Shown one piece after another: positions 1 through 43,938 of a stretch of DNA of 43,938 bases. Source of the DNA: a virus. Numbering within the stretch: position 1 is the stretch's first letter; every line of letters begins with the position of its first letter. A model generated the notes under the pieces. It worked only from the letters and a program-made list of their open reading frames with translations, had not been told where the DNA came from and ran no database searches. Position numbers and translations under genes: made by a program. The stretch covers positions 1 to 43,938 of IMG/VR virus record IMGVR_UViG_3300037247_001088. One strand, written 5' to 3'.

Positions 1-127
1 CTTCAGATCAAGGGATGCAGAAAACAACATCCCAGGGGGTGTAGATTCTACACCCCAGGGTAGCACGGACTTTACTTCCAATGAGAGCCCTAAAGGAGAG
101 AGCCCTAAAGGAGAGAGGACCCCACCC
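1..127. repeat. Terminal repeat, left copy (circular overlap)
   Basis: These 127 bases are repeated exactly at 43812-43938. The initiator gene that begins at 43504 stays in one open frame across the joint, so the repeat is best read as the overlap of a circular assembly. The size, an odd number equal to a commonly used large assembly word length, fits that better than a biological terminal repeat. A real short direct terminal repeat cannot be excluded from sequence alone. Confidence 0.9.
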
Positions 128-436
128 ATCCCAACCCCTCCCCCTATAATAATACCGCCATCACTTGAACCCTTCCACGAACTTATGCAGGCCGCTTATA
201 GCTACAGGCCAACCTCCGACGAGTTGACGGACCTAGCACAGGTTGCAGAAAAGTATGGAATAGACCCTAGACAGCAAGCGCTTGTCTTCCTCGATTGGCA
301 AAGAGAACCTGCTAATCGTAAGAAGAGAGCTAGCTTCAGACGCCTGAGACGTTGGTTTGAGAACGTTGAGGTGTTGCCCGATAAACGAGCCCCCGTAGCC
401 ACACCCGGAACATTCGCAAGATATGGCGCACGCTGA
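1..436 (+). CDS. Replication initiator / replisome organiser, C-terminal part
   Basis: This is the 3' part of the gene that starts at GTG 43504. In this window its codons begin at base 2, and the joined product is 247 aa. The linker carries a repeated Ser-Pro-Lys-Gly-Glu unit, then a Pro-rich stretch, then a C-terminal block where a Tyr/Asp-Trp-rich segment (FLDWQREPANRKKRASF) precedes RRWFENVEV. That arrangement resembles the C-terminal end of phage O-like and DnaD-like replisome organisers, which recruit the helicase loader. It overlaps the DnaC-like loader gene by 14 bases, as expected for a replication pair. The ATG at 185 is only an internal Met. Role is inferred from architecture and neighbour. 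Confidence 0.75.
   Translation, partial: FRSRDAENNIPGGVDSTPQGSTDFTSNESPKGESPKGERTPPIPTPPPIIIPPSLEPFHELMQAAYSYRPTSDELTDLAQVAEKYGIDPRQQALVFLDWQREPANRKKRASFRRLRRWFENVEVLPDKRAPVATPGTFARYGAR
31..154. other. Candidate replication origin inside the initiator gene
   Basis: Three origin-like elements lie together: a perfect 9-bp dyad (36-44 with 48-56, 3-base centre), a 15-bp tandem iteron (83-117), and a C-rich tract (119-144) followed at once by an AT-only TATAATAATA at 145-154. The arrangement recalls phage lambda, where iterons and an AT-rich unwinding element sit within the initiator gene O. All of it is also translated as the initiator's linker. Function is inferred. Confidence 0.5.
83..117 (+). 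repeat. 15-bp tandem iterons (2.3 copies)
   Basis: Bases 83-117 repeat perfectly with period 15; each unit contains CCCTAAAGGAG and encodes Ser-Pro-Lys-Gly-Glu. It may be an initiator-binding iteron. CCCTAA also recurs in the divergent control region near 33.92-33.95 kb. Confidence 0.75.
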
Positions 437-1061
437 AGCTGAAGGCTGGAGGGCTACTGGCGTGCCGTATCGCTTCCGCAACGTCACGCTTGAGTCGTCG
501 CCGCTCAACACGTCTGCCCCCGGGCTCACTGCTAATCTCCGTATTGGCCTGTCAGAGGAGTCGGCCTCGTCGGCCTCGTTCTACCTCTGGGGCGACTACG
601 GGGTTGGTAAAACTGGCTTGGCCGTTGGATATGGTCGGGCATTCTTTGAGGCTCGGTACACTCCGCCGTATCTGAACTGGGGCATCCCGACCCGGCGCAC
701 CATCGTCGTGTCCTTCTGGACCATCCCCTCTCTTCTGAGCCAGTTGAGGGCATCCTACGCCGGCGATGGACCGAGCGAGTGGCACACGTTGGAGGAATGC
801 CGCAACGCCGAGCTCCTAATCCTGGACGACCTCGGCGCGGAGCATATCAAAGGCACAGGGTGGGTTGAGGATCGCTTATATCAAGTCATCGGCTACCGCC
901 ATGAGGAGGCGCTGGCCACCGTCTTCACAAGCAACCTCGACCTGGACGCGCTCTCAGAGCGGCTTGGTGTGCGCATTACTTGGCGGATCGTGGAACTCTG
1001 CGGTGCTGAGCGCATCATCAGGGTCGAGGGACCCAACCTACGGGAACGTAGCCAGCCATAG
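423..1061 (+). CDS. DnaC/IstB-like helicase loader ATPase
   Basis: A 212-aa AAA+ ATPase expected to load the host replicative helicase onto phage origin DNA together with the upstream initiator. Walker A is GDYGVGKT (residues 57-64), Walker B is LLILDDLG (131-138), a sensor-1 FTSN lies at about 168-171, and an Arg-containing segment (ERLGVRITWR) follows where the arginine finger is found in DnaC-type proteins. Size and motif order match phage DnaC-like loaders. The start overlaps the initiator stop by 14 bases, indicating translational coupling. The short N-terminus before the ATPase core would carry the helicase-contact region. Confidence 0.88.
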   Translation: MAHAEAEGWRATGVPYRFRNVTLESSPLNTSAPGLTANLRIGLSEESASSASFYLWGDYGVGKTGLAVGYGRAFFEARYTPPYLNWGIPTRRTIVVSFWTIPSLLSQLRASYAGDGPSEWHTLEECRNAELLILDDLGAEHIKGTGWVEDRLYQVIGYRHEEALATVFTSNLDLDALSERLGVRITWRIVELCGAERIIRVEGPNLRERSQP

Positions 1062-1093
1062 ATCAGGAGAGAGATGGTAAAAGGAGTAAAGGT

Positions 1094-1444
1094 ATGAGCA
1101 GTGAAACCAAGCCCTGGCACACCATCGACGACATCGCTATCCGCAGCGATAAGTACATCCGCAACCTCAAGCTCACAGCGTACGAGGTCAACACTGACGG
1201 GTGGAGACATCACTACGTAGAACGGACAGACCTGGTACCCGAGAGTACCTCCACCTTCTGCGGCATTGCCGTGGAGAAGGTGAAAGATACCTGGGCTGAC
1301 CTGGGAAATATCAGAACAGGCTTCAAACCGTCGCTGTGCCTCAAGTGCAAAGAGGAGCGGGAAAGCGCGATGCGTCGTCACCGTGAACGGCTCAATACCT
1401 ACAACAGGCTGAAGCTAGAGGAAGCTGCCGCTTCCTCTAGCTAA
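1094..1444 (+). CDS. Hypothetical early protein with Cys pairs
   Basis: 116 aa, with a good ribosome site (aaaaggag) seven bases upstream of ATG. I do not recognise the family. A Cys in TFCGIAVE and a CLKC pair about 40 residues later (near residue 87) could bind zinc, after which the chain is strongly basic/helical (RRHRERLNTYNRLK). The last codons lie inside a 13-bp perfect hairpin (1413-1442), which accounts for the Ala/Ser-rich tail. It is the last gene before the transferred dam/homing-endonuclease block. Confidence 0.65.
   Translation: MSSETKPWHTIDDIAIRSDKYIRNLKLTAYEVNTDGWRHHYVERTDLVPESTSTFCGIAVEKVKDTWADLGNIRTGFKPSLCLKCKEERESAMRRHRERLNTYNRLKLEEAAASSS
1413..1442. other. 13-bp perfect hairpin at the edge of the dam/HEG block
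   Basis: AGCTAGAGGAAGC, 4-base loop TGCC, then its exact complement. No T-run follows on either strand, so it is not a classical intrinsic terminator. It spans the stop of the upstream gene and ends six bases before the methyltransferase start, so it could stabilise or terminate the upstream message, or mark the border of imported DNA. Confidence 0.7.
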
Positions 1445-1447
1445 GTG

Positions 1448-1918
1448 ATGCCGTTCTCAAGGGTCGTATTCAGTTCCCAATCCGGTAGCTGGGCTACTTC
1501 AGAGGCACTCTACACTGCCCTAGACGAAGAGTTTCACTTCACGTTAGACCCATGCCCCCTAGATCCTGACACCGATGGGCTTGTCCGTTCTTGGTATGGA
1601 GAGCGCGTGTTCTGTAATCCGCCCTATGGGAGAGGCATAGTTGACTGGCTTGCAGAGGCGACTGAGGCTGAGGTGGCTGTCTACTTGCTCCCGTCTCGTA
1701 CTGATACTAGATGGTTCCAAAGCATCTTCCAATCGGCCTCTCAAGTACTATTCCTGCGGGGTAGACTTAGATTTGGGGAGGCAAGGAACTCTGCGCCGTT
1801 TCCCTCTGCCCTTGTCCTATATGGGCAAGGTGTTTCGAGTCTACAGCCACTCTCAGATTGGGGGTATCTAGTGAGATTGGATCAAAGCCACCTTCACGAT
1901 TCCCTTTGCGAGGCTTGA
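1448..1918 (+). CDS. Dam-type DNA N6-adenine methyltransferase (phage family)
   Basis: About 156 aa. It matches the short phage adenine methyltransferase family: SGSWATSEALYTALDEEF at the N-terminus, FTLDPCPL at about 31-38, catalytic NPPY at 57-60, then LLPSRTDTRW and the conserved end RGRLRFG...NSAPFPSALVLYG. It would methylate adenine in phage DNA, probably to evade restriction. The family block ends near base 1818; the remaining roughly 33 residues read through the opposite-strand homing endonuclease gene and look non-homologous. A second, divergent copy of the C-terminal block lies beyond that gene at 2352-2492. ATG 1448 is preferred over GTG 1445; the ribosome site is weak. Confidence 0.82.
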   Translation: MPFSRVVFSSQSGSWATSEALYTALDEEFHFTLDPCPLDPDTDGLVRSWYGERVFCNPPYGRGIVDWLAEATEAEVAVYLLPSRTDTRWFQSIFQSASQVLFLRGRLRFGEARNSAPFPSALVLYGQGVSSLQPLSDWGYLVRLDQSHLHDSLCEA

Positions 1919-2339
1919 GCGCCTGAAGGAGCTTGTAGAAGTGCTCTCTATGTGCAGTCAATTCGGGCGAGACGAGACGGCGGCCAGAACGAGCGCTAGG
2001 GAGGTTCAGGAATTGGAGGGCCGTATTAGCCTCGACACCTTTGGTAACAAGATAAGGCAGGACAGCTTGCAGTACGAACCCGGCTTCACGGCTCTGGGTG
2101 TACCATGCCCACGCCTCTTGATGGTTAGGCTTAGCGCTAGCACTCCTCGAAACATGTCCCAAACCAACGATCGCGTGGATACGATCAATGGTCTCTCTAT
2201 GGCACATCGACACTTTCAGGACAAGCGAATACATGACAGACCGGTGCTTGCTTCGTTCGGTGGGGCTATTCTTACGAATGTGGATGCACCCTTCTCCATC
2301 GATGATACCAGCCAACCAAGCCTTCTCCGTGCTCTTCAT
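1767..2339 (-). CDS. LAGLIDADG homing endonuclease
   Basis: 190 aa, opposite in strand to all its neighbours. The N-terminus KAWLAGIIDGEGCIHI (about residues 6-21) is the LAGLIDADG signature with the catalytic acidic residues; only one clear copy is seen, so it probably acts as a homodimer that cuts a long DNA target. It sits between two pieces of dam coding sequence and its 3' end overlaps the first by about 150 bases, so the selfish gene invaded dam. Self-mobility by cleaving dam genes of related phages is established behaviour for the family; the exact target is inference. Confidence 0.85.
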   Translation of the reverse strand: MKSTEKAWLAGIIDGEGCIHIRKNSPTERSKHRSVMYSLVLKVSMCHRETIDRIHAIVGLGHVSRSASAKPNHQEAWAWYTQSREAGFVLQAVLPYLVTKGVEANTALQFLNLPSARSGRRLVSPELTAHREHFYKLLQALKPRKGNREGGFDPISLDTPNLRVAVDSKHLAHIGQGQRETAQSSLPPQI

Positions 2340-2351
2340 TTACTAAGTATA

Positions 2352-2492
2352 CCACGTAGATGGTGGCACGAGTACGCGATGAGGGCGAAGGAGATTCGGT
2401 TTGTGAGAGGCCGCTTGAAGTTCGGTGGCGCTAAGTACAGCGCCCCGTTCCCATCAGTCATTCTCGTGTATGGAGCCCAACGAGATGACTAG
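2352..2492 (+). pseudogene. Orphan 3' fragment of a dam methyltransferase
   Basis: The frame reads RRWWHEYAMRAKEIRF, then VRGRLKFGGAKYSAPFPS and VILVYG, and stops at TAG 2490-2492. This is the C-terminal block of the phage adenine methyltransferase family, lacking catalytic NPPY and any start. It aligns to the end of the intact copy at 1448-1918 (FLRGRLRFGEARNSAPFPSA) but differs at many bases, so it is not a fresh duplication. It keeps an 8-base overlap with the resolvase start at 2485, indicating that it is the original resident gene end. Confidence 0.8.
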
Positions 2493-2943
2493 CGAGAAGT
2501 CCATTCATGAAGAGCCTATCCCCACCGAGTTCACAATCAACATCCCGGGCGTTCCCCCATCGGTGAACCACATCTATGTACGACGTGCTTCCCGCTATGG
2601 CGGGCAGTTCAATGCACTGACGGACGAAGCCAAGCAGTATCTGGATGATGTAGGTTGGGCAGCGATAGAAGGCTACAACCAGTGTAGAAACCCCTGGCTA
2701 AGAGGCTACACTGGTTCCCTGCGATTGTGGTTGAAATGCTACTTTCCCGACCATCGCCGGAGGGATGCTGACAACATCCTGAAGCTCATCGGTGACGGTA
2801 TCGCAAGGGGCCTCTTCGTAGACGACCATCGCTTTCTCTGGCACATCGAGGAACCGGAGGTTGATAAGGCTAGTCCACGAGTCGAGGTGACAGTAAGTAT
2901 GGAGCGGCCGGGGATTCCGACCGCTGAGGTGACAGCATCATGA
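2485..2943 (+). CDS. rusA: RusA-like Holliday-junction resolvase
   Basis: 152 aa. RusA-family hallmarks: an N-terminal INIPGVPPSVNHIY strand, RRRDADNILKLIGDGI with the conserved Asp/Asn cluster (D94, D96, N97 and D104), and GLFVDDHRFLWH with the paired acidic residues (113-114). The enzyme cuts four-way junctions during phage recombination or clears branches before packaging. ATG 2485 is chosen because it has GGAG nine bases upstream and overlaps the resident dam stop; ATG 2470 has no ribosome site. Confidence 0.88.
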   Translation: MTSEKSIHEEPIPTEFTINIPGVPPSVNHIYVRRASRYGGQFNALTDEAKQYLDDVGWAAIEGYNQCRNPWLRGYTGSLRLWLKCYFPDHRRRDADNILKLIGDGIARGLFVDDHRFLWHIEEPEVDKASPRVEVTVSMERPGIPTAEVTAS

Positions 2944-3317
2944 CCCATATCTACATCGCCAGCAGATTCTCGAATTGGGAGTACCTTCTTCCGATCCGTG
3001 ATGAACTACAGCGCAAAGGCCACGTCGTCCATGGGCGCTGGTTGGAGAGGGCAAAGAATCCTCTCCATTCTTTTGACGATCCTACCGTCTCTGCAACAGA
3101 GAACATAGACGACATCCAAGCATCGACCCTGCTAATCATTGACACCAGCAATGTGGAGACTGGACGACAGCGCGGGGGCCTCTATGTTGAGCTGGGCTAC
3201 GCTCTAGGTTTGGGGCGGCATCAAGTCTGGCTCGTCGGGCCTCGAACGAACGTGTTCACCTACCTCCCGAGAATTCGCCATTTCTCAACCTGGGATAAGG
3301 CACTGCAAGCGCTGTGA
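2940..3317 (+). CDS. Nucleoside 2-deoxyribosyltransferase-like protein
   Basis: 125 aa, overlapping rusA by ATGA. MTHIYIASRF at the N-terminus, LLIIDTSN in the middle, and GGLYVELGYALGLGR with a conserved Glu (E84) match the nucleoside 2-deoxyribosyltransferase / DUF4406-like fold. Such enzymes move deoxyribose between bases or act on modified nucleotides; in phages they are linked to nucleotide salvage. Substrate cannot be told from sequence. Confidence 0.72.
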   Translation: MTHIYIASRFSNWEYLLPIRDELQRKGHVVHGRWLERAKNPLHSFDDPTVSATENIDDIQASTLLIIDTSNVETGRQRGGLYVELGYALGLGRHQVWLVGPRTNVFTYLPRIRHFSTWDKALQAL

Positions 3318-3363
3318 TAGGGCTTGTATTCTCGCCGTAGGAGCGTTAGAATGCTGCTAGGAC

Positions 3364-3576
3364 ATGGCTATCTGCCTCGAATGCGGAATTGGCTTCACGC
3401 CCAGGAAAGGGGGATCACAGCAACGCTTCTGTTGCCCTGACCACCGGAAGGCATACTGGAAGAAAAGGTACAACACTGTGCTGATCGGAGATGTGGAAAA
3501 AGAAGCGCTGCGCCGATACTGGCGCGAGCGAAAAGCCGTGAGCCGATTGCGCAAAGCGCGAGGCGAGGAGGAGTGA
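3364..3576 (+). CDS. Small zinc-finger protein, basic tail
   Basis: 70 aa. CLECGIGF...QRFCCPDHRKAYWKKRY is a CxxC / CCxxH zinc-binding pattern of the kind seen in many tiny phage and bacterial DNA-associated proteins, followed by an Arg/Lys-rich helix (RRYWRERKAVSRLRKAR). Nucleic-acid binding is likely; the role is unknown. Its TGA overlaps the start of the next gene. Confidence 0.7.
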   Translation: MAICLECGIGFTPRKGGSQQRFCCPDHRKAYWKKRYNTVLIGDVEKEALRRYWRERKAVSRLRKARGEEE

Positions 3577-3800
3577 TGACCACGGAAACACCGGACAGGG
3601 TGAGTCTATGGAGAAGAAATACCGTTCATAGTCTTACTGGAAAGTTTGATCCTGTGCTCACGAGTCTTTACCTTACACGTTGCGGTGTTGGGGTTGCGGA
3701 ATCTGAGATAAGGTATACCCATCAGGGTGCAGCCATAACGTGTAAGCGCTGCCTACAGGCGCTAGAACGGATACGGGAGGCAAGAGATGGCTCGGACTGA
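3576..3800 (+). CDS. Small Cys-containing early protein
   Basis: 74 aa from ATG 3576 (TGATG overlap with the upstream stop; GAGGAGG ribosome site). MTTETPDRVSLWRRN leads into HSLTGKFDPVLTSLYLTRCG and ends with ITCKRCLQALERIREA. A lone Cys plus a CxxC pair may form a metal site. Family not recognised. It overlaps the next gene by 14 bases. Confidence 0.6.
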   Translation: MTTETPDRVSLWRRNTVHSLTGKFDPVLTSLYLTRCGVGVAESEIRYTHQGAAITCKRCLQALERIREARDGSD

Positions 3801-4038
3801 CATAGTACAGTGCCAAGCCTGTCATGGCATGCGTGGAGGCGAGGATACGGGCCCGATGTATCCCGATGACAGAGGCCCCTGGGAGCCATGTGGATGTTGC
3901 GCAGAGACAGGGCGAACGACGAAGATGATGAACGCTTGGATTATGCGTTGGGCAAGGCATCCTAGCTTCAACCCTAGTTCATATGACCAAGCGACACACA
4001 ACGCAGCGATGAGAACGGCAGGGCTGATCTGGGGATGA
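3787..4038 (+). CDS. Small zinc-ribbon-like protein
   Basis: 83 aa. CQACHGMRGGED near the start and CGCCAETGRT 26 residues later give a DnaJ-like CxxC...CxCC pattern. The C-terminal half (MRWARHPSFNPSSYDQATHNAAMRTAGLIWG) is unfamiliar. GGGAGG lies ahead of the start. The stop is shared with the start of the next small gene (ATGA). Function unknown. Confidence 0.6.
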   Translation: MARTDIVQCQACHGMRGGEDTGPMYPDDRGPWEPCGCCAETGRTTKMMNAWIMRWARHPSFNPSSYDQATHNAAMRTAGLIWG

Positions 4039-4193
4039 AGGGAGGTGAAAATGAATCATCGGGGACGCATAATCCCCATGAATCAGCAACGAGCCAGGTA
4101 CGCGGTAAGATAGCCGTCAAAGACGATTCCGTAGGAACAACGGACGCGAAGATGGCCTACAAAGAGGGTAGGATGTCCCAGGGAGCGGGGTGA
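4035..4193 (+). CDS. Small ORF, 52 aa, hydrophilic
   Basis: Starts at ATG 4035 in an ATGA overlap with the preceding stop and ends at TGA 4191-4193. The product (MKGGENESSGTHNPHESATS...) is polar and Lys/Ser-rich with no recognised motif. The overlap supports expression. A rival ATG at 4051 with a better ribosome site (ggaggtgaa) opens only a 20-codon frame. Confidence 0.4.
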   Translation: MKGGENESSGTHNPHESATSQVRGKIAVKDDSVGTTDAKMAYKEGRMSQGAG

Positions 4194-4525
4194 TATACCC
4201 TCAGGCCCTGGGCCTGGCTAACATGACCGTATACGGAGCGGCTTGGCGCTTGGTGGGGGCTCTGTCCAAGTATGCAACCCCCACCCCCAACATTACACCG
4301 CTGAGATGAAAGGGCGATGCTGGTGCGCCTCACAGCCCACGAGCAATAAACGGGGCATGGGTAGTCTCGGCGGTACGGGTGAGTGCCACTCGATTGCAAG
4401 TTGAGTGGTGATTGCAAGGCGAGTGGTGAGGGAGAGCCGAAGTGCTGAGCGATGGGGACCTGAGATCCCTTGGACGCACTGAGGTGGGCAGGTACGGGGT
4501 GACACCTGCCAACAAGGAGGTAGCT
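4194..4525 (+). other. 332-bp stretch with no convincing gene
   Basis: I see no ORF with support here except a 28-codon frame at 4223-4309. Structured elements: CAGGCCC/GGGCCTG palindrome near 4204-4218, an 18-bp tandem repeat (4392-4427), and a GGCAGGT/ACCTGCC hairpin just before the ribosome site of the next gene. No tRNA T-arm was found. It may hold regulatory RNA or a protein-binding region. Confidence 0.5.
4392..4427 (+). repeat. 18-bp tandem direct repeat (2 copies)
   Basis: GATTGCAAGTTGAGTGGT is followed directly by GATTGCAAGGCGAGTGGT (two mismatches). The first copy also pairs with an upstream CCACTC to form a small hairpin. An operator or processing site is possible. Confidence 0.65.
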
Positions 4526-5089
4526 ATGAGCGACCAGGGCGTGGAGCAGCCAGATTCCATCATCACTCGGTTGATTGAAGAGTTCAAAGATGATCCTGAG
4601 TATCTCAGAGAGAGAATAGCGATCCTGGAAGGAGAACTCGCCAAGGCCCAGGGCCAAGTTGATCTCCTGGTGGCTCATGGGCGAGCAGCTACCGAGCGGG
4701 AGCGCGTGCTGGAGCAGGGAGGGCAGGAGTTACAGACGTGCCATGACGCTGCGCATACAGCCCTCAATGACCTAGCGCATCCGGCAGCACAAGAGTACGA
4801 GATCGCTGTCTGGCGGTATGAGAGCGGAGTTCAGTTCGAAATGATCTTGGGTGAGCCGGTCACGTTCCCAGGTTTCGCGCAGAGGTTCTTCGTGCATACT
4901 TCTACCGACGATAAAGGGTATGCCGTGACGGAGGTGGCCTCAGGACACATGGTGGGAGCAGGGGAAAGCGAAGAGGAGGCCATCTTGGATACCTATGCAC
5001 GTCTCTCCAGTAAGGGATCGAAGGCTTTTGACGAAGTGGTACGCCTTGCGGTGAAACTATATAGGAGTGCAGCCCAGGAGCATGAGTGA
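4526..5089 (+). CDS. Early protein with N-terminal coiled coil, unknown function
   Basis: 187 aa from ATG 4526, which has AAGGAGG at ideal distance. Residues about 15-60 are heptad-like and acidic (IEEFKDDPEYLRERIAILEGELAKAQ), then a second half resembling an alpha/beta domain (FFVHTSTDDKGYAVTEVASGHMV). Its ribosome site and first ten codons are nearly identical to those of the gene at 36812, so the two share a duplicated start module although the rest differs. Family not recognised. Confidence 0.65.
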   Translation: MSDQGVEQPDSIITRLIEEFKDDPEYLRERIAILEGELAKAQGQVDLLVAHGRAATERERVLEQGGQELQTCHDAAHTALNDLAHPAAQEYEIAVWRYESGVQFEMILGEPVTFPGFAQRFFVHTSTDDKGYAVTEVASGHMVGAGESEEEAILDTYARLSSKGSKAFDEVVRLAVKLYRSAAQEHE

Positions 5090-5340
5090 TGGGGGAAGGT
5101 AACAAGCGGCGTAAGCAGCGACTCAATCTAGCAGCTTTGCCAGGATGGAAAGCTGAGGCGTCATCGCTGCTTCGGGATGAACTTTGGAGAGGGTCGGATC
5201 CTAACTTGTCACGCGCACGTGAAATGGCAAGGCAGATAGTAATGCTTGTGGAAGAACTAGAGGAGCGAGCGCCCCGGGAGTCTACCCCACCACCAGTAGA
5301 TCAGCGAAGTCAAACGGCCTCGCATCCCGAAGAGCCATGA
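5089..5340 (+). CDS. Small basic/helical early protein, last of the rightward unit
   Basis: 83 aa. ATG 5089 has AGGAG eight bases upstream and overlaps the previous stop by one base. A Lys/Arg-rich start (GNKRRKQRLNLAALPGW) precedes a helix and a Pro/Ser-rich tail. The last 59 bases overlap, tail to tail, the end of the leftward peptidase frame, so this is where the two transcription units collide. Family unknown. Confidence 0.6.
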   Translation: MGEGNKRRKQRLNLAALPGWKAEASSLLRDELWRGSDPNLSRAREMARQIVMLVEELEERAPRESTPPPVDQRSQTASHPEEP

Positions 5341-5737
5341 CGTGGACGTGTGCACCGAAGGTAATCCCGCTCTCCCCGCTCTGGCCCAGGGCTCCTCCAG
5401 CTAACAATGCTTGCTTGGGACGCGCGGAGAGCCCGCTCAGATGGGCGTAGCCCGTAGAGAAGCCCAATGCTTCATGCCATACTTGCACATACGCCCCATA
5501 GGCTCCTGGGCTCGCCCAGACCGGCTCCAAGTATGTCACTGCGGGAGGCCAGCTAGCTGAGGCAATCACCACCACGCCGTCGGCCATCGCTAGAATGGGA
5601 GTACCTATAGGAGTAGCCCAATCGGTGCCGATGTGCTGATGCCAAGAATTTCCCCGATAGAGCGGGTCGTATCCGAAGGGCTGAGTCAGGGCGAAGTCAC
5701 CGTCGAAGGGCAGACGCAGAGGCTTCGCCCCTACGCT
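5282..5737 (-). CDS. M23 (LytM-type) peptidase domain, expressed by -1 frameshift
   Basis: The frame is open from 5752 but has no ATG, GTG or TTG until 5587, which lies after the catalytic HxxxD block. Read as the extension of the upstream hydrolase it gives 151 residues: PFDGDFALTQPFG, then HQHIGTDWATPIGTP with the zinc ligands His and Asp, GYAHLSGLS, and GAHVHV with the HxH ligand. All landmarks of zinc M23 endopeptidases, which cleave peptidoglycan cross-bridges, are present. The full fusion would be 574 aa, hydrolase plus peptidase. Confidence 0.82.
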   Translation of the reverse strand, partial: SVGAKPLRLPFDGDFALTQPFGYDPLYRGNSWHQHIGTDWATPIGTPILAMADGVVVIASASWPPAVTYLEPVWASPGAYGAYVQVWHEALGFSTGYAHLSGLSARPKQALLAGGALGQSGESGITFGAHVHVMALRDARPFDFADLLVVG

Positions 5738-5743
5738 AAAGGG
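5689..5743 (-). promoter_or_regulatory. Programmed -1 ribosomal frameshift signal
   Basis: On the minus strand the zero frame reads ctC CCT TTA gcg TAG: a textbook X XXY YYZ heptamer (CCCTTTA, 5743-5737) two codons before the stop. After a 6-base spacer comes an 8-bp perfect stem, GGGCGAAG (5730-5723) with CTTCGCCC (5696-5689), whose 26-base loop can form a further CGTC/GACG pair. Slippage by -1 enters the peptidase frame directly. Confidence 0.75.
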
Positions 5744-7005
5744 AGCTCTTCCTCAGTGCGAGCGAAGCCCACATTAGCCCAATCACCCTTGAGGACGAAG
5801 GCGATGCCATCAGCGAAGTTCTGGGTGATGAATGGGCCATCCTCTACTTCAGGAGCAAGCGGCACACCCCAGTCATCATCCTCGGCTTGGGCCTTTTGCC
5901 AAGCGATCATGATGGCAGCCGTAGGATTGTAGCCCGCTGCACCGAATGTCTCGGCCCACCGGTCGTACACTTTGTGACGGTCATAGATTGACACAGGCTC
6001 CTCCGATGGCCCTGAGAGGGCAGGTAGACTAGAGATATAGATGTCGAGCTGGGCAAGGACAGGCTGGCCCCAGTGGGTATACTCGCCGTGATCCACGCCC
6101 TCGCTCTTGTAGAGGAAGACGGCACTGCCGATCAGGTTCTTGGCGTAGCGTGTCTGCAACTCGCGGTGGAAAAAGACGGCATCCATAGTGTACTCGAGAG
6201 GAATGTCCCTGCTGTTGTCTGGAGAATTCCACTCACCGATCAGGAGCTTCGTATCCGGGAAGATGGTCGCTGGACCGCCCGGGTCGTTGAACACGTCCTG
6301 CTCTACCAGGTCCTTGTACCCCTCCTCCCGCCACACGCGGAAGGCGAGCCACTCCGCCAAGGCATCTCTAAGACCCTCTCTCGGTGCCCACAGCCCCCAG
6401 TAGGAGTGTACAACCAGGACGATCTCACCAGGGCCAGGGCGCTGATATTTGACCACATCCCCAAGGAGCCCGTCCTGGTAGCCGTAGTAACCATCCTGGG
6501 CTACATCCGGCCCGTCCTCATGGTGGCCAGGGCTTAGAGCACAGACACCGATGTTGAGGGTGGGATCTATGGAATCGACGCCTCGGATGAACTCGATCTC
6601 CCAATCACGCATGGCCTTGTAGCCGTCATAGGACTCCCAATAGACTTGCCGCTCCCAGCTCCAGTGCCCTTCGCCCTCGAACTCATGGGCGTGTTCGTTG
6701 GCGAGGTTGGCTTCATTGATGCCGATGAGCCCGCCGAAGTTCTCGCCCCATATCTCCCGCACAATCACAGCATCCGCGGCCCGCTCCCGCCCGAACAGGA
6801 AGGGGTCGTGGGACATCGTATCGCGGTCGTAGTGGCGATACCAGAGTTGTGGACGGTCCGCCTCTGGCACGCTCTCATAGAGGCGCCAGTAGTAGTCCCA
6901 ATCTCCATTGAGCACCAAGAGTAGCTCGTGTTTGTGCCTCAGCAGGTCAGGGGCGTCACCCTGGACGCCGTAGCCGATAAGTGGTCTATTATAAAGTAGT
7001 GGCAT
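5731..7005 (-). CDS. Clan GH-A-like glycoside hydrolase, cell-wall lysin
   Basis: 424 aa when terminated at TAG 5731; it extends into the peptidase by frameshift. A TIM-barrel clan GH-A signature is seen: GLIGINEANLANEH with the Asn-Glu acid/base pair (N97-E98), VHSYWG near 199-204, and LLIGEWNSPD with a likely nucleophile Glu at 258. Aromatic-rich segments fit carbohydrate binding. Given its place at the end of the virion/lysis unit and the attached M23 domain, it probably attacks peptidoglycan or surface sugar, either as endolysin or virion lysin. ATG 7005 is preferred over TTG 7008 because GGAGGTGAG lies six bases upstream. Confidence 0.78.
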   Translation of the reverse strand: MPLLYNRPLIGYGVQGDAPDLLRHKHELLLVLNGDWDYYWRLYESVPEADRPQLWYRHYDRDTMSHDPFLFGRERAADAVIVREIWGENFGGLIGINEANLANEHAHEFEGEGHWSWERQVYWESYDGYKAMRDWEIEFIRGVDSIDPTLNIGVCALSPGHHEDGPDVAQDGYYGYQDGLLGDVVKYQRPGPGEIVLVVHSYWGLWAPREGLRDALAEWLAFRVWREEGYKDLVEQDVFNDPGGPATIFPDTKLLIGEWNSPDNSRDIPLEYTMDAVFFHRELQTRYAKNLIGSAVFLYKSEGVDHGEYTHWGQPVLAQLDIYISSLPALSGPSEEPVSIYDRHKVYDRWAETFGAAGYNPTAAIMIAWQKAQAEDDDWGVPLAPEVEDGPFITQNFADGIAFVLKGDWANVGFARTEEELPLA

Positions 7006-7008
7006 CAA

Positions 7009-7254
7009 TCACTCACCTCCCTGCATCCGCCTCAGTACGGCATCTATCTCATCCAGTGTACACTCCCCGTTCCTCATCTGCACCGCCGTGGCTGCCATAC
7101 GTGAGGTCAGCAAGACCTGGTCCGAGAAGTCTGTCCCCATTGTAGCAAAGTTATCAAAGCTAAGGTTTTGGAGGCACTCCGACTCGCCATCCTCATACTC
7201 TACCATGAGGTGAATGACCCACCGCTCAAGGTCAAACCCAAAGCCAAGTCTCAT
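7009..7254 (-). CDS. Small acidic protein, unknown
   Basis: 81 aa from ATG 7254, chosen because it overlaps the upstream stop by ATGA; the longer ATG at 7287 would overlap by 37 bases. Sequence MRLGFGFDLERWVIHLMVEYEDGE followed by a Ser/Thr-rich middle and a helical end. No family recognised. It lies between lysis-region genes and is followed three bases later by the hydrolase. Confidence 0.6.
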   Translation of the reverse strand: MRLGFGFDLERWVIHLMVEYEDGESECLQNLSFDNFATMGTDFSDQVLLTSRMAATAVQMRNGECTLDEIDAVLRRMQGGE

Positions 7255-7553
7255 ATCAACTCTTTGGCCTTGAAGACTAATTCCCATGAAGGGCCAACTG
7301 GTTCACTATCTTCGATGCTCCAGTACCGACGTAGCGAGAGCACAGGCAACCCAGCCCGCAAGACTATCGCCAATGCCCTAAACCCCTCTGAACGATCACC
7401 GTGGAACCTGACCGTCGGCTCTGCGAAGGCGTGGCCTTCACCTCCTTGACAGGACTCGAAGGTCTCGATTCCCCCAGATTGCAATATGCTAACTTGGACT
7501 TCAATTCCGACATCAAGGTAGGAGTCAGAGGGCTGTCTTGTCTCGCTAGCCAT
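7251..7553 (-). CDS. Conserved-looking phage protein, unknown
   Basis: 100 aa from ATG 7553, one base overlapping the small membrane protein stop (TGATG). The core GIETFESCQGGEGHAF then PTVRFHG looks like a conserved motif with a single Cys and two His, of a kind I associate with small phage proteins of unknown role. No catalytic assignment is possible. Confidence 0.6.
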   Translation of the reverse strand: MASETRQPSDSYLDVGIEVQVSILQSGGIETFESCQGGEGHAFAEPTVRFHGDRSEGFRALAIVLRAGLPVLSLRRYWSIEDSEPVGPSWELVFKAKELI

Positions 7554-7699
7554 CACTCACCCTCCGCCAACTTGAAGATCGCCAGGGCGATCCCTGTAGC
7601 CGCGCCCGTCGCTACATCCGTCATCCCATAGGTGATAGCGGCGATGGCCACCACACCTAGCACCAGCACCCCCGCGAGTATCTGTGGACGCCACTTCAC
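7553..7699 (-). CDS. Tiny membrane protein, candidate holin
   Basis: 48 aa starting at GTG 7699, with GGGAGG five bases upstream. After a basic VKWRPQ comes a continuous hydrophobic run (ILAGVLVLGVVAIAAITYG) and a second weaker one (GAATGIALAIFKL), ending in an acidic tail. One or two membrane spans plus position next to the cell-wall hydrolase fit a holin or antiholin. The GTGA overlap couples it to the next membrane protein upstream. Confidence 0.62.
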   Translation of the reverse strand: MKWRPQILAGVLVLGVVAIAAITYGMTDVATGAATGIALAIFKLAEGE

Positions 7700-7854
7700 G
7701 ATAACCTCCCGTTGATCCGATTCAGTAGAGCGATAAGCCCGTCCGTGGATGCAGTGTGCCGGTCAATCGAGTCACGCAGCTTTGCTAAGCCTGCCTCCTG
7801 ACGGGCGAACATGTAGAGGATTACAGCACCGAAGAGACCGACTCCTATCTCCAT
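7696..7854 (-). CDS. Tiny membrane-anchored protein, holin/spanin-type partner
   Basis: 52 aa from ATG 7854. A short N-terminal hydrophobic span (IGVGLFGAVILYMFA) is followed by a charged helix (RQEAGLAKLRDSIDRH...LIALLNRIN), i.e. an N-in or N-out anchor with a soluble coiled segment. Its stop overlaps the GTG of the 48-aa protein and its ATG overlaps the TAA of the gene upstream. A role in lysis timing is inferred from context. Confidence 0.58.
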   Translation of the reverse strand: MEIGVGLFGAVILYMFARQEAGLAKLRDSIDRHTASTDGLIALLNRINGRLS

Positions 7855-8054
7855 TATAGTTCACCATGCCTCTCGTTCAACCACTGCTGAACCCTCTCTT
7901 GGAGATTAGGTCAGGTAGAGGGGAACCGTTGAGTCTCTAAGCCTGTAGGCCCCTCGTGGTCAATCTCGAACTGCTTGCCATCCGGCCCCCACATGAGGAT
8001 ACAGTCCAACTCACGACAGGCCAATGGTGTCTCGAAGCGCAGAGGAACAGCCAT
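7854..8054 (-). pseudogene. Small gene interrupted by an in-frame TGA
   Basis: From ATG 8054 the frame encodes 47 residues (MAVPLRFETPLACRELD...) and hits TGA at 7911-7913. The same frame then continues PNLQERVQQWLNERHGEL and ends at TAA 7854-7856, which overlaps the ATG of the next gene exactly as other junctions here do. That overlap suggests the full 66-codon gene was once, or still is, one unit. It may be a nonsense mutation, an assembly error, or TGA read-through. Family unknown. Confidence 0.55.
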
Positions 8055-9262
8055 CATCTCGCCTCACTCCACTGAGTTGAACCATAGACGTTCGCGTTAC
8101 CGCTGAAACTCGTTACTACCAAGCTGATAGGCGTGGGGTTGGCACCTCCTATATCAAGGGTCAAGCGCAGTTGTCGTGTGATCTCGGCGGCTGCCTCAGA
8201 GCCCTTGACTCCTCCACCAGCAACAAGGAAGCCACTATCCAGCACGATTCCCCCACTGATCGCCGAGGCTGCGATGTCTCTCTGCATCCCACTACTAGCA
8301 TTCACGTCAGCGAAACTAGGATTCGTGAGAGTGCCGTCGAAGACGATTTCCCAAAGTATCGTCTTGTCCACTGATAGTATTTCGAACGCTTCTGGCAACA
8401 TCTCGGAGCGATTAGGGATGCTGTTGAAAGTGGTCTTTGGCTGGATAGAAAGGATCGGTAGGGGTGTTGTTCCTACGGTGGTTCGAGCGGTGGTCCCTGT
8501 ATTTGCACTGAAGAGAAGCGCTCTCTCCATGTCGGCACCACCCTCGGATATGACAGTTTGACAGATTTGGAGCAACTCAGCGGCTCCAGCCAACCCAGCC
8601 TTCGCTGTGATCTCATACCGTAGCGGTAGGTTCGCCGTCGTCATATAGGGAACGGTCAGGACGTTGGCATTCTTGAACTCATGGGCGTAGTAAAGCATCC
8701 CGTCAATATCAAAGCCGACCCGCACACGCCCCACACTCAACCACTGAAGGTCAATTACGAGGATCTGCGTCTTGGTTAGATCGAGTGTCACGCCCGATGG
8801 CCCCGACCCGTCCAGCGCGTCGATGTTCCAGTCCGCTTGCGCTGCTTCATCGTCCACGACAGAACCGGTCGCCTTGCTCCTTCGCACGACGTTGACAGTG
8901 GTGTCATCGATCTCCAGAAAGATACCGTTCTCGGCGTCGAAGTAGCCCACACGCTGGCGCAGGTTGGCCGCAGCCGTGGCGAAAAGAAAGGTCATGGCGA
9001 TGAATTGGGACTTCCCGGGCTGGTAGCGGAGATAGCGTCGGGTCTGCCTGATTACCTCATCGCCGCTCGCTGTAGTCACGTCCAGTTCAACGGCGGACTT
9101 GTTGGCATTATGGCTAATAGAGCCACTCCCTGATGTGGCGGTCAGCCACAGCAATGGCTGCCCATCGTATTCCATCTGCGAGGTGAAGATGGTGACGGGG
9201 GAACTAACCCTAAGCCGCGCGAAGGCGTCCCGTGCCGAGAGGAGTTCAGAAATAAGACTCAT
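8054..9262 (-). CDS. Virion structural / appendage protein
   Basis: 402 aa. The N-terminal block SARDAFARLRVSSPVTIF, then TRRYLRYQPGKSQFIAMTF and QRVGYFDAENGIFLEI, then a beta-rich remainder with many Gly/Thr/Ser, has the look of a capsid- or tail-associated appendage protein seen in environmental phages. There is no enzymatic motif. It follows the other tail/appendage genes and precedes lysis genes. Exact position in the virion is unknown. Confidence 0.62.
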   Translation of the reverse strand: MSLISELLSARDAFARLRVSSPVTIFTSQMEYDGQPLLWLTATSGSGSISHNANKSAVELDVTTASGDEVIRQTRRYLRYQPGKSQFIAMTFLFATAAANLRQRVGYFDAENGIFLEIDDTTVNVVRRSKATGSVVDDEAAQADWNIDALDGSGPSGVTLDLTKTQILVIDLQWLSVGRVRVGFDIDGMLYYAHEFKNANVLTVPYMTTANLPLRYEITAKAGLAGAAELLQICQTVISEGGADMERALLFSANTGTTARTTVGTTPLPILSIQPKTTFNSIPNRSEMLPEAFEILSVDKTILWEIVFDGTLTNPSFADVNASSGMQRDIAASAISGGIVLDSGFLVAGGGVKGSEAAAEITRQLRLTLDIGGANPTPISLVVTSFSGNANVYGSTQWSEAR

Positions 9263-9271
9263 CCCATCCTC

Positions 9272-10030
9272 CTACATTATGTCCCAGTTGCTACCTTCGG
9301 TTGAAATATGTATGGCGTCATGCGCACCGAGAATAAAGGTGAGGTTCCCGTTGATAGTCTCTGAGCCGTCACCGTCCACAGTGACAGCGTTGGCTGAACC
9401 ACTGACGTTGAGGATGTAGAGGTCGAACCCCGAAAGACCAGCAGTTGGAGGGAGTGCAATAGTGAAAGCTCCCCCACCTGGATTACACCGGATCACATTG
9501 TCTAACGTGGTAGCCGTGTAATTTGCGGTCTTGGTAGTAAGCGGCAGGCGGGGTCGAGGGGTGCTCAGCCACTTTGAGAGCGTAGCATTGTACCAAAGGA
9601 CCAGAATCATGGCGTTCGTGTCTAGACTCACGTCAGCGGGCAGAACGATGTTTCCTGTCCCGTTCTTGACCACGACTGTTCTAGCCGTGTTCGTCGCTCG
9701 CAAGACAAGGACCATCCCGTCACGGCCTCCATTGATGGTATCGAGGTCATCCGTCGCCGCCGAGGACTCCGTGTCAACCTGGACGGCGCTCTGAGAGGCC
9801 ACATTGCGACCAGGCCCCGTCTGGACGTTGATAACACCAGAGGCGATGACAAAGGCGTCAGGCTCTTCCTGGAGAGCGAAGGAGCCAGCCTGATCGGTGT
9901 CTACAATAACCCGTCCGGTGTCTTTTCCTATCAGAAGTGCGAGGGAGCGCCTGATGTTCTCAGGACGCTCAATGAGAGCTTGGGCGAAGTGCGGGAGGAG
10001 AGGAAGAGCGCCGTGGCGCTTAGGGGGCAT
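9272..10030 (-). CDS. Tail fibre / appendage-like beta protein
   Basis: 252 aa. The N-terminus is helical (PENIRRSLALLIGKDTGRVIV); the rest is a repetitive beta pattern with ANYTATTLDNVIRCNPGGGAF and SANAVTVDGDGSETINGN, a motif common at the tips of phage fibres and appendages (shape of a beta-prism or adhesin head). Receptor contact is plausible but unproven. It lies two bases after the large tail protein. Confidence 0.6.
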   Translation of the reverse strand: MPPKRHGALPLLPHFAQALIERPENIRRSLALLIGKDTGRVIVDTDQAGSFALQEEPDAFVIASGVINVQTGPGRNVASQSAVQVDTESSAATDDLDTINGGRDGMVLVLRATNTARTVVVKNGTGNIVLPADVSLDTNAMILVLWYNATLSKWLSTPRPRLPLTTKTANYTATTLDNVIRCNPGGGAFTIALPPTAGLSGFDLYILNVSGSANAVTVDGDGSETINGNLTFILGAHDAIHISTEGSNWDIM

Positions 10031-10032
10031 GG

Positions 10033-13000
10033 CTACCCGCTGGTAAAGTCACTAGTGCATGAGTGCAGCGCCCCGCCAGCACCAGGGCCTCCAGCAATGG
10101 AGTTGAGATCGCCGGTGTGCTCCACAAAGACAATCCAGTCAGCTGAGAAGTATGCTTCTATCCGGGAGCGGGTCGTAGAATTGATTCCAATCTGATAGAC
10201 ATTCGCTCGCACCAGGTTCGCCATGTAGCCGTCCATAGACGCGATCGTGTTGAGAGGGGCACTCTCCGTGCTGATGGTAACAAAGTCGTCGATGCTTCGC
10301 TTGAAATCGTTCCCCTCACGCCAATAAGCTGCTGCCCTATCCCAGTTGCTTATTATGTCGTGGGATCGCATGTGGTAGCCGTTGATCGGGACGTTCGCTG
10401 AACCCTGAGCGAAGAAGTTGTGACCTCCGTCAACACTTTTCCGGATGGTGCCGGAGTGAGTATCCTCGTTGAAGTAGACCCAGCCTGTATCAGGGTCATA
10501 GTTCGTGATCGGCGAAGGCGTCCGAAGCCCACCCCCGGAGCCATCGGTCGTGGCATGAGCACCTAAGAAGCTATGGCCGTGATTGTGGCTATGTCTGAGA
10601 GAAAACTTATTAGTCGCAGTTTCTGCTCCCCAATGAACAATACTCACGTCGCGTTGGTTTAGATCAAAGTCGCCACGGCCCGTGTCACCCTGATCAAAGC
10701 TATCATCGATGGCGAAGCCGAACCACGTCGCGCCCTTATTGTGTGAGTGCATAAAAACGCTGTTAGCATTTGCACCACTATTGAAAATGATACCGATGTA
10801 GCCAGTCCGCGCTGCAGCATCCCCTTCCGCTATTGATGCTTGGACACCCAGAATTGTAAAAAGAGAGTCGTCCAGGACCTCAGTCATCACAGCATCTGCG
10901 ATAGCGAAAGTAAGAACAGCAGTCCAAGTCGTGGTTGGGCCCAGCCCCACGTTGCTCACAAGGTCTGAGTAGTACAGTGTGCCCTGATTCGTACCCGTCG
11001 AACGATTGACCAGTAGATAGGCCCGCCCTGTCGGAGTCGCCTGCTTTCCCATCGGAACCCAGGGGTCAATAACAAGCACACACTCCGTCACATCGCTGGA
11101 ATGCGTAATCCCTTCTATCCCGATAGCCTCCCACAGAACATCAGCATCGTCTGACATGAAGTTCCATGTCTGAGCGATCCACGGTACTCCGGCAGACGTG
11201 ATGCCGGACGTGACAACATGCTCAGGCCCACCACCTATCCCAGGGAAGCACTCCGCGGGAGGCAATTCAGGGCAATCGCCACCGTCGCCGTCGCCGTCGC
11301 CGTCGTCATCATCATCGTCTTCGTCATCATCATTGAACTCATCTTCCCGCGTATGCTCCTCGATGAACGTCAGCCGCCAAGACTCCTCCCATTTCTGGGA
11401 ATCATGTGCAGTGACAACCTCAGTAGGAGATGGCGGGAACGACACAACCTTCCAGGCAGTTTTAGGCACGAAGTTCGCTGCCCCGGGAGGTGGCTCGCCA
11501 GGATAACGAACGTCATAGAGCGTCATCGGGATCAGGGCCTTTCTAACATGGAGAAGAAAAGCACGTGCCTTCGCTTGTGTCGCCAGACCTGTCTGAAGCC
11601 CCGCGCTAGGCACATCGACCGTAAGGTCAAAGACGCGAACAGGCGGAGGAAGAGCGATACCTTTTATCATCAGCGATATGATGGTCGGCGTCTCATTCGC
11701 GTCGGAGGTACGGTAGTCCCACTCAATACGAAGCCGCTCACTAATGAACTTCTTAGGAAACCTGAACGTACGGCGCACCCCTTTGATCGTCGGCGTCAAG
11801 ATCCTCTGGTAGGTTCTTCCAGACTCAGCGATCGCCCGCACCGTGATCTCGCAAGCGGTGTCGTGAGTCGCGGTAGCCTCAACCTCCATGAACGACCAGC
11901 GCTTCCGCGTAGTGGGGATACCATAGTCCAACCACGGCTCATAGGCTATCCCCCCACTACGATACCTACTACGGGTGTCCTGAGTCGGATCAGGGCCAAC
12001 AGCCAGAACCCAATAGCTCGCCATGTAGCCGAGTTCGGTGTCTCCAGAAGCCCAGAGAACAGGCCCACTTGTAGCCGCAGAGGAGACGAATAGTTCATCC
12101 GACGTGGCAGTCTCCAAGTCAAAAAGAGTGCGCCATATATAGCGCCCGCCGATCTCCTCCGCCACGAGTATACGGTGGAAGGTTCCGCCAGGATGACGCA
12201 CCTCAGCGAAGAGGTACTGTGGCGTAGAAGCCATAGCCTTCACCTGACCGATCCAGACCTCGCGGCTCTTCGGAGTGATCCCTAGTCGTCGTTCCACGCT
12301 CTGCGCGGGTGTGACCATATTGACTATCCCGCCCTTGAGAGCAAAGAGTTCCCCCCTGTAAGTCGGGTACTGGAGTGCGTTGTTCCACACGAAGGCATGG
12401 AACCCGTTGCCTATGTCCCGCTTCGTTTGGAGCTCAGGATAGATGTCCAGTGCCTCACCCTCTGGCGGAAGTTGGAAGATACCCTCCTCTTTAGCGAACG
12501 TGACCTGGTTTTCAAGCGCCACGATCTCAAAGGCCGTCATAGTGCCGGTGTCTCCCGCCTCACCTATCTCATCAACGGAAGACCAGTCGTTCGATGAGCC
12601 GGCACCGTTCCGACCGTCCTGGGTCTGATAGTGGAGGTTGGGGACCCTGATCTTATGAAGCCAGTTGTTCACTACGCGCCACTGTTCTGCTTTGTCCAGG
12701 GTTCCCCCGCGGTTGCTCTCCGTCCAGCTTGAGCCATCGGTGGAGTAGGCATACGCCGCGGTCTCCCCCCCCGCTGCATAGATCACGTTGTCGTAGACCA
12801 CGAGATCGCGGAAGACCATCGCATTGTCAGAGTGGTCGAATACCTCCGTCCAGTAAGCCGTGCCCTCTCCCGACCCGCTCCAGTTATCGAGACGGTAAAT
12901 GAGGTCTCCTTCAATGGTACAGTAGAGGTTGCCCTTGAACTCTACATAGGCGGTGATACGAGCAGAGAGCACCGCTTGCCCACTGCCGATACCCGCCGTA

Positions 13001-13362
13001 TAGGTTCTGGGGGCAAGAACTGAATACCGCTTGCGGTGATCAACACCATTCGTGAACGCCAAGCGGTTGCCGCCTGCTGTTTGCTTGAAGGCCCCGAATG
13101 GCCCATCCCATGCGTCCTTGATAAAACTACATTCGAGAGTCTGGGGATCAATGGAGAATCCTGCACGTGCTACCTGATCCACGATGATGCGGCTTGCATC
13201 ATCCATAGAACTGAACAGCGGTCGTTGGCCCTGGGCCCGCGCTAGCCAGAAGCCCAGTCTGCGCTCCACGCCAGTGGGAAGCGTCTCAGCGGCGTCGAAC
13301 TCCAGGTCGATCTCAGGTGAGTTCGGCCCGCCGCCAACAGTATCGCGCAGCCCTATAGCCAC
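10033..13362 (-). CDS. Large beta-propeller-like tail protein
   Basis: 1109 aa, the second-largest gene. Early repeats such as WTEVFDHSDNAMVFRDLVVY and VYDNVIYAAGGETAAYAYSTDGSSWTE, and later HSHNKGATWFGF, HSHNHGHSFLGAH and SVDGGHNFFA blades, resemble BNR/sialidase-type propellers, suggesting two beta-propeller halves. They are split by an extraordinary linker of about 24 residues made almost only of Asp, Glu and Gly (encoded at 11279-11335). It is probably a tail hub or receptor/sugar-binding protein of the short tail; the acidic linker may bind calcium. Confidence 0.68.
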   Translation of the reverse strand: MAIGLRDTVGGGPNSPEIDLEFDAAETLPTGVERRLGFWLARAQGQRPLFSSMDDASRIIVDQVARAGFSIDPQTLECSFIKDAWDGPFGAFKQTAGGNRLAFTNGVDHRKRYSVLAPRTYTAGIGSGQAVLSARITAYVEFKGNLYCTIEGDLIYRLDNWSGSGEGTAYWTEVFDHSDNAMVFRDLVVYDNVIYAAGGETAAYAYSTDGSSWTESNRGGTLDKAEQWRVVNNWLHKIRVPNLHYQTQDGRNGAGSSNDWSSVDEIGEAGDTGTMTAFEIVALENQVTFAKEEGIFQLPPEGEALDIYPELQTKRDIGNGFHAFVWNNALQYPTYRGELFALKGGIVNMVTPAQSVERRLGITPKSREVWIGQVKAMASTPQYLFAEVRHPGGTFHRILVAEEIGGRYIWRTLFDLETATSDELFVSSAATSGPVLWASGDTELGYMASYWVLAVGPDPTQDTRSRYRSGGIAYEPWLDYGIPTTRKRWSFMEVEATATHDTACEITVRAIAESGRTYQRILTPTIKGVRRTFRFPKKFISERLRIEWDYRTSDANETPTIISLMIKGIALPPPVRVFDLTVDVPSAGLQTGLATQAKARAFLLHVRKALIPMTLYDVRYPGEPPPGAANFVPKTAWKVVSFPPSPTEVVTAHDSQKWEESWRLTFIEEHTREDEFNDDDEDDDDDDGDGDGDGGDCPELPPAECFPGIGGGPEHVVTSGITSAGVPWIAQTWNFMSDDADVLWEAIGIEGITHSSDVTECVLVIDPWVPMGKQATPTGRAYLLVNRSTGTNQGTLYYSDLVSNVGLGPTTTWTAVLTFAIADAVMTEVLDDSLFTILGVQASIAEGDAAARTGYIGIIFNSGANANSVFMHSHNKGATWFGFAIDDSFDQGDTGRGDFDLNQRDVSIVHWGAETATNKFSLRHSHNHGHSFLGAHATTDGSGGGLRTPSPITNYDPDTGWVYFNEDTHSGTIRKSVDGGHNFFAQGSANVPINGYHMRSHDIISNWDRAAAYWREGNDFKRSIDDFVTISTESAPLNTIASMDGYMANLVRANVYQIGINSTTRSRIEAYFSADWIVFVEHTGDLNSIAGGPGAGGALHSCTSDFTSG
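11279..11333 (-). repeat. GAC/GAT triplet microsatellite coding poly-Asp/Gly linker
   Basis: On the minus strand this is a run of GAT/GAC/GAA triplets and then tandem GGCGAC units, producing Asp-rich and then Gly-Asp repeats inside the tail protein. Triplet repeats of this kind can expand or contract in steps of one codon without changing frame. Confidence 0.8.
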
Positions 13363-13366
13363 CGGG

Positions 13367-14680
13367 CTACCACCAAATCTGCTGCGCTATGGCCGGCGCT
13401 GATTCCCGTGCTCTCCGTTCAAGGACCACCCTACGCTGTTCAAGAATCTGGGCTTGACGCTCCCAACGCTCGGAACCCGATAGGTGGTCGGAACCGATCA
13501 TCTTCGTGAGCGCATAGAGTCCACCCACCACGCCGATGTACTGCTTCTGCTCTTCCGTGAGATCTACTGTATCGCTGAGCGCTGACAGGACAGGCCATCG
13601 TGCGTGCCCGATAATCCGCATGTGACGATTCCGCGGGAGGTAGATAGAGGAACTCTGTGCGCCCCCCCAGCCCGCCTCGGTCGCAAACAAACGGTCGTAC
13701 CAACCATACCCACGCGCACGGTCAAGATAAGCTGGAAGAGGATGGGGAGAGAAGTGCTGAGTTTGGTTCGGACTCTGAGAAGCATCGGGGCCAAGCTGTA
13801 CCTCTCCCAAGTGCATCAGCACCTCGGAGATCGGCAGCCAACTAACGGAGTTCCCACTGGCCACCGCCAGGGAGCCTCGGTCATACAGGACTGCAGTCTG
13901 TGTCGTGTTGATAAGCCTTGCAAAGATGGGCTGGACTGCATCGGAAGGAGTGAGAGTGGCTGTGAGTTCCGTCCAGGTGTCGCTGGCCGATAGAGCGCTG
14001 CTATCCCCATCGGTGCTTCCCTGGCTCAATCGGATAATCTGGCCAGCGCCAGCAGCGGCGGAGCGAGCCCAGCAGGTAAACGTGAGAGCGACCCCGTTTA
14101 GCTCGACCGGAAGATCGATCCGCAGCCTGACCTCACCCGATCCGCCAGTAAGGGAAGCCGAGTACCTCCCTTGATATGCGGTCGTAGAGCGAGCCAGGGT
14201 GCCCCCGATATACTCCCAATCGTAGAGCCGACTCGGTGTCCTCCACCACTCGAAGTCGTGGTTGCGCAGTAGCTCCCCCGCTAGGACATCCTCACTGAAG
14301 TGCAAGGGGAACATCGCGGAGACGACACGGAGAGCCTCGATGACTCCCTGACGCTTCCAGATAGGGTCGATGAAGTGAATACGGAAGGTAACGCTATTGG
14401 CAATCTGGGAGCCGAAAGCATTGAACAAGGTAAGAGTTGCCGTGGTGCCGGAGACAGAGAAGTCCTGAGACGGCCTGATCTCCTCGTCGGCACTCCCGCT
14501 CGTGATCTCTACCAGGCTCGGTATCCAGCCCTGCCCAGGACGACGCACAAGATCGGTCGAGATCAGCGTCGTCCCATCGGCAAGGCCCGCAGCAGAGGTG
14601 GTGAACTTGTTGTTATCACCTAGCTGCTCGCTGACCTCCTCGGCCAAGTCCTCTAGGGTATATTCCGTCCCAGGTGACAT
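13367..14680 (-). CDS. Tail/adaptor protein with carbohydrate-binding-like domain
   Basis: 437 aa. The N-terminal 110 residues (YTLEDLAEEVSEQL..., FRIHFIDPIWKRQGVIEALR) are mixed alpha/beta as in head-tail adaptors. The middle is a jelly-roll-like segment: ELLRNHDFEWWR, STTAYQGRYSASLTG, GEVRLRIDLPVELNGVALTFTCWARS, the common pattern of phage-borne carbohydrate-binding modules. The C-terminus is helical (LTEEQKQYIGVVGGLYALTKMI). It begins right where the basic 47-aa gene ends. Function inferred. Confidence 0.6.
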   Translation of the reverse strand: MSPGTEYTLEDLAEEVSEQLGDNNKFTTSAAGLADGTTLISTDLVRRPGQGWIPSLVEITSGSADEEIRPSQDFSVSGTTATLTLFNAFGSQIANSVTFRIHFIDPIWKRQGVIEALRVVSAMFPLHFSEDVLAGELLRNHDFEWWRTPSRLYDWEYIGGTLARSTTAYQGRYSASLTGGSGEVRLRIDLPVELNGVALTFTCWARSAAAGAGQIIRLSQGSTDGDSSALSASDTWTELTATLTPSDAVQPIFARLINTTQTAVLYDRGSLAVASGNSVSWLPISEVLMHLGEVQLGPDASQSPNQTQHFSPHPLPAYLDRARGYGWYDRLFATEAGWGGAQSSSIYLPRNRHMRIIGHARWPVLSALSDTVDLTEEQKQYIGVVGGLYALTKMIGSDHLSGSERWERQAQILEQRRVVLERRARESAPAIAQQIWW

Positions 14681-14824
14681 CTAACGCTGCCCCTTGCGCC
14701 GCCTACGGGCGATACGGGCCATGCGGCCATTCCCTCTACGGGCCATGGTAGAAGCGCGCGGCTCCCTCTTCTGAGTGATGGGGAGATGAACGAGTTTACC
14801 GGTGGCGGTTCTGATTCTAGGCAC
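14681..14824 (-). CDS. Very basic micro-protein (47 aa)
   Basis: GTG 14824 overlaps the stop of the preceding gene (GTGCCTAG). Sequence VPRIRTATGKLVHLPITQKR then an Arg-rich tail (RRGNGRMARIARRRRKGQR). About one residue in three is Lys/Arg, so nucleic acid or acidic-partner binding is likely; a DNA-condensing or capsid-associated role is possible. A longer frame from 14887 exists but would lie mostly inside the neighbouring gene. Confidence 0.55.
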   Translation of the reverse strand: MPRIRTATGKLVHLPITQKREPRASTMARRGNGRMARIARRRRKGQR

Positions 14825-14993
14825 GGCCCCGTCTCTTCCGCCGGCGCGCGAGACGTGTAGGTGTGCCTCCGCCCCGAATGAGGCCAAAGAGACCCTTTTG
14901 CTTCTTGGTCAAGGGTCTACCCCGCGCGCGGTTCTCGCGCAGCATGGTACCCGCCTTAGCCTGTGTCAGCTTATGGTGACCGTGTAGAGCCAT
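14817..14993 (-). CDS. Basic micro-protein with KQKGLFGLIRGG motif (58 aa)
   Basis: ATG 14993. MALHGHHKLTQAKAGTMLRE then GRPLTKKQKGLFGLIRGGG and an Arg-rich end (RLARRRKRRGRA). The block PLTxKQKGLFGxI is, to my recollection, a recurrent motif in small proteins between head and tail genes of environmental phages. Role unknown. It overlaps the next upstream gene by 23 bases and the GTG gene downstream by 8. Confidence 0.65.
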   Translation of the reverse strand: MALHGHHKLTQAKAGTMLRENRARGRPLTKKQKGLFGLIRGGGTPTRLARRRKRRGRA

Positions 14994-15213
14994 CGGGCAG
15001 CGCTACTCCTTCCTTCCACTCGACGTAGATGCTGGGCTGCAAGTGCATGGCGTTCCCACGATGCTGGACATTCATCATGGTCGATAGCACCAGCGTGCCA
15101 TAGGTGTGGTCCTCACGTTCAATCCAAATCGTGACCGTGCCATCGCCCGGGACCTCAACCTTATCCACATAGCCACGGATGGCCTCGATCCGCTCCTTCG
15201 CAACAGCGTCCAT
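14971..15213 (-). CDS. Small virion-region protein, unknown
   Basis: 80 aa from ATG 15213 with GGAGG five bases upstream. MDAVAKERIEAIRGYVDKVEV then a beta-rich stretch (VTIWIEREDHTYGTLVLSTMMNV). No family recognised. Placement between LamG proteins and tail proteins suggests a virion or assembly role. Confidence 0.6.
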   Translation of the reverse strand: MDAVAKERIEAIRGYVDKVEVPGDGTVTIWIEREDHTYGTLVLSTMMNVQHRGNAMHLQPSIYVEWKEGVALPDGSTRSP

Positions 15214-15226
15214 CACTCCTCCGCTA

Positions 15227-16060
15227 TCACAATCCTAGAGCCTTACGGCCAAACTGGTACAGCCTAAGCACCTGATCGGCTGTGAGTTCGGCGTGGGTGA
15301 AGAACATGCCGAGAGGGCCGCCTGCGAGCTTACCATTGAAGAACTGACTGCCAGGGTCAGTCCGCGTTGCAACAGCCCGGTCCTCCATACCCACGTAAGC
15401 GCCATTATTGGTGCCTGTGCTAGTCTTCACAACGCCGTCCTCATAGAGGATAATCGTATCTGCAGCGGCTGCCCCTCCCGCACCATCATAGGTGCAGACC
15501 ACGAAGTGAAAGACACCCTCAGTTATTACTGCATCCGCTATCCTATTCGCTACTACATCGGCTGAAAAATCAAGCAATTCAAGATACAACTTGTCGTTGC
15601 CATTAATGAAGAACTGCCACTCACGGTTGCTACCTCCGGCATGACGACCCAGAATACCGGAGGAGGTCGCGTCAGCCAGGTTGAACCAAGCACCGATACT
15701 GAACCCGTTAGCACCAGCGGCGTCGTCCCTAGTCCAGAACGCAGCGTCGGGGGTGTCAGCCTCCTCATCGGTACCGTTGAAAGTGACAATAGGGATAACT
15801 CCCTGGAAGCTGGCCTTGTCCGTGAGGTCTAGTGGAGTGTCAAAGCTGGCAGGTGCCTCGCTCCAAGTGAAGGCGACCTGTTCGCCACCTACCGTCACAA
15901 ACGTCGTAGCGTTAGGTTGGCCGTGGTGAGGATCGCCGATGGGCAGAATGACGCCCGTTGAACCGAGAATATCTAGGACGGCCTCATATATCGGCCCCCA
16001 TAGTGCCTGATAGAACTGGAGCAGAGAGCCGCTGGCGATAGAGAGTTCGAGTCGAGACAT
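15227..16060 (-). CDS. LamG/concanavalin-like lectin-fold virion protein A
   Basis: 277 aa. The central region has the LamG pattern: VTFNGTDEEADTPDAAFWT, FSIGAWFNLAD, GGSNREWQFFINGNDKLYLEL, VFHFVVCTYDG and a C-terminal FNGKLAGGPLGMFFTHAEL. This domain is often used by phages for sugar binding on appendages or capsid decorations. A paralogue lies at 16369-17205 sharing VTFNGTDEEAD and the same block order. It starts adjacent to the 99-aa helical gene (one-base overlap). Confidence 0.75.
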   Translation of the reverse strand: MSRLELSIASGSLLQFYQALWGPIYEAVLDILGSTGVILPIGDPHHGQPNATTFVTVGGEQVAFTWSEAPASFDTPLDLTDKASFQGVIPIVTFNGTDEEADTPDAAFWTRDDAAGANGFSIGAWFNLADATSSGILGRHAGGSNREWQFFINGNDKLYLELLDFSADVVANRIADAVITEGVFHFVVCTYDGAGGAAAADTIILYEDGVVKTSTGTNNGAYVGMEDRAVATRTDPGSQFFNGKLAGGPLGMFFTHAELTADQVLRLYQFGRKALGL

Positions 16061-16359
16061 CAGTTCGCGCCATCCATGTCGGCATCAGCCTGGGTGTCCT
16101 CGGCCTTCTCCGCAGCCAAGCGTGCCGCTCTCTCAGTGGCTAACGCTACCTCAGTTACCGTACGAGCAGCTTCTTCAGCCGCCACTGCTCCGGCTACGTT
16201 CTGGCGCTTACGCCAAGCACGAAGTATGGGGCCGATGGTGCGCCTCAGGAACAGGACGTACTGCTGGCGAGGGGTGAGTCCTACGGCATCCTCACCAAGC
16301 CACTCACGGAGCGCAGGCGCCACGTCGTCAGGCACGTTGTTGATCTGTGGTAGGTTCAT
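16060..16359 (-). CDS. Helical protein between the two LamG genes
   Basis: 99 aa. N-terminal LPQINNVPDDVAPALREWLGEDAVGLTPRQQ, a middle LFLRRTIGPILRAW, and a long Ala/Glu/Arg-rich coiled-coil tail (AAEEAARTVTEVALATERAARLAAEKAED). The tail may trimerise an appendage. Family not recognised. It sits exactly between LamG paralogues, so all three may build one appendage. Confidence 0.6.
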   Translation of the reverse strand: MNLPQINNVPDDVAPALREWLGEDAVGLTPRQQYVLFLRRTIGPILRAWRKRQNVAGAVAAEEAARTVTEVALATERAARLAAEKAEDTQADADMDGAN

Positions 16360-16368
16360 CTCACACTC

Positions 16369-17205
16369 CTAAAGCGAGAGATCAAAGAACGCGTTCATGA
16401 GTTCTCGGATTTCCCACGCTTCGTCTGTGGACAGCTCCTTCGCACACAAAGCCACAAGCCCCATCTGCCCTGCCCAGAACTCCTCAGCTACAGGGGTAGC
16501 GGCTGCGCTCAGGCCATGAGCCAGCAGCACCTTGTCGGCTAGGTTCTCCATCGCCACGTAGGAGCCAGAGGCAGAGTCAGCGTCGTCCAGAACGACAGCA
16601 TCCACGTAGATATTGATACCTGTGCTGGCCCCACTGCCGTCGTAGGTGGCTATCAAGAGAGTGAAGGTGTTAGCCGTAAGCGCCGTCTGGTCTTGCCTGC
16701 CTATGTAGGCGTTGGCACTCTCGTCGTACAACTCCAGGGTGGGATAGCCGTTGGTGGCCGTGAGAAAGAAACGCCACTCTCGTAGTTCTCCATCTGTGTC
16801 CTTGTCCCAGCGGGCCAAGATGTTGGCAATGGCAGTAGGAGTTGCGTCATCGGCCTCTAGCAACGCCACAATGCTGAATGGCTGATCTACAGCACCGTCC
16901 CCGAAGCTGAAATCGTCGTTGTCGGGTACGTCGGCCTCTTCGTCGGTGCCGTTGAAGGTGACGGCAACGCCTGAGCCCTGCGTTCCTGGTGGGGTGTCGA
17001 ATGAGGCAAGGCTCTCCGAGTAGGTGAATACCCGAGCGTTCCGGCTCTTGTCCGTTGTCGTCGTCGTATCCCCTAGCCCGGGAAGCCACAGGAGGCGGAC
17101 ATCGCCCAGGATTCCAAAGAGATCAGCGATGAAGTTCTGGCGTACTCGGTCACCCTCAGGCGTCCCTGGCCCTGGGGTCGTGCGAAAGGCAGGTATGACT
17201 TGCAT
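16369..17205 (-). CDS. LamG/concanavalin-like lectin-fold virion protein B
   Basis: 278 aa. Paralogue of the protein at 15227-16060: VTFNGTDEEADVPDNDDFSF, FSIVALLEADD, LREWRFFLTATNGYPTLEL, FTLLIATYDGSG, NIYVDAVVLDD and a final FWAGQMGLVALCAKELSTDEAW. The N-terminus (RTTPGPGTPEGDRVRQNFIADL) differs, as if the lectin module were joined to a different anchor. Sugar or receptor binding inferred. Confidence 0.75.
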   Translation of the reverse strand: MQVIPAFRTTPGPGTPEGDRVRQNFIADLFGILGDVRLLWLPGLGDTTTTTDKSRNARVFTYSESLASFDTPPGTQGSGVAVTFNGTDEEADVPDNDDFSFGDGAVDQPFSIVALLEADDATPTAIANILARWDKDTDGELREWRFFLTATNGYPTLELYDESANAYIGRQDQTALTANTFTLLIATYDGSGASTGINIYVDAVVLDDADSASGSYVAMENLADKVLLAHGLSAAATPVAEEFWAGQMGLVALCAKELSTDEAWEIRELMNAFFDLSL

Positions 17206-17207
17206 AT

Positions 17208-17534
17208 CTAGTTCACTCTTTTCTCGTAAATAACAAACGCGTTCCCTGACGTACCCGTCGCTGGTTTCATGTTGAGGCTCCGCATCATCGCCAACGACGT
17301 GATACGGAGGAAGTCGCCCACATTGAGCTTGTGCCCTGTGCTCTCATCGGCAGCAGTCGGGCCGGTTCCGTTGACAGTGAAGAGAACAGGGGCCGTGCGA
17401 CACTGAATGGTCGCCCGCCCTGAGTTGACCCCGCCGGAACTGAATTCTGCCGGTAGAGTTAGTGTCGCCCCCGCTGCCGTGACCGGGATGTTCTCATCGC
17501 CGTCCGCTGTAAGTATAGGCCCGTAGCCTGGCAT
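17208..17534 (-). CDS. Small virion protein, beta-rich
   Basis: 108 aa. MPGYGPILTADGDENIPVT..., ATIQCRTAPVLFTVNGTGPT, and GHKLNVGDFLRITSLAMMRSL suggest a beta-sandwich of the small decoration/stopper type. No enzymatic signature. A short GGCCGA hairpin lies between it and the gene upstream. Confidence 0.55.
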   Translation of the reverse strand: MPGYGPILTADGDENIPVTAAGATLTLPAEFSSGGVNSGRATIQCRTAPVLFTVNGTGPTAADESTGHKLNVGDFLRITSLAMMRSLNMKPATGTSGNAFVIYEKRVN

Positions 17535-17565
17535 GTGTACCCCCCTGGACGTGAATTACTCCAGA

Positions 17566-17580
17566 GGCCGATACTCGGCC
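17566..17580 (-). other. Short intergenic hairpin
   Basis: GGCCGA, 3-base loop, TCGGCC within a 52-base gap between two small virion genes. There is no T-run, so a terminator is not supported; an RNA-processing or stability hairpin is possible. Confidence 0.4.
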
Positions 17581-17586
17581 CTTGGT

Positions 17587-17946
17587 CTAGTACGGTGCGG
17601 TCAATGAGAAGATTCCATCGGCGCGTCCGCCACCTCGTATGTACACGAGGATAACGGTGACATCAGAGCCGTCCTCTGAGATCAAGAGAGCGCCCTGTTC
17701 TGAGTGCCGGAGCATACCCCAGTTATTCGAGGTGATCCGGTGCCCCACAGCGGCCGTCGGTGTTCCAGTGGGAACCCACCGGATGTTATCGGTCGCAGGG
17801 ACGAAGAACCATATCTCCCCACAGTTCTGCGGGATGGTTCCACCCGCCGTAGCGATGCTCTCAGCGGCCGCTCCGATGGCCAGGGACTCCGCGGAGATGA
17901 ACGGGGAGCGTGCCTGTAGCTTGGTGTTGGTTTGCGGCATCGACAT
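17587..17946 (-). CDS. Small virion protein, beta-rich
   Basis: 119 aa. QTNTKLQARSPFISAESLAIG, then IPQNCGEIWFFVPATDNIRWVPTGTP, then ALLISEDGSDVTVILVYIRGGGRADG. Pattern and size resemble the 108-aa gene that follows, and both may be head-to-tail completion or decoration proteins. Not confidently assigned. Confidence 0.55.
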   Translation of the reverse strand: MSMPQTNTKLQARSPFISAESLAIGAAAESIATAGGTIPQNCGEIWFFVPATDNIRWVPTGTPTAAVGHRITSNNWGMLRHSEQGALLISEDGSDVTVILVYIRGGGRADGIFSLTAPY

Positions 17947-17956
17947 GACTTACCCC

Positions 17957-18352
17957 CTATGCGATGGGGACTCCGTGTTCCTCTAGAAAGTCGCGCACTG
18001 TGCCTGGGTGCTCGGTGTCGGGCCACCCACGAGCGGCGAACCCTACCCGCACGATTTTGGCACGCTGCTGTGGCGTGAGCGCTGGTGCCTCTACCGCTGA
18101 GAGAAGATCGGCTGGCAACTCTTCTGACCAAGTGCCATTTATCGCATACCTCAACGTAACGTCCGAAATTCTGTAGTCGGGAGGCTCGCTAGTCACTTCT
18201 AGTGGATGCTGTCCAATGTCATCGCGAGACCCGATGAGGCGAGTTTCACTGAGAGCATCTACTCTCTCCATTAGAGCAAGGATGACCGGATGGGTCTCTC
18301 CGCACTTGCAGAGCCCATCGTCGTGCCATACGTGCCGGTGCGGTCTGGCCAT
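17957..18352 (-). CDS. Head-region protein with N-terminal Cys/His cluster
   Basis: 131 aa from ATG 18352 (GAGGTAGGG just upstream, two bases after the previous stop). The first residues MARPHRHVWHDDGLCKCGETH hold four His and a CxC, a plausible zinc site. The C-terminus is helical (LTPQQRAKIVRVGFAARGWPD). A longer frame from 18541 overlaps the neighbour and is rejected. Confidence 0.58.
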   Translation of the reverse strand: MARPHRHVWHDDGLCKCGETHPVILALMERVDALSETRLIGSRDDIGQHPLEVTSEPPDYRISDVTLRYAINGTWSEELPADLLSAVEAPALTPQQRAKIVRVGFAARGWPDTEHPGTVRDFLEEHGVPIA

Positions 18353-18354
18353 CC

Positions 18355-18744
18355 CTACCTCCGAATGAGTAGCTGCGTCTCCGGTGAGAGGAGATGTGCT
18401 CGGTTGCCTGGGTCGGAGATTCCCCGCGCCGCGTTCGTTGCCCTCAGAGTCGTGGCGTCCTGACGGCTCACGTTGGCATTGATGAAAGCGCGTACCCGGT
18501 TCTGCACCTCGGCTGCGGGCATCCCGTACCACCGGAGCCACTCCAGAGCGCCCGCCAGAAGCTCGATCACTCCATCCACGCTAGGAGCAATAGTAGCGTC
18601 CCGCCGCTCCGCCTTCTTCGAGGTGAGGTGCCCCACCTCAATGGCGTTGTTGATTATCGAGTACCCCAAGAGAGTACCTGGACGATGGAGCACAACATCT
18701 GTCCGGCCATCCCAGTCCTCGTAGTCAAGCGTGATTCTGGTCAT
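18355..18744 (-). CDS. Head-region protein, unknown
   Basis: 129 aa. MTRITLDYEDWDGRTDVVLHRP, then a helical core (VIELLAGALEWLRWYGMPAAEVQNRVRAFINAN). It overlaps the previous gene by ATGA. Possibly a head completion/connector protein, given its place between capsid and tail genes, but no family is recognised. Confidence 0.55.
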   Translation of the reverse strand: MTRITLDYEDWDGRTDVVLHRPGTLLGYSIINNAIEVGHLTSKKAERRDATIAPSVDGVIELLAGALEWLRWYGMPAAEVQNRVRAFINANVSRQDATTLRATNAARGISDPGNRAHLLSPETQLLIRR

Positions 18745-19145
18745 GCGAGCTCCTCTTTAGTCACAACGGCATCAAACAGCCACCGGAGCCACCACGGAGC
18801 ACCCTTGATACGCCCCCTCTTCCGAGAGGTCAGGTCCATAATGTTCTTGCTCAGGAAGCTAGACCCCTTGCCTTCCCAGGGCGGCGGAGCCTCCCGCATG
18901 TCTTGCGGCAGACGTGAGGTCTTGTCCATGAAGTTCCTCTGCTCGCGGTACTCTTGCCAGTCCTCGTCCGTCATGGCACGTTTGACGATCAGGTCGATCC
19001 GCCGGCGGATCTCTAGCCACTCGGTCAAAGTGAACTCCTCTCCCGCCAATAGGAGGGTGCGGGTGGAGGGTTGATACTCCACCCGCTCTCCCCCCAACAG
19101 GACATCCTTCAACTGAAAGGTGCCCTGCGCACGTGATTGGATCAC
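18741..19145 (-). CDS. Head-region protein, unknown
   Basis: 134 aa. Starts MIQSRAQGTFQLKDVLLGGERVEYQPSTRTLLLAGEEF, then a helical section (WLEIRRRIDLIVKRAMTDEDWQEYREQRN) and a basic, Trp-rich end (GAPWWLRWLFDAVV). One base overlap with the decoration-like gene upstream. No family recognised. Confidence 0.55.
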   Translation of the reverse strand: MIQSRAQGTFQLKDVLLGGERVEYQPSTRTLLLAGEEFTLTEWLEIRRRIDLIVKRAMTDEDWQEYREQRNFMDKTSRLPQDMREAPPPWEGKGSSFLSKNIMDLTSRKRGRIKGAPWWLRWLFDAVVTKEELA

Positions 19146-19972
19146 TACACCACCAGAAGAACGAGAGCCACGCCGTGGTAGCGATAGTCATCCGCACCGG
19201 TCTCAGATGCCTTCGCCACGTCGACTCCAAAGTGGTTGCCTGGGTCGGCTAGACCGGACTGGTCGAAGGCCGCGCTCACGTCGTCACGCACAAGGTCATC
19301 GGCAGTAGTAGGAGATACCACCGTTGCGGTGATCCCATCTTCGTGAGCAGTCCCCGCCTCGTCGTCTACACCGGCCGACACATCGATGGTGTAGCTACCC
19401 CCAGCCAACTCGTCCTCGACGTAAATCCAGAGGTAGGCGATCACTACGCCTACAGCACCTTCAGGGATCATTCCGAGGCCATGAGCAGCGTCAGCGTCAG
19501 CGGTCATGGAGAGGCCAGACCAGTCGGCGTCAGCCGTAACAGCGGCAGAGCCCTCCGCGTAGGGCAGGTCAACCCAGACAGGGAACTCCCGCGGCATGAT
19601 GATATCCACCACGAGTTCACTGGTGCTGAGGGCGAAGGCGATGAGTTGCTTCAAGGCGTTCGCCCCTGTTGGGCGGGTCGCTGTGAGAGCGCCTGCCACA
19701 GGAGTGCCGCTAGGGGCGCTCAGGTAGTAGGAGCCACCTTGAGTGTAGGGAGCATCCGTGTCCACGATAATGCAGGAGCGACAGAAGCCCCCGACTTCAC
19801 TCGACTGGAAGCTGTTGACTGCTATGGCCTCTGCGTACTTCAGGTTGTCGTCCGCATCAGCCCGCTCCCAGTCGGTACCATCGAAGTACACGGGGTCGCC
19901 CGCTATGAGAGCGGTACTGCCCACGGTGCCAACGAAGAAGCCCTGTATCTCTTTCACATACGGATCGGCCAT
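19145..19972 (-). CDS. Capsid decoration-like protein
   Basis: 275 aa. The first half resembles the small decoration fold found beside capsid genes: VKEIQGFFVGTVGSTALIAGDPVYFDGTDWERADADDNLKYAEAIAV, with Gly/Asp turns and beta strands. The second half adds a separate beta domain (ADADAAHGLGMIPEGAVGVVIAYLWIYVEDELAGGSYTIDVSAG). It is the first gene after the major capsid gene, the usual site for decoration or cement proteins. Confidence 0.62.
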   Translation of the reverse strand: MADPYVKEIQGFFVGTVGSTALIAGDPVYFDGTDWERADADDNLKYAEAIAVNSFQSSEVGGFCRSCIIVDTDAPYTQGGSYYLSAPSGTPVAGALTATRPTGANALKQLIAFALSTSELVVDIIMPREFPVWVDLPYAEGSAAVTADADWSGLSMTADADAAHGLGMIPEGAVGVVIAYLWIYVEDELAGGSYTIDVSAGVDDEAGTAHEDGITATVVSPTTADDLVRDDVSAAFDQSGLADPGNHFGVDVAKASETGADDYRYHGVALVLLVV

Positions 19973-20022
19973 GTTGCTTTTCTCCTTGACTTGCCTTTAG
20001 CTAAGTCTCTTGCGCCTGAGCC

Positions 20023-20970
20023 TTATGCTGCCGAGTCAATCCCGCCCAGAGCCACAAGTGCCTTGGTGCTCCACAGCGCGGAGCCTAGATAGACCACCAT
20101 GCGGTAGAGGTTCTCGTTTCTCTTCTCCTTGATCCCGACGTTCTGGAAGTCGGGGGTCAGGACAGTACCGTTGTGCATGAGGGTGAAGCCCTCCTTGACC
20201 AGCCCGAACTTCACAGGAAAGATGGTCGTCGCTGTGCTGGATGGCCAAGTGCTTGCGTCCGCATACTGCTCCGCATTCGTGATCCAGTCTGAGATCACGA
20301 TGGGGATATCGTTGTAGACAGTCACCTGTCGCCCGAACTCATCAATGCGGGTGGAAAGAATGCCAGAACCGGTCGCTCGTGCAAGAGCAGTGAGCTTTCG
20401 CCGCATGGTCTTGTTCATGAGCAAGATGTCCGGCGGGCCTGGTTCCACCTGATCGATCGCGTAGTCGAGACGGTCAAGAGTAAGTTCGGTCTCAGCAGTG
20501 CCAGGACCGTCCATCACACCGTCGTCCATAGCGATCATGCGGGTGAAGAGCCGGGCCATCTTGTCCAGCCCATCGAACTCTGTCCCCACGACCGCAGAGT
20601 CACCCTTGATGGTGAGTTGCGCGATCCGGCGAGAGATGGCCTTGCTCATACCCATCCGAGTGATGGCCTCTTGGTTGTTTACGTCGCTCCGGGTCTGGAG
20701 GACGTAGCGATCAAGAGGCGTTTGCACATAGACACGGGCCAAACTTGTGGAGCGCTGCGTGTAGGTCGGCTCGGTGTCCGAGAGGTCGGAGCCGACCGCT
20801 ACGGTAGTAGCCGTGGGCAGAGCAAGCTCCTGGTTGTAGGCCAGGGCGTTGCCTTCCATCGTCTCGTACTGAAGGTGCTTCTGGAGCTGGTCTTCCGTGT
20901 AGATCGTCAGGAAGACACCCTTCTGTGTCTTTGTCTGTGAAAGTTTTGCGTATTCCGCAAGGGTCGGCAT
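20023..20970 (-). CDS. Major capsid protein (HK97-fold)
   Basis: 315 aa. Typical major capsid features: N-terminal arm MPTLAEYAKLSQTKTQKGVFLTIYTEDQLQKHLQYETMEGNALAY, a segment with TYTQRSTSLARVYVQTPLDRYVLQ, a helical spine (EAITRMGMSKAISRRIAQLTIKGD), and LLMNKTMRRKLTALAR followed by TVYNDIPIVISDW, conserved in this capsid class. It follows the scaffold gene directly and precedes the decoration-like gene. GGAGG lies upstream of ATG 20970. It would self-assemble into the icosahedral shell. Confidence 0.85.
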   Translation of the reverse strand: MPTLAEYAKLSQTKTQKGVFLTIYTEDQLQKHLQYETMEGNALAYNQELALPTATTVAVGSDLSDTEPTYTQRSTSLARVYVQTPLDRYVLQTRSDVNNQEAITRMGMSKAISRRIAQLTIKGDSAVVGTEFDGLDKMARLFTRMIAMDDGVMDGPGTAETELTLDRLDYAIDQVEPGPPDILLMNKTMRRKLTALARATGSGILSTRIDEFGRQVTVYNDIPIVISDWITNAEQYADASTWPSSTATTIFPVKFGLVKEGFTLMHNGTVLTPDFQNVGIKEKRNENLYRMVVYLGSALWSTKALVALGGIDSAA

Positions 20971-20981
20971 GTTGCCTCCGT

Positions 20982-21797
20982 TTAGGATCCGCGCGCCGCC
21001 TCTTCTCGAAGGCCCTCGGTAATCAACGCCCGTGCATCAAGTTCATGGAGCGGTTTGTTCTGCCAGTCAGCCGCTCCTGCGCCGTTGGCATTTTGCCGCG
21101 GCACTCTACTTGCAGTATTGCGACGTTGCTGAGCAGTTGGCTCCTGTGGAGCCTCCTTAGCCAGAAGAGCTTTGTATGGCGCGACGGCCATAGCCAAGAT
21201 ATGACGTAGAAACCCTGACCCATCGCCAGCGGTATAGAGCTCAAGGCCGAGGTTGTTGACCTTTGAGGCGTCAACTCCAGCAGCGTCCTTGAAGGCTTCG
21301 ATAAGCGCGGCTCGGTCGTTCTGCTGCTGGGCCTCTATCTCGGCTCGTGTAGGTGCGGGCACTCGTGTGTCCACCGCACTACCCGCCTCTTTCGCTCGGA
21401 GCGCGATTAGCTCACGGCGCTCCGGGGTGAGTTCGACCTGGTCCTCTTTCAGCACTGCGACATAACCGTCCCGCTCCGCAGTCAGGATGGCAACTTGGCG
21501 CTCCGCAGCCGCCGCTCGCGCTTGCGCTGAATCCGCTTGTCCCTGAAACTGGCGATTGGAGGTTTCGAGACGTGCAACGCGCTGCTCTACCTCTGAGAGG
21601 AGAGCAGGAGTGGCGTCCGTTGCCGGCGCTTGCGAGGCTTCCGGCTCCTGAGACGCCTGCGCCTGGGGTGCTGAGTCTTGCGGAGTACTCTCAGGCCCGT
21701 TATCTGTAGCGTTGTCGTTGAGTTCCTCAGCCCCATCCGGCTCACTCTCCGCAAAAAAGGAAGCCATGAGGTCGTCCGAAACTCTTGGCATCACCAC
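20982..21797 (-). CDS. Capsid scaffolding protein
   Basis: About 271 aa from GTG 21797 (AGGAGG eight bases upstream; ATG 21791 is an alternative). Acidic, Glu/Gln/Ala/Pro-rich N-terminus (ELNDNATDNGPESTPQDSAPQ...), long coiled coil (LSEVEQRVARLETSNRQFQGQADSAQARAAAAERQVAILTAERD), and a C-terminal region ending NKPLHELDARALITEGLREEAARGS, likely the capsid-binding tail. Position immediately ahead of the capsid gene is decisive. It should be removed or ejected during maturation. Confidence 0.8.
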   Translation of the reverse strand: MVMPRVSDDLMASFFAESEPDGAEELNDNATDNGPESTPQDSAPQAQASQEPEASQAPATDATPALLSEVEQRVARLETSNRQFQGQADSAQARAAAAERQVAILTAERDGYVAVLKEDQVELTPERRELIALRAKEAGSAVDTRVPAPTRAEIEAQQQNDRAALIEAFKDAAGVDASKVNNLGLELYTAGDGSGFLRHILAMAVAPYKALLAKEAPQEPTAQQRRNTASRVPRQNANGAGAADWQNKPLHELDARALITEGLREEAARGS

Positions 21798-21818
21798 GAT
21801 TAGCACCTCCTACTACGC

Positions 21819-21859
21819 AAAAAACCCCCGCCGATGTGCTTGCACACATCTTTGGGGGG
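21819..21859 (-). terminator. Intrinsic terminator upstream of scaffold/capsid
   Basis: Minus strand: CCCCC ... GATGTG, loop TGCAAG, CACATC ... GGGGG, then six T. This is a classical Rho-independent terminator. It lies inside the virion operon, just before the scaffold ribosome site, so scaffold and capsid need either read-through or a promoter hidden nearby. Confidence 0.85.
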
Positions 21860-21889
21860 CTTCACGCCCTCGAAACCCTTATGGGTTCA

Positions 21890-22108
21890 TCAGGATATTA
21901 GCGAGGCCAGCGCCTCCTTGTCAAGTCCCACCAGGGCAGCGAGCCTACTGACCTCTACCACGGTCGTATGCTCGCGCCCATGATGTATCTGCTTGATAAG
22001 CAGCGCACCGTCCCGCACCTCGAAGAGGGTCGTGGCCGCGTGACCCTCACGAGCGCAGCCATCGCACTTCACATAGCCGTTGGAGAGTATCATCGCCGTA
22101 CAGCCCAT
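21890..22108 (-). CDS. Zinc-ribbon micro-protein
   Basis: 72 aa if started at ATG 22108. CMGC and CDGC pairs spaced nine residues apart form a zinc ribbon (the first Cys precedes this ATG, so a start further up, to GTG 22213, cannot be excluded). The second half FEVRDGALLIKQIHHGREH is beta-rich and followed by a helical VSRLAALVGLDKEALASLIS. Function unknown. Last gene before the terminator. Confidence 0.5.
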   Translation of the reverse strand: MGCTAMILSNGYVKCDGCAREGHAATTLFEVRDGALLIKQIHHGREHTTVVEVSRLAALVGLDKEALASLIS

Positions 22109-22389
22109 ACAAACATATCTAAGAGGAACGAGGCCAATAGGTCGCTCTTCGATCCCTGCACAACAATATAGTGCATTACGGCTAATTGATGGATATTCTC
22201 CTCTGCTACCCACTGTAAAGAAAGTGAAAGAAGAGCCACATGTTCGTCTTGCGTTAGTTTCCCTGCCTTCAGCAATTGTGCAATGCTTCTCTGTATCTCT
22301 ATAACTACTTCTTGTTCACCCTGCGTGATCTTCCCATCCGCATATAGCTGCCGGATGGCAGGCATAAACTCCTTCAGTGGGATAGTCAT
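22090..22389 (-). CDS. Small helical protein, unknown
   Basis: 99 aa. MTIPLKEFMPAIRQLYADGKITQGEQEVVIEIQRSIAQLLKAGKLTQDEHVALLSLSLQWVAEEN contains two similar helix-turn segments (ADGKITQGE and KAGKLTQDE), suggesting an internal duplication. It overlaps the giant gene upstream by ATGA. No family recognised. Confidence 0.6.
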   Translation of the reverse strand: MTIPLKEFMPAIRQLYADGKITQGEQEVVIEIQRSIAQLLKAGKLTQDEHVALLSLSLQWVAEENIHQLAVMHYIVVQGSKSDLLASFLLDMFVWAVRR

Positions 22390-25300
22390 GGCGCTCCAAA
22401 GAGTGCTTGCATACGCCCTGGCGTGGGTGCTGGCTGAATAGCTGCCGCGGGTGCGGTACGTTCGGGAACAGCCGCAGTCTCTCCCGCAAGTATGATGCCA
22501 CGCGCTTCCGCACGAACCGCCGTCATTAGGCCAGACCAGAAGTCCTTACGCTGTGCTTGTGTCGCTTCTGCATAGCCTGGCTCGGCAAAGCCCGCTGGCA
22601 GTTCTCGGTTAGCGATCTGCACCACCAACTCTTTATACCGCTTCCACTCATCATCGGTCAGGAAGACGCCAGGGTCAGGGCCTATCGTCCTATTGACTGA
22701 GATACCCACGTCTGCGTCCTCCAATGCGATACGAACTTCCCTGGAAAGCTGCCGCTTGATCTCCGCCTCAGTAGCCAACCGCAGTCCCGTTACCCATGCT
22801 GACTTTGCAGGAGAGTCTGGACGCTCCTCTTCTTCTTGTGCTGTCACAATACGCGGGTCACTTCCTAGCTGCCACCGCTGCTCCGGCGGCAATGCTTCCC
22901 AGTCAACACCATACGCCTCCTGAGCCACCACATTCTGAGCGGCCCCGATGTTCTCACGGGCCGTCTCGTAGGTTTGAGCACCGAACCCCACCAACTGAGG
23001 AGACGATAAGAGACCTCCGCGCACGTTGTCTTCGCCAAAGCCCTCGAAGATGTCTACGGCGGAAAGCGGGGCAAAGAGATCACGCAGCCCTATCAAGAGG
23101 TCGGAGGGATCAGCTAAGTCCCGCTTATCTCCAACATAGTTCTCGCCGTCCGCGAAGGCATTCATAACACCAGGAATAGGCGCGAACTTGCTCTGGATGA
23201 ACCGCCCAATGGCATCCTTGCGGTCTAGGGGCATGAGTTCGCCCGCCCCTGTCTTGGTAGTGCCTGTAGCAAGCCTAGCAATGAGCTTCACATAAGGGGA
23301 CGCGCCACCCGTAAGGTCGAACCAGGTCTTTGTTCCCTTGATCCGGACATGCCCAAAGTGTACTGAGCGCATGTCGAAGTCTGTGTCCCAGATACCAGCT
23401 AGCTCCCCTAACTTGACCGTGGCAAAGTATGTGCCCCACATCCCAACGATCATGCGCACTGCCTCAGAGCGAGCCGTGGCCGTTGTTATACCTCTGCCGC
23501 TGACAAGTCCCGCGGCCAGCATGTAGTACGGCTCAACCTGCGAAACAGCCAACCTAAGCGACCAGAACAAGGGCGACAGTGCTGTGGCTCGACCTTGTAG
23601 CCATTCGATACTGCCTCTGCCTGTCATGGTGTTGTAGAGACGCGCGAGTTCCGTGAACTCCTCTACGCTGCGCCCGCTGACTGTTGCCGCCTCTTCCAAA
23701 GACGTGATCTTGCTGAAGTCAATCCCATCAGGGAACCAACTCTGCACAGTGTTATCAAACATGCCCGTGCGCATCCAGTTCCCAGGCACCACGAAGCCAC
23801 GCTCTGAGCCTTTGTAGCCAGGGACCCTCGACAGAAGCCTGTTGCTGAAGAACTCCTCTCCAACACCAAGCGATGTTTGAAAGTCCAGAAAATCGAGGCC
23901 CGCCCACTCTGCGATGTTCGCCAGGGGCCTTGTAGCCATAGCGTCCTGTATAGCGTCCGCTGCAACTGGATGGAGCATACTCCGAAGCATCGGCTTCCAC
24001 GCACTAGCCCATGTCTTTGGGTGCGTCGTCAGCGTTCGCCATCCCTGCCGCAGCATAAAAGAGGCGTCCCACATTGAGCGCATCGCCCTGGGTACGTTCA
24101 GTACGTCCATCGTCATCTGCCACTTTGACGGGGGGACAAGATTCCTGATGTCCCTCATCAGAGCCTCGTAGAGCCTATTCTGTTGCAGCCCTGGCTCCAT
24201 AGCCCGTACAACGCGCGCCCTATCCATGAGATTGTTCGCTACGGCATCAGGGAGAGCTACGCCCTCTTTGCTTGTCAGTCTGCGCGCGGTGTTTATAGCC
24301 TGTCGTTCAAGGTTCCGAGCGCGCTTCTTGGCTTCAGGAACCATACGGCCCGCAAGCACCTCCAAGTCTTCGGCGCGCTTCTTGAGAAGTCTCGCCTGTT
24401 CTCGCGCTGCAACCTGAGTGGCTCTTGCTTCCGCCACGGGAGTGAAGGCTTTGATCTCATCTATCAGCGCTCTACGTGCCGCAGTTTGAGTTTCCTCCGG
24501 CAAGTCCTTCAGTGCTCTCGCTCGGTCAAGAAAGTCCCGTGCCATGTCCTCCGGTAGTTCAGCGGCGTATTTCCGGAGCACCGTCTTGGCCTGTCCGATT
24601 GCAAGTCGATCCGCGGCGGCCACTGCTCTCGGTGCCGCACGGGAACTGGCGTCTATGAGGAAAGCTAGGTCTTTGACGTACTGATTGGCAGCACGGCGAG
24701 TCGGCTCAGCTTGTTTCCTCAACGTCGCAGCCTGTTCTAGACTCGCAGCGGCCTCGGATTCAGCATCAGTGACTATCTTACGAGCCGTGGCCTTGACCTC
24801 TGCTACGCGAGTAGCCGCCTCGGCCTGCGCCAATCGTTTCTCTACGGCAGCGGTCGCCTTTTCACCCCCCGTTGTGATGTACCTCCGTATCACTCGGTTG
24901 GCTTCCATCAGCATCCCTTCGGGCGAGAGCTTGCTGATGATGGAGAACGCCTGTACCTCTTGGCCCGCGGCTGTGCCCTTCTGAGCTAAAGCCGCTATGA
25001 TCCGTTGCGCCTCAGTAAGGTCACCCGCTGCTTCGGCTTGCCTGAAGAGAAGCAGCCCCTCAGCGACACTAACAGGGTCGGCGGGGCGTGCAAGATCCAG
25101 CACCCTCTCCCTGGCAGCAGCAGGATCAGTAGCGATTCGCTGGGTAGCTTCATCAACAGCTACCCGATTGCCGATCTCCTCGTAGGTTTGGATGTTCTCA
25201 TCAAGTGCCTGACGAAGTTCGGGGCTGACCAATCCCTCAGTCGTTCGCAAGCGCGCTGTAAGACCACGCTCGGGACCACTGGGTGTACCCTTTGGCGCAG

Positions 25301-26513
25301 TAGTAGGTGGCAGTGGTGTAGCCTCTATCGGTAACTCGGCCTGCACTCGTGCTAATTGATCAGCCTCCAACTGCCCTCGCAGAAAGTCCTCTGTCCCCTG
25401 CATCCGTATTGTCCGTCCCTGTGCATCAGTTCCCACAACACGTAGGGGACCATCTCGCTCAACATTTTTAGTTGCCTTGAGAACCCGTAACTTACCACCA
25501 CCGCGATTGACTTCTCGAACGGCCTCTCTCAAAGTAGCTGCCTTTTCCGGTACACGCCCAGCCTCGGCACCGGGAAGAGCACGGGCACGTTCAGCTATAG
25601 CCGGAACCTCTTTCTCAATAACACGGGCCCCTGTCTGTACCACCTCCTCCACCAGTTCCTTCCCTACTCTCGCCAGCACAAGGCTGTTGGGTATGATACC
25701 TATGAAAGGAGCTAAGTTGCTAAGGTCAGCAACGAAACGTTTGAGCCAGTGCGCCTCCGGAAACGCGGTCGGATTCCCTTGATATACAAGCTGTGCTGCG
25801 GCCAGCGAATCTTTGAGGGGCCGCAGCACAGCGGTAGGGTCATCGGCTAGTTCCGCTTCCAACGACAGCCCGAACTCTTCACTCGCCCCCAAGAGCTTGA
25901 AAAGCTGTGTGACCGCACTCTTCACAAACGCGGCCTCGCGCGGCTGTGCTTGCTCTACCGCTCCCCAGAAGTCCTCGCCCAGACTGAACAGTGTCCCTAG
26001 CACCATCGGGATAGTCTGTTCACCCTCCGGAGGCTCCTCGCGTGGAGTAGTCAGCCTACGTGCCGTCTCAGACAACGCGGGATCAATGGGGAAGCGCATC
26101 ACCTCCGGCTCGCGCAGAGTAGGTTCTGGCTCAAACGCGATACGCCCTGTCTCTTCAAGTTCTCTAGCTAGCTCAGGAAGTACCAAACGAGCAACCCTCT
26201 CCATGAAGGAAGGCTGCGGTTCAACGGGAGGAGCAGATGGAGGTGCTGTGACACCAAAGTCTTGTGCAGCCTCCGTCGCTCTGGCAATGGCCTCTCGGAA
26301 TGGATCGAGGGGGCTAGGTGTGGGTGTTACCGGTAAAGGAGTGAAGTTCTGCCCTGGGCCACTAGGCACACCAGGAGCGGGCACGGTCTCAGCGATGGGA
26401 GGAAAGCGACGTAGAGCGCTCGCCTGTACTTCGGTCGTTTGTGGACCTTCTGCTAGGCCGAATAGGTTGCGCATCCGACCACGGATGCTCTCGCGATCAA
26501 GAGGAAGAACCAT
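22386..26513 (-). CDS. Giant virion/ejection-type polyvalent protein with LPD38-like domain
   Basis: 1375 aa from ATG 26513 (AGAGG upstream; ATG 26540 overlaps the upstream gene more). Order of parts: Pro-rich N-terminus, helical region, a very long Ala/Glu/Arg coiled coil (about residues 540-800), and a conserved C-terminal block with DVLNVPRAMRSMWDASFMLRQG, HPKTWASAWKPML, EWAGLDFLDF, EEFFSNRLLSRVPGYKGSERGF, and a hydrophobic segment (AVSQVEPYYMLAAGLVSG). That block matches the large-polyvalent-protein LPD38 type. Such proteins ride in the capsid and enter the cell with DNA. The place between capsid and portal genes fits. Confidence 0.72.
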   Translation of the reverse strand: MVLPLDRESIRGRMRNLFGLAEGPQTTEVQASALRRFPPIAETVPAPGVPSGPGQNFTPLPVTPTPSPLDPFREAIARATEAAQDFGVTAPPSAPPVEPQPSFMERVARLVLPELARELEETGRIAFEPEPTLREPEVMRFPIDPALSETARRLTTPREEPPEGEQTIPMVLGTLFSLGEDFWGAVEQAQPREAAFVKSAVTQLFKLLGASEEFGLSLEAELADDPTAVLRPLKDSLAAAQLVYQGNPTAFPEAHWLKRFVADLSNLAPFIGIIPNSLVLARVGKELVEEVVQTGARVIEKEVPAIAERARALPGAEAGRVPEKAATLREAVREVNRGGGKLRVLKATKNVERDGPLRVVGTDAQGRTIRMQGTEDFLRGQLEADQLARVQAELPIEATPLPPTTAPKGTPSGPERGLTARLRTTEGLVSPELRQALDENIQTYEEIGNRVAVDEATQRIATDPAAARERVLDLARPADPVSVAEGLLLFRQAEAAGDLTEAQRIIAALAQKGTAAGQEVQAFSIISKLSPEGMLMEANRVIRRYITTGGEKATAAVEKRLAQAEAATRVAEVKATARKIVTDAESEAAASLEQAATLRKQAEPTRRAANQYVKDLAFLIDASSRAAPRAVAAADRLAIGQAKTVLRKYAAELPEDMARDFLDRARALKDLPEETQTAARRALIDEIKAFTPVAEARATQVAAREQARLLKKRAEDLEVLAGRMVPEAKKRARNLERQAINTARRLTSKEGVALPDAVANNLMDRARVVRAMEPGLQQNRLYEALMRDIRNLVPPSKWQMTMDVLNVPRAMRSMWDASFMLRQGWRTLTTHPKTWASAWKPMLRSMLHPVAADAIQDAMATRPLANIAEWAGLDFLDFQTSLGVGEEFFSNRLLSRVPGYKGSERGFVVPGNWMRTGMFDNTVQSWFPDGIDFSKITSLEEAATVSGRSVEEFTELARLYNTMTGRGSIEWLQGRATALSPLFWSLRLAVSQVEPYYMLAAGLVSGRGITTATARSEAVRMIVGMWGTYFATVKLGELAGIWDTDFDMRSVHFGHVRIKGTKTWFDLTGGASPYVKLIARLATGTTKTGAGELMPLDRKDAIGRFIQSKFAPIPGVMNAFADGENYVGDKRDLADPSDLLIGLRDLFAPLSAVDIFEGFGEDNVRGGLLSSPQLVGFGAQTYETARENIGAAQNVVAQEAYGVDWEALPPEQRWQLGSDPRIVTAQEEEERPDSPAKSAWVTGLRLATEAEIKRQLSREVRIALEDADVGISVNRTIGPDPGVFLTDDEWKRYKELVVQIANRELPAGFAEPGYAEATQAQRKDFWSGLMTAVRAEARGIILAGETAAVPERTAPAAAIQPAPTPGRMQALFGAP

Positions 26514-26748
26514 TGAACCTCTTGTCTGGCATGGGGGCATCTAGGTCTATCCATGGCTCATACATCACTACCCCTTCTCTTGCATCTGCCTGCATCAACA
26601 CCCACTGGAGATTCCGCTGGGACACTTCACCCAAGAGAGGGTTTATGCACTCGTCGCAGATTTGTTGCACTTCCAGTCCGTACTCAACCTCTGTCTTACC
26701 GAGGTGCTTACGGCAACGAGCACAAACGAGGTCTACCAGATAGCTCAT
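26497..26748 (-). CDS. Zinc-ribbon micro-protein
   Basis: 83 aa. CARCRKHLG and ICDEC 20 residues later form a four-Cys zinc site near the N-terminus; the rest (GEVSQRNLQWVLMQADAREGVVMYEPWIDLD) is not recognisable. It overlaps the upstream gene by ATGA and the giant gene downstream by 17 bases. Confidence 0.6.
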   Translation of the reverse strand: MSYLVDLVCARCRKHLGKTEVEYGLEVQQICDECINPLLGEVSQRNLQWVLMQADAREGVVMYEPWIDLDAPMPDKRFNGSSS

Positions 26749-26942
26749 AACGTCTCCAACTTCTCCTTCGCCTCTTCTTCGCTCTGAATCTCTCGCTCCA
26801 TGACCTCCGACTCGATCTGGAGAGCATACCCATGGTTAGGGGGCGTCTCTGCCATCACGGACACCGTTTGACGATAGATGATCCAGCCCTCACCCTCACT
26901 TCGGTAGAGCGCTCGGTAGACTGTCTTCACGTGTTCTGTCAT
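26745..26942 (-). CDS. Small acidic protein, unknown
   Basis: 65 aa from ATG 26942 (ATGA overlap with the upstream stop). MTEHVKTVYRALYRSEGEGWIIYRQTVSVMAE and a Glu-rich helical tail (SEVMEREIQSEEEAKEKLETL). No family. Member of a chain of micro-genes with 4-base overlaps. Confidence 0.55.
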   Translation of the reverse strand: MTEHVKTVYRALYRSEGEGWIIYRQTVSVMAETPPNHGYALQIESEVMEREIQSEEEAKEKLETL

Positions 26943-27055
26943 ACCCACTCTAACTCCCCTAGCGAGCGCCACTCTCCATCCTTATAGCGGACGATTTTGT
27001 CTCCCACTGTACGTATTACGGTCGACAGCTCAACAGTGTAGGCTCCGACCTTCAT
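26939..27055 (-). CDS. Micro-protein, 38 aa
   Basis: Strong ribosome site GGGAGGAGG before ATG 27055; stop overlaps the next start by ATGA. Product MKVGAYTVELSTVIRTVGDKIVRYKDGEWRSLGELEWV is beta-like. Both coupled junctions support translation. Function unknown. Confidence 0.5.
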   Translation of the reverse strand: MKVGAYTVELSTVIRTVGDKIVRYKDGEWRSLGELEWV

Positions 27056-27174
27056 GCCAACCTCCTCCCATGTTTCTTCGCCTCATGCAGATCGCGTAGA
27101 CCCGCATACGGGAACACCACTCTACACCAGCGGCAGCCAACCTTCATTGAGAAAGCCTTGGGCCAAATCCTCAC
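27052..27174 (-). CDS. C2H2-like zinc-finger micro-protein, 40 aa
   Basis: GTG 27174 overlaps the upstream stop (GTGA); TGA overlaps the next ATG. CRWC, a 12-residue spacer with a central Phe/Tyr-Leu, then HEAKKH gives a CxxC...HxxxxH finger in VGCRWCRVVFPYAGLRDLHEAKKHGRR, very close to classical C2H2 spacing. Rare in phage late regions; probable nucleic-acid binding. Confidence 0.5.
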   Translation of the reverse strand: MRIWPKAFSMKVGCRWCRVVFPYAGLRDLHEAKKHGRRLA

Positions 27175-27275
27175 GGGAGAGGCACTTCAATCCATTCACA
27201 ACGACCCATGAAGTCCGTTGTGAAGAAGACGCGGACCTTACCGTCTCGGTCTCGACCAACTATGAATACAGTCAT
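27171..27275 (-). CDS. Micro-protein, 34 aa
   Basis: ATG 27275 with GGAGG upstream and 4-base overlap with the next gene. Sequence MTVFIVGRDRDGKVRVFFTTDFMGRCEWIEVPLP reads as a small beta protein. Starts one base before the stop of the membrane protein gene ends its span. Function unknown. Confidence 0.45.
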   Translation of the reverse strand: MTVFIVGRDRDGKVRVFFTTDFMGRCEWIEVPLP

Positions 27276-27276
27276 C

Positions 27277-27453
27277 CTATCCTCCAGGCGATCGCTGCTT
27301 GAGAACTAGATAGACTCTCAGCCAGCACAAGCCACTCATACCGCCTACTAGCAGCCCAATAAGAGCTATCCGGTCGAATTGAGAAAGGCCCCAAAAGCCA
27401 ACAATGAATGACATCACAGCTAGAAACCAGATGCAAATAGCAGTACGGATCAT
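27277..27453 (-). CDS. Two-span micro membrane protein (58 aa)
   Basis: ATG 27453 overlaps the stop of the 411-aa gene (ATGA), with GGAGGG upstream. Two hydrophobic spans, IRTAICIWFLAVMSFIVGFWGL and RIALIGLLVGGMSGLCWL, joined by SQFD, and a basic C-terminus (RVYLVLKQRS). Topology is holin-like, but it is 20 kb from the wall hydrolase and lies among putative ejection proteins, so a role in DNA entry or virion membrane contact is equally possible. Confidence 0.65.
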   Translation of the reverse strand: MIRTAICIWFLAVMSFIVGFWGLSQFDRIALIGLLVGGMSGLCWLRVYLVLKQRSPGG

Positions 27454-28685
27454 CGCTGCCCTCCGAAGCCCGCTGTCCTCCCGACCGGCCGTAGTCCACT
27501 CCTCAGTCGATCCCAGAAGAATTGCTGTTCCCCCGGTGATACCCCGCTCTCTACCGCTACACGTTCCTGGAAGCTCGCTCGTTCCACCGGACTCATGCGG
27601 GCCTGGGCCTGGGCCCCAGGGGTTCGCAGAGAGCCCGCAGGAGCGCCGCTGGGCCCGCTCAGGAAGGGCCTGCCAAGTGGCTCGCCCCGCCTGATAGCAG
27701 CCTGGAATGGGGCCACGGGCACGGTCTCTAGGGCTTCTTGTGGTGTCTGGCCCGTAGTCAGCGACAGATAAGCCAGAGGGTTGCCAGCCCTAGCCGCTTG
27801 AATAGCGGATTGCTCACGTTCCAAGCCCAACCGCTGCCGTGACAGGTCTAGCTGAGCCGATTGGAATTCTGTAAGGCCGCCCCCGCCGAGTAGTCCCAAG
27901 CCAAGTGCATCTTGTAGGCCCTGCTGGTACTGTTCCTCAGTAATGTCGCCTCGCTGGAACGCTGAGAGTAGGTTCGCCGCTCGACCAGAGAACGCCTGGC
28001 CCCCGCCTCCATCGCCAAGAAAGAGCTGCTGACGACGGTTTGTAAGTTGTCTCAGATAGGTCTCTAAGGCAGTGCGGGTCTCGCTGGAAGCCGGCGGGAG
28101 AGCGCCAATCCGCACCGTTACAGTTTCGATCTCATCGTCCAGCGCAGCCACTTCATTGGTAAGCGCACCCGTAGCCCCTCCGCGCTGTATGACTCGGGTT
28201 GGATCGCCACCGAACGCCCCAGGCAAAACAAACGATTCGGGGTGAGCCTCCTCTGTAATCGGGTCAATGATCGATACACCCCTTCTCTCCTGCCCGCCAC
28301 CACCAAACCCTCCCGTCGGAGTCGGAGTCACTGGAGGTGCTTCTGGCTCACCACCACCGCCGAACAACCCTCCCAAGAACTCACCCACCTGGCCCAAGAG
28401 CCCAACCCCCCCGGTAGGCTCAGGGGCGGGCGCGGGCTGTGAGTAGGTAGCTTCCTGGCGATTGAGGGCAGCCATTGCTGCCTCGTCCCCACCAAGAGCA
28501 GCGAACGCTAGACTGCGCAAGCTGTTGATGGCCTCTTGTGCTTGCTCTGGAGGAATATGCCCGTTCCTTACGCCAATATCCACCAGATCACGAATGCCCT
28601 GCTCCTGCTCCGGAGTAAGCGGCCCCCCTGGGTTTTGAGGGAAGAACCGCAAGGGTTGCTGTCGTCCGAACTGTAGGTGGGCCAT
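27450..28685 (-). CDS. Putative internal virion protein, Gly/Gln-rich
   Basis: 411 aa from ATG 28685 (TGATG overlap). N-terminus helical (LTPEQEQGIRDLVDIGVRNGHIPPEQAQEAINSL), then Gly/Pro-rich low-complexity segments (EFLGGLFGGGGEPEAPP; GGFGGGGQERRG), then helical repeats rich in Gln/Ala (NLLSAFQRGDITEEQYQQGLQDALG; LDLSRQRLGLEREQSAIQAARAG). Composition and position between portal and the giant protein suggest an internal or ejection protein. No family recognised. Confidence 0.6.
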   Translation of the reverse strand: MAHLQFGRQQPLRFFPQNPGGPLTPEQEQGIRDLVDIGVRNGHIPPEQAQEAINSLRSLAFAALGGDEAAMAALNRQEATYSQPAPAPEPTGGVGLLGQVGEFLGGLFGGGGEPEAPPVTPTPTGGFGGGGQERRGVSIIDPITEEAHPESFVLPGAFGGDPTRVIQRGGATGALTNEVAALDDEIETVTVRIGALPPASSETRTALETYLRQLTNRRQQLFLGDGGGGQAFSGRAANLLSAFQRGDITEEQYQQGLQDALGLGLLGGGGLTEFQSAQLDLSRQRLGLEREQSAIQAARAGNPLAYLSLTTGQTPQEALETVPVAPFQAAIRRGEPLGRPFLSGPSGAPAGSLRTPGAQAQARMSPVERASFQERVAVESGVSPGEQQFFWDRLRSGLRPVGRTAGFGGQR

Positions 28686-29020
28686 CAAGCCATCCCCACC
28701 TTTCCCCACCTATAGACCTCTCTCATTCCTTCTCGACTCCAGGTCCACATAGAATAATCCTCTTCATATTCATCTCGCACAAGAAGCTGCACACTGTCTG
28801 GAAGTCGCCAGTTTACTCGACCCACAACCCGTAACAGTCCAGAGATGTCTAGTCTAGGATGGCCGTCGAAACGTCCCATGTAAACCGCTCCGGCAACCAA
28901 GGTACTATCAGCCCCAACAGAGTTTACATCAGTAAGGAAGTGAGAAAGCCATTGCTGAATGTCGTCAATCGACTCTATGCCCGAGCACAAGAGAATGACA
29001 TTGGTATCCCAGCTCATCAT
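28685..29020 (-). CDS. Small virion-region protein, unknown
   Basis: About 111 aa (ATG 29020 or 29017). SWDTNVILLCSGIESIDDIQQWL and a later VGRVNWRLPDSVQLLVRDEYEEDYSMWTWSREG look like a compact alpha/beta fold with Trp-rich end. I have no family name. It is coupled on both sides. Confidence 0.58.
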   Translation of the reverse strand: MMSWDTNVILLCSGIESIDDIQQWLSHFLTDVNSVGADSTLVAGAVYMGRFDGHPRLDISGLLRVVGRVNWRLPDSVQLLVRDEYEEDYSMWTWSREGMREVYRWGKVGMA

Positions 29021-29021
29021 C

Positions 29022-29162
29022 CTACCTCTCAGCGAATCTCACACCGAACCACGTCTTGCACCCGCGACAACGGAGCACCTGACCGACCCGAACACTGGCT
29101 ATGCGCACATAGCGCTTCCGGTGACACATCGGGCACTGGCCCTCCCCGTAGATGGAGGCCAT
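29022..29162 (-). CDS. Zinc-ribbon micro-protein, 46 aa
   Basis: ATG 29162 overlaps the upstream TAA by one base. CPMCHRKRYV and CRGCKTWFGV form a textbook four-Cys zinc ribbon with a 20-residue insert. Basic overall. Function unknown; candidate nucleic-acid or protein-contact module. Confidence 0.6.
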   Translation of the reverse strand: MASIYGEGQCPMCHRKRYVRIASVRVGQVLRCRGCKTWFGVRFAER

Positions 29163-29368
29163 TAGGAAGCCTTGACTCGCGTGAGGCTAGCAGACTTCAT
29201 AATCTTTGCCGTGCAGTCCGGACAATACTGCTCATACCACCCTGGAGGAGCCAACCATGTGGGCGGAAGGGTAACCTGAAACTGACTCCCGGATAGTTGG
29301 TTGGTAAACTCAGTGTTCTCTGAGTACCCACAACCGTCACATTTCACCACTTTGGTTACCGTAATCAT
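29162..29368 (-). CDS. Zinc-ribbon micro-protein, 68 aa
   Basis: CDGCGYSENTEF at residues 10-21 and CPDCTAKIM near 50 give a second zinc ribbon directly beside the 46-aa one. ATGA overlap with the gene upstream, TAATG overlap with the gene downstream. Function unknown. Confidence 0.62.
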   Translation of the reverse strand: MITVTKVVKCDGCGYSENTEFTNQLSGSQFQVTLPPTWLAPPGWYEQYCPDCTAKIMKSASLTRVKAS

Positions 29369-29646
29369 GAGACACCTCCGGCACCCTCACGCAGCCTCGC
29401 CCCGCCAGCGGGTTGAGCCACTGGGTTCAGCGCACTTAGCACGCACACAACGCAGGGCTGCTCCTCTCCGCCCTTATGCACCCGTTCCAGCATACGGTCT
29501 ATGTCTCCATCGGTGATCTGCTCTATCTCGAACGTGTTCGGGATGCCCATCTCTCCTCGAAGCTGCGCGTCATAGGCTTCGACAGCCCTGACGTTCCGGT
29601 GAAAGCCGTCCACGATGGCCCTGTAGAGGATGGCGTTGAGGGGCAT
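29365..29646 (-). CDS. Small portal-adjacent protein
   Basis: 93 aa. MPLNAILYRAIVDGFHRNVRAVEAYDAQLRGEM, then a helix and CVVC followed by a Gly/Ala-rich tail. Start overlaps the portal stop (TAATG). A connector or chaperone role is guessable from position only. Confidence 0.55.
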   Translation of the reverse strand: MPLNAILYRAIVDGFHRNVRAVEAYDAQLRGEMGIPNTFEIEQITDGDIDRMLERVHKGGEEQPCVVCVLSALNPVAQPAGGARLREGAGGVS

Positions 29647-31412
29647 TACGGCACCAACCTCCGCTCCAACCGCGTCCCGCCTGACCCCGCGTTGGCTATC
29701 TCGCGGGCGGTAGCCGCTTCCCTCTCCGGTGAACTAGGCTGAGCAAAGGTGGGCGTCCCCTCTACCTCGGTCTCGCTCAACTCCGCACCCTCGGCACTTT
29801 GCGTCTGCGCCAAGGAGCGCTGCGCTACGTTCAAGCCCTTCTCCATGAGATACATCTGAGTCAGTGTACCTATCGCTTGAGCCACCATAGCGATGACCTC
29901 TGGACTCCTCATCGCAGCGTCGGTGATGATCGCCGCCAACTCTGTCTCGGGGTCTTGCTCACGGGTGCCTTCTCTGAGATGCCGAGGCAAGCTACGTGCA
30001 CCGGCCGTCAGCTGACGAAGACTGGCATCCGCTTGCCTGTCGAGGTCCTCCGGTGGCCCCGCCATAATCTCTACATCATTCGCGTAGGCTCCGTCAATGT
30101 CGCTGCTATCGACCTTCTGGTCGTAGTCCCAGCCGTACGGACTACGCCCATAGACCCTGATGCCGTCAACAAGCCACTCGTCAATGCACCGCAGCACAGT
30201 GACGTTGCATAGCTCTAGCATCCCCTTCGTCGCGGAAAGCATCGCCTCCAACATCATGCGCACGTTCTGATTCTGGATAGCAGCTTCCGCCGCAGAGCTG
30301 GTCCCTGGCTGCCGGATACCCCGCAGAATAGAGGGTGTTGTCTCCCGATCCAACACCGCTTGCTGTTTCTCCATGAGGGAGAACAGGCTCGGATCGACCG
30401 TGCCGAGGTCGACTCGCTGGAAATGTTCCCCTGCTAGATTATCCAGCAGTATCACCTTGCCATGCCCTGGCAAGACTGTCACCAGCTCCTGGAGATCGGT
30501 GAAATAGTTTGGCCATGCCAACCGTCGAGTGACGCTGATGGTCTGATTGTACGTGGTGGAGTTCTCAATGATCGCTTGACGCTCTCGCGTGAGAAGACCG
30601 GCAGCTAGATTCTCTGGCCTCATTTGCTCATCGACCGAGCCCGTGCCACCGAACTTCACCGCGTAGGGTATGCCAATGCGGTTCTCCCGATAGATGGCAA
30701 ACCCTGTGCCCTGCACGACAAAAGCCATCGTGTCTTCGTCCCAGTATTCGTCACAATTGTAGTTGTTGTCGGGGTTGAGTTTCTCCGCTAGCTCAGGAAA
30801 CTCGTCAATTATGTCCTCCCCAAGACGTGTGCTTTTCTCGCCTATCCACTGAGGCCGGCGCGGGGAGAGGTCCCAGCAAAGCCATGCGGGATTAGGTGCG
30901 GTGACCCAGAACGGGAACATGTACTCCATCATTCGCTTGCGACGGCGCGATTTCTTTCTATAGTCGTCGTCCGTCTCGCCCTGTTCGCTCTCCGGCTCCT
31001 CCATCATGTGTTCGTACATGGGTACGTCAGGGACAATCTTGAGCGCGCTAACACCACACATGGGGAAGTTCTTCACGGCTTGCCGAACGGGATTCCACTG
31101 GCTCTGTTGAAACACCACATGCCAAAAGCCGGACAGGAACTTTGATCGTTTCTCCGCGTTGTCCTTGTCGGCTTCAGACTGAGCCCTCGCCATGACCCGT
31201 ATATAGCGGATCAACACGTGGTCGGCCATCTCGTCCACTATACGGGGTGCATCACCGAGTTTCAGCGGCTGAGAGATGCTAGCAGGGGTCTTCGGGGTAA
31301 ACTCAAGGCGATAGAGAGCCTGCGCCTGTAGCACCTGGTCCCGCATGGTGGAGAACCGGCCCCAGCCACGGGCCAGAGTCTTGAGGATCGTGTCTTGGCT
31401 AGTGAGGGTCAC
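29646..31412 (-). CDS. Portal (head-tail connector) protein
   Basis: 588 aa from GTG 31412. The length, the position directly after the large terminase and the pattern (KRSKFLSGFWHVVFQQ early; RRLAWPNYFTD and TVLPGHGKVILLDN in the middle; TTPSILRGIRQPGTSSAAEAAIQNQN with the crown-type helix; a Gln/Glu-rich C-terminus) are those of podovirus/siphovirus portals. It forms the dodecameric DNA channel of the capsid and docks the terminase. The DDDY and KKSRRRKR charged insert near 150 is unusual. Confidence 0.8.
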   Translation of the reverse strand: MTLTSQDTILKTLARGWGRFSTMRDQVLQAQALYRLEFTPKTPASISQPLKLGDAPRIVDEMADHVLIRYIRVMARAQSEADKDNAEKRSKFLSGFWHVVFQQSQWNPVRQAVKNFPMCGVSALKIVPDVPMYEHMMEEPESEQGETDDDYRKKSRRRKRMMEYMFPFWVTAPNPAWLCWDLSPRRPQWIGEKSTRLGEDIIDEFPELAEKLNPDNNYNCDEYWDEDTMAFVVQGTGFAIYRENRIGIPYAVKFGGTGSVDEQMRPENLAAGLLTRERQAIIENSTTYNQTISVTRRLAWPNYFTDLQELVTVLPGHGKVILLDNLAGEHFQRVDLGTVDPSLFSLMEKQQAVLDRETTPSILRGIRQPGTSSAAEAAIQNQNVRMMLEAMLSATKGMLELCNVTVLRCIDEWLVDGIRVYGRSPYGWDYDQKVDSSDIDGAYANDVEIMAGPPEDLDRQADASLRQLTAGARSLPRHLREGTREQDPETELAAIITDAAMRSPEVIAMVAQAIGTLTQMYLMEKGLNVAQRSLAQTQSAEGAELSETEVEGTPTFAQPSSPEREAATAREIANAGSGGTRLERRLVP

Positions 31413-31415
31413 TGT

Positions 31416-33008
31416 TCACCCAACATAACTGGTCACCTTGACTCCCTGACCGCTGGCCCGCACCGCTGGGACTCTACGACCTTGCCATGCCAGAGCCAGT
31501 GCCATAACGCGATCGTCATGCCTACCTTCTCGCGCCTCCATCTTGTTGCCTTTATGGATGAAGGTACCTAGCTCCCCTATTGTATCAGCATCCCAGAGAT
31601 TGAGATAGCCGTCCGTCAGCGCTTCGTTCAGGTCTGCTATCGCATTGCGCTTCGTCCTCTCGTCTGTGTGCCACCCTGGGAGTTTCGGTTGCTCTCCTCT
31701 CGCCGCCGCCTCTTGCCAATCACGGAAGTACATCTGATGAGCACGGCTAGGATACGCCGAAAGGAGCTTCTCAACAAGCTTCACTCCGACATAACCGTTC
31801 ACCTCCGGCACCAGCAACGCCTGATGATACATGTCGGCCAGGGCTAAGCAATGCGTGGCAAAGGCGTCCAAGTCCCACGTCGTGCAGTAAAGGCTGGCAG
31901 CAAGGGCTCCGTTGCTCAGATCGATAAGCTGTCCGCAGCTACCGTCCGCGCCGGTACCATACCCAGGGTCCATCGCCAACACATAGCGTGAGCCCAGCGT
32001 TGGTCTGCGCCATACCTTCAGTAAGCCTTGACCTAGATCAAGCTTGTTGAGAGTCGTCAGCGTCTCGAACGGAGGCATGGCATTATCACGCTTGCGCTGA
32101 ACCATCGCAGCGTCAAAGACGATGTTGATAGCTGTCATGCGGAACGCTTCTACGTCGTTTCGTGGATAGTTCTCGTAAAACTCCCCCGGCAAACCCTCAT
32201 AGCTGGCCTTGGTGTCTTCCCACCACCGCTCGTCACGACCTGGACGCTCATGGTAGGGCAGAAAGAGATGGAGAAAGCCAGCAAGCCTCCCTTGCTTGGC
32301 TAGCTCCCACCGCGGTTGTACATAATCATCGTCGCCCCAGGCGGTAGAATACTCGATAAGCTCCGCATCACCCTCTTCGATTGCTGGGGCGACGGCAGCG
32401 TAGTTGTCTGCGGCGTACCGGTGCTTGGCTAGCTCGTCACGGGATACGAGCGTTGCGGAGTACCCCGAGCCCGCTTTGGCCGTGCTGGGGAGAGCTCGTA
32501 CCAACGAGTCAACACCAGGTCGCCCGTTCTTGAGCACTGCGGGGAACTCCAGGTCCCCGTTGTTGTTGCGCCCGATCTCCATGCGCATCCATTCCGGTAA
32601 GTGGTCGTGGATGTATCGCACCCGCTCCAACTGATACGCTGCTTCGTCCTCTCCCTGACTGATAATCAGGACCCGCGCGCTTGGGGTGAACATCGCCACC
32701 CAGCAGCAGTACGCCGCATTCAGCCAGCTAAGCCCTAGTTGGCGGGCCTTGAGGATGAGCCGCTTCCGGCAGCGCTTGTCCTCAAGGAGAGCGAGAACCT
32801 TCTCCTGGCCTGGCCAGAGAGGAAGGATGGGAATAGGCTCGGCGAGGGCTTGGCCTGGGGCTACCTGGGGCTGGATGTAGACGTATTGGAGGAAGTATCG
32901 GAACGAGTAGGCGCAAGCTCCTATCTCGTCGAACTGCTCACGGGTCTTACCCTCAGTCGCCACGCTTTCTGTTCCGATACGCTCGTTGGCGCTCTGCGTT
33001 CGTCCCAT
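31416..33008 (-). CDS. terL: Terminase large subunit (packaging ATPase/nuclease)
   Basis: 530 aa. Walker A-like KARQLGLS (87-94) in LILKARQLGLSWLNAAYC, a following VLIISQGEDEAAYQLE, a Walker B/coupling region (SATLVSRDEL), and the nuclease signature LAMDPGYGTGADGSCGQL (about 325-342) with the first catalytic Asp. It drives DNA into the procapsid and cuts the concatemer. ATG 33008 is supported by GGGAGG eight bases upstream, giving a 56-base overlap with the small gene before it; GTG 32963 is a weaker alternative. Confidence 0.9.
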   Translation of the reverse strand: MGRTQSANERIGTESVATEGKTREQFDEIGACAYSFRYFLQYVYIQPQVAPGQALAEPIPILPLWPGQEKVLALLEDKRCRKRLILKARQLGLSWLNAAYCCWVAMFTPSARVLIISQGEDEAAYQLERVRYIHDHLPEWMRMEIGRNNNGDLEFPAVLKNGRPGVDSLVRALPSTAKAGSGYSATLVSRDELAKHRYAADNYAAVAPAIEEGDAELIEYSTAWGDDDYVQPRWELAKQGRLAGFLHLFLPYHERPGRDERWWEDTKASYEGLPGEFYENYPRNDVEAFRMTAINIVFDAAMVQRKRDNAMPPFETLTTLNKLDLGQGLLKVWRRPTLGSRYVLAMDPGYGTGADGSCGQLIDLSNGALAASLYCTTWDLDAFATHCLALADMYHQALLVPEVNGYVGVKLVEKLLSAYPSRAHQMYFRDWQEAAARGEQPKLPGWHTDERTKRNAIADLNEALTDGYLNLWDADTIGELGTFIHKGNKMEAREGRHDDRVMALALAWQGRRVPAVRASGQGVKVTSYVG

Positions 33009-33138
33009 GCAACCGCCTCCCTCGCCCGCCCTTAGAGAGCGTTACGGTTTCAGGTTGGAGCGTTACGGTTTCCCGTTCTGGATGGCGGCAGAAGCCGATG
33101 CCGAGTCGCTTACAGGAATCACACCGATGGTCGGTCAT
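32953..33138 (-). CDS. Basic micro-protein with Cys pair, upstream of terL
   Basis: 61 aa. CDSCKRLGIGFCRHPE is a CxxC...CxH zinc-like site at the N-terminus; the end NAERQRAYRNRKRGD is a basic helix common in tiny phage DNA-binding proteins. Starts in a TAATG overlap with a smaller ORF and overlaps terL by 56 bases. Could assist terminase or act as a regulator. Confidence 0.6.
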   Translation of the reverse strand: MTDHRCDSCKRLGIGFCRHPERETVTLQPETVTLSKGGRGRRLHGTNAERQRAYRNRKRGD

Positions 33139-33218
33139 TATGATAGCTTCTCTTGCACTATAGCCTTTAGCTCTTCTAGCGCCTCCTCCGGCCAGCTATC
33201 AGGTATCGAAAGAACCAC
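33138..33218 (-). CDS. Possible micro-ORF (26 aa)
   Basis: From GTG 33218 the frame reads VVLSIPDSWPEEALEELKAIVQEKLS and ends with TAA overlapping the ATG of the 61-aa gene. Composition looks protein-like, but no convincing ribosome site is present and the true start is uncertain. Confidence 0.3.
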   Translation of the reverse strand: MVLSIPDSWPEEALEELKAIVQEKLS

Positions 33219-33219
33219 G

Positions 33220-33276
33220 TCAACGGTAGCAGAACGGACGAGCTTCCTCTAGGGGAATCCGCTCGTATTCGTTCAC
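33220..33276 (-). CDS. Possible micro-ORF (18 aa)
   Basis: GTG 33276 overlaps the small terminase stop (TAGTG) with GGAGGAG upstream; product VNEYERIPLEEARPFCYR. Strong ribosome site but very short; may be a leader that carries ribosomes to terL. Confidence 0.3.
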   Translation of the reverse strand: MNEYERIPLEEARPFCYR

Positions 33277-33740
33277 TACTCCTCCTTCGTCACCGTCTCC
33301 GCTGGTAGCTGTCCCTGCGCCCTCTTGAACGCTAGGATGGCTTCTTCTGTCGTCACGTTGAATTGGTTCAATTGATTGAATTGGTTGAAGTTGGCCGGCT
33401 GACGCTCTTCGGTCCATCGACCAGCGAGTTTCAAGAGGAAGCGAACATCCTCTAGGTTGCCTTCCTTCGCGGCTCGCCTACCGATCACTCCGAGAGCCGT
33501 AGCCAGATAGCCGTCAACCTCTACCCGTACCAAAGCGTGTACTTCGTCCATAAACCCAGGAAGACGTTTCCACCGACCTAGAGCGTCCTCTTGTCTATCA
33601 AGTAGAGGAGCTAATTCTCGCTGGGTTTGCGGCTGCCTATCCTGTTCCGGCAACGCGAGCCAGTGCTGCAATTGTATCTGGGCAGAGTTCCACTTGCGAG
33701 GTGGATCGGCGTTCTCACCATTATCGTTCGTTTGGCTCAT
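33276..33740 (-). CDS. terS: Terminase small subunit
   Basis: 154 aa. WNSAQIQLQHWLALPEQDRQPQTQRELAPLLDRQEDALGRWKRLPGFMDEVHALV is the typical small-terminase N-terminal helix-turn-helix that recognises the packaging site, followed by a helical oligomerisation core (ATALGVIGRRAAKEGNLEDVRFLLKLAGRW). A repeated Asn-Gln-Phe-Asn-Gln-Leu linker follows. Immediately precedes terL, the standard order. It selects viral DNA and activates the large subunit. Confidence 0.82.
   Translation of the reverse strand: MSQTNDNGENADPPRKWNSAQIQLQHWLALPEQDRQPQTQRELAPLLDRQEDALGRWKRLPGFMDEVHALVRVEVDGYLATALGVIGRRAAKEGNLEDVRFLLKLAGRWTEERQPANFNQFNQLNQFNVTTEEAILAFKRAQGQLPAETVTKEE
33358..33386. repeat. AT-rich direct repeats inside terS (possible pac element)
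   Basis: TTGAATTGGTT occurs at 33358-33368 and 33376-33386, 18 bp apart, within an AT-rich stretch that contrasts with the GC-richer surroundings. It encodes the FNQFNQLNQFN linker. Packaging sites of several phages lie inside terS. Confidence 0.6.
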
Positions 33741-33744
33741 GCCC

Positions 33745-33879
33745 TTACCACGCGATAAACGGTACGTAGAGCGTAGTCATATCGGCACTGGGCCATTTGC
33801 ACGTTATGCAGCAACCCGGATAGTTGAACCGAGGTGTGTAGTCGGGCCGGACCTGGTAACGCGCTCCTTCGTCACTCAT
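33745..33879 (-). CDS. Micro-protein, first gene of the virion unit (44 aa)
   Basis: ATG 33879 to TAA 33745. MSDEGARYQVRPDYTPRFNYPGCCITCKWPSADMTTLYVPFIAW contains CCxxC. There is no ribosome site, so it may be translated from a leaderless or near-leaderless message. Immediately followed by terS. Confidence 0.42.
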   Translation of the reverse strand: MSDEGARYQVRPDYTPRFNYPGCCITCKWPSADMTTLYVPFIAW

Positions 33880-34007
33880 GGATGGAGGGTAGCACCACGC
33901 CCCGAATCGGTCAAGATTGCCCCTAATAGCCCTAACTAACCCCTAATATCGCTAGTACCTTGCACGGGTGCGATGTATGATACGGCCATAGCGATGGAGG
34001 TGAAGTG
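33880..34007. promoter_or_regulatory. Divergent control region between virion and early units
   Basis: The only place where the two transcription units start back to back. Leftward: TTGACC, 17 bp, TACCCT ends a few bases before the 44-aa gene. Rightward: TATGAT at 33976-33981 with a poor -35. Three CCCTAA boxes (33921, 33930, 33941) lie between, the outer two as CCCCTAATA 20 bp apart, i.e. two helical turns, a likely operator. Promoter calls are tentative. Confidence 0.45.
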
Positions 34008-34181
34008 ATGGCGAAGCGAAGACAGCAGCGATGGTGGGAACACGATGGCCACGATCCGATAGAGCCCATGGGGACATGCGGCTGGTGCGGTGGTACTATC
34101 TTCCGACATCTCGCTTGCGGAGAGCCTTTCGGACATGCCTGTACCCAGCAGATAGGCAATCGACCAGGTTGTCACCACTAG
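34008..34181 (+). CDS. Cys/His-rich micro-protein, first early gene (57 aa)
   Basis: ATG 34008 with GGAGGTGAAGTG in front. MAKRRQQRWWEHDGHDPIEP, then CGWCGG, and further Cys/His (RHLACGEPFGHAC...GCHH). At least five Cys and five His; a zinc protein, perhaps a transcription-related early factor. Function unknown. Confidence 0.6.
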   Translation: MAKRRQQRWWEHDGHDPIEPMGTCGWCGGTIFRHLACGEPFGHACTQQIGNRPGCHH

Positions 34182-34193
34182 TCGTCCCGATGA

Positions 34194-34214
34194 GCCCTAA
34201 TGGGCGAAACCCCC
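34194..34214 (+). other. Two small hairpins after the first early gene
   Basis: GCCC-TAAT-GGGC (34194-34205) and a CCCCT...AGGGG pair just beyond, in the 74-base gap before the next start. No T-run follows. A weak attenuator or processing site is possible. Confidence 0.35.
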
Positions 34215-34255
34215 TCCAGGGGTAGACGACAGAGAAAGTGGAGGAGAGTGAAGCG

Positions 34256-34471
34256 ATGATGCGAAATCTAGAAACTGGCAATCTCTGCCCAAGTATCCTT
34301 CAAGACTCTACGTGCCGGAAGTTCCAAGGGCATGATGGCTGGTGCGTACACGGTACATCTCAATGGTGCGGCTACTGCCTCGACGCCGTCTGTGCTCAAG
34401 GCCACCCCGATACTCACTACGAGATGTTGGCTCAGCGGCTACCACCTTACTCCGGTAAGCGCCCGTCATGA
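34256..34471 (+). CDS. Cys-rich micro-protein, 71 aa
   Basis: ATG 34256 behind GTGGAGGAG. CPS...CRKFQGHDGWCVHG...WCGYCLDAVCAQGHP has six Cys and several His, arranged like a double zinc knuckle. The stop overlaps the next start by ATGA. Function unknown. Confidence 0.6.
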   Translation: MMRNLETGNLCPSILQDSTCRKFQGHDGWCVHGTSQWCGYCLDAVCAQGHPDTHYEMLAQRLPPYSGKRPS

Positions 34472-34545
34472 GCAACCTGATCCGCTGCATCTACTGCAAG
34501 ATGTACCGACCCCGATCATGGACCCGCTGCCCGTGCGGGAAGTAG
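34468..34545 (+). CDS. Mini zinc ribbon, 25 aa
   Basis: MSNLIRCIYCKMYRPRSWTRCPCGK: CxxC and CxC in a 25-residue frame, ATGA overlap upstream. It resembles a free-standing rubredoxin-type knuckle. Very short, but both the overlap and Cys pattern argue for reality. Confidence 0.45.
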   Translation: MSNLIRCIYCKMYRPRSWTRCPCGK

Positions 34546-34554
34546 GAGGAAGTG

Positions 34555-34926
34555 ATGGACCATACGCCAGAGCCATGGAAGACCGACGCTTACCTGATCG
34601 TAGCCGAAGTCCCTAGTGGCCGTCCTGGTGGCGAAGTGATCGTGCAATGCACCCCTACCGTCAGTAGGGTGCGAAGCCTCGAGCAAGACAAAGCCAACGC
34701 CCGTCGCATCGTCGCTGCCGTCAATGCCTGCGTAGGCATCAGCACCGAGGCGCTGGAAGATGGCGTGATCGAGGAGCTGGTGGAAGCGCTACGGCAAACC
34801 GCAGATGGCTTCCACGGGGTGCGGAACCACAGCATCGCGTTCGCAGAGTGCCGGACAACATCATGCCGAGCAGCCAGAAACACAATCGCCAAAGCGAGGG
34901 GCACCGATGCCGACACTCAGCGCTGA
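34555..34926 (+). CDS. TPxPW-type phage protein A
   Basis: 123 aa from ATG 34555 with AGGAGG ahead. Starts MDHTPEPWKT, has NARRIVAAVNACVGI near 50 and helical end. This is the common small phage family beginning TPxPW with a later ARLIAAAPxLL box; function unknown though abundant in temperate and lytic phages. Relatives at 37703 and 40381 in this genome. Confidence 0.65.
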   Translation: MDHTPEPWKTDAYLIVAEVPSGRPGGEVIVQCTPTVSRVRSLEQDKANARRIVAAVNACVGISTEALEDGVIEELVEALRQTADGFHGVRNHSIAFAECRTTSCRAARNTIAKARGTDADTQR

Positions 34927-35122
34927 CGAGGTTCGCACGATCCGCATGGACGCCGGCCTTACCCAGCAGCAGCTCGCCGACCGGATTGGTGTCTCTGTGG
35001 ACACCGTGCGAAGTTGGGAGCAAGGCTACCGGCGACCGCTCGGCACAGCGACCAAGCTACTCCTGATGCTCGCGGAGGAGACAAGAGCACAAGAGGAGGG
35101 TAGAGATGCGAAAGCTGGATAG
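34907..35122 (+). CDS. XRE-family helix-turn-helix regulator
   Basis: 71 aa from ATG 34907. DEVRTIRMDAGLTQQQLADRIGVSVDTVRSWEQGYRRPLGTATKLLLMLAEE is a complete HTH of the Cro/CI/MqsA type with canonical LTQQQLADxIGVS...VxxWEQG. No protease or oligomerisation domain is attached, so it looks like a Cro-type switch or early-gene timer. CCCTAA boxes upstream of the early unit are possible targets. The longer frame from 34805 is not favoured. Confidence 0.8.
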   Translation: MPTLSADEVRTIRMDAGLTQQQLADRIGVSVDTVRSWEQGYRRPLGTATKLLLMLAEETRAQEEGRDAKAG

Positions 35123-35342
35123 TTTCAAGTTCAAGGGCAAGCACGGCAGCAGCCGCTACCCCTGGCAGGAATGGTTGGACGGAGGGATATATGAATTAGT
35201 GCGGGGAGAGGATTTTCAGACCACCGCCGCCAGCCTCCGCGGCACTGCTGTTGCAGCCGCTTACCGTAGAGGATTGAAATTGCGCACATCGATCAGGGGC
35301 AATGCGGTAACTATCCAAGCATACACCTCAGATGGCTCGTAA
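35106..35342 (+). CDS. Small basic protein, unknown
   Basis: 78 aa, GGAGGG upstream, 17-base overlap with the XRE gene. MRKLDSFKFKGKHGSSRYPWQEWLDGGIYELVRGEDFQTTAASLRGTAVAAAYRRGLKLRTS resembles a tiny DNA-mimic or DNA-binding beta/helix protein (FxxTAASLRGTAVAAAYRRGLKL looks like an HTH). Possible partner of the XRE regulator. Confidence 0.6.
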   Translation: MRKLDSFKFKGKHGSSRYPWQEWLDGGIYELVRGEDFQTTAASLRGTAVAAAYRRGLKLRTSIRGNAVTIQAYTSDGS

Positions 35343-35490
35343 GTACGGCGACTGCCCCGTCCGAAAGGACGGTACAGCAGGAACGCACTACCTCTCTGGC
35401 CGATGGCGGAAACCGATCGGGAAGTGGGATGACCTATGCGGGGGCGTGGGCCAGCCAGCGAAGTTGCACACGTATTCAAAAGGAGCATGA
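35332..35490 (+). CDS. Small basic protein, 52 aa
   Basis: MARKYGDCPVRKDGTAGTHYLSGRWRKPIGKWDDLCGG...; two Cys only. ATG 35332 overlaps the preceding gene by 11 bases and its TGA overlaps the next ATG by four. Function unknown. Confidence 0.45.
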   Translation: MARKYGDCPVRKDGTAGTHYLSGRWRKPIGKWDDLCGGVGQPAKLHTYSKGA

Positions 35491-35837
35491 TGTACGGAAT
35501 CTGGACACACCCGGAAACAGGTGACCGCTACGCGGTCGAGATACAGAATGACCGGCTGATTCGCGCATACGGCCCGCTCGCAGATGCCGAGGGCCGTACT
35601 TGGGCTAGCATCCGTTACGCGCTAGATGGATGGGGAGATAGAATAACAGCCGAATGGATTGAGGACGAGATGGCCCGAACGGTGGTACGGTCGTACAGGC
35701 ACATCGCGCAAGAGATAGTCATCTGTAACGACTGCGGAGCCTACGCCCCAACCGAAGAGGCCGTTCGGCACGAGCCTACCTGTAACCCTGGGGAATCCGA
35801 GGACTGGCGTAAGTTCTTCGAGGAGTTGGAGCCATGA
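35487..35837 (+). CDS. Early protein with C-terminal zinc knuckle
   Basis: 116 aa from ATG 35487 (AAAGGAGC ahead, ATGA overlap). MMYGIWTHPETGDRYAVEIQNDRLIRAYGPL is beta-like, and CNDCGAYAPTEEAVRHEPTC near 80-99 is a CxxC...HxxxC finger. Unknown function. Confidence 0.62.
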   Translation: MMYGIWTHPETGDRYAVEIQNDRLIRAYGPLADAEGRTWASIRYALDGWGDRITAEWIEDEMARTVVRSYRHIAQEIVICNDCGAYAPTEEAVRHEPTCNPGESEDWRKFFEELEP

Positions 35838-36031
35838 CCTGCGCTACCCATGAATCCGCTCTGGAGCGGATGTGCTCTTACTGCCATGCACTCTATTGCG
35901 ACGCTGACAACCACGAGCACACCAGGAAGTCATGCCTGGATTTCTTAGAGCGTAAGGCTAGAGAAGCATTACTAGTCTATGACGACTACCAATGGCTTCT
36001 AACACGACGGTTACAGGAGCTACAGCTGTGA
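35834..36031 (+). CDS. Cys/His-rich micro-protein, 65 aa
   Basis: MTCATHESALERMCSYCHALYCDADNHEHTRKSCLDFLERKARE: six Cys and four His within 34 residues, similar in spacing to B-box/zinc-binding folds, followed by a helical tail. ATGA overlap upstream, GTGA overlap downstream. Function unknown. Confidence 0.62.
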   Translation: MTCATHESALERMCSYCHALYCDADNHEHTRKSCLDFLERKAREALLVYDDYQWLLTRRLQELQL

Positions 36032-36363
36032 CCACAGAGCGCACGGAAGAGGACTACGCGGAGATTATGGAGGCGCTGAGCCAGTTTGAAGGGAAGCGTG
36101 TTCAGCTCAGTTATAGTTTCTCCGACGGAACCGAGATCACAGGAGTGCAAGACATCTCAAAGCCTGCCGCTATGTTCGTCCAGTCTTGTGTCGGGGTGAG
36201 GCAGCCATTCCAAACGGCAGCGGATGCGAAACGCCTCATATTTGACGTACCTGGACCCAGCACTCTGCATCTCTGCCCTGCAATGACGGTTGAGGTATGG
36301 GACAACGGTTTCCACTTTAGTGGACACGGCATAATTCATGAGGGAGTCCTGATAGAGCCATGA
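36028..36363 (+). CDS. Early protein, unknown (111 aa)
   Basis: GTG 36028 is chosen for its four-base overlap and AGGAG eight bases upstream; the ATG at 35992 lies deep inside the preceding gene. Product VTTERTEEDYAEIMEALSQFEGKRVQLSYSFSDGTEITG is helical then beta-rich. No family. Confidence 0.58.
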   Translation: MTTERTEEDYAEIMEALSQFEGKRVQLSYSFSDGTEITGVQDISKPAAMFVQSCVGVRQPFQTAADAKRLIFDVPGPSTLHLCPAMTVEVWDNGFHFSGHGIIHEGVLIEP

Positions 36364-36809
36364 CCCTCCTCACCGTGCTCCTCCTTCTCCTCGGCATGAC
36401 CAGCACCAGCTTCGTCGCCCCCGAAGGTACCGGATACGTGACCTATATGGACGGGGTGCGTGTTGGGTGGTACAAGACCCAGCCGGAGGCCGAGAACGCC
36501 TACAACGCGGCACTGGTCGCCGAGGATCCCAACCTCCACGAACAGGCTTGCGTCAGAGCCTGGGAGATGGCCTACTACTGGAACCCTGATCACTTGCGCC
36601 CTAATGGGGATAGGTGGTGGATGGGCCTAGAGCTAGGAGCCGGTACTTATGATGAGATTGCGGTCATACACGCGCTGTCTCTCAGAATCGCTACCGACGC
36701 TTGGCTCGGCACCCCTAACCAAGCCGCCGTGAGACGCGACCCGATAACGACCTACGGGCTCTGCTTCGAGCCCCACAACAACACCTGGGTAGTCATAGCA
36801 AGGAGGTAG
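36360..36809 (+). CDS. Exported early protein with signal peptide
   Basis: 149 aa. The N-terminus MTLLTVLLLLLGMTSTSFVAP is a signal peptide or single anchor with a likely cleavage near residue 20; no positive n-region, so secretion efficiency is unclear. The mature part (TGYVTYMDGVRVGWYKTQPEAENAYNAAL...WEMAYYWNPDHLRPNGDRWWMGLE) is Trp/Tyr-rich and contains one Cys pair candidate. An exported early phage protein suggests envelope action such as superinfection exclusion, but this is speculation. Confidence 0.6.
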   Translation: MTLLTVLLLLLGMTSTSFVAPEGTGYVTYMDGVRVGWYKTQPEAENAYNAALVAEDPNLHEQACVRAWEMAYYWNPDHLRPNGDRWWMGLELGAGTYDEIAVIHALSLRIATDAWLGTPNQAAVRRDPITTYGLCFEPHNNTWVVIARR

Positions 36810-36811
36810 CG

Positions 36812-37084
36812 ATGAGCGACCAGAGCGTGGAGCAGCGGCTAGAAGCGTTTGGGAAACGTGGCCGTGATTGGGATTCTCAGTGGGTTCTTGACCAACTCGC
36901 CGAGGCCCAGCGTAGGGAGGGGCGACTTCAGCATGCCTACGAGAATATCCGCATGGTGCTTGAGCACGCTGTCAAAGATGGCCTCTTGACGACTAATGCC
37001 CTAGATTACGCCGACATGATTCTGAGCGGAGAGGTAGATGAGATCACCTTTCGCGAGATCGAAGCACCGGAGGAGCAACGATGA
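36812..37084 (+). CDS. Early helical protein sharing a start module with 4526
   Basis: 90 aa. AAGGAGGTAGC and ATG AGC GAC CAG xGC GTG GAG CAG match the gene at 4526 in all but two of about 36 bases; after that the two diverge. The remainder (GKRGRDWDSQWVLDQLAEAQRREGRLQHAYENIRMVLEHAV) is helical. Function unknown. Confidence 0.62.
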   Translation: MSDQSVEQRLEAFGKRGRDWDSQWVLDQLAEAQRREGRLQHAYENIRMVLEHAVKDGLLTTNALDYADMILSGEVDEITFREIEAPEEQR

Positions 37085-37389
37085 CCCAGCCAAAGACGGA
37101 GACCCGCAAGCCGACCTATTCTCTCGAGGCGGACTACGAGTACCCTGATACATTCAAAATCTTCGCCAGTAATGAGAGGATCGGCACTATGTACGGTAAA
37201 GAGCATGCCCTAGTCCTGGCAGAGTTGTTCAAGCAGGGGCAGTGCGAGCACCCACGAGAGAGCGTGGTGATCTTACAAGAACGACCACGCGCTCTTCCTG
37301 AACCAGGAGGCGATCTTGTCATGGTCTGCTACAAGTGCGGGCGCATCCTCCCTGAGTACCCAGTGGACGGCGATAAGGAGACAAAGTGA
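37081..37389 (+). CDS. Early protein with zinc-ribbon end
   Basis: 102 aa. A mixed N-terminal half (SLEADYEYPDTFKIFASNERIGTMYGKEHALVLAELF) and a Cys/His cluster: QCEHPRE...VCYKCGRILPEY. The CxH plus CxxC could bind zinc. ATGA overlap upstream. Unknown. Confidence 0.58.
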   Translation: MTQPKTETRKPTYSLEADYEYPDTFKIFASNERIGTMYGKEHALVLAELFKQGQCEHPRESVVILQERPRALPEPGGDLVMVCYKCGRILPEYPVDGDKETK

Positions 37390-37529
37390 AGACTAGCAAG
37401 GTTCAATGTTCACGCTGTCCTCAACAAGTCGAAACTTGGGTACTGCACGGCAGCACTATGACGATCAGTCATAAAGATCGCCGTGGTAGTTGGTGCTCTG
37501 GTGGCTACCGAAAGGTGGAAAATGGCTAA
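37386..37529 (+). CDS. Cys micro-protein, 47 aa
   Basis: GTG 37386 overlaps the preceding stop by GTGA. VQCSRCPQQVETWVLHGSTMTISHKDRRGSWCSGGYRK has CxxC, His and a later Cys. Its TAA lies eight bases into the next gene. Function unknown. Confidence 0.5.
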   Translation: MKTSKVQCSRCPQQVETWVLHGSTMTISHKDRRGSWCSGGYRKVENG

Positions 37530-37710
37530 CAAAGAGTACGAAGTGACACTGACTATCATCTATCTAGTCAGTGCACCGAACGAAGAAGCAGCAAACGACC
37601 GGGCCGATCTCATAGCAGAGGGAGCACAAGATGGGATACTCAAGCTCAAGCAACGTTGGGCACCCGATGAAATGGAGATCGAGTACACGATTGAGGTAAG
37701 TGATGCCTAA
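37522..37710 (+). CDS. Small protein, unknown (62 aa)
   Basis: ATG 37522 with AAGGTGG ahead. MANKEYEVTLTIIYLVSAPNEEAANDRADLIAEGAQDGILKLKQRWAPDEMEIEYTIEVSDA has the beta-alpha-beta look of a small single-domain fold. Ends GAT GCC TAA, the first of the recurrent stop/start junctions described in the findings. Confidence 0.55.
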   Translation: MANKEYEVTLTIIYLVSAPNEEAANDRADLIAEGAQDGILKLKQRWAPDEMEIEYTIEVSDA

Positions 37711-37921
37711 CGACCTCCCTTGGATCGTCCACAACGATGGCTCGGATACCCTGAAGATTCGCCTCGACTTCGGGCCGGATGAGCTAGGACCAATCGTGGC
37801 CCTTGTGCCGAAATCATCATACGAGAGCGCGGCTAACGCACGCCTGATAGTTGCCGCCCGCGCACTGAGGGCATCCTTGCACAGTATCCTATTCCCTGAA
37901 CCCCAAACCAAAGGAGAGTGA
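37703..37921 (+). CDS. TPxPW-type relative with NARLIVAA box
   Basis: 72 aa from ATG 37703 (MPNDLPWIVHNDGSDTL...). The NARLIVAARALRASLHSIL box matches the C-terminal end of the TPxPW family at 34555 and 40381, while the N-terminus has LPW in place of TPxPW. It begins within the ATGCCTAAC junction and ends at TGATG. Confidence 0.58.
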   Translation: MPNDLPWIVHNDGSDTLKIRLDFGPDELGPIVALVPKSSYESAANARLIVAARALRASLHSILFPEPQTKGE

Positions 37922-38115
37922 TGGACGACCATTCCGCAGAGCTGATTCGGGAGTACCCTCACAGCATCGAGTTGAGTAAGGACGCGAAGGACGTGTATCG
38001 CTGGACTATCAAGCTTCGCTTCAACGACGGAGATCAAGACTCTGTCCACGAGCGCCTAGTCGCAATTGATGCTCGGCTCCGCGAAGACTTCTCGCCAGGA
38101 AGTAGTGATGCCTAA
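37921..38115 (+). CDS. PHS-type early protein, copy 1
   Basis: 64 aa from ATG 37921. EYPHSIELSKDAKDVYRWTIKLRFNDGDQDSVHERLVAIDARLRED aligns with the gene at 40139 (EWPHSVEIGQTAKKEW...LKVRFKEAGDPESIVGQLTALRAGIED), so the two are diverged paralogues. Ends GAT GCC TAA in the recurrent junction. Family unknown. Confidence 0.6.
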   Translation: MDDHSAELIREYPHSIELSKDAKDVYRWTIKLRFNDGDQDSVHERLVAIDARLREDFSPGSSDA

Positions 38116-38356
38116 TCCACACTTGGATGTTGCCGACGCACTAGCCCGCAAAGCTGAAGAGAATGGGGATCCGCAATATGTCCAGGCTCTAGCCCTGAAG
38201 TCCATCGCTTTCTCGCTGGTAGCTATCGGGCAGATATTAGAGAAGACATTAGTACAACCGAGAATCGAAGCAAAGGAAAAGCAGGCTCGGGAACCCTACT
38301 CCTTCGAGGAAGTAGCACGTGGATTCCAACACGAGGCGCATGAGCGCAATGCCTAG
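38108..38356 (+). CDS. Small helical early protein
   Basis: 82 aa from ATG 38108 (ATGCCTAAT junction; AGGAAG ahead). MPNPHLDVADALARKAEENGDPQYVQALALKSIAFSLVAIGQILEKTLVQPRIEAKEKQ is all-helical. Ends AAT GCC TAG, a variant of the junction. Function unknown. Confidence 0.58.
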   Translation: MPNPHLDVADALARKAEENGDPQYVQALALKSIAFSLVAIGQILEKTLVQPRIEAKEKQAREPYSFEEVARGFQHEAHERNA

Positions 38357-38531
38357 CTGCCAGAAGTGCGACATGCCTATGCGGGACTTCAGGCCACAGC
38401 TGGATCAGGAGAATAAGGCGATCAATTCCGTCTCTGACCTCTATCCGGAGGAACCGAAGATCGCCCGCGAGCATTGGTACCACTACTTCGAGGAGCGAGG
38501 CGAGCTAAACCTACAGAGGTGGTTGGGATGA
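38349..38531 (+). CDS. Small protein with Cys pair (60 aa)
   Basis: ATG 38349 (MPSCQKCDMPMRDFRPQ) lies in the recurrent ATGCCT junction; ATG 38340 is an alternative with equally poor ribosome site. CQKC near the start, then an acidic helical body ending RWLG. ATGA overlap with the next gene. Function unknown. Confidence 0.5.
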   Translation: MPSCQKCDMPMRDFRPQLDQENKAINSVSDLYPEEPKIAREHWYHYFEERGELNLQRWLG

Positions 38532-38866
38532 GCCAGATCGATACAGCCGCAGCCGTCCTGCACGACTGTCGGTGCTACATTGCCAACGGCGGCATGGAGA
38601 CAAGGCCAACGGCGCACGGCTTCTACCGCGGATTCATCTGGCATAAATGGGGTCGGGAAGGTGGTTTCTGCATCCTGCCTGTAGAATTACCTCTTGAAGA
38701 AGCTGCGGCTCTCATAAGCATCCCCGGGCGCGCCTCGCATCAACTCAGTAATGGGGAGACGACCGTCTGCATGTACCCAATCAAAAGACTAGCCAGAGTC
38801 AAGAGAATAGTAGACAGCTTCTGGGAGAACTTACAGCGAGGAATGAGCCATGACCCAACAGACTGA
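38528..38866 (+). CDS. Early protein, unknown (112 aa)
   Basis: ATG 38528 (ATGA overlap). MSQIDTAAAVLHDCRCYIANGGMETRPTAHGFYRGFIWHKWGREGGFCILPVELPLEEAAALIS is a compact alpha/beta sequence with CxC; no family assigned. It overlaps the next gene by 17 bases. Confidence 0.58.
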   Translation: MSQIDTAAAVLHDCRCYIANGGMETRPTAHGFYRGFIWHKWGREGGFCILPVELPLEEAAALISIPGRASHQLSNGETTVCMYPIKRLARVKRIVDSFWENLQRGMSHDPTD

Positions 38867-39188
38867 CCCGATTCGCAGCACCCGCACCGAGGCACCGGCG
38901 GCAGTCCTTGAACGCAAGGAACGCAACCGCACCAGGAAGCCCTTCACGACCGCTTGGAGTAAGCACGACATCAAGCAGCAGGCTAAGCTCTGGGAGTTGC
39001 TGCTGGGCGTCCGAGCCATCCGGCCACGAGCGTTCGCCGAGTTCGACCGCGCGCGTCAAATGATCGTAATCGTGGATTGGGATACGGAGGAGGTACTGGG
39101 CGAGGCTGGGTTGAGGGAGTCAAGGTGGATGGAGATTCCAGCGTGGCGGAAGGCACTGGAGAGGTTGGAGGAGATCAGTAGTGTTTGA
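38850..39188 (+). CDS. Early basic protein, unknown (112 aa)
   Basis: A Lys/Arg-rich N-terminus (RKERNRTRKPFTTAWSKHDIKQQAKLWELLLGVRAIRPRAFAEFDRARQ) is followed by a beta strand and helical end. Nucleic-acid contact is possible. GAGG and ATG spacing is good. No family. Confidence 0.58.
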   Translation: MTQQTDPIRSTRTEAPAAVLERKERNRTRKPFTTAWSKHDIKQQAKLWELLLGVRAIRPRAFAEFDRARQMIVIVDWDTEEVLGEAGLRESRWMEIPAWRKALERLEEISSV

Positions 39189-39564
39189 GACATTTATCCG
39201 CGGAGAACGCATCTACCAAGTCATTGAGGAGTGCGAGGTTCGCCACGACACACAGGTGCGGCTGAGGGACATCTTTTCCGGTCATGTGCTTCCTTCATGG
39301 CACACCCTCCGAAAGACTGGCATGGAGGAACCGCCAGGATACACCTTCTACGATCAACTCAACTTCGGAGAGTTCCCTACCTATATGGTTTCAAGTCCAC
39401 GTGACAACTGGGCCTCGCTGTTCACCTGCCCGAAGCACGGGATGTGCACGGACGCGATGGTCACGACGAAGAAGACGTGTGCCGTGGACGCTAAGAATGG
39501 GCAGTGCGACAAGGGGCTGGTCAGAGAGCGTACCAACCGGCTTGATGAGCACGTGGAGGGATGA
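39181..39564 (+). CDS. Cys-rich early protein (127 aa)
   Basis: GTG 39181, GGAGGAG ahead, 8-base overlap. Late segment FTCPKHGMCTDAMVTTKKTCAVDAKNGQCDKG contains four Cys and one His like a zinc or disulfide cluster. The first half (RGERIYQVIEECEVRHDTQVRLRDIFSGHVLPSWHTLRKT) may be a small beta barrel. Unknown. Confidence 0.58.
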   Translation: MFETFIRGERIYQVIEECEVRHDTQVRLRDIFSGHVLPSWHTLRKTGMEEPPGYTFYDQLNFGEFPTYMVSSPRDNWASLFTCPKHGMCTDAMVTTKKTCAVDAKNGQCDKGLVRERTNRLDEHVEG

Positions 39565-39941
39565 TGGAAACCAGTATATCTTCACACTATCGGTTCTTCA
39601 CGCTTGTTGGTGAGGTGAAACAACCAAGTAGAGAAGAAGTCGTTGACCTACTTGAGAGTCGAGAGTTTCAGTTCGACAGGTGCGAGGAATTGGGAGACGA
39701 CGAGACTGTAAGAGGCTGTCCTCTCCCAACGTTGCCCTCCTTCAGCCAATGTTTTGTACAAGCCCGTCCGTATTCGGAGTTTGTGTGGGTATTTTGGCAT
39801 AATCCCGGTCTGTGTGTTTGGCCAACCGCGATAGGCACCAACGTTGAAAACGAGATGGTGGGAGAGGTAGCACACATCATTGCAGGCCAGTTCGGGCTCT
39901 TGGCTAAAGAGCATTGGTACGACAGGAGGCGTGATGCCTAA
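39561..39941 (+). CDS. Early protein, unknown (126 aa)
   Basis: METSISSHYRFFTLVGEVKQPSREEVVDLLESREFQFDRCEELGDDE, then Trp/Phe-rich (SEFVWVFWHNPGLCVWP). No family. Ends GAT GCC TAA in the recurrent junction, four bases into the next start. Confidence 0.56.
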   Translation: MMETSISSHYRFFTLVGEVKQPSREEVVDLLESREFQFDRCEELGDDETVRGCPLPTLPSFSQCFVQARPYSEFVWVFWHNPGLCVWPTAIGTNVENEMVGEVAHIIAGQFGLLAKEHWYDRRRDA

Positions 39942-40152
39942 CGTCCTGGTCACCCGCACACCTTCTGGCGCATTGCTCATCAGCAACAAAAGAATAGAGG
40001 AAGGCAGAGTCATGGGCCAGGACATCTTCATACCCCGCGAGGAGGTGGATGCCTTCAGGGCGGCACTCGCTGTAGTAGACGGGCCGGAGTCGGAAGCTAT
40101 CAAAAGACGGGAGGAGAGACAGAGAAAGGAGAATGAGCATGACAATGCCTGA
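39934..40152 (+). CDS. Small early protein (72 aa)
   Basis: ATG 39934 in the ATGCCTAAC junction, AGGAGG upstream. MPNVLVTRTPSGALLISNKRIEEGRVMGQDIFIPREEVDAFRAALAVVDGPESEAIKRR is a compact beta/helix sequence. Ends AAT GCC TGA, overlapping the next gene. Unknown. Confidence 0.56.
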   Translation: MPNVLVTRTPSGALLISNKRIEEGRVMGQDIFIPREEVDAFRAALAVVDGPESEAIKRREERQRKENEHDNA

Positions 40153-40381
40153 AGAACAGCAGGACATCGTAGAGGAGTGGCCGCATAGCGTTGAGATCGG
40201 CCAGACCGCAAAGAAGGAGTGGTACGTCAAAAGCCTCAAGGTGCGCTTCAAGGAGGCAGGTGACCCTGAGTCAATCGTTGGTCAACTCACGGCACTGCGA
40301 GCGGGCATCGAGGATAGCTTGCAACTCGGTATGATTACTGGAGAAGCTCGGAAAGCTGAGGAAGAGGAGGCACCGTTCTAA
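40139..40381 (+). CDS. PHS-type early protein, copy 2
   Basis: About 80 aa from ATG 40139 (GGAG seven bases upstream); ATG 40145 would match the recurrent ATGCCT junction. Aligns to the 37921 gene across EWPHSVEI and LKVRFKEAGDPESIVGQLTALRAGIED. The C-terminus adds an acidic tail (EARKAEEEEAPF). Its TAA overlaps the next ATG. Function unknown. Confidence 0.6.
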   Translation: MTMPEEQQDIVEEWPHSVEIGQTAKKEWYVKSLKVRFKEAGDPESIVGQLTALRAGIEDSLQLGMITGEARKAEEEEAPF

Positions 40382-40695
40382 TGAGTTACACACCAGGGCC
40401 ATGGGAGGTTGGCGACTTAGTGACCCTAGAGGGTTACGATAACACTATCCCTCACCATCTTGTTGTTGGGTGGATCGGGGGCGAGTCAGGACGGACGATT
40501 GCAGATGTGGGCGAGTGGAAAGATCGTCCCAATGCAAGGGAGGACGCCCGCCTCATCGCCGCCGCCCCTGACTTGCTAGACGCATTGAACGATGTACTGG
40601 CCTATGCCAGATCGGGCGACCCGGAACAGAGAGTAATCTCGCCAGGAGCAGTGCGGAGAGCGACCGAGGCCGTCGCCAAAGCGAGAGGAGAATAA
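40381..40695 (+). CDS. TPxPW-type phage protein B
   Basis: 104 aa, TAATG overlap. MSYTPGPWEVGDLVTLEGYDNTI... and DARLIAAAPDLLDALNDVLAYARSG are the two defining boxes of the common TPGPW family. A paralogue, more divergent, is at 34555 and a short one at 37703. Function of the family is not known to me. Confidence 0.72.
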   Translation: MSYTPGPWEVGDLVTLEGYDNTIPHHLVVGWIGGESGRTIADVGEWKDRPNAREDARLIAAAPDLLDALNDVLAYARSGDPEQRVISPGAVRRATEAVAKARGE

Positions 40696-40697
40696 AC

Positions 40698-41558
40698 ATG
40701 GCAAATGAGAGAGACAGGGACCTCGTGGTGATGAGTGAGTCGCGATTGCTAAGTGCTGAGGAGATACTGGAGGAGGCTAAGCATCGCGCACGAGTGCTTG
40801 TCCAGGTGTTGGAGGGCAGGGATAAGCCAGTCCTCATTCGAGGTGAGCGCTACCCTGAGTTCGATGACTGGCAGACGCTGGGCCGTTTCTATAGTCTCTC
40901 CTGCAAGACCGGCGAGACAACCGAACTGGAACCTGGCGTCTTTCTCGCCATCGCCTACATCGTGGATATCCACACGGGTGTCGTGGTGGCCCAAGCCGAG
41001 GCGGAATGTGGACGTAACGATGACGGAGAATGGGCTGACCGGCCAGCATTCCAGCGTCGGTCAATGGCTCAGACCAGGGCAGGTGCTAAGGCGTTCCGCA
41101 ACTGCCTGTCCTGGGTGATGGTGTTGGCCGGACTGCGCCCGACACCTGCCGAGGAGATGCCGCGGGAAGCACCAGGAGAGATTGCCGCAGAACTCTGCCC
41201 CGACTGCGGCGGGTCGCTACGAACAGGTATCTCCTCAAGGAACAACCGGCGTTGGTTCCGTTGCGATGTCTGTGATGATTGGAAGACTCCCGCCAGCGGC
41301 GCGGAGAGCCCTACTGAAGCACCCAGGGAGTCTAGTGGCACCGAGCAGCCACAAGGCACTACGGAGACCGAGCATGACCGCTCTGGAAGCCCTGCAACGC
41401 CGTTCTGGGCGTTGGCGAAGGACCACTGGGGAGATCAGTTCCAAGAGCCTGGGAATGCCTGGTGCATCGAGAAGACAGGGGCGAGGTTCCGTGACTTGAG
41501 CCCTGAGAGGCAATGGGAGATGGTGGAGGCTCTGCGGCTGGAGGTTATTCCGTTCTAA
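40698..41558 (+). CDS. Putative recombination/ssDNA-associated protein with zinc ribbon
   Basis: 286 aa. The first 160 residues contain FDDWQTLGRFYSLSCKTGETTEL, TGVVVAQAEAECGRNDDGEWADRPAFQRRSMAQTRAGAKAFRNCLSWVMVLAGLRPTPAEEM, a phage block I tentatively place near single-strand annealing/ERF-like recombinases. A zinc ribbon follows (CPDCGGSL...FRCDVCDDW), then a Ser/Thr/Glu-rich linker and a short C-terminal domain (PFWALAKDHWGDQFQEPGNAWCIEK). Placement beside HNH and resolvase supports DNA recombination. Confidence in the name is modest. Confidence 0.58.
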   Translation: MANERDRDLVVMSESRLLSAEEILEEAKHRARVLVQVLEGRDKPVLIRGERYPEFDDWQTLGRFYSLSCKTGETTELEPGVFLAIAYIVDIHTGVVVAQAEAECGRNDDGEWADRPAFQRRSMAQTRAGAKAFRNCLSWVMVLAGLRPTPAEEMPREAPGEIAAELCPDCGGSLRTGISSRNNRRWFRCDVCDDWKTPASGAESPTEAPRESSGTEQPQGTTETEHDRSGSPATPFWALAKDHWGDQFQEPGNAWCIEKTGARFRDLSPERQWEMVEALRLEVIPF

Positions 41559-42409
41559 TGACGGAGGCTTCGGCTGACTTCCGCGTCCTCGCACTTCAGT
41601 TATGGGGCTTCGTCGTGGGCGAGCCGATACCATGTGTGCTCTGCTCGCGCGGCGGGAATTGGGGGCTTCATCACTACATCCTCAAGTCCCAGGGAGGTTC
41701 GGATGAGCCGGATAATCTACTCCCGTTGTGTGGAGGAGAAGATAGCTGCCACGATGCCGTCCATGCCGAGGAGATCGAAGTCCTATGGCGTGACGGCATA
41801 GTCTACCGTGTAGAGAACGGCGAGACCACGGCGGAAACACCATGGCCCCCTCATCCTACAGCACTGGATGACTTCTATGGCTTCATGAGTACCGCCATTC
41901 AGAACACCGAGTGGGCTGGTGAAACATTGCCACATCTCATCGCGCCCCTGCTGGGCCCCGCGGCGGAAGCCATGCAAGACCTCGGCAATGAGGTCCAAAA
42001 GAACCTCGAAGCCACCGCCTACCTCCGGCTACAACGGGCTCCGAAGAGGGGTCGCACCCAAGCCGCCAAGGATGTGGCTCAGGAGTGGAGCGACCAGGGG
42101 ATCGCTCATGTGAGTGAGGCTACAGTGCGGAACCTCGCTGGGCGCTACAGGCTCCGTGCCGTCCTTCCGGAGGAGGTGTTCAGGGAGACGCCGGACTCCA
42201 TCCTCAACTATGCCAGTTACCAGACCCCGCCGGAGGATGAGGATGTGATTCACGCATGGCACGATAGACTTCCGGGACAGGGAGTCGCTGTCTTTATACG
42301 AGGCCAGCAGGCGGCGAAGAAGGATCCTGAGCAAGTTGAAAACGTGTGCGAAACGTGTGCAGGCACGGGAAAGTGCGAGACTTGTAGCGGGACAGGGAGG
42401 GAACCGTAA
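41558..42409 (+). CDS. HNH endonuclease fused to a C-terminal DnaJ-type zinc motif
   Basis: 283 aa from ATG 41558 (TAATG overlap). Residues 23-67 contain an HNH pattern: CVLCSRGGNWGLHHYILKSQGGSDEPDNLLPLCGGEDSCHDAVH, with zinc Cys pair, LHH and the final HNH-like His/Asn. The middle is helical with a helix-turn-helix-like stretch (VAQEWSDQGIAHVSEATVRNLAGRYRL). The tail CETCAGTGKCETCSGTG has two CxxCxGxG units, the DnaJ central zinc signature. The combination is unusual. DNA cleavage is likely; target unknown. Confidence 0.72.
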   Translation: MTEASADFRVLALQLWGFVVGEPIPCVLCSRGGNWGLHHYILKSQGGSDEPDNLLPLCGGEDSCHDAVHAEEIEVLWRDGIVYRVENGETTAETPWPPHPTALDDFYGFMSTAIQNTEWAGETLPHLIAPLLGPAAEAMQDLGNEVQKNLEATAYLRLQRAPKRGRTQAAKDVAQEWSDQGIAHVSEATVRNLAGRYRLRAVLPEEVFRETPDSILNYASYQTPPEDEDVIHAWHDRLPGQGVAVFIRGQQAAKKDPEQVENVCETCAGTGKCETCSGTGREP

Positions 42410-42582
42410 TGCCGCACCCAAGTGACTTTGAGCATGTCGCTTACGTCCTCCAAGCACTAGTTGACGTAGACATCACTCAACAAGAGCAGAAGCTAAAGGA
42501 ACTAGAAGATCAACTAACTCGTCTTCGAGAAGAGAGAGCCGCGCTTGTGGCCGGACAGGGAGGGAGCCATGACAACGTGTGA
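42409..42582 (+). CDS. Short coiled-coil protein, 57 aa
   Basis: ATG 42409, TAATG overlap. MPHPSDFEHVAYVLQALVDVDITQQEQKLKELEDQLTRLREERAALVAG is a leucine-zipper-like coiled coil, maybe a dimerising partner for another early protein. Function unknown. Confidence 0.5.
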   Translation: MPHPSDFEHVAYVLQALVDVDITQQEQKLKELEDQLTRLREERAALVAGQGGSHDNV

Positions 42583-42718
42583 GGTATGCGGAGAGCGGGT
42601 CCCGAAGAGGCTTTGTAAACTAGTAGACTCCCTTCAAGGCATTCCACCAACGACTCTGGAGATGGTGTGGATTCTAACCTGCTGGGCCTGCGAGCAAGGC
42701 TTGCCACCGGCAAAGTAA
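42569..42718 (+). CDS. Zinc-ribbon micro-protein, 49 aa
   Basis: ATG 42569 overlaps the preceding gene by 14 bases; AGGGAGG ahead. CEVCGERVP...LTCWACEQ: two CxxC pairs 34 residues apart with a helix between. Function unknown. Confidence 0.55.
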   Translation: MTTCEVCGERVPKRLCKLVDSLQGIPPTTLEMVWILTCWACEQGLPPAK

Positions 42719-42742
42719 CGGAAAGAGCATAGGAGGTAAGAG

Positions 42743-42946
42743 GTGCAGAAATTCTGGATGGTTATGATTGAAGGTGCTCGTGAACCTGCCAGGCAACACG
42801 AGTCCCTAGAAGCGGCGGAGGCCGAAGCACATCGGCTCATTACCCACGAAGCCAGCGGGAAGCGAGCCATCATCCTAGAGGCAATCGAAGTGGGTGCAGT
42901 GGCCCAAGCTCCCATCACGTGGATTGGCTTGCCTTCACCGGAGTAG
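42743..42946 (+). CDS. Small early protein, 67 aa
   Basis: GTG 42743 preceded by AGGAGGTAAGAG. MQKFWMVMIEGAREPARQHESLEAAEAEAHRLITHEASGKRAIILEAIEVG; helical, acidic. Last gene before the structured leader and the replication operon. Unknown. Confidence 0.56.
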   Translation: MQKFWMVMIEGAREPARQHESLEAAEAEAHRLITHEASGKRAIILEAIEVGAVAQAPITWIGLPSPE

Positions 42947-42962
42947 AGGAATAGACTCACCG

Positions 42963-42968
42963 TAAAAT
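42963..42968 (+). promoter_or_regulatory. Possible -10 element for the replication operon
   Basis: TAAAAT matches the -10 consensus at five of six bases and would start RNA at about 42975, exactly the first stem of the structured leader. No good -35 is seen at 17 bp. Confidence 0.35.
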
Positions 42969-42973
42969 AGCAA

Positions 42974-43088
42974 AGGGGTTCAAGTGGCTCGGCTCTTCAC
43001 TTGAACCCCTATCCAGCAAGGACCGTGCTGGTGCTGAGAGTCAGCATACCAGTCCTCCTTGCTAAGAGCAAGTAAGGAGGTTTTTGTT
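42974..43088 (+). promoter_or_regulatory. Structured RNA leader with switchable ribosome-site hairpin
   Basis: Four hairpins lie end to end: H1 a 13-bp perfect stem (42974-42986 with 42998-43010), H2 CCAGCA/TGCTGG (43013-43031), H3 TGCTGA/TCAGCA (43032-43046), H4 CCTCCTT/AAGGAGG (43054-43080). The 3' arm of H4 is the ribosome site of GTG 43089, and five T follow it. The 5' arm of H2 (AGCAAGGA, 43015-43022) is also complementary to the 5' arm of H4 (TCCTTGCT, 43056-43063), so the two structures exclude each other. This is the layout of an attenuator or riboswitch. Confidence 0.65.
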
Positions 43089-43370
43089 GTGGCTGAGACA
43101 GATCACGTACATGAGAAAGGCACCTATCCTGAACCCGTCGCTGCGTACGTTGGCTTCCATGCATGTCGAATCTGTATCGTCCTGCATAGTAGCTCCTGGT
43201 GGGACGGCTATGAGCAGGCCATAGCCGACGTGCAAGCTCATGGCCTACCCGACCATGAGGAGCGGATGGAGGTAGCAGGTCAAGCCGTCCGAGAGATGGG
43301 CCAATTCATTCACCCATTGGACCTGAACCGCGCTGTCCGCGCCTACCACGCATGGACGAAGGAGAAGTAA
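43089..43370 (+). CDS. First gene of the replication operon, unknown (93 aa)
   Basis: GTG 43089 with AAGGAGG eight bases upstream (inside hairpin H4). VAETDHVHEKGTYPEPVAAYVGFHACRICIVLHSSSWWDGYEQAIADVQAHGLPDHEERMEV; one CxxC and several His. Its TAA overlaps the next ATG. The longer frame from 43059 starts within the hairpin and is not favoured. Function unknown; co-regulated with the initiator. Confidence 0.6.
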   Translation: MAETDHVHEKGTYPEPVAAYVGFHACRICIVLHSSSWWDGYEQAIADVQAHGLPDHEERMEVAGQAVREMGQFIHPLDLNRAVRAYHAWTKEK

Positions 43371-43507
43371 TGTGTCCCATTCATGAGGACGTGGAGTTGC
43401 TTAGCATTTGCTGCGGTGCGCCTATAAGGTGGGGGCACTGTGAGAAGTGCAAGGAAAACGTGGGCGAGGGCTGGTGTCCGGTTTGTGAGGAGGAGGTGGA
43501 GTTGTGA
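43370..43507 (+). CDS. Zinc micro-protein, 45 aa
   Basis: ATG 43370. CPIHEDVELLSICCGAPIRWGHCEKCKENVGEGWCPVCEEEVEL has CxxH, CC, CxxC and CxxC in 40 residues, a dense cross-brace-type zinc protein. Its TGA overlaps the initiator GTG (GTGA). Possible accessory replication factor. Confidence 0.58.
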   Translation: MCPIHEDVELLSICCGAPIRWGHCEKCKENVGEGWCPVCEEEVEL

Positions 43508-43938
43508 GCGAGAAGGGACAACCTGTAACCAGTAGCCCCCAGAGTTTCCTTCGAGAACTCCAAGAGCACTACGCGATGATTCCAGAGAGCCTCATCTACA
43601 GCGGAAACCGTAACGCCCTTGTGGTTTATGGAGTTCTCGACCGTATTGCCGCAACGAGTGGTAATCTGTTCGCCTCTCTCACCCTAATCTGTGAACGTAG
43701 CGGGCTAAGTCGCCGGACGGTACAAACAGCGCGAGACTGGCTCATATCTTATGGCTACATCGAACTGGTTAGTAGGGGCAATGGTAGAAATGCCAGCGAC
43801 TACCACCTGCCCTTCAGATCAAGGGATGCAGAAAACAACATCCCAGGGGGTGTAGATTCTACACCCCAGGGTAGCACGGACTTTACTTCCAATGAGAGCC
43901 CTAAAGGAGAGAGCCCTAAAGGAGAGAGGACCCCACCC
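43504..43938 (+). CDS. Replication initiator, N-terminal part
   Basis: The gene begins at GTG 43504 in a GTGA overlap and continues at the other end of the contig to 436. The N-terminal 110 residues (FLRELQEHYAMIPESLIYSGNRNALVVYGVLDRI, LFASLTLICERSGLSRRTVQTARDWLISYGYIEL) form a winged helix-turn-helix typical of phage O/DnaD-type initiators, which bind origin iterons. The DnaC-like loader follows. Candidate iterons lie in its own linker. Confidence 0.8.
   Translation, partial: MSEKGQPVTSSPQSFLRELQEHYAMIPESLIYSGNRNALVVYGVLDRIAATSGNLFASLTLICERSGLSRRTVQTARDWLISYGYIELVSRGNGRNASDYHLPFRSRDAENNIPGGVDSTPQGSTDFTSNESPKGESPKGERTPP
43812..43938. repeat. Terminal repeat, right copy (circular overlap)
   Basis: Exact copy of 1-127. 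When joined, unique genome length is 43,811 bp and the replication initiator gene becomes whole. Confidence 0.9.

Follow-up and report, generated by a model that had tools for sequence, protein, structure and literature searches.

Most known cases of programmed frameshifting in tailed phages come from tail and capsid genes, whereas lysins made in two isoforms are known mainly from internal start codons. The lambda-type tail assembly chaperones (gpG/gpGT) and the IS3-family transposases share with the locus described here a slippery heptamer near the end of the upstream ORF, a downstream structure and a -1 extension that carries another domain (PMC5009743, PMC4066793). Those sites are conserved in many genomes and have been tested, whereas the present site comes from one sequence, lies in a lysin gene and has a lower-efficiency heptamer. 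Among lysins the nearest parallel is Ply2638A (M23-amidase-SH3b), which is accompanied by a short form without M23, i.e. one gene gives a lysin with and without this peptidase, as proposed here; both forms aid lysis in phi2638A (PMC12203907). The isoforms of Ply2638A, however, arise by internal initiation in frame, and its M23 domain is N-terminal, whereas here M23 would be attached at the C-terminus by frameshifting. An identical heptamer, the CCCUUUA of the Giardiavirus CP/RdRp site, has been proposed for -1 frameshifting, but this is a eukaryotic dsRNA virus and its frameshift proposal is disputed (PMC8230311). If the reading given below is true, a lysin whose two forms arise by frameshifting joins both themes and is an unusual route to a two-headed lysin. 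The candidate novelty lies in this combination, programmed frameshifting and dual-isoform lysins each being already known; a partial literature search found no report of a dual-form lysin made by frameshifting.

The window is the complete 43.9-kb linear virus record IMGVR_UViG_3300037247_001088, which comes from an uncultured phage and is represented by one sequence only. An initial annotation had proposed that a -1 frameshift signal at 5689-5743 fuses a glycoside hydrolase to an M23 peptidase, and every element it named, from the slippery C CCT TTA through the 6-base spacer to the perfect 8-bp stem, is present on the minus strand (Table 1). The 3' end of the hydrolase-like gene, ORF1, reads GAG GAA GAG CTC CCT TTA GCG TAG, with the stop two codons past the TTA of the heptamer. 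Upstream, TGA 5755-5753 bounds the -1 frame, which ends at TAG 5284-5282; being open only from 5752, it confines any slip to about seven codons, and it is here, where a -1 shift could work, that the heptamer and stem lie. The predicted slip product runs ...EEELPL-SVGAKPLRLPFDGDFALTQPFG... at the junction and continues into a complete M23 peptidase of 151 residues. Product masses first given as 47 and 64 kDa are corrected to ∼48.5 and 64.4 kDa when counted from TTG (7008), although the most likely start of ORF1 is ATG 7005 and not this TTG. A competing hairpin of 10 bp (GCGTAGGGGC / GCCTCTGCGT, loop GAA) at 5736-5714 lies directly 3' of the heptamer and spans the stop codon and AGGGG. The end of the M23 frame (5282-5340) overlaps, tail to tail, a plus-strand ORF at 5086-5340. 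A search of Rfam gave no match for the junction.

Table 1. Features at the junction of ORF1 and the M23 frame (positions are those of the window).
Feature	Position	Strand	Remark
ORF1 (424 aa), putative hydrolase-like TIM barrel followed by C-terminal domain	5731..7005	-	ATG 7005, TAG 5733-5731; SD GGAGG 5' of ATG
C-terminal domain, Chloroflexota lysin type (YNP..AA...GDWANV)	5770..5973, approximate	-
SD-like GAGGAAGAG 5' of heptamer	5746..5754	-	possible stimulator, or relic of M23 ribosome-binding site
Slippery heptamer C_CCT_TTA	5737..5743	-	in phase within ORF1
Spacer GCGTAG, 6 nt	5731..5736	-	includes 0-frame stop TAG 5733-5731
Stem 5' arm GGGCGAAG	5723..5730	-	8 bp, perfect
Stem 3' arm CTTCGCCC	5689..5696	-	pairs with GGGCGAAG; loop 26 nt
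Open frame of M23 peptidase, in -1 to ORF1	5282..5752	-	151 aa when read from 5737 after slip
CTG, candidate non-canonical start of free M23	5717..5719	-	SD-like AGGGG (within TAGGGG 5733-5728) 8 nt upstream; putative

The putative glycoside hydrolase assignment of ORF1 draws some support from remote homologues and from a low-confidence structure model, though not from any sequence match in Pfam, PHROG, NCBIfam or the PDB. The homologues are L051, reached through M23 loci, and from it L053 and L096; their hydrolase part, with GxNE and GE motifs, is N-terminal, and a domain with YNP..AA...GDWxN forms the C-terminus. Clan GH-A-like hydrolases are TIM barrels with one Glu after strand 4 and another at strand 7; ORF1 carries GINEAN at residue 96 and GEWN at residue 257. 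A model built from a 14-member alignment (pLDDT 57) has, at this low confidence, the TIM-barrel order of elements, and its best structural matches are glycoside hydrolase barrels including Cwp19, all of them weak (TM 0.3-0.4). A single-sequence prediction was discarded (pLDDT 32). The C-terminal domain probably binds the cell wall. As a rule no further domain follows it in the chain, which speaks against an M23 extension behind it. From its GDW motif to the chain end there are about 8-12 residues in 30 of the 31 family ORFs compared, the exception (L110) having a second copy of the domain, and in ORF1 the distance to the stop is 15 residues, near this range. Since chains of the family end shortly after GDW, the 0-frame stop is the family's normal gene end rather than a truncation and, to judge from these comparisons, ORF1 is a complete member of its lysin family without M23.

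The same domain, ∼65 residues of the form YNP..AA...YARE..LG.P.T.E....GY..Q.F..GIVYA..GDWxN, closes many Chloroflexota lysin-like genes. Its carriers are the present record (5770-5973), L051, L053, L096, L098-L111 and L232, and the carrier proteins of this record, L051, L053, L096 and L232 had no match in Pfam; perhaps the domain binds the cell wall and has so far gone unnamed. At the Chloroflexota loci L100, L101, L103, L105 and L106, runs of two to four adjacent genes differ in their N-terminal parts and have this C-terminal domain in common.

The -1 frame itself encodes an M23 peptidase, as had been claimed: it matches PF01551 (E = 1.3e-15), shows the HxxxD...HxH ligand pattern, and retains all zinc ligands (H40, D44, H135, H137) and the YAH motif in alignment with nine other M23s. 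An alignment of all ten proved too diverse to serve as a search query, and a match to Vibrio phage pir03 across the junction was set aside because it involves the M23 part only, the upstream part not being homologous. What sets the frame apart is its start. The first ATG, GTG or TTG is codon 55, beyond HIGTD, in agreement with the earlier statement that no such codon precedes the catalytic HxxxD, while every one of 125 distinct M23 ORFs collected from phages and from other viral contigs has a canonical start ahead of its catalytic histidine. No other coding-like ORF across the 43.9 kb lacks a usable start, so the record does not look generally error-ridden. A peptidase that recently lost its start, is not made, and lies beside a slip signal formed by chance would agree with the codon-usage score of the frame, which is low (0.07 per codon, where ORF1 has 0.21), but 151 stop-free codons, the retention of all ligands and the low joint chance of the signal make such a pseudogene very improbable.

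An indel is the more serious concern: the modules may truly share one frame, or M23 may normally have its own start, and an assembly error or real mutation near 5743-5731 may have broken the frame. The canonical starts of all 125 other M23s and the arrangements in relatives (below), with a single frame in L204 and a proper M23 start in L053 and L096, speak in its favour, as does the M23 frame of another viral contig (L198, 2995-3183), which is cut off within the domain as a broken copy or assembly error and shows that broken copies do occur. Moreover, a base lost or gained in a short C/T run also leaves a slippery-looking sequence. Antonov et al. (2013, PMC3711429) accept a frame transition only if its site is shared by five or more homologous genes, and treat singletons by default as errors or pseudogenes; by this rule the present singleton cannot yet be called programmed. 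On the other hand, no other ORF in the window is broken, the runs are just CCC and TTT and not error-prone long homopolymers, ORF1 does not look truncated, and the coincidence of heptamer and stem would be left unexplained. We therefore consider an indel unlikely, but a contender to be taken seriously.

How far this coincidence exceeds chance was estimated from the record's own statistics. Of the 9677 codon positions of the whole record, 17 have an in-frame X_XXY_YYZ heptamer; given the peptide TEEELPLA and the codon usage of this phage, in which the TTA used in the heptamer makes up 2.6% of Leu codons, a heptamer of this form is expected with a probability of 1.4%. Perfect 8-bp stems that begin 5-9 nt downstream accompany 0.53% of coding positions. 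Heptamer and stem are thus expected jointly by chance about once in 10,000 (∼1e-4), a figure to be read with the post hoc choice of the features in mind. The energy of the stem gives z = -2.8 when the sequence is cut to the stem, but a milder z of only -1.3 to -2.1 (p 0.03-0.1) in fixed windows of 50-80 nt, and these modest fixed-window statistics count against frameshifting.

The search rules for bacterial -1 frameshifting of Sharma et al. (2014, PMC4066793) comprise the motif, a hairpin that begins 4-10 nt downstream, is closed by G-C pairs and has an energy above 7.6 kcal/mol, and an SD-like GAGG/AGGA 6-17 nt upstream. Motif, hairpin and SD-like element at the junction all conform, although the last of these alone has a chance base rate of 22%. 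Efficient bacterial slip sites, the best shifters in E. coli, have motifs with cognate A-site re-pairing, and this C_CCU_UUA does not offer, as UUA to UUU is not cognate. Natural frameshift sites also use low-efficiency motifs, cognate re-pairing being not strictly needed. By its sequence C_CCU_UUA falls among the less efficient bacterial sites and lies outside the best-shifting E. coli motifs, so that a low slip rate is expected unless the rare UUA and the stem raise it. Transcriptional slippage is ruled out by the longest run at the heptamer, which is three. The heptamer is in frame and inside the -1 overlap of two ORFs, the position expected of an X_XXY_YYZ (or Z_ZZN) motif in a programmed -1 frameshift gene, but this alone proves little, because the window holds a second such case: GGGAAAG, the lambda G/T heptamer, at 28706-28700 near the end of ORF 28685-29020. 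The gene downstream of it, however, can start at an ATG of its own (28685), preceded by GGTGGGG, and this heptamer is probably due to chance. The missing M23 start is thus the stronger part of the frameshift case.

Hydrolase and M23 modules were found in three arrangements, i.e. as two genes, as one frame and, in this record, in a -1 relation without a start. The two-gene phages L053 and L096 (IMG/VR 3300002220_000059 and _000476) have the three modules in the same order and at similar spacing as here but, unlike here, their M23 has its own ATG and the heptamer is absent. In L053 this ATG lies one base past the TGA of the hydrolase gene, and in L096 it follows the stop in the hydrolase gene's frame. 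Counted by hand, GDW and the conserved (R/K)P of M23 are separated by 46 nt in L053, 53 nt in this record and 66 nt in L096. One-frame versions exist in the same order in L204 (IMG/VR 3300048837_000830; hydrolase-SH3-M23) and in the opposite order, M23-hydrolase, in L051, L179, L182, L186 and L194, so a fused hydrolase/M23 is a natural kind of lysin. Because L204 has the catalytic modules in the order of the proposed fusion, that order is biologically sensible, but L204 is a single frame with another linker and binding domain. Two domains in one frame in relatives had been named as evidence against frameshifting; L204 is so arranged, while L053 and L096 have two genes instead. The conservation of heptamer and stem that was to be sought by alignment of related genomes did not materialize: the relatives found are all remote and none has the slip signal. 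The frameshift thus appears, on the sequences compared, neither ancestral nor conserved among them.

The two-gene phages also suggest a third alternative, a coupled non-AUG start, by which ribosomes that have terminated at TAG 5733 would restart at CTG 5719 and make a free M23 of ∼145 aa. Gene order and the GDW-to-(R/K)P spacing agree with this, the SD-like AGGGG is well positioned, and the CTG lies 28 codons before HIGTD, just under the ∼29-35 codons of natural short M23 lysins. CTG start codons are rare, however, and ATG, GTG or TTG is available to all other M23s and to the other coding-like genes of the window. When L053 is aligned by hand, the ancestral M23 start would fall on the CCC codon at 5743, now inside the heptamer, and not on the CTG. 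This alternative too leaves the heptamer and stem unexplained. We think a CTG start unlikely, slightly more so than an indel.

In our judgement -1 frameshifting at C_CCT_TTA that fuses M23 onto the ORF1 lysin is the best reading of the junction, with about an even chance of being right. The claim that the signal gives two lysins gains from conforming to the bacterial rules (PMC4066793) and from its rarity by chance, and loses by the missing cognate re-pairing and by its occurrence in a single sequence and in no relative. Most ribosomes would stop at TAG 5733 and make ORF1 alone, the normal lysin of its family, while a minority would slip back one base at C_CCU_UUA and continue into M23, helped by the downstream stem and perhaps also by the rarity of the UUA codon and the SD-like element 5' of the heptamer. 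In the long product two cutting domains of different bond specificity would flank the probable binding domain. The layout of the junction, the intact M23, its missing start, the excess over chance and the existence of both two-gene and one-frame versions of the module pair are shown; that ribosomes slip, how often they do so and that both products count in lysis is what we infer. More tentatively, and with slightly less than even confidence, we propose that programmed frameshifting adds M23 to a minority of lysin molecules and replaces the separate M23 gene of the relatives, the ratio being set by recoding. If true, the locus set next to its relatives shows phages moving among separate, recoded and fused versions of one module pair.

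A Chloroflexota host is likely for this phage, because matches to the ORF1 family occur in genomes of that type. A scan of a genome collection with ORF1 alone gave no match, but a four-member alignment retrieved 14 loci, labelled as MAGs of Chloroflexi, Anaerolinea and Caldilineaceae type, and 29 of 400 genomes of one such phylum had matches, mostly to the C-terminal domain. Searches of viral contigs turned up no close relative for any of ORF1, M23 and the terminase, and no second contig of the same phage population was found. L053, L096 and L051 are remote (20-30% in ORF1), and genome-wide kinship with these phages was rejected, as only the lysin module is held in common. A major head protein (phrog_212) is encoded at 20026-20970 and the terminase large subunit at 31419-33008, and the nearest terminases, e.g. 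that of Podoviridae sp. ct52p938, Manatee Spring, are ∼27-29% identical. The protein encoded at 8057-9262, in a phage otherwise without close relatives, shares 42% identity with a virion structural protein (phrog_1645) that occurs in cyanomyoviruses and in Puniceispirillum phage HMO-2011.
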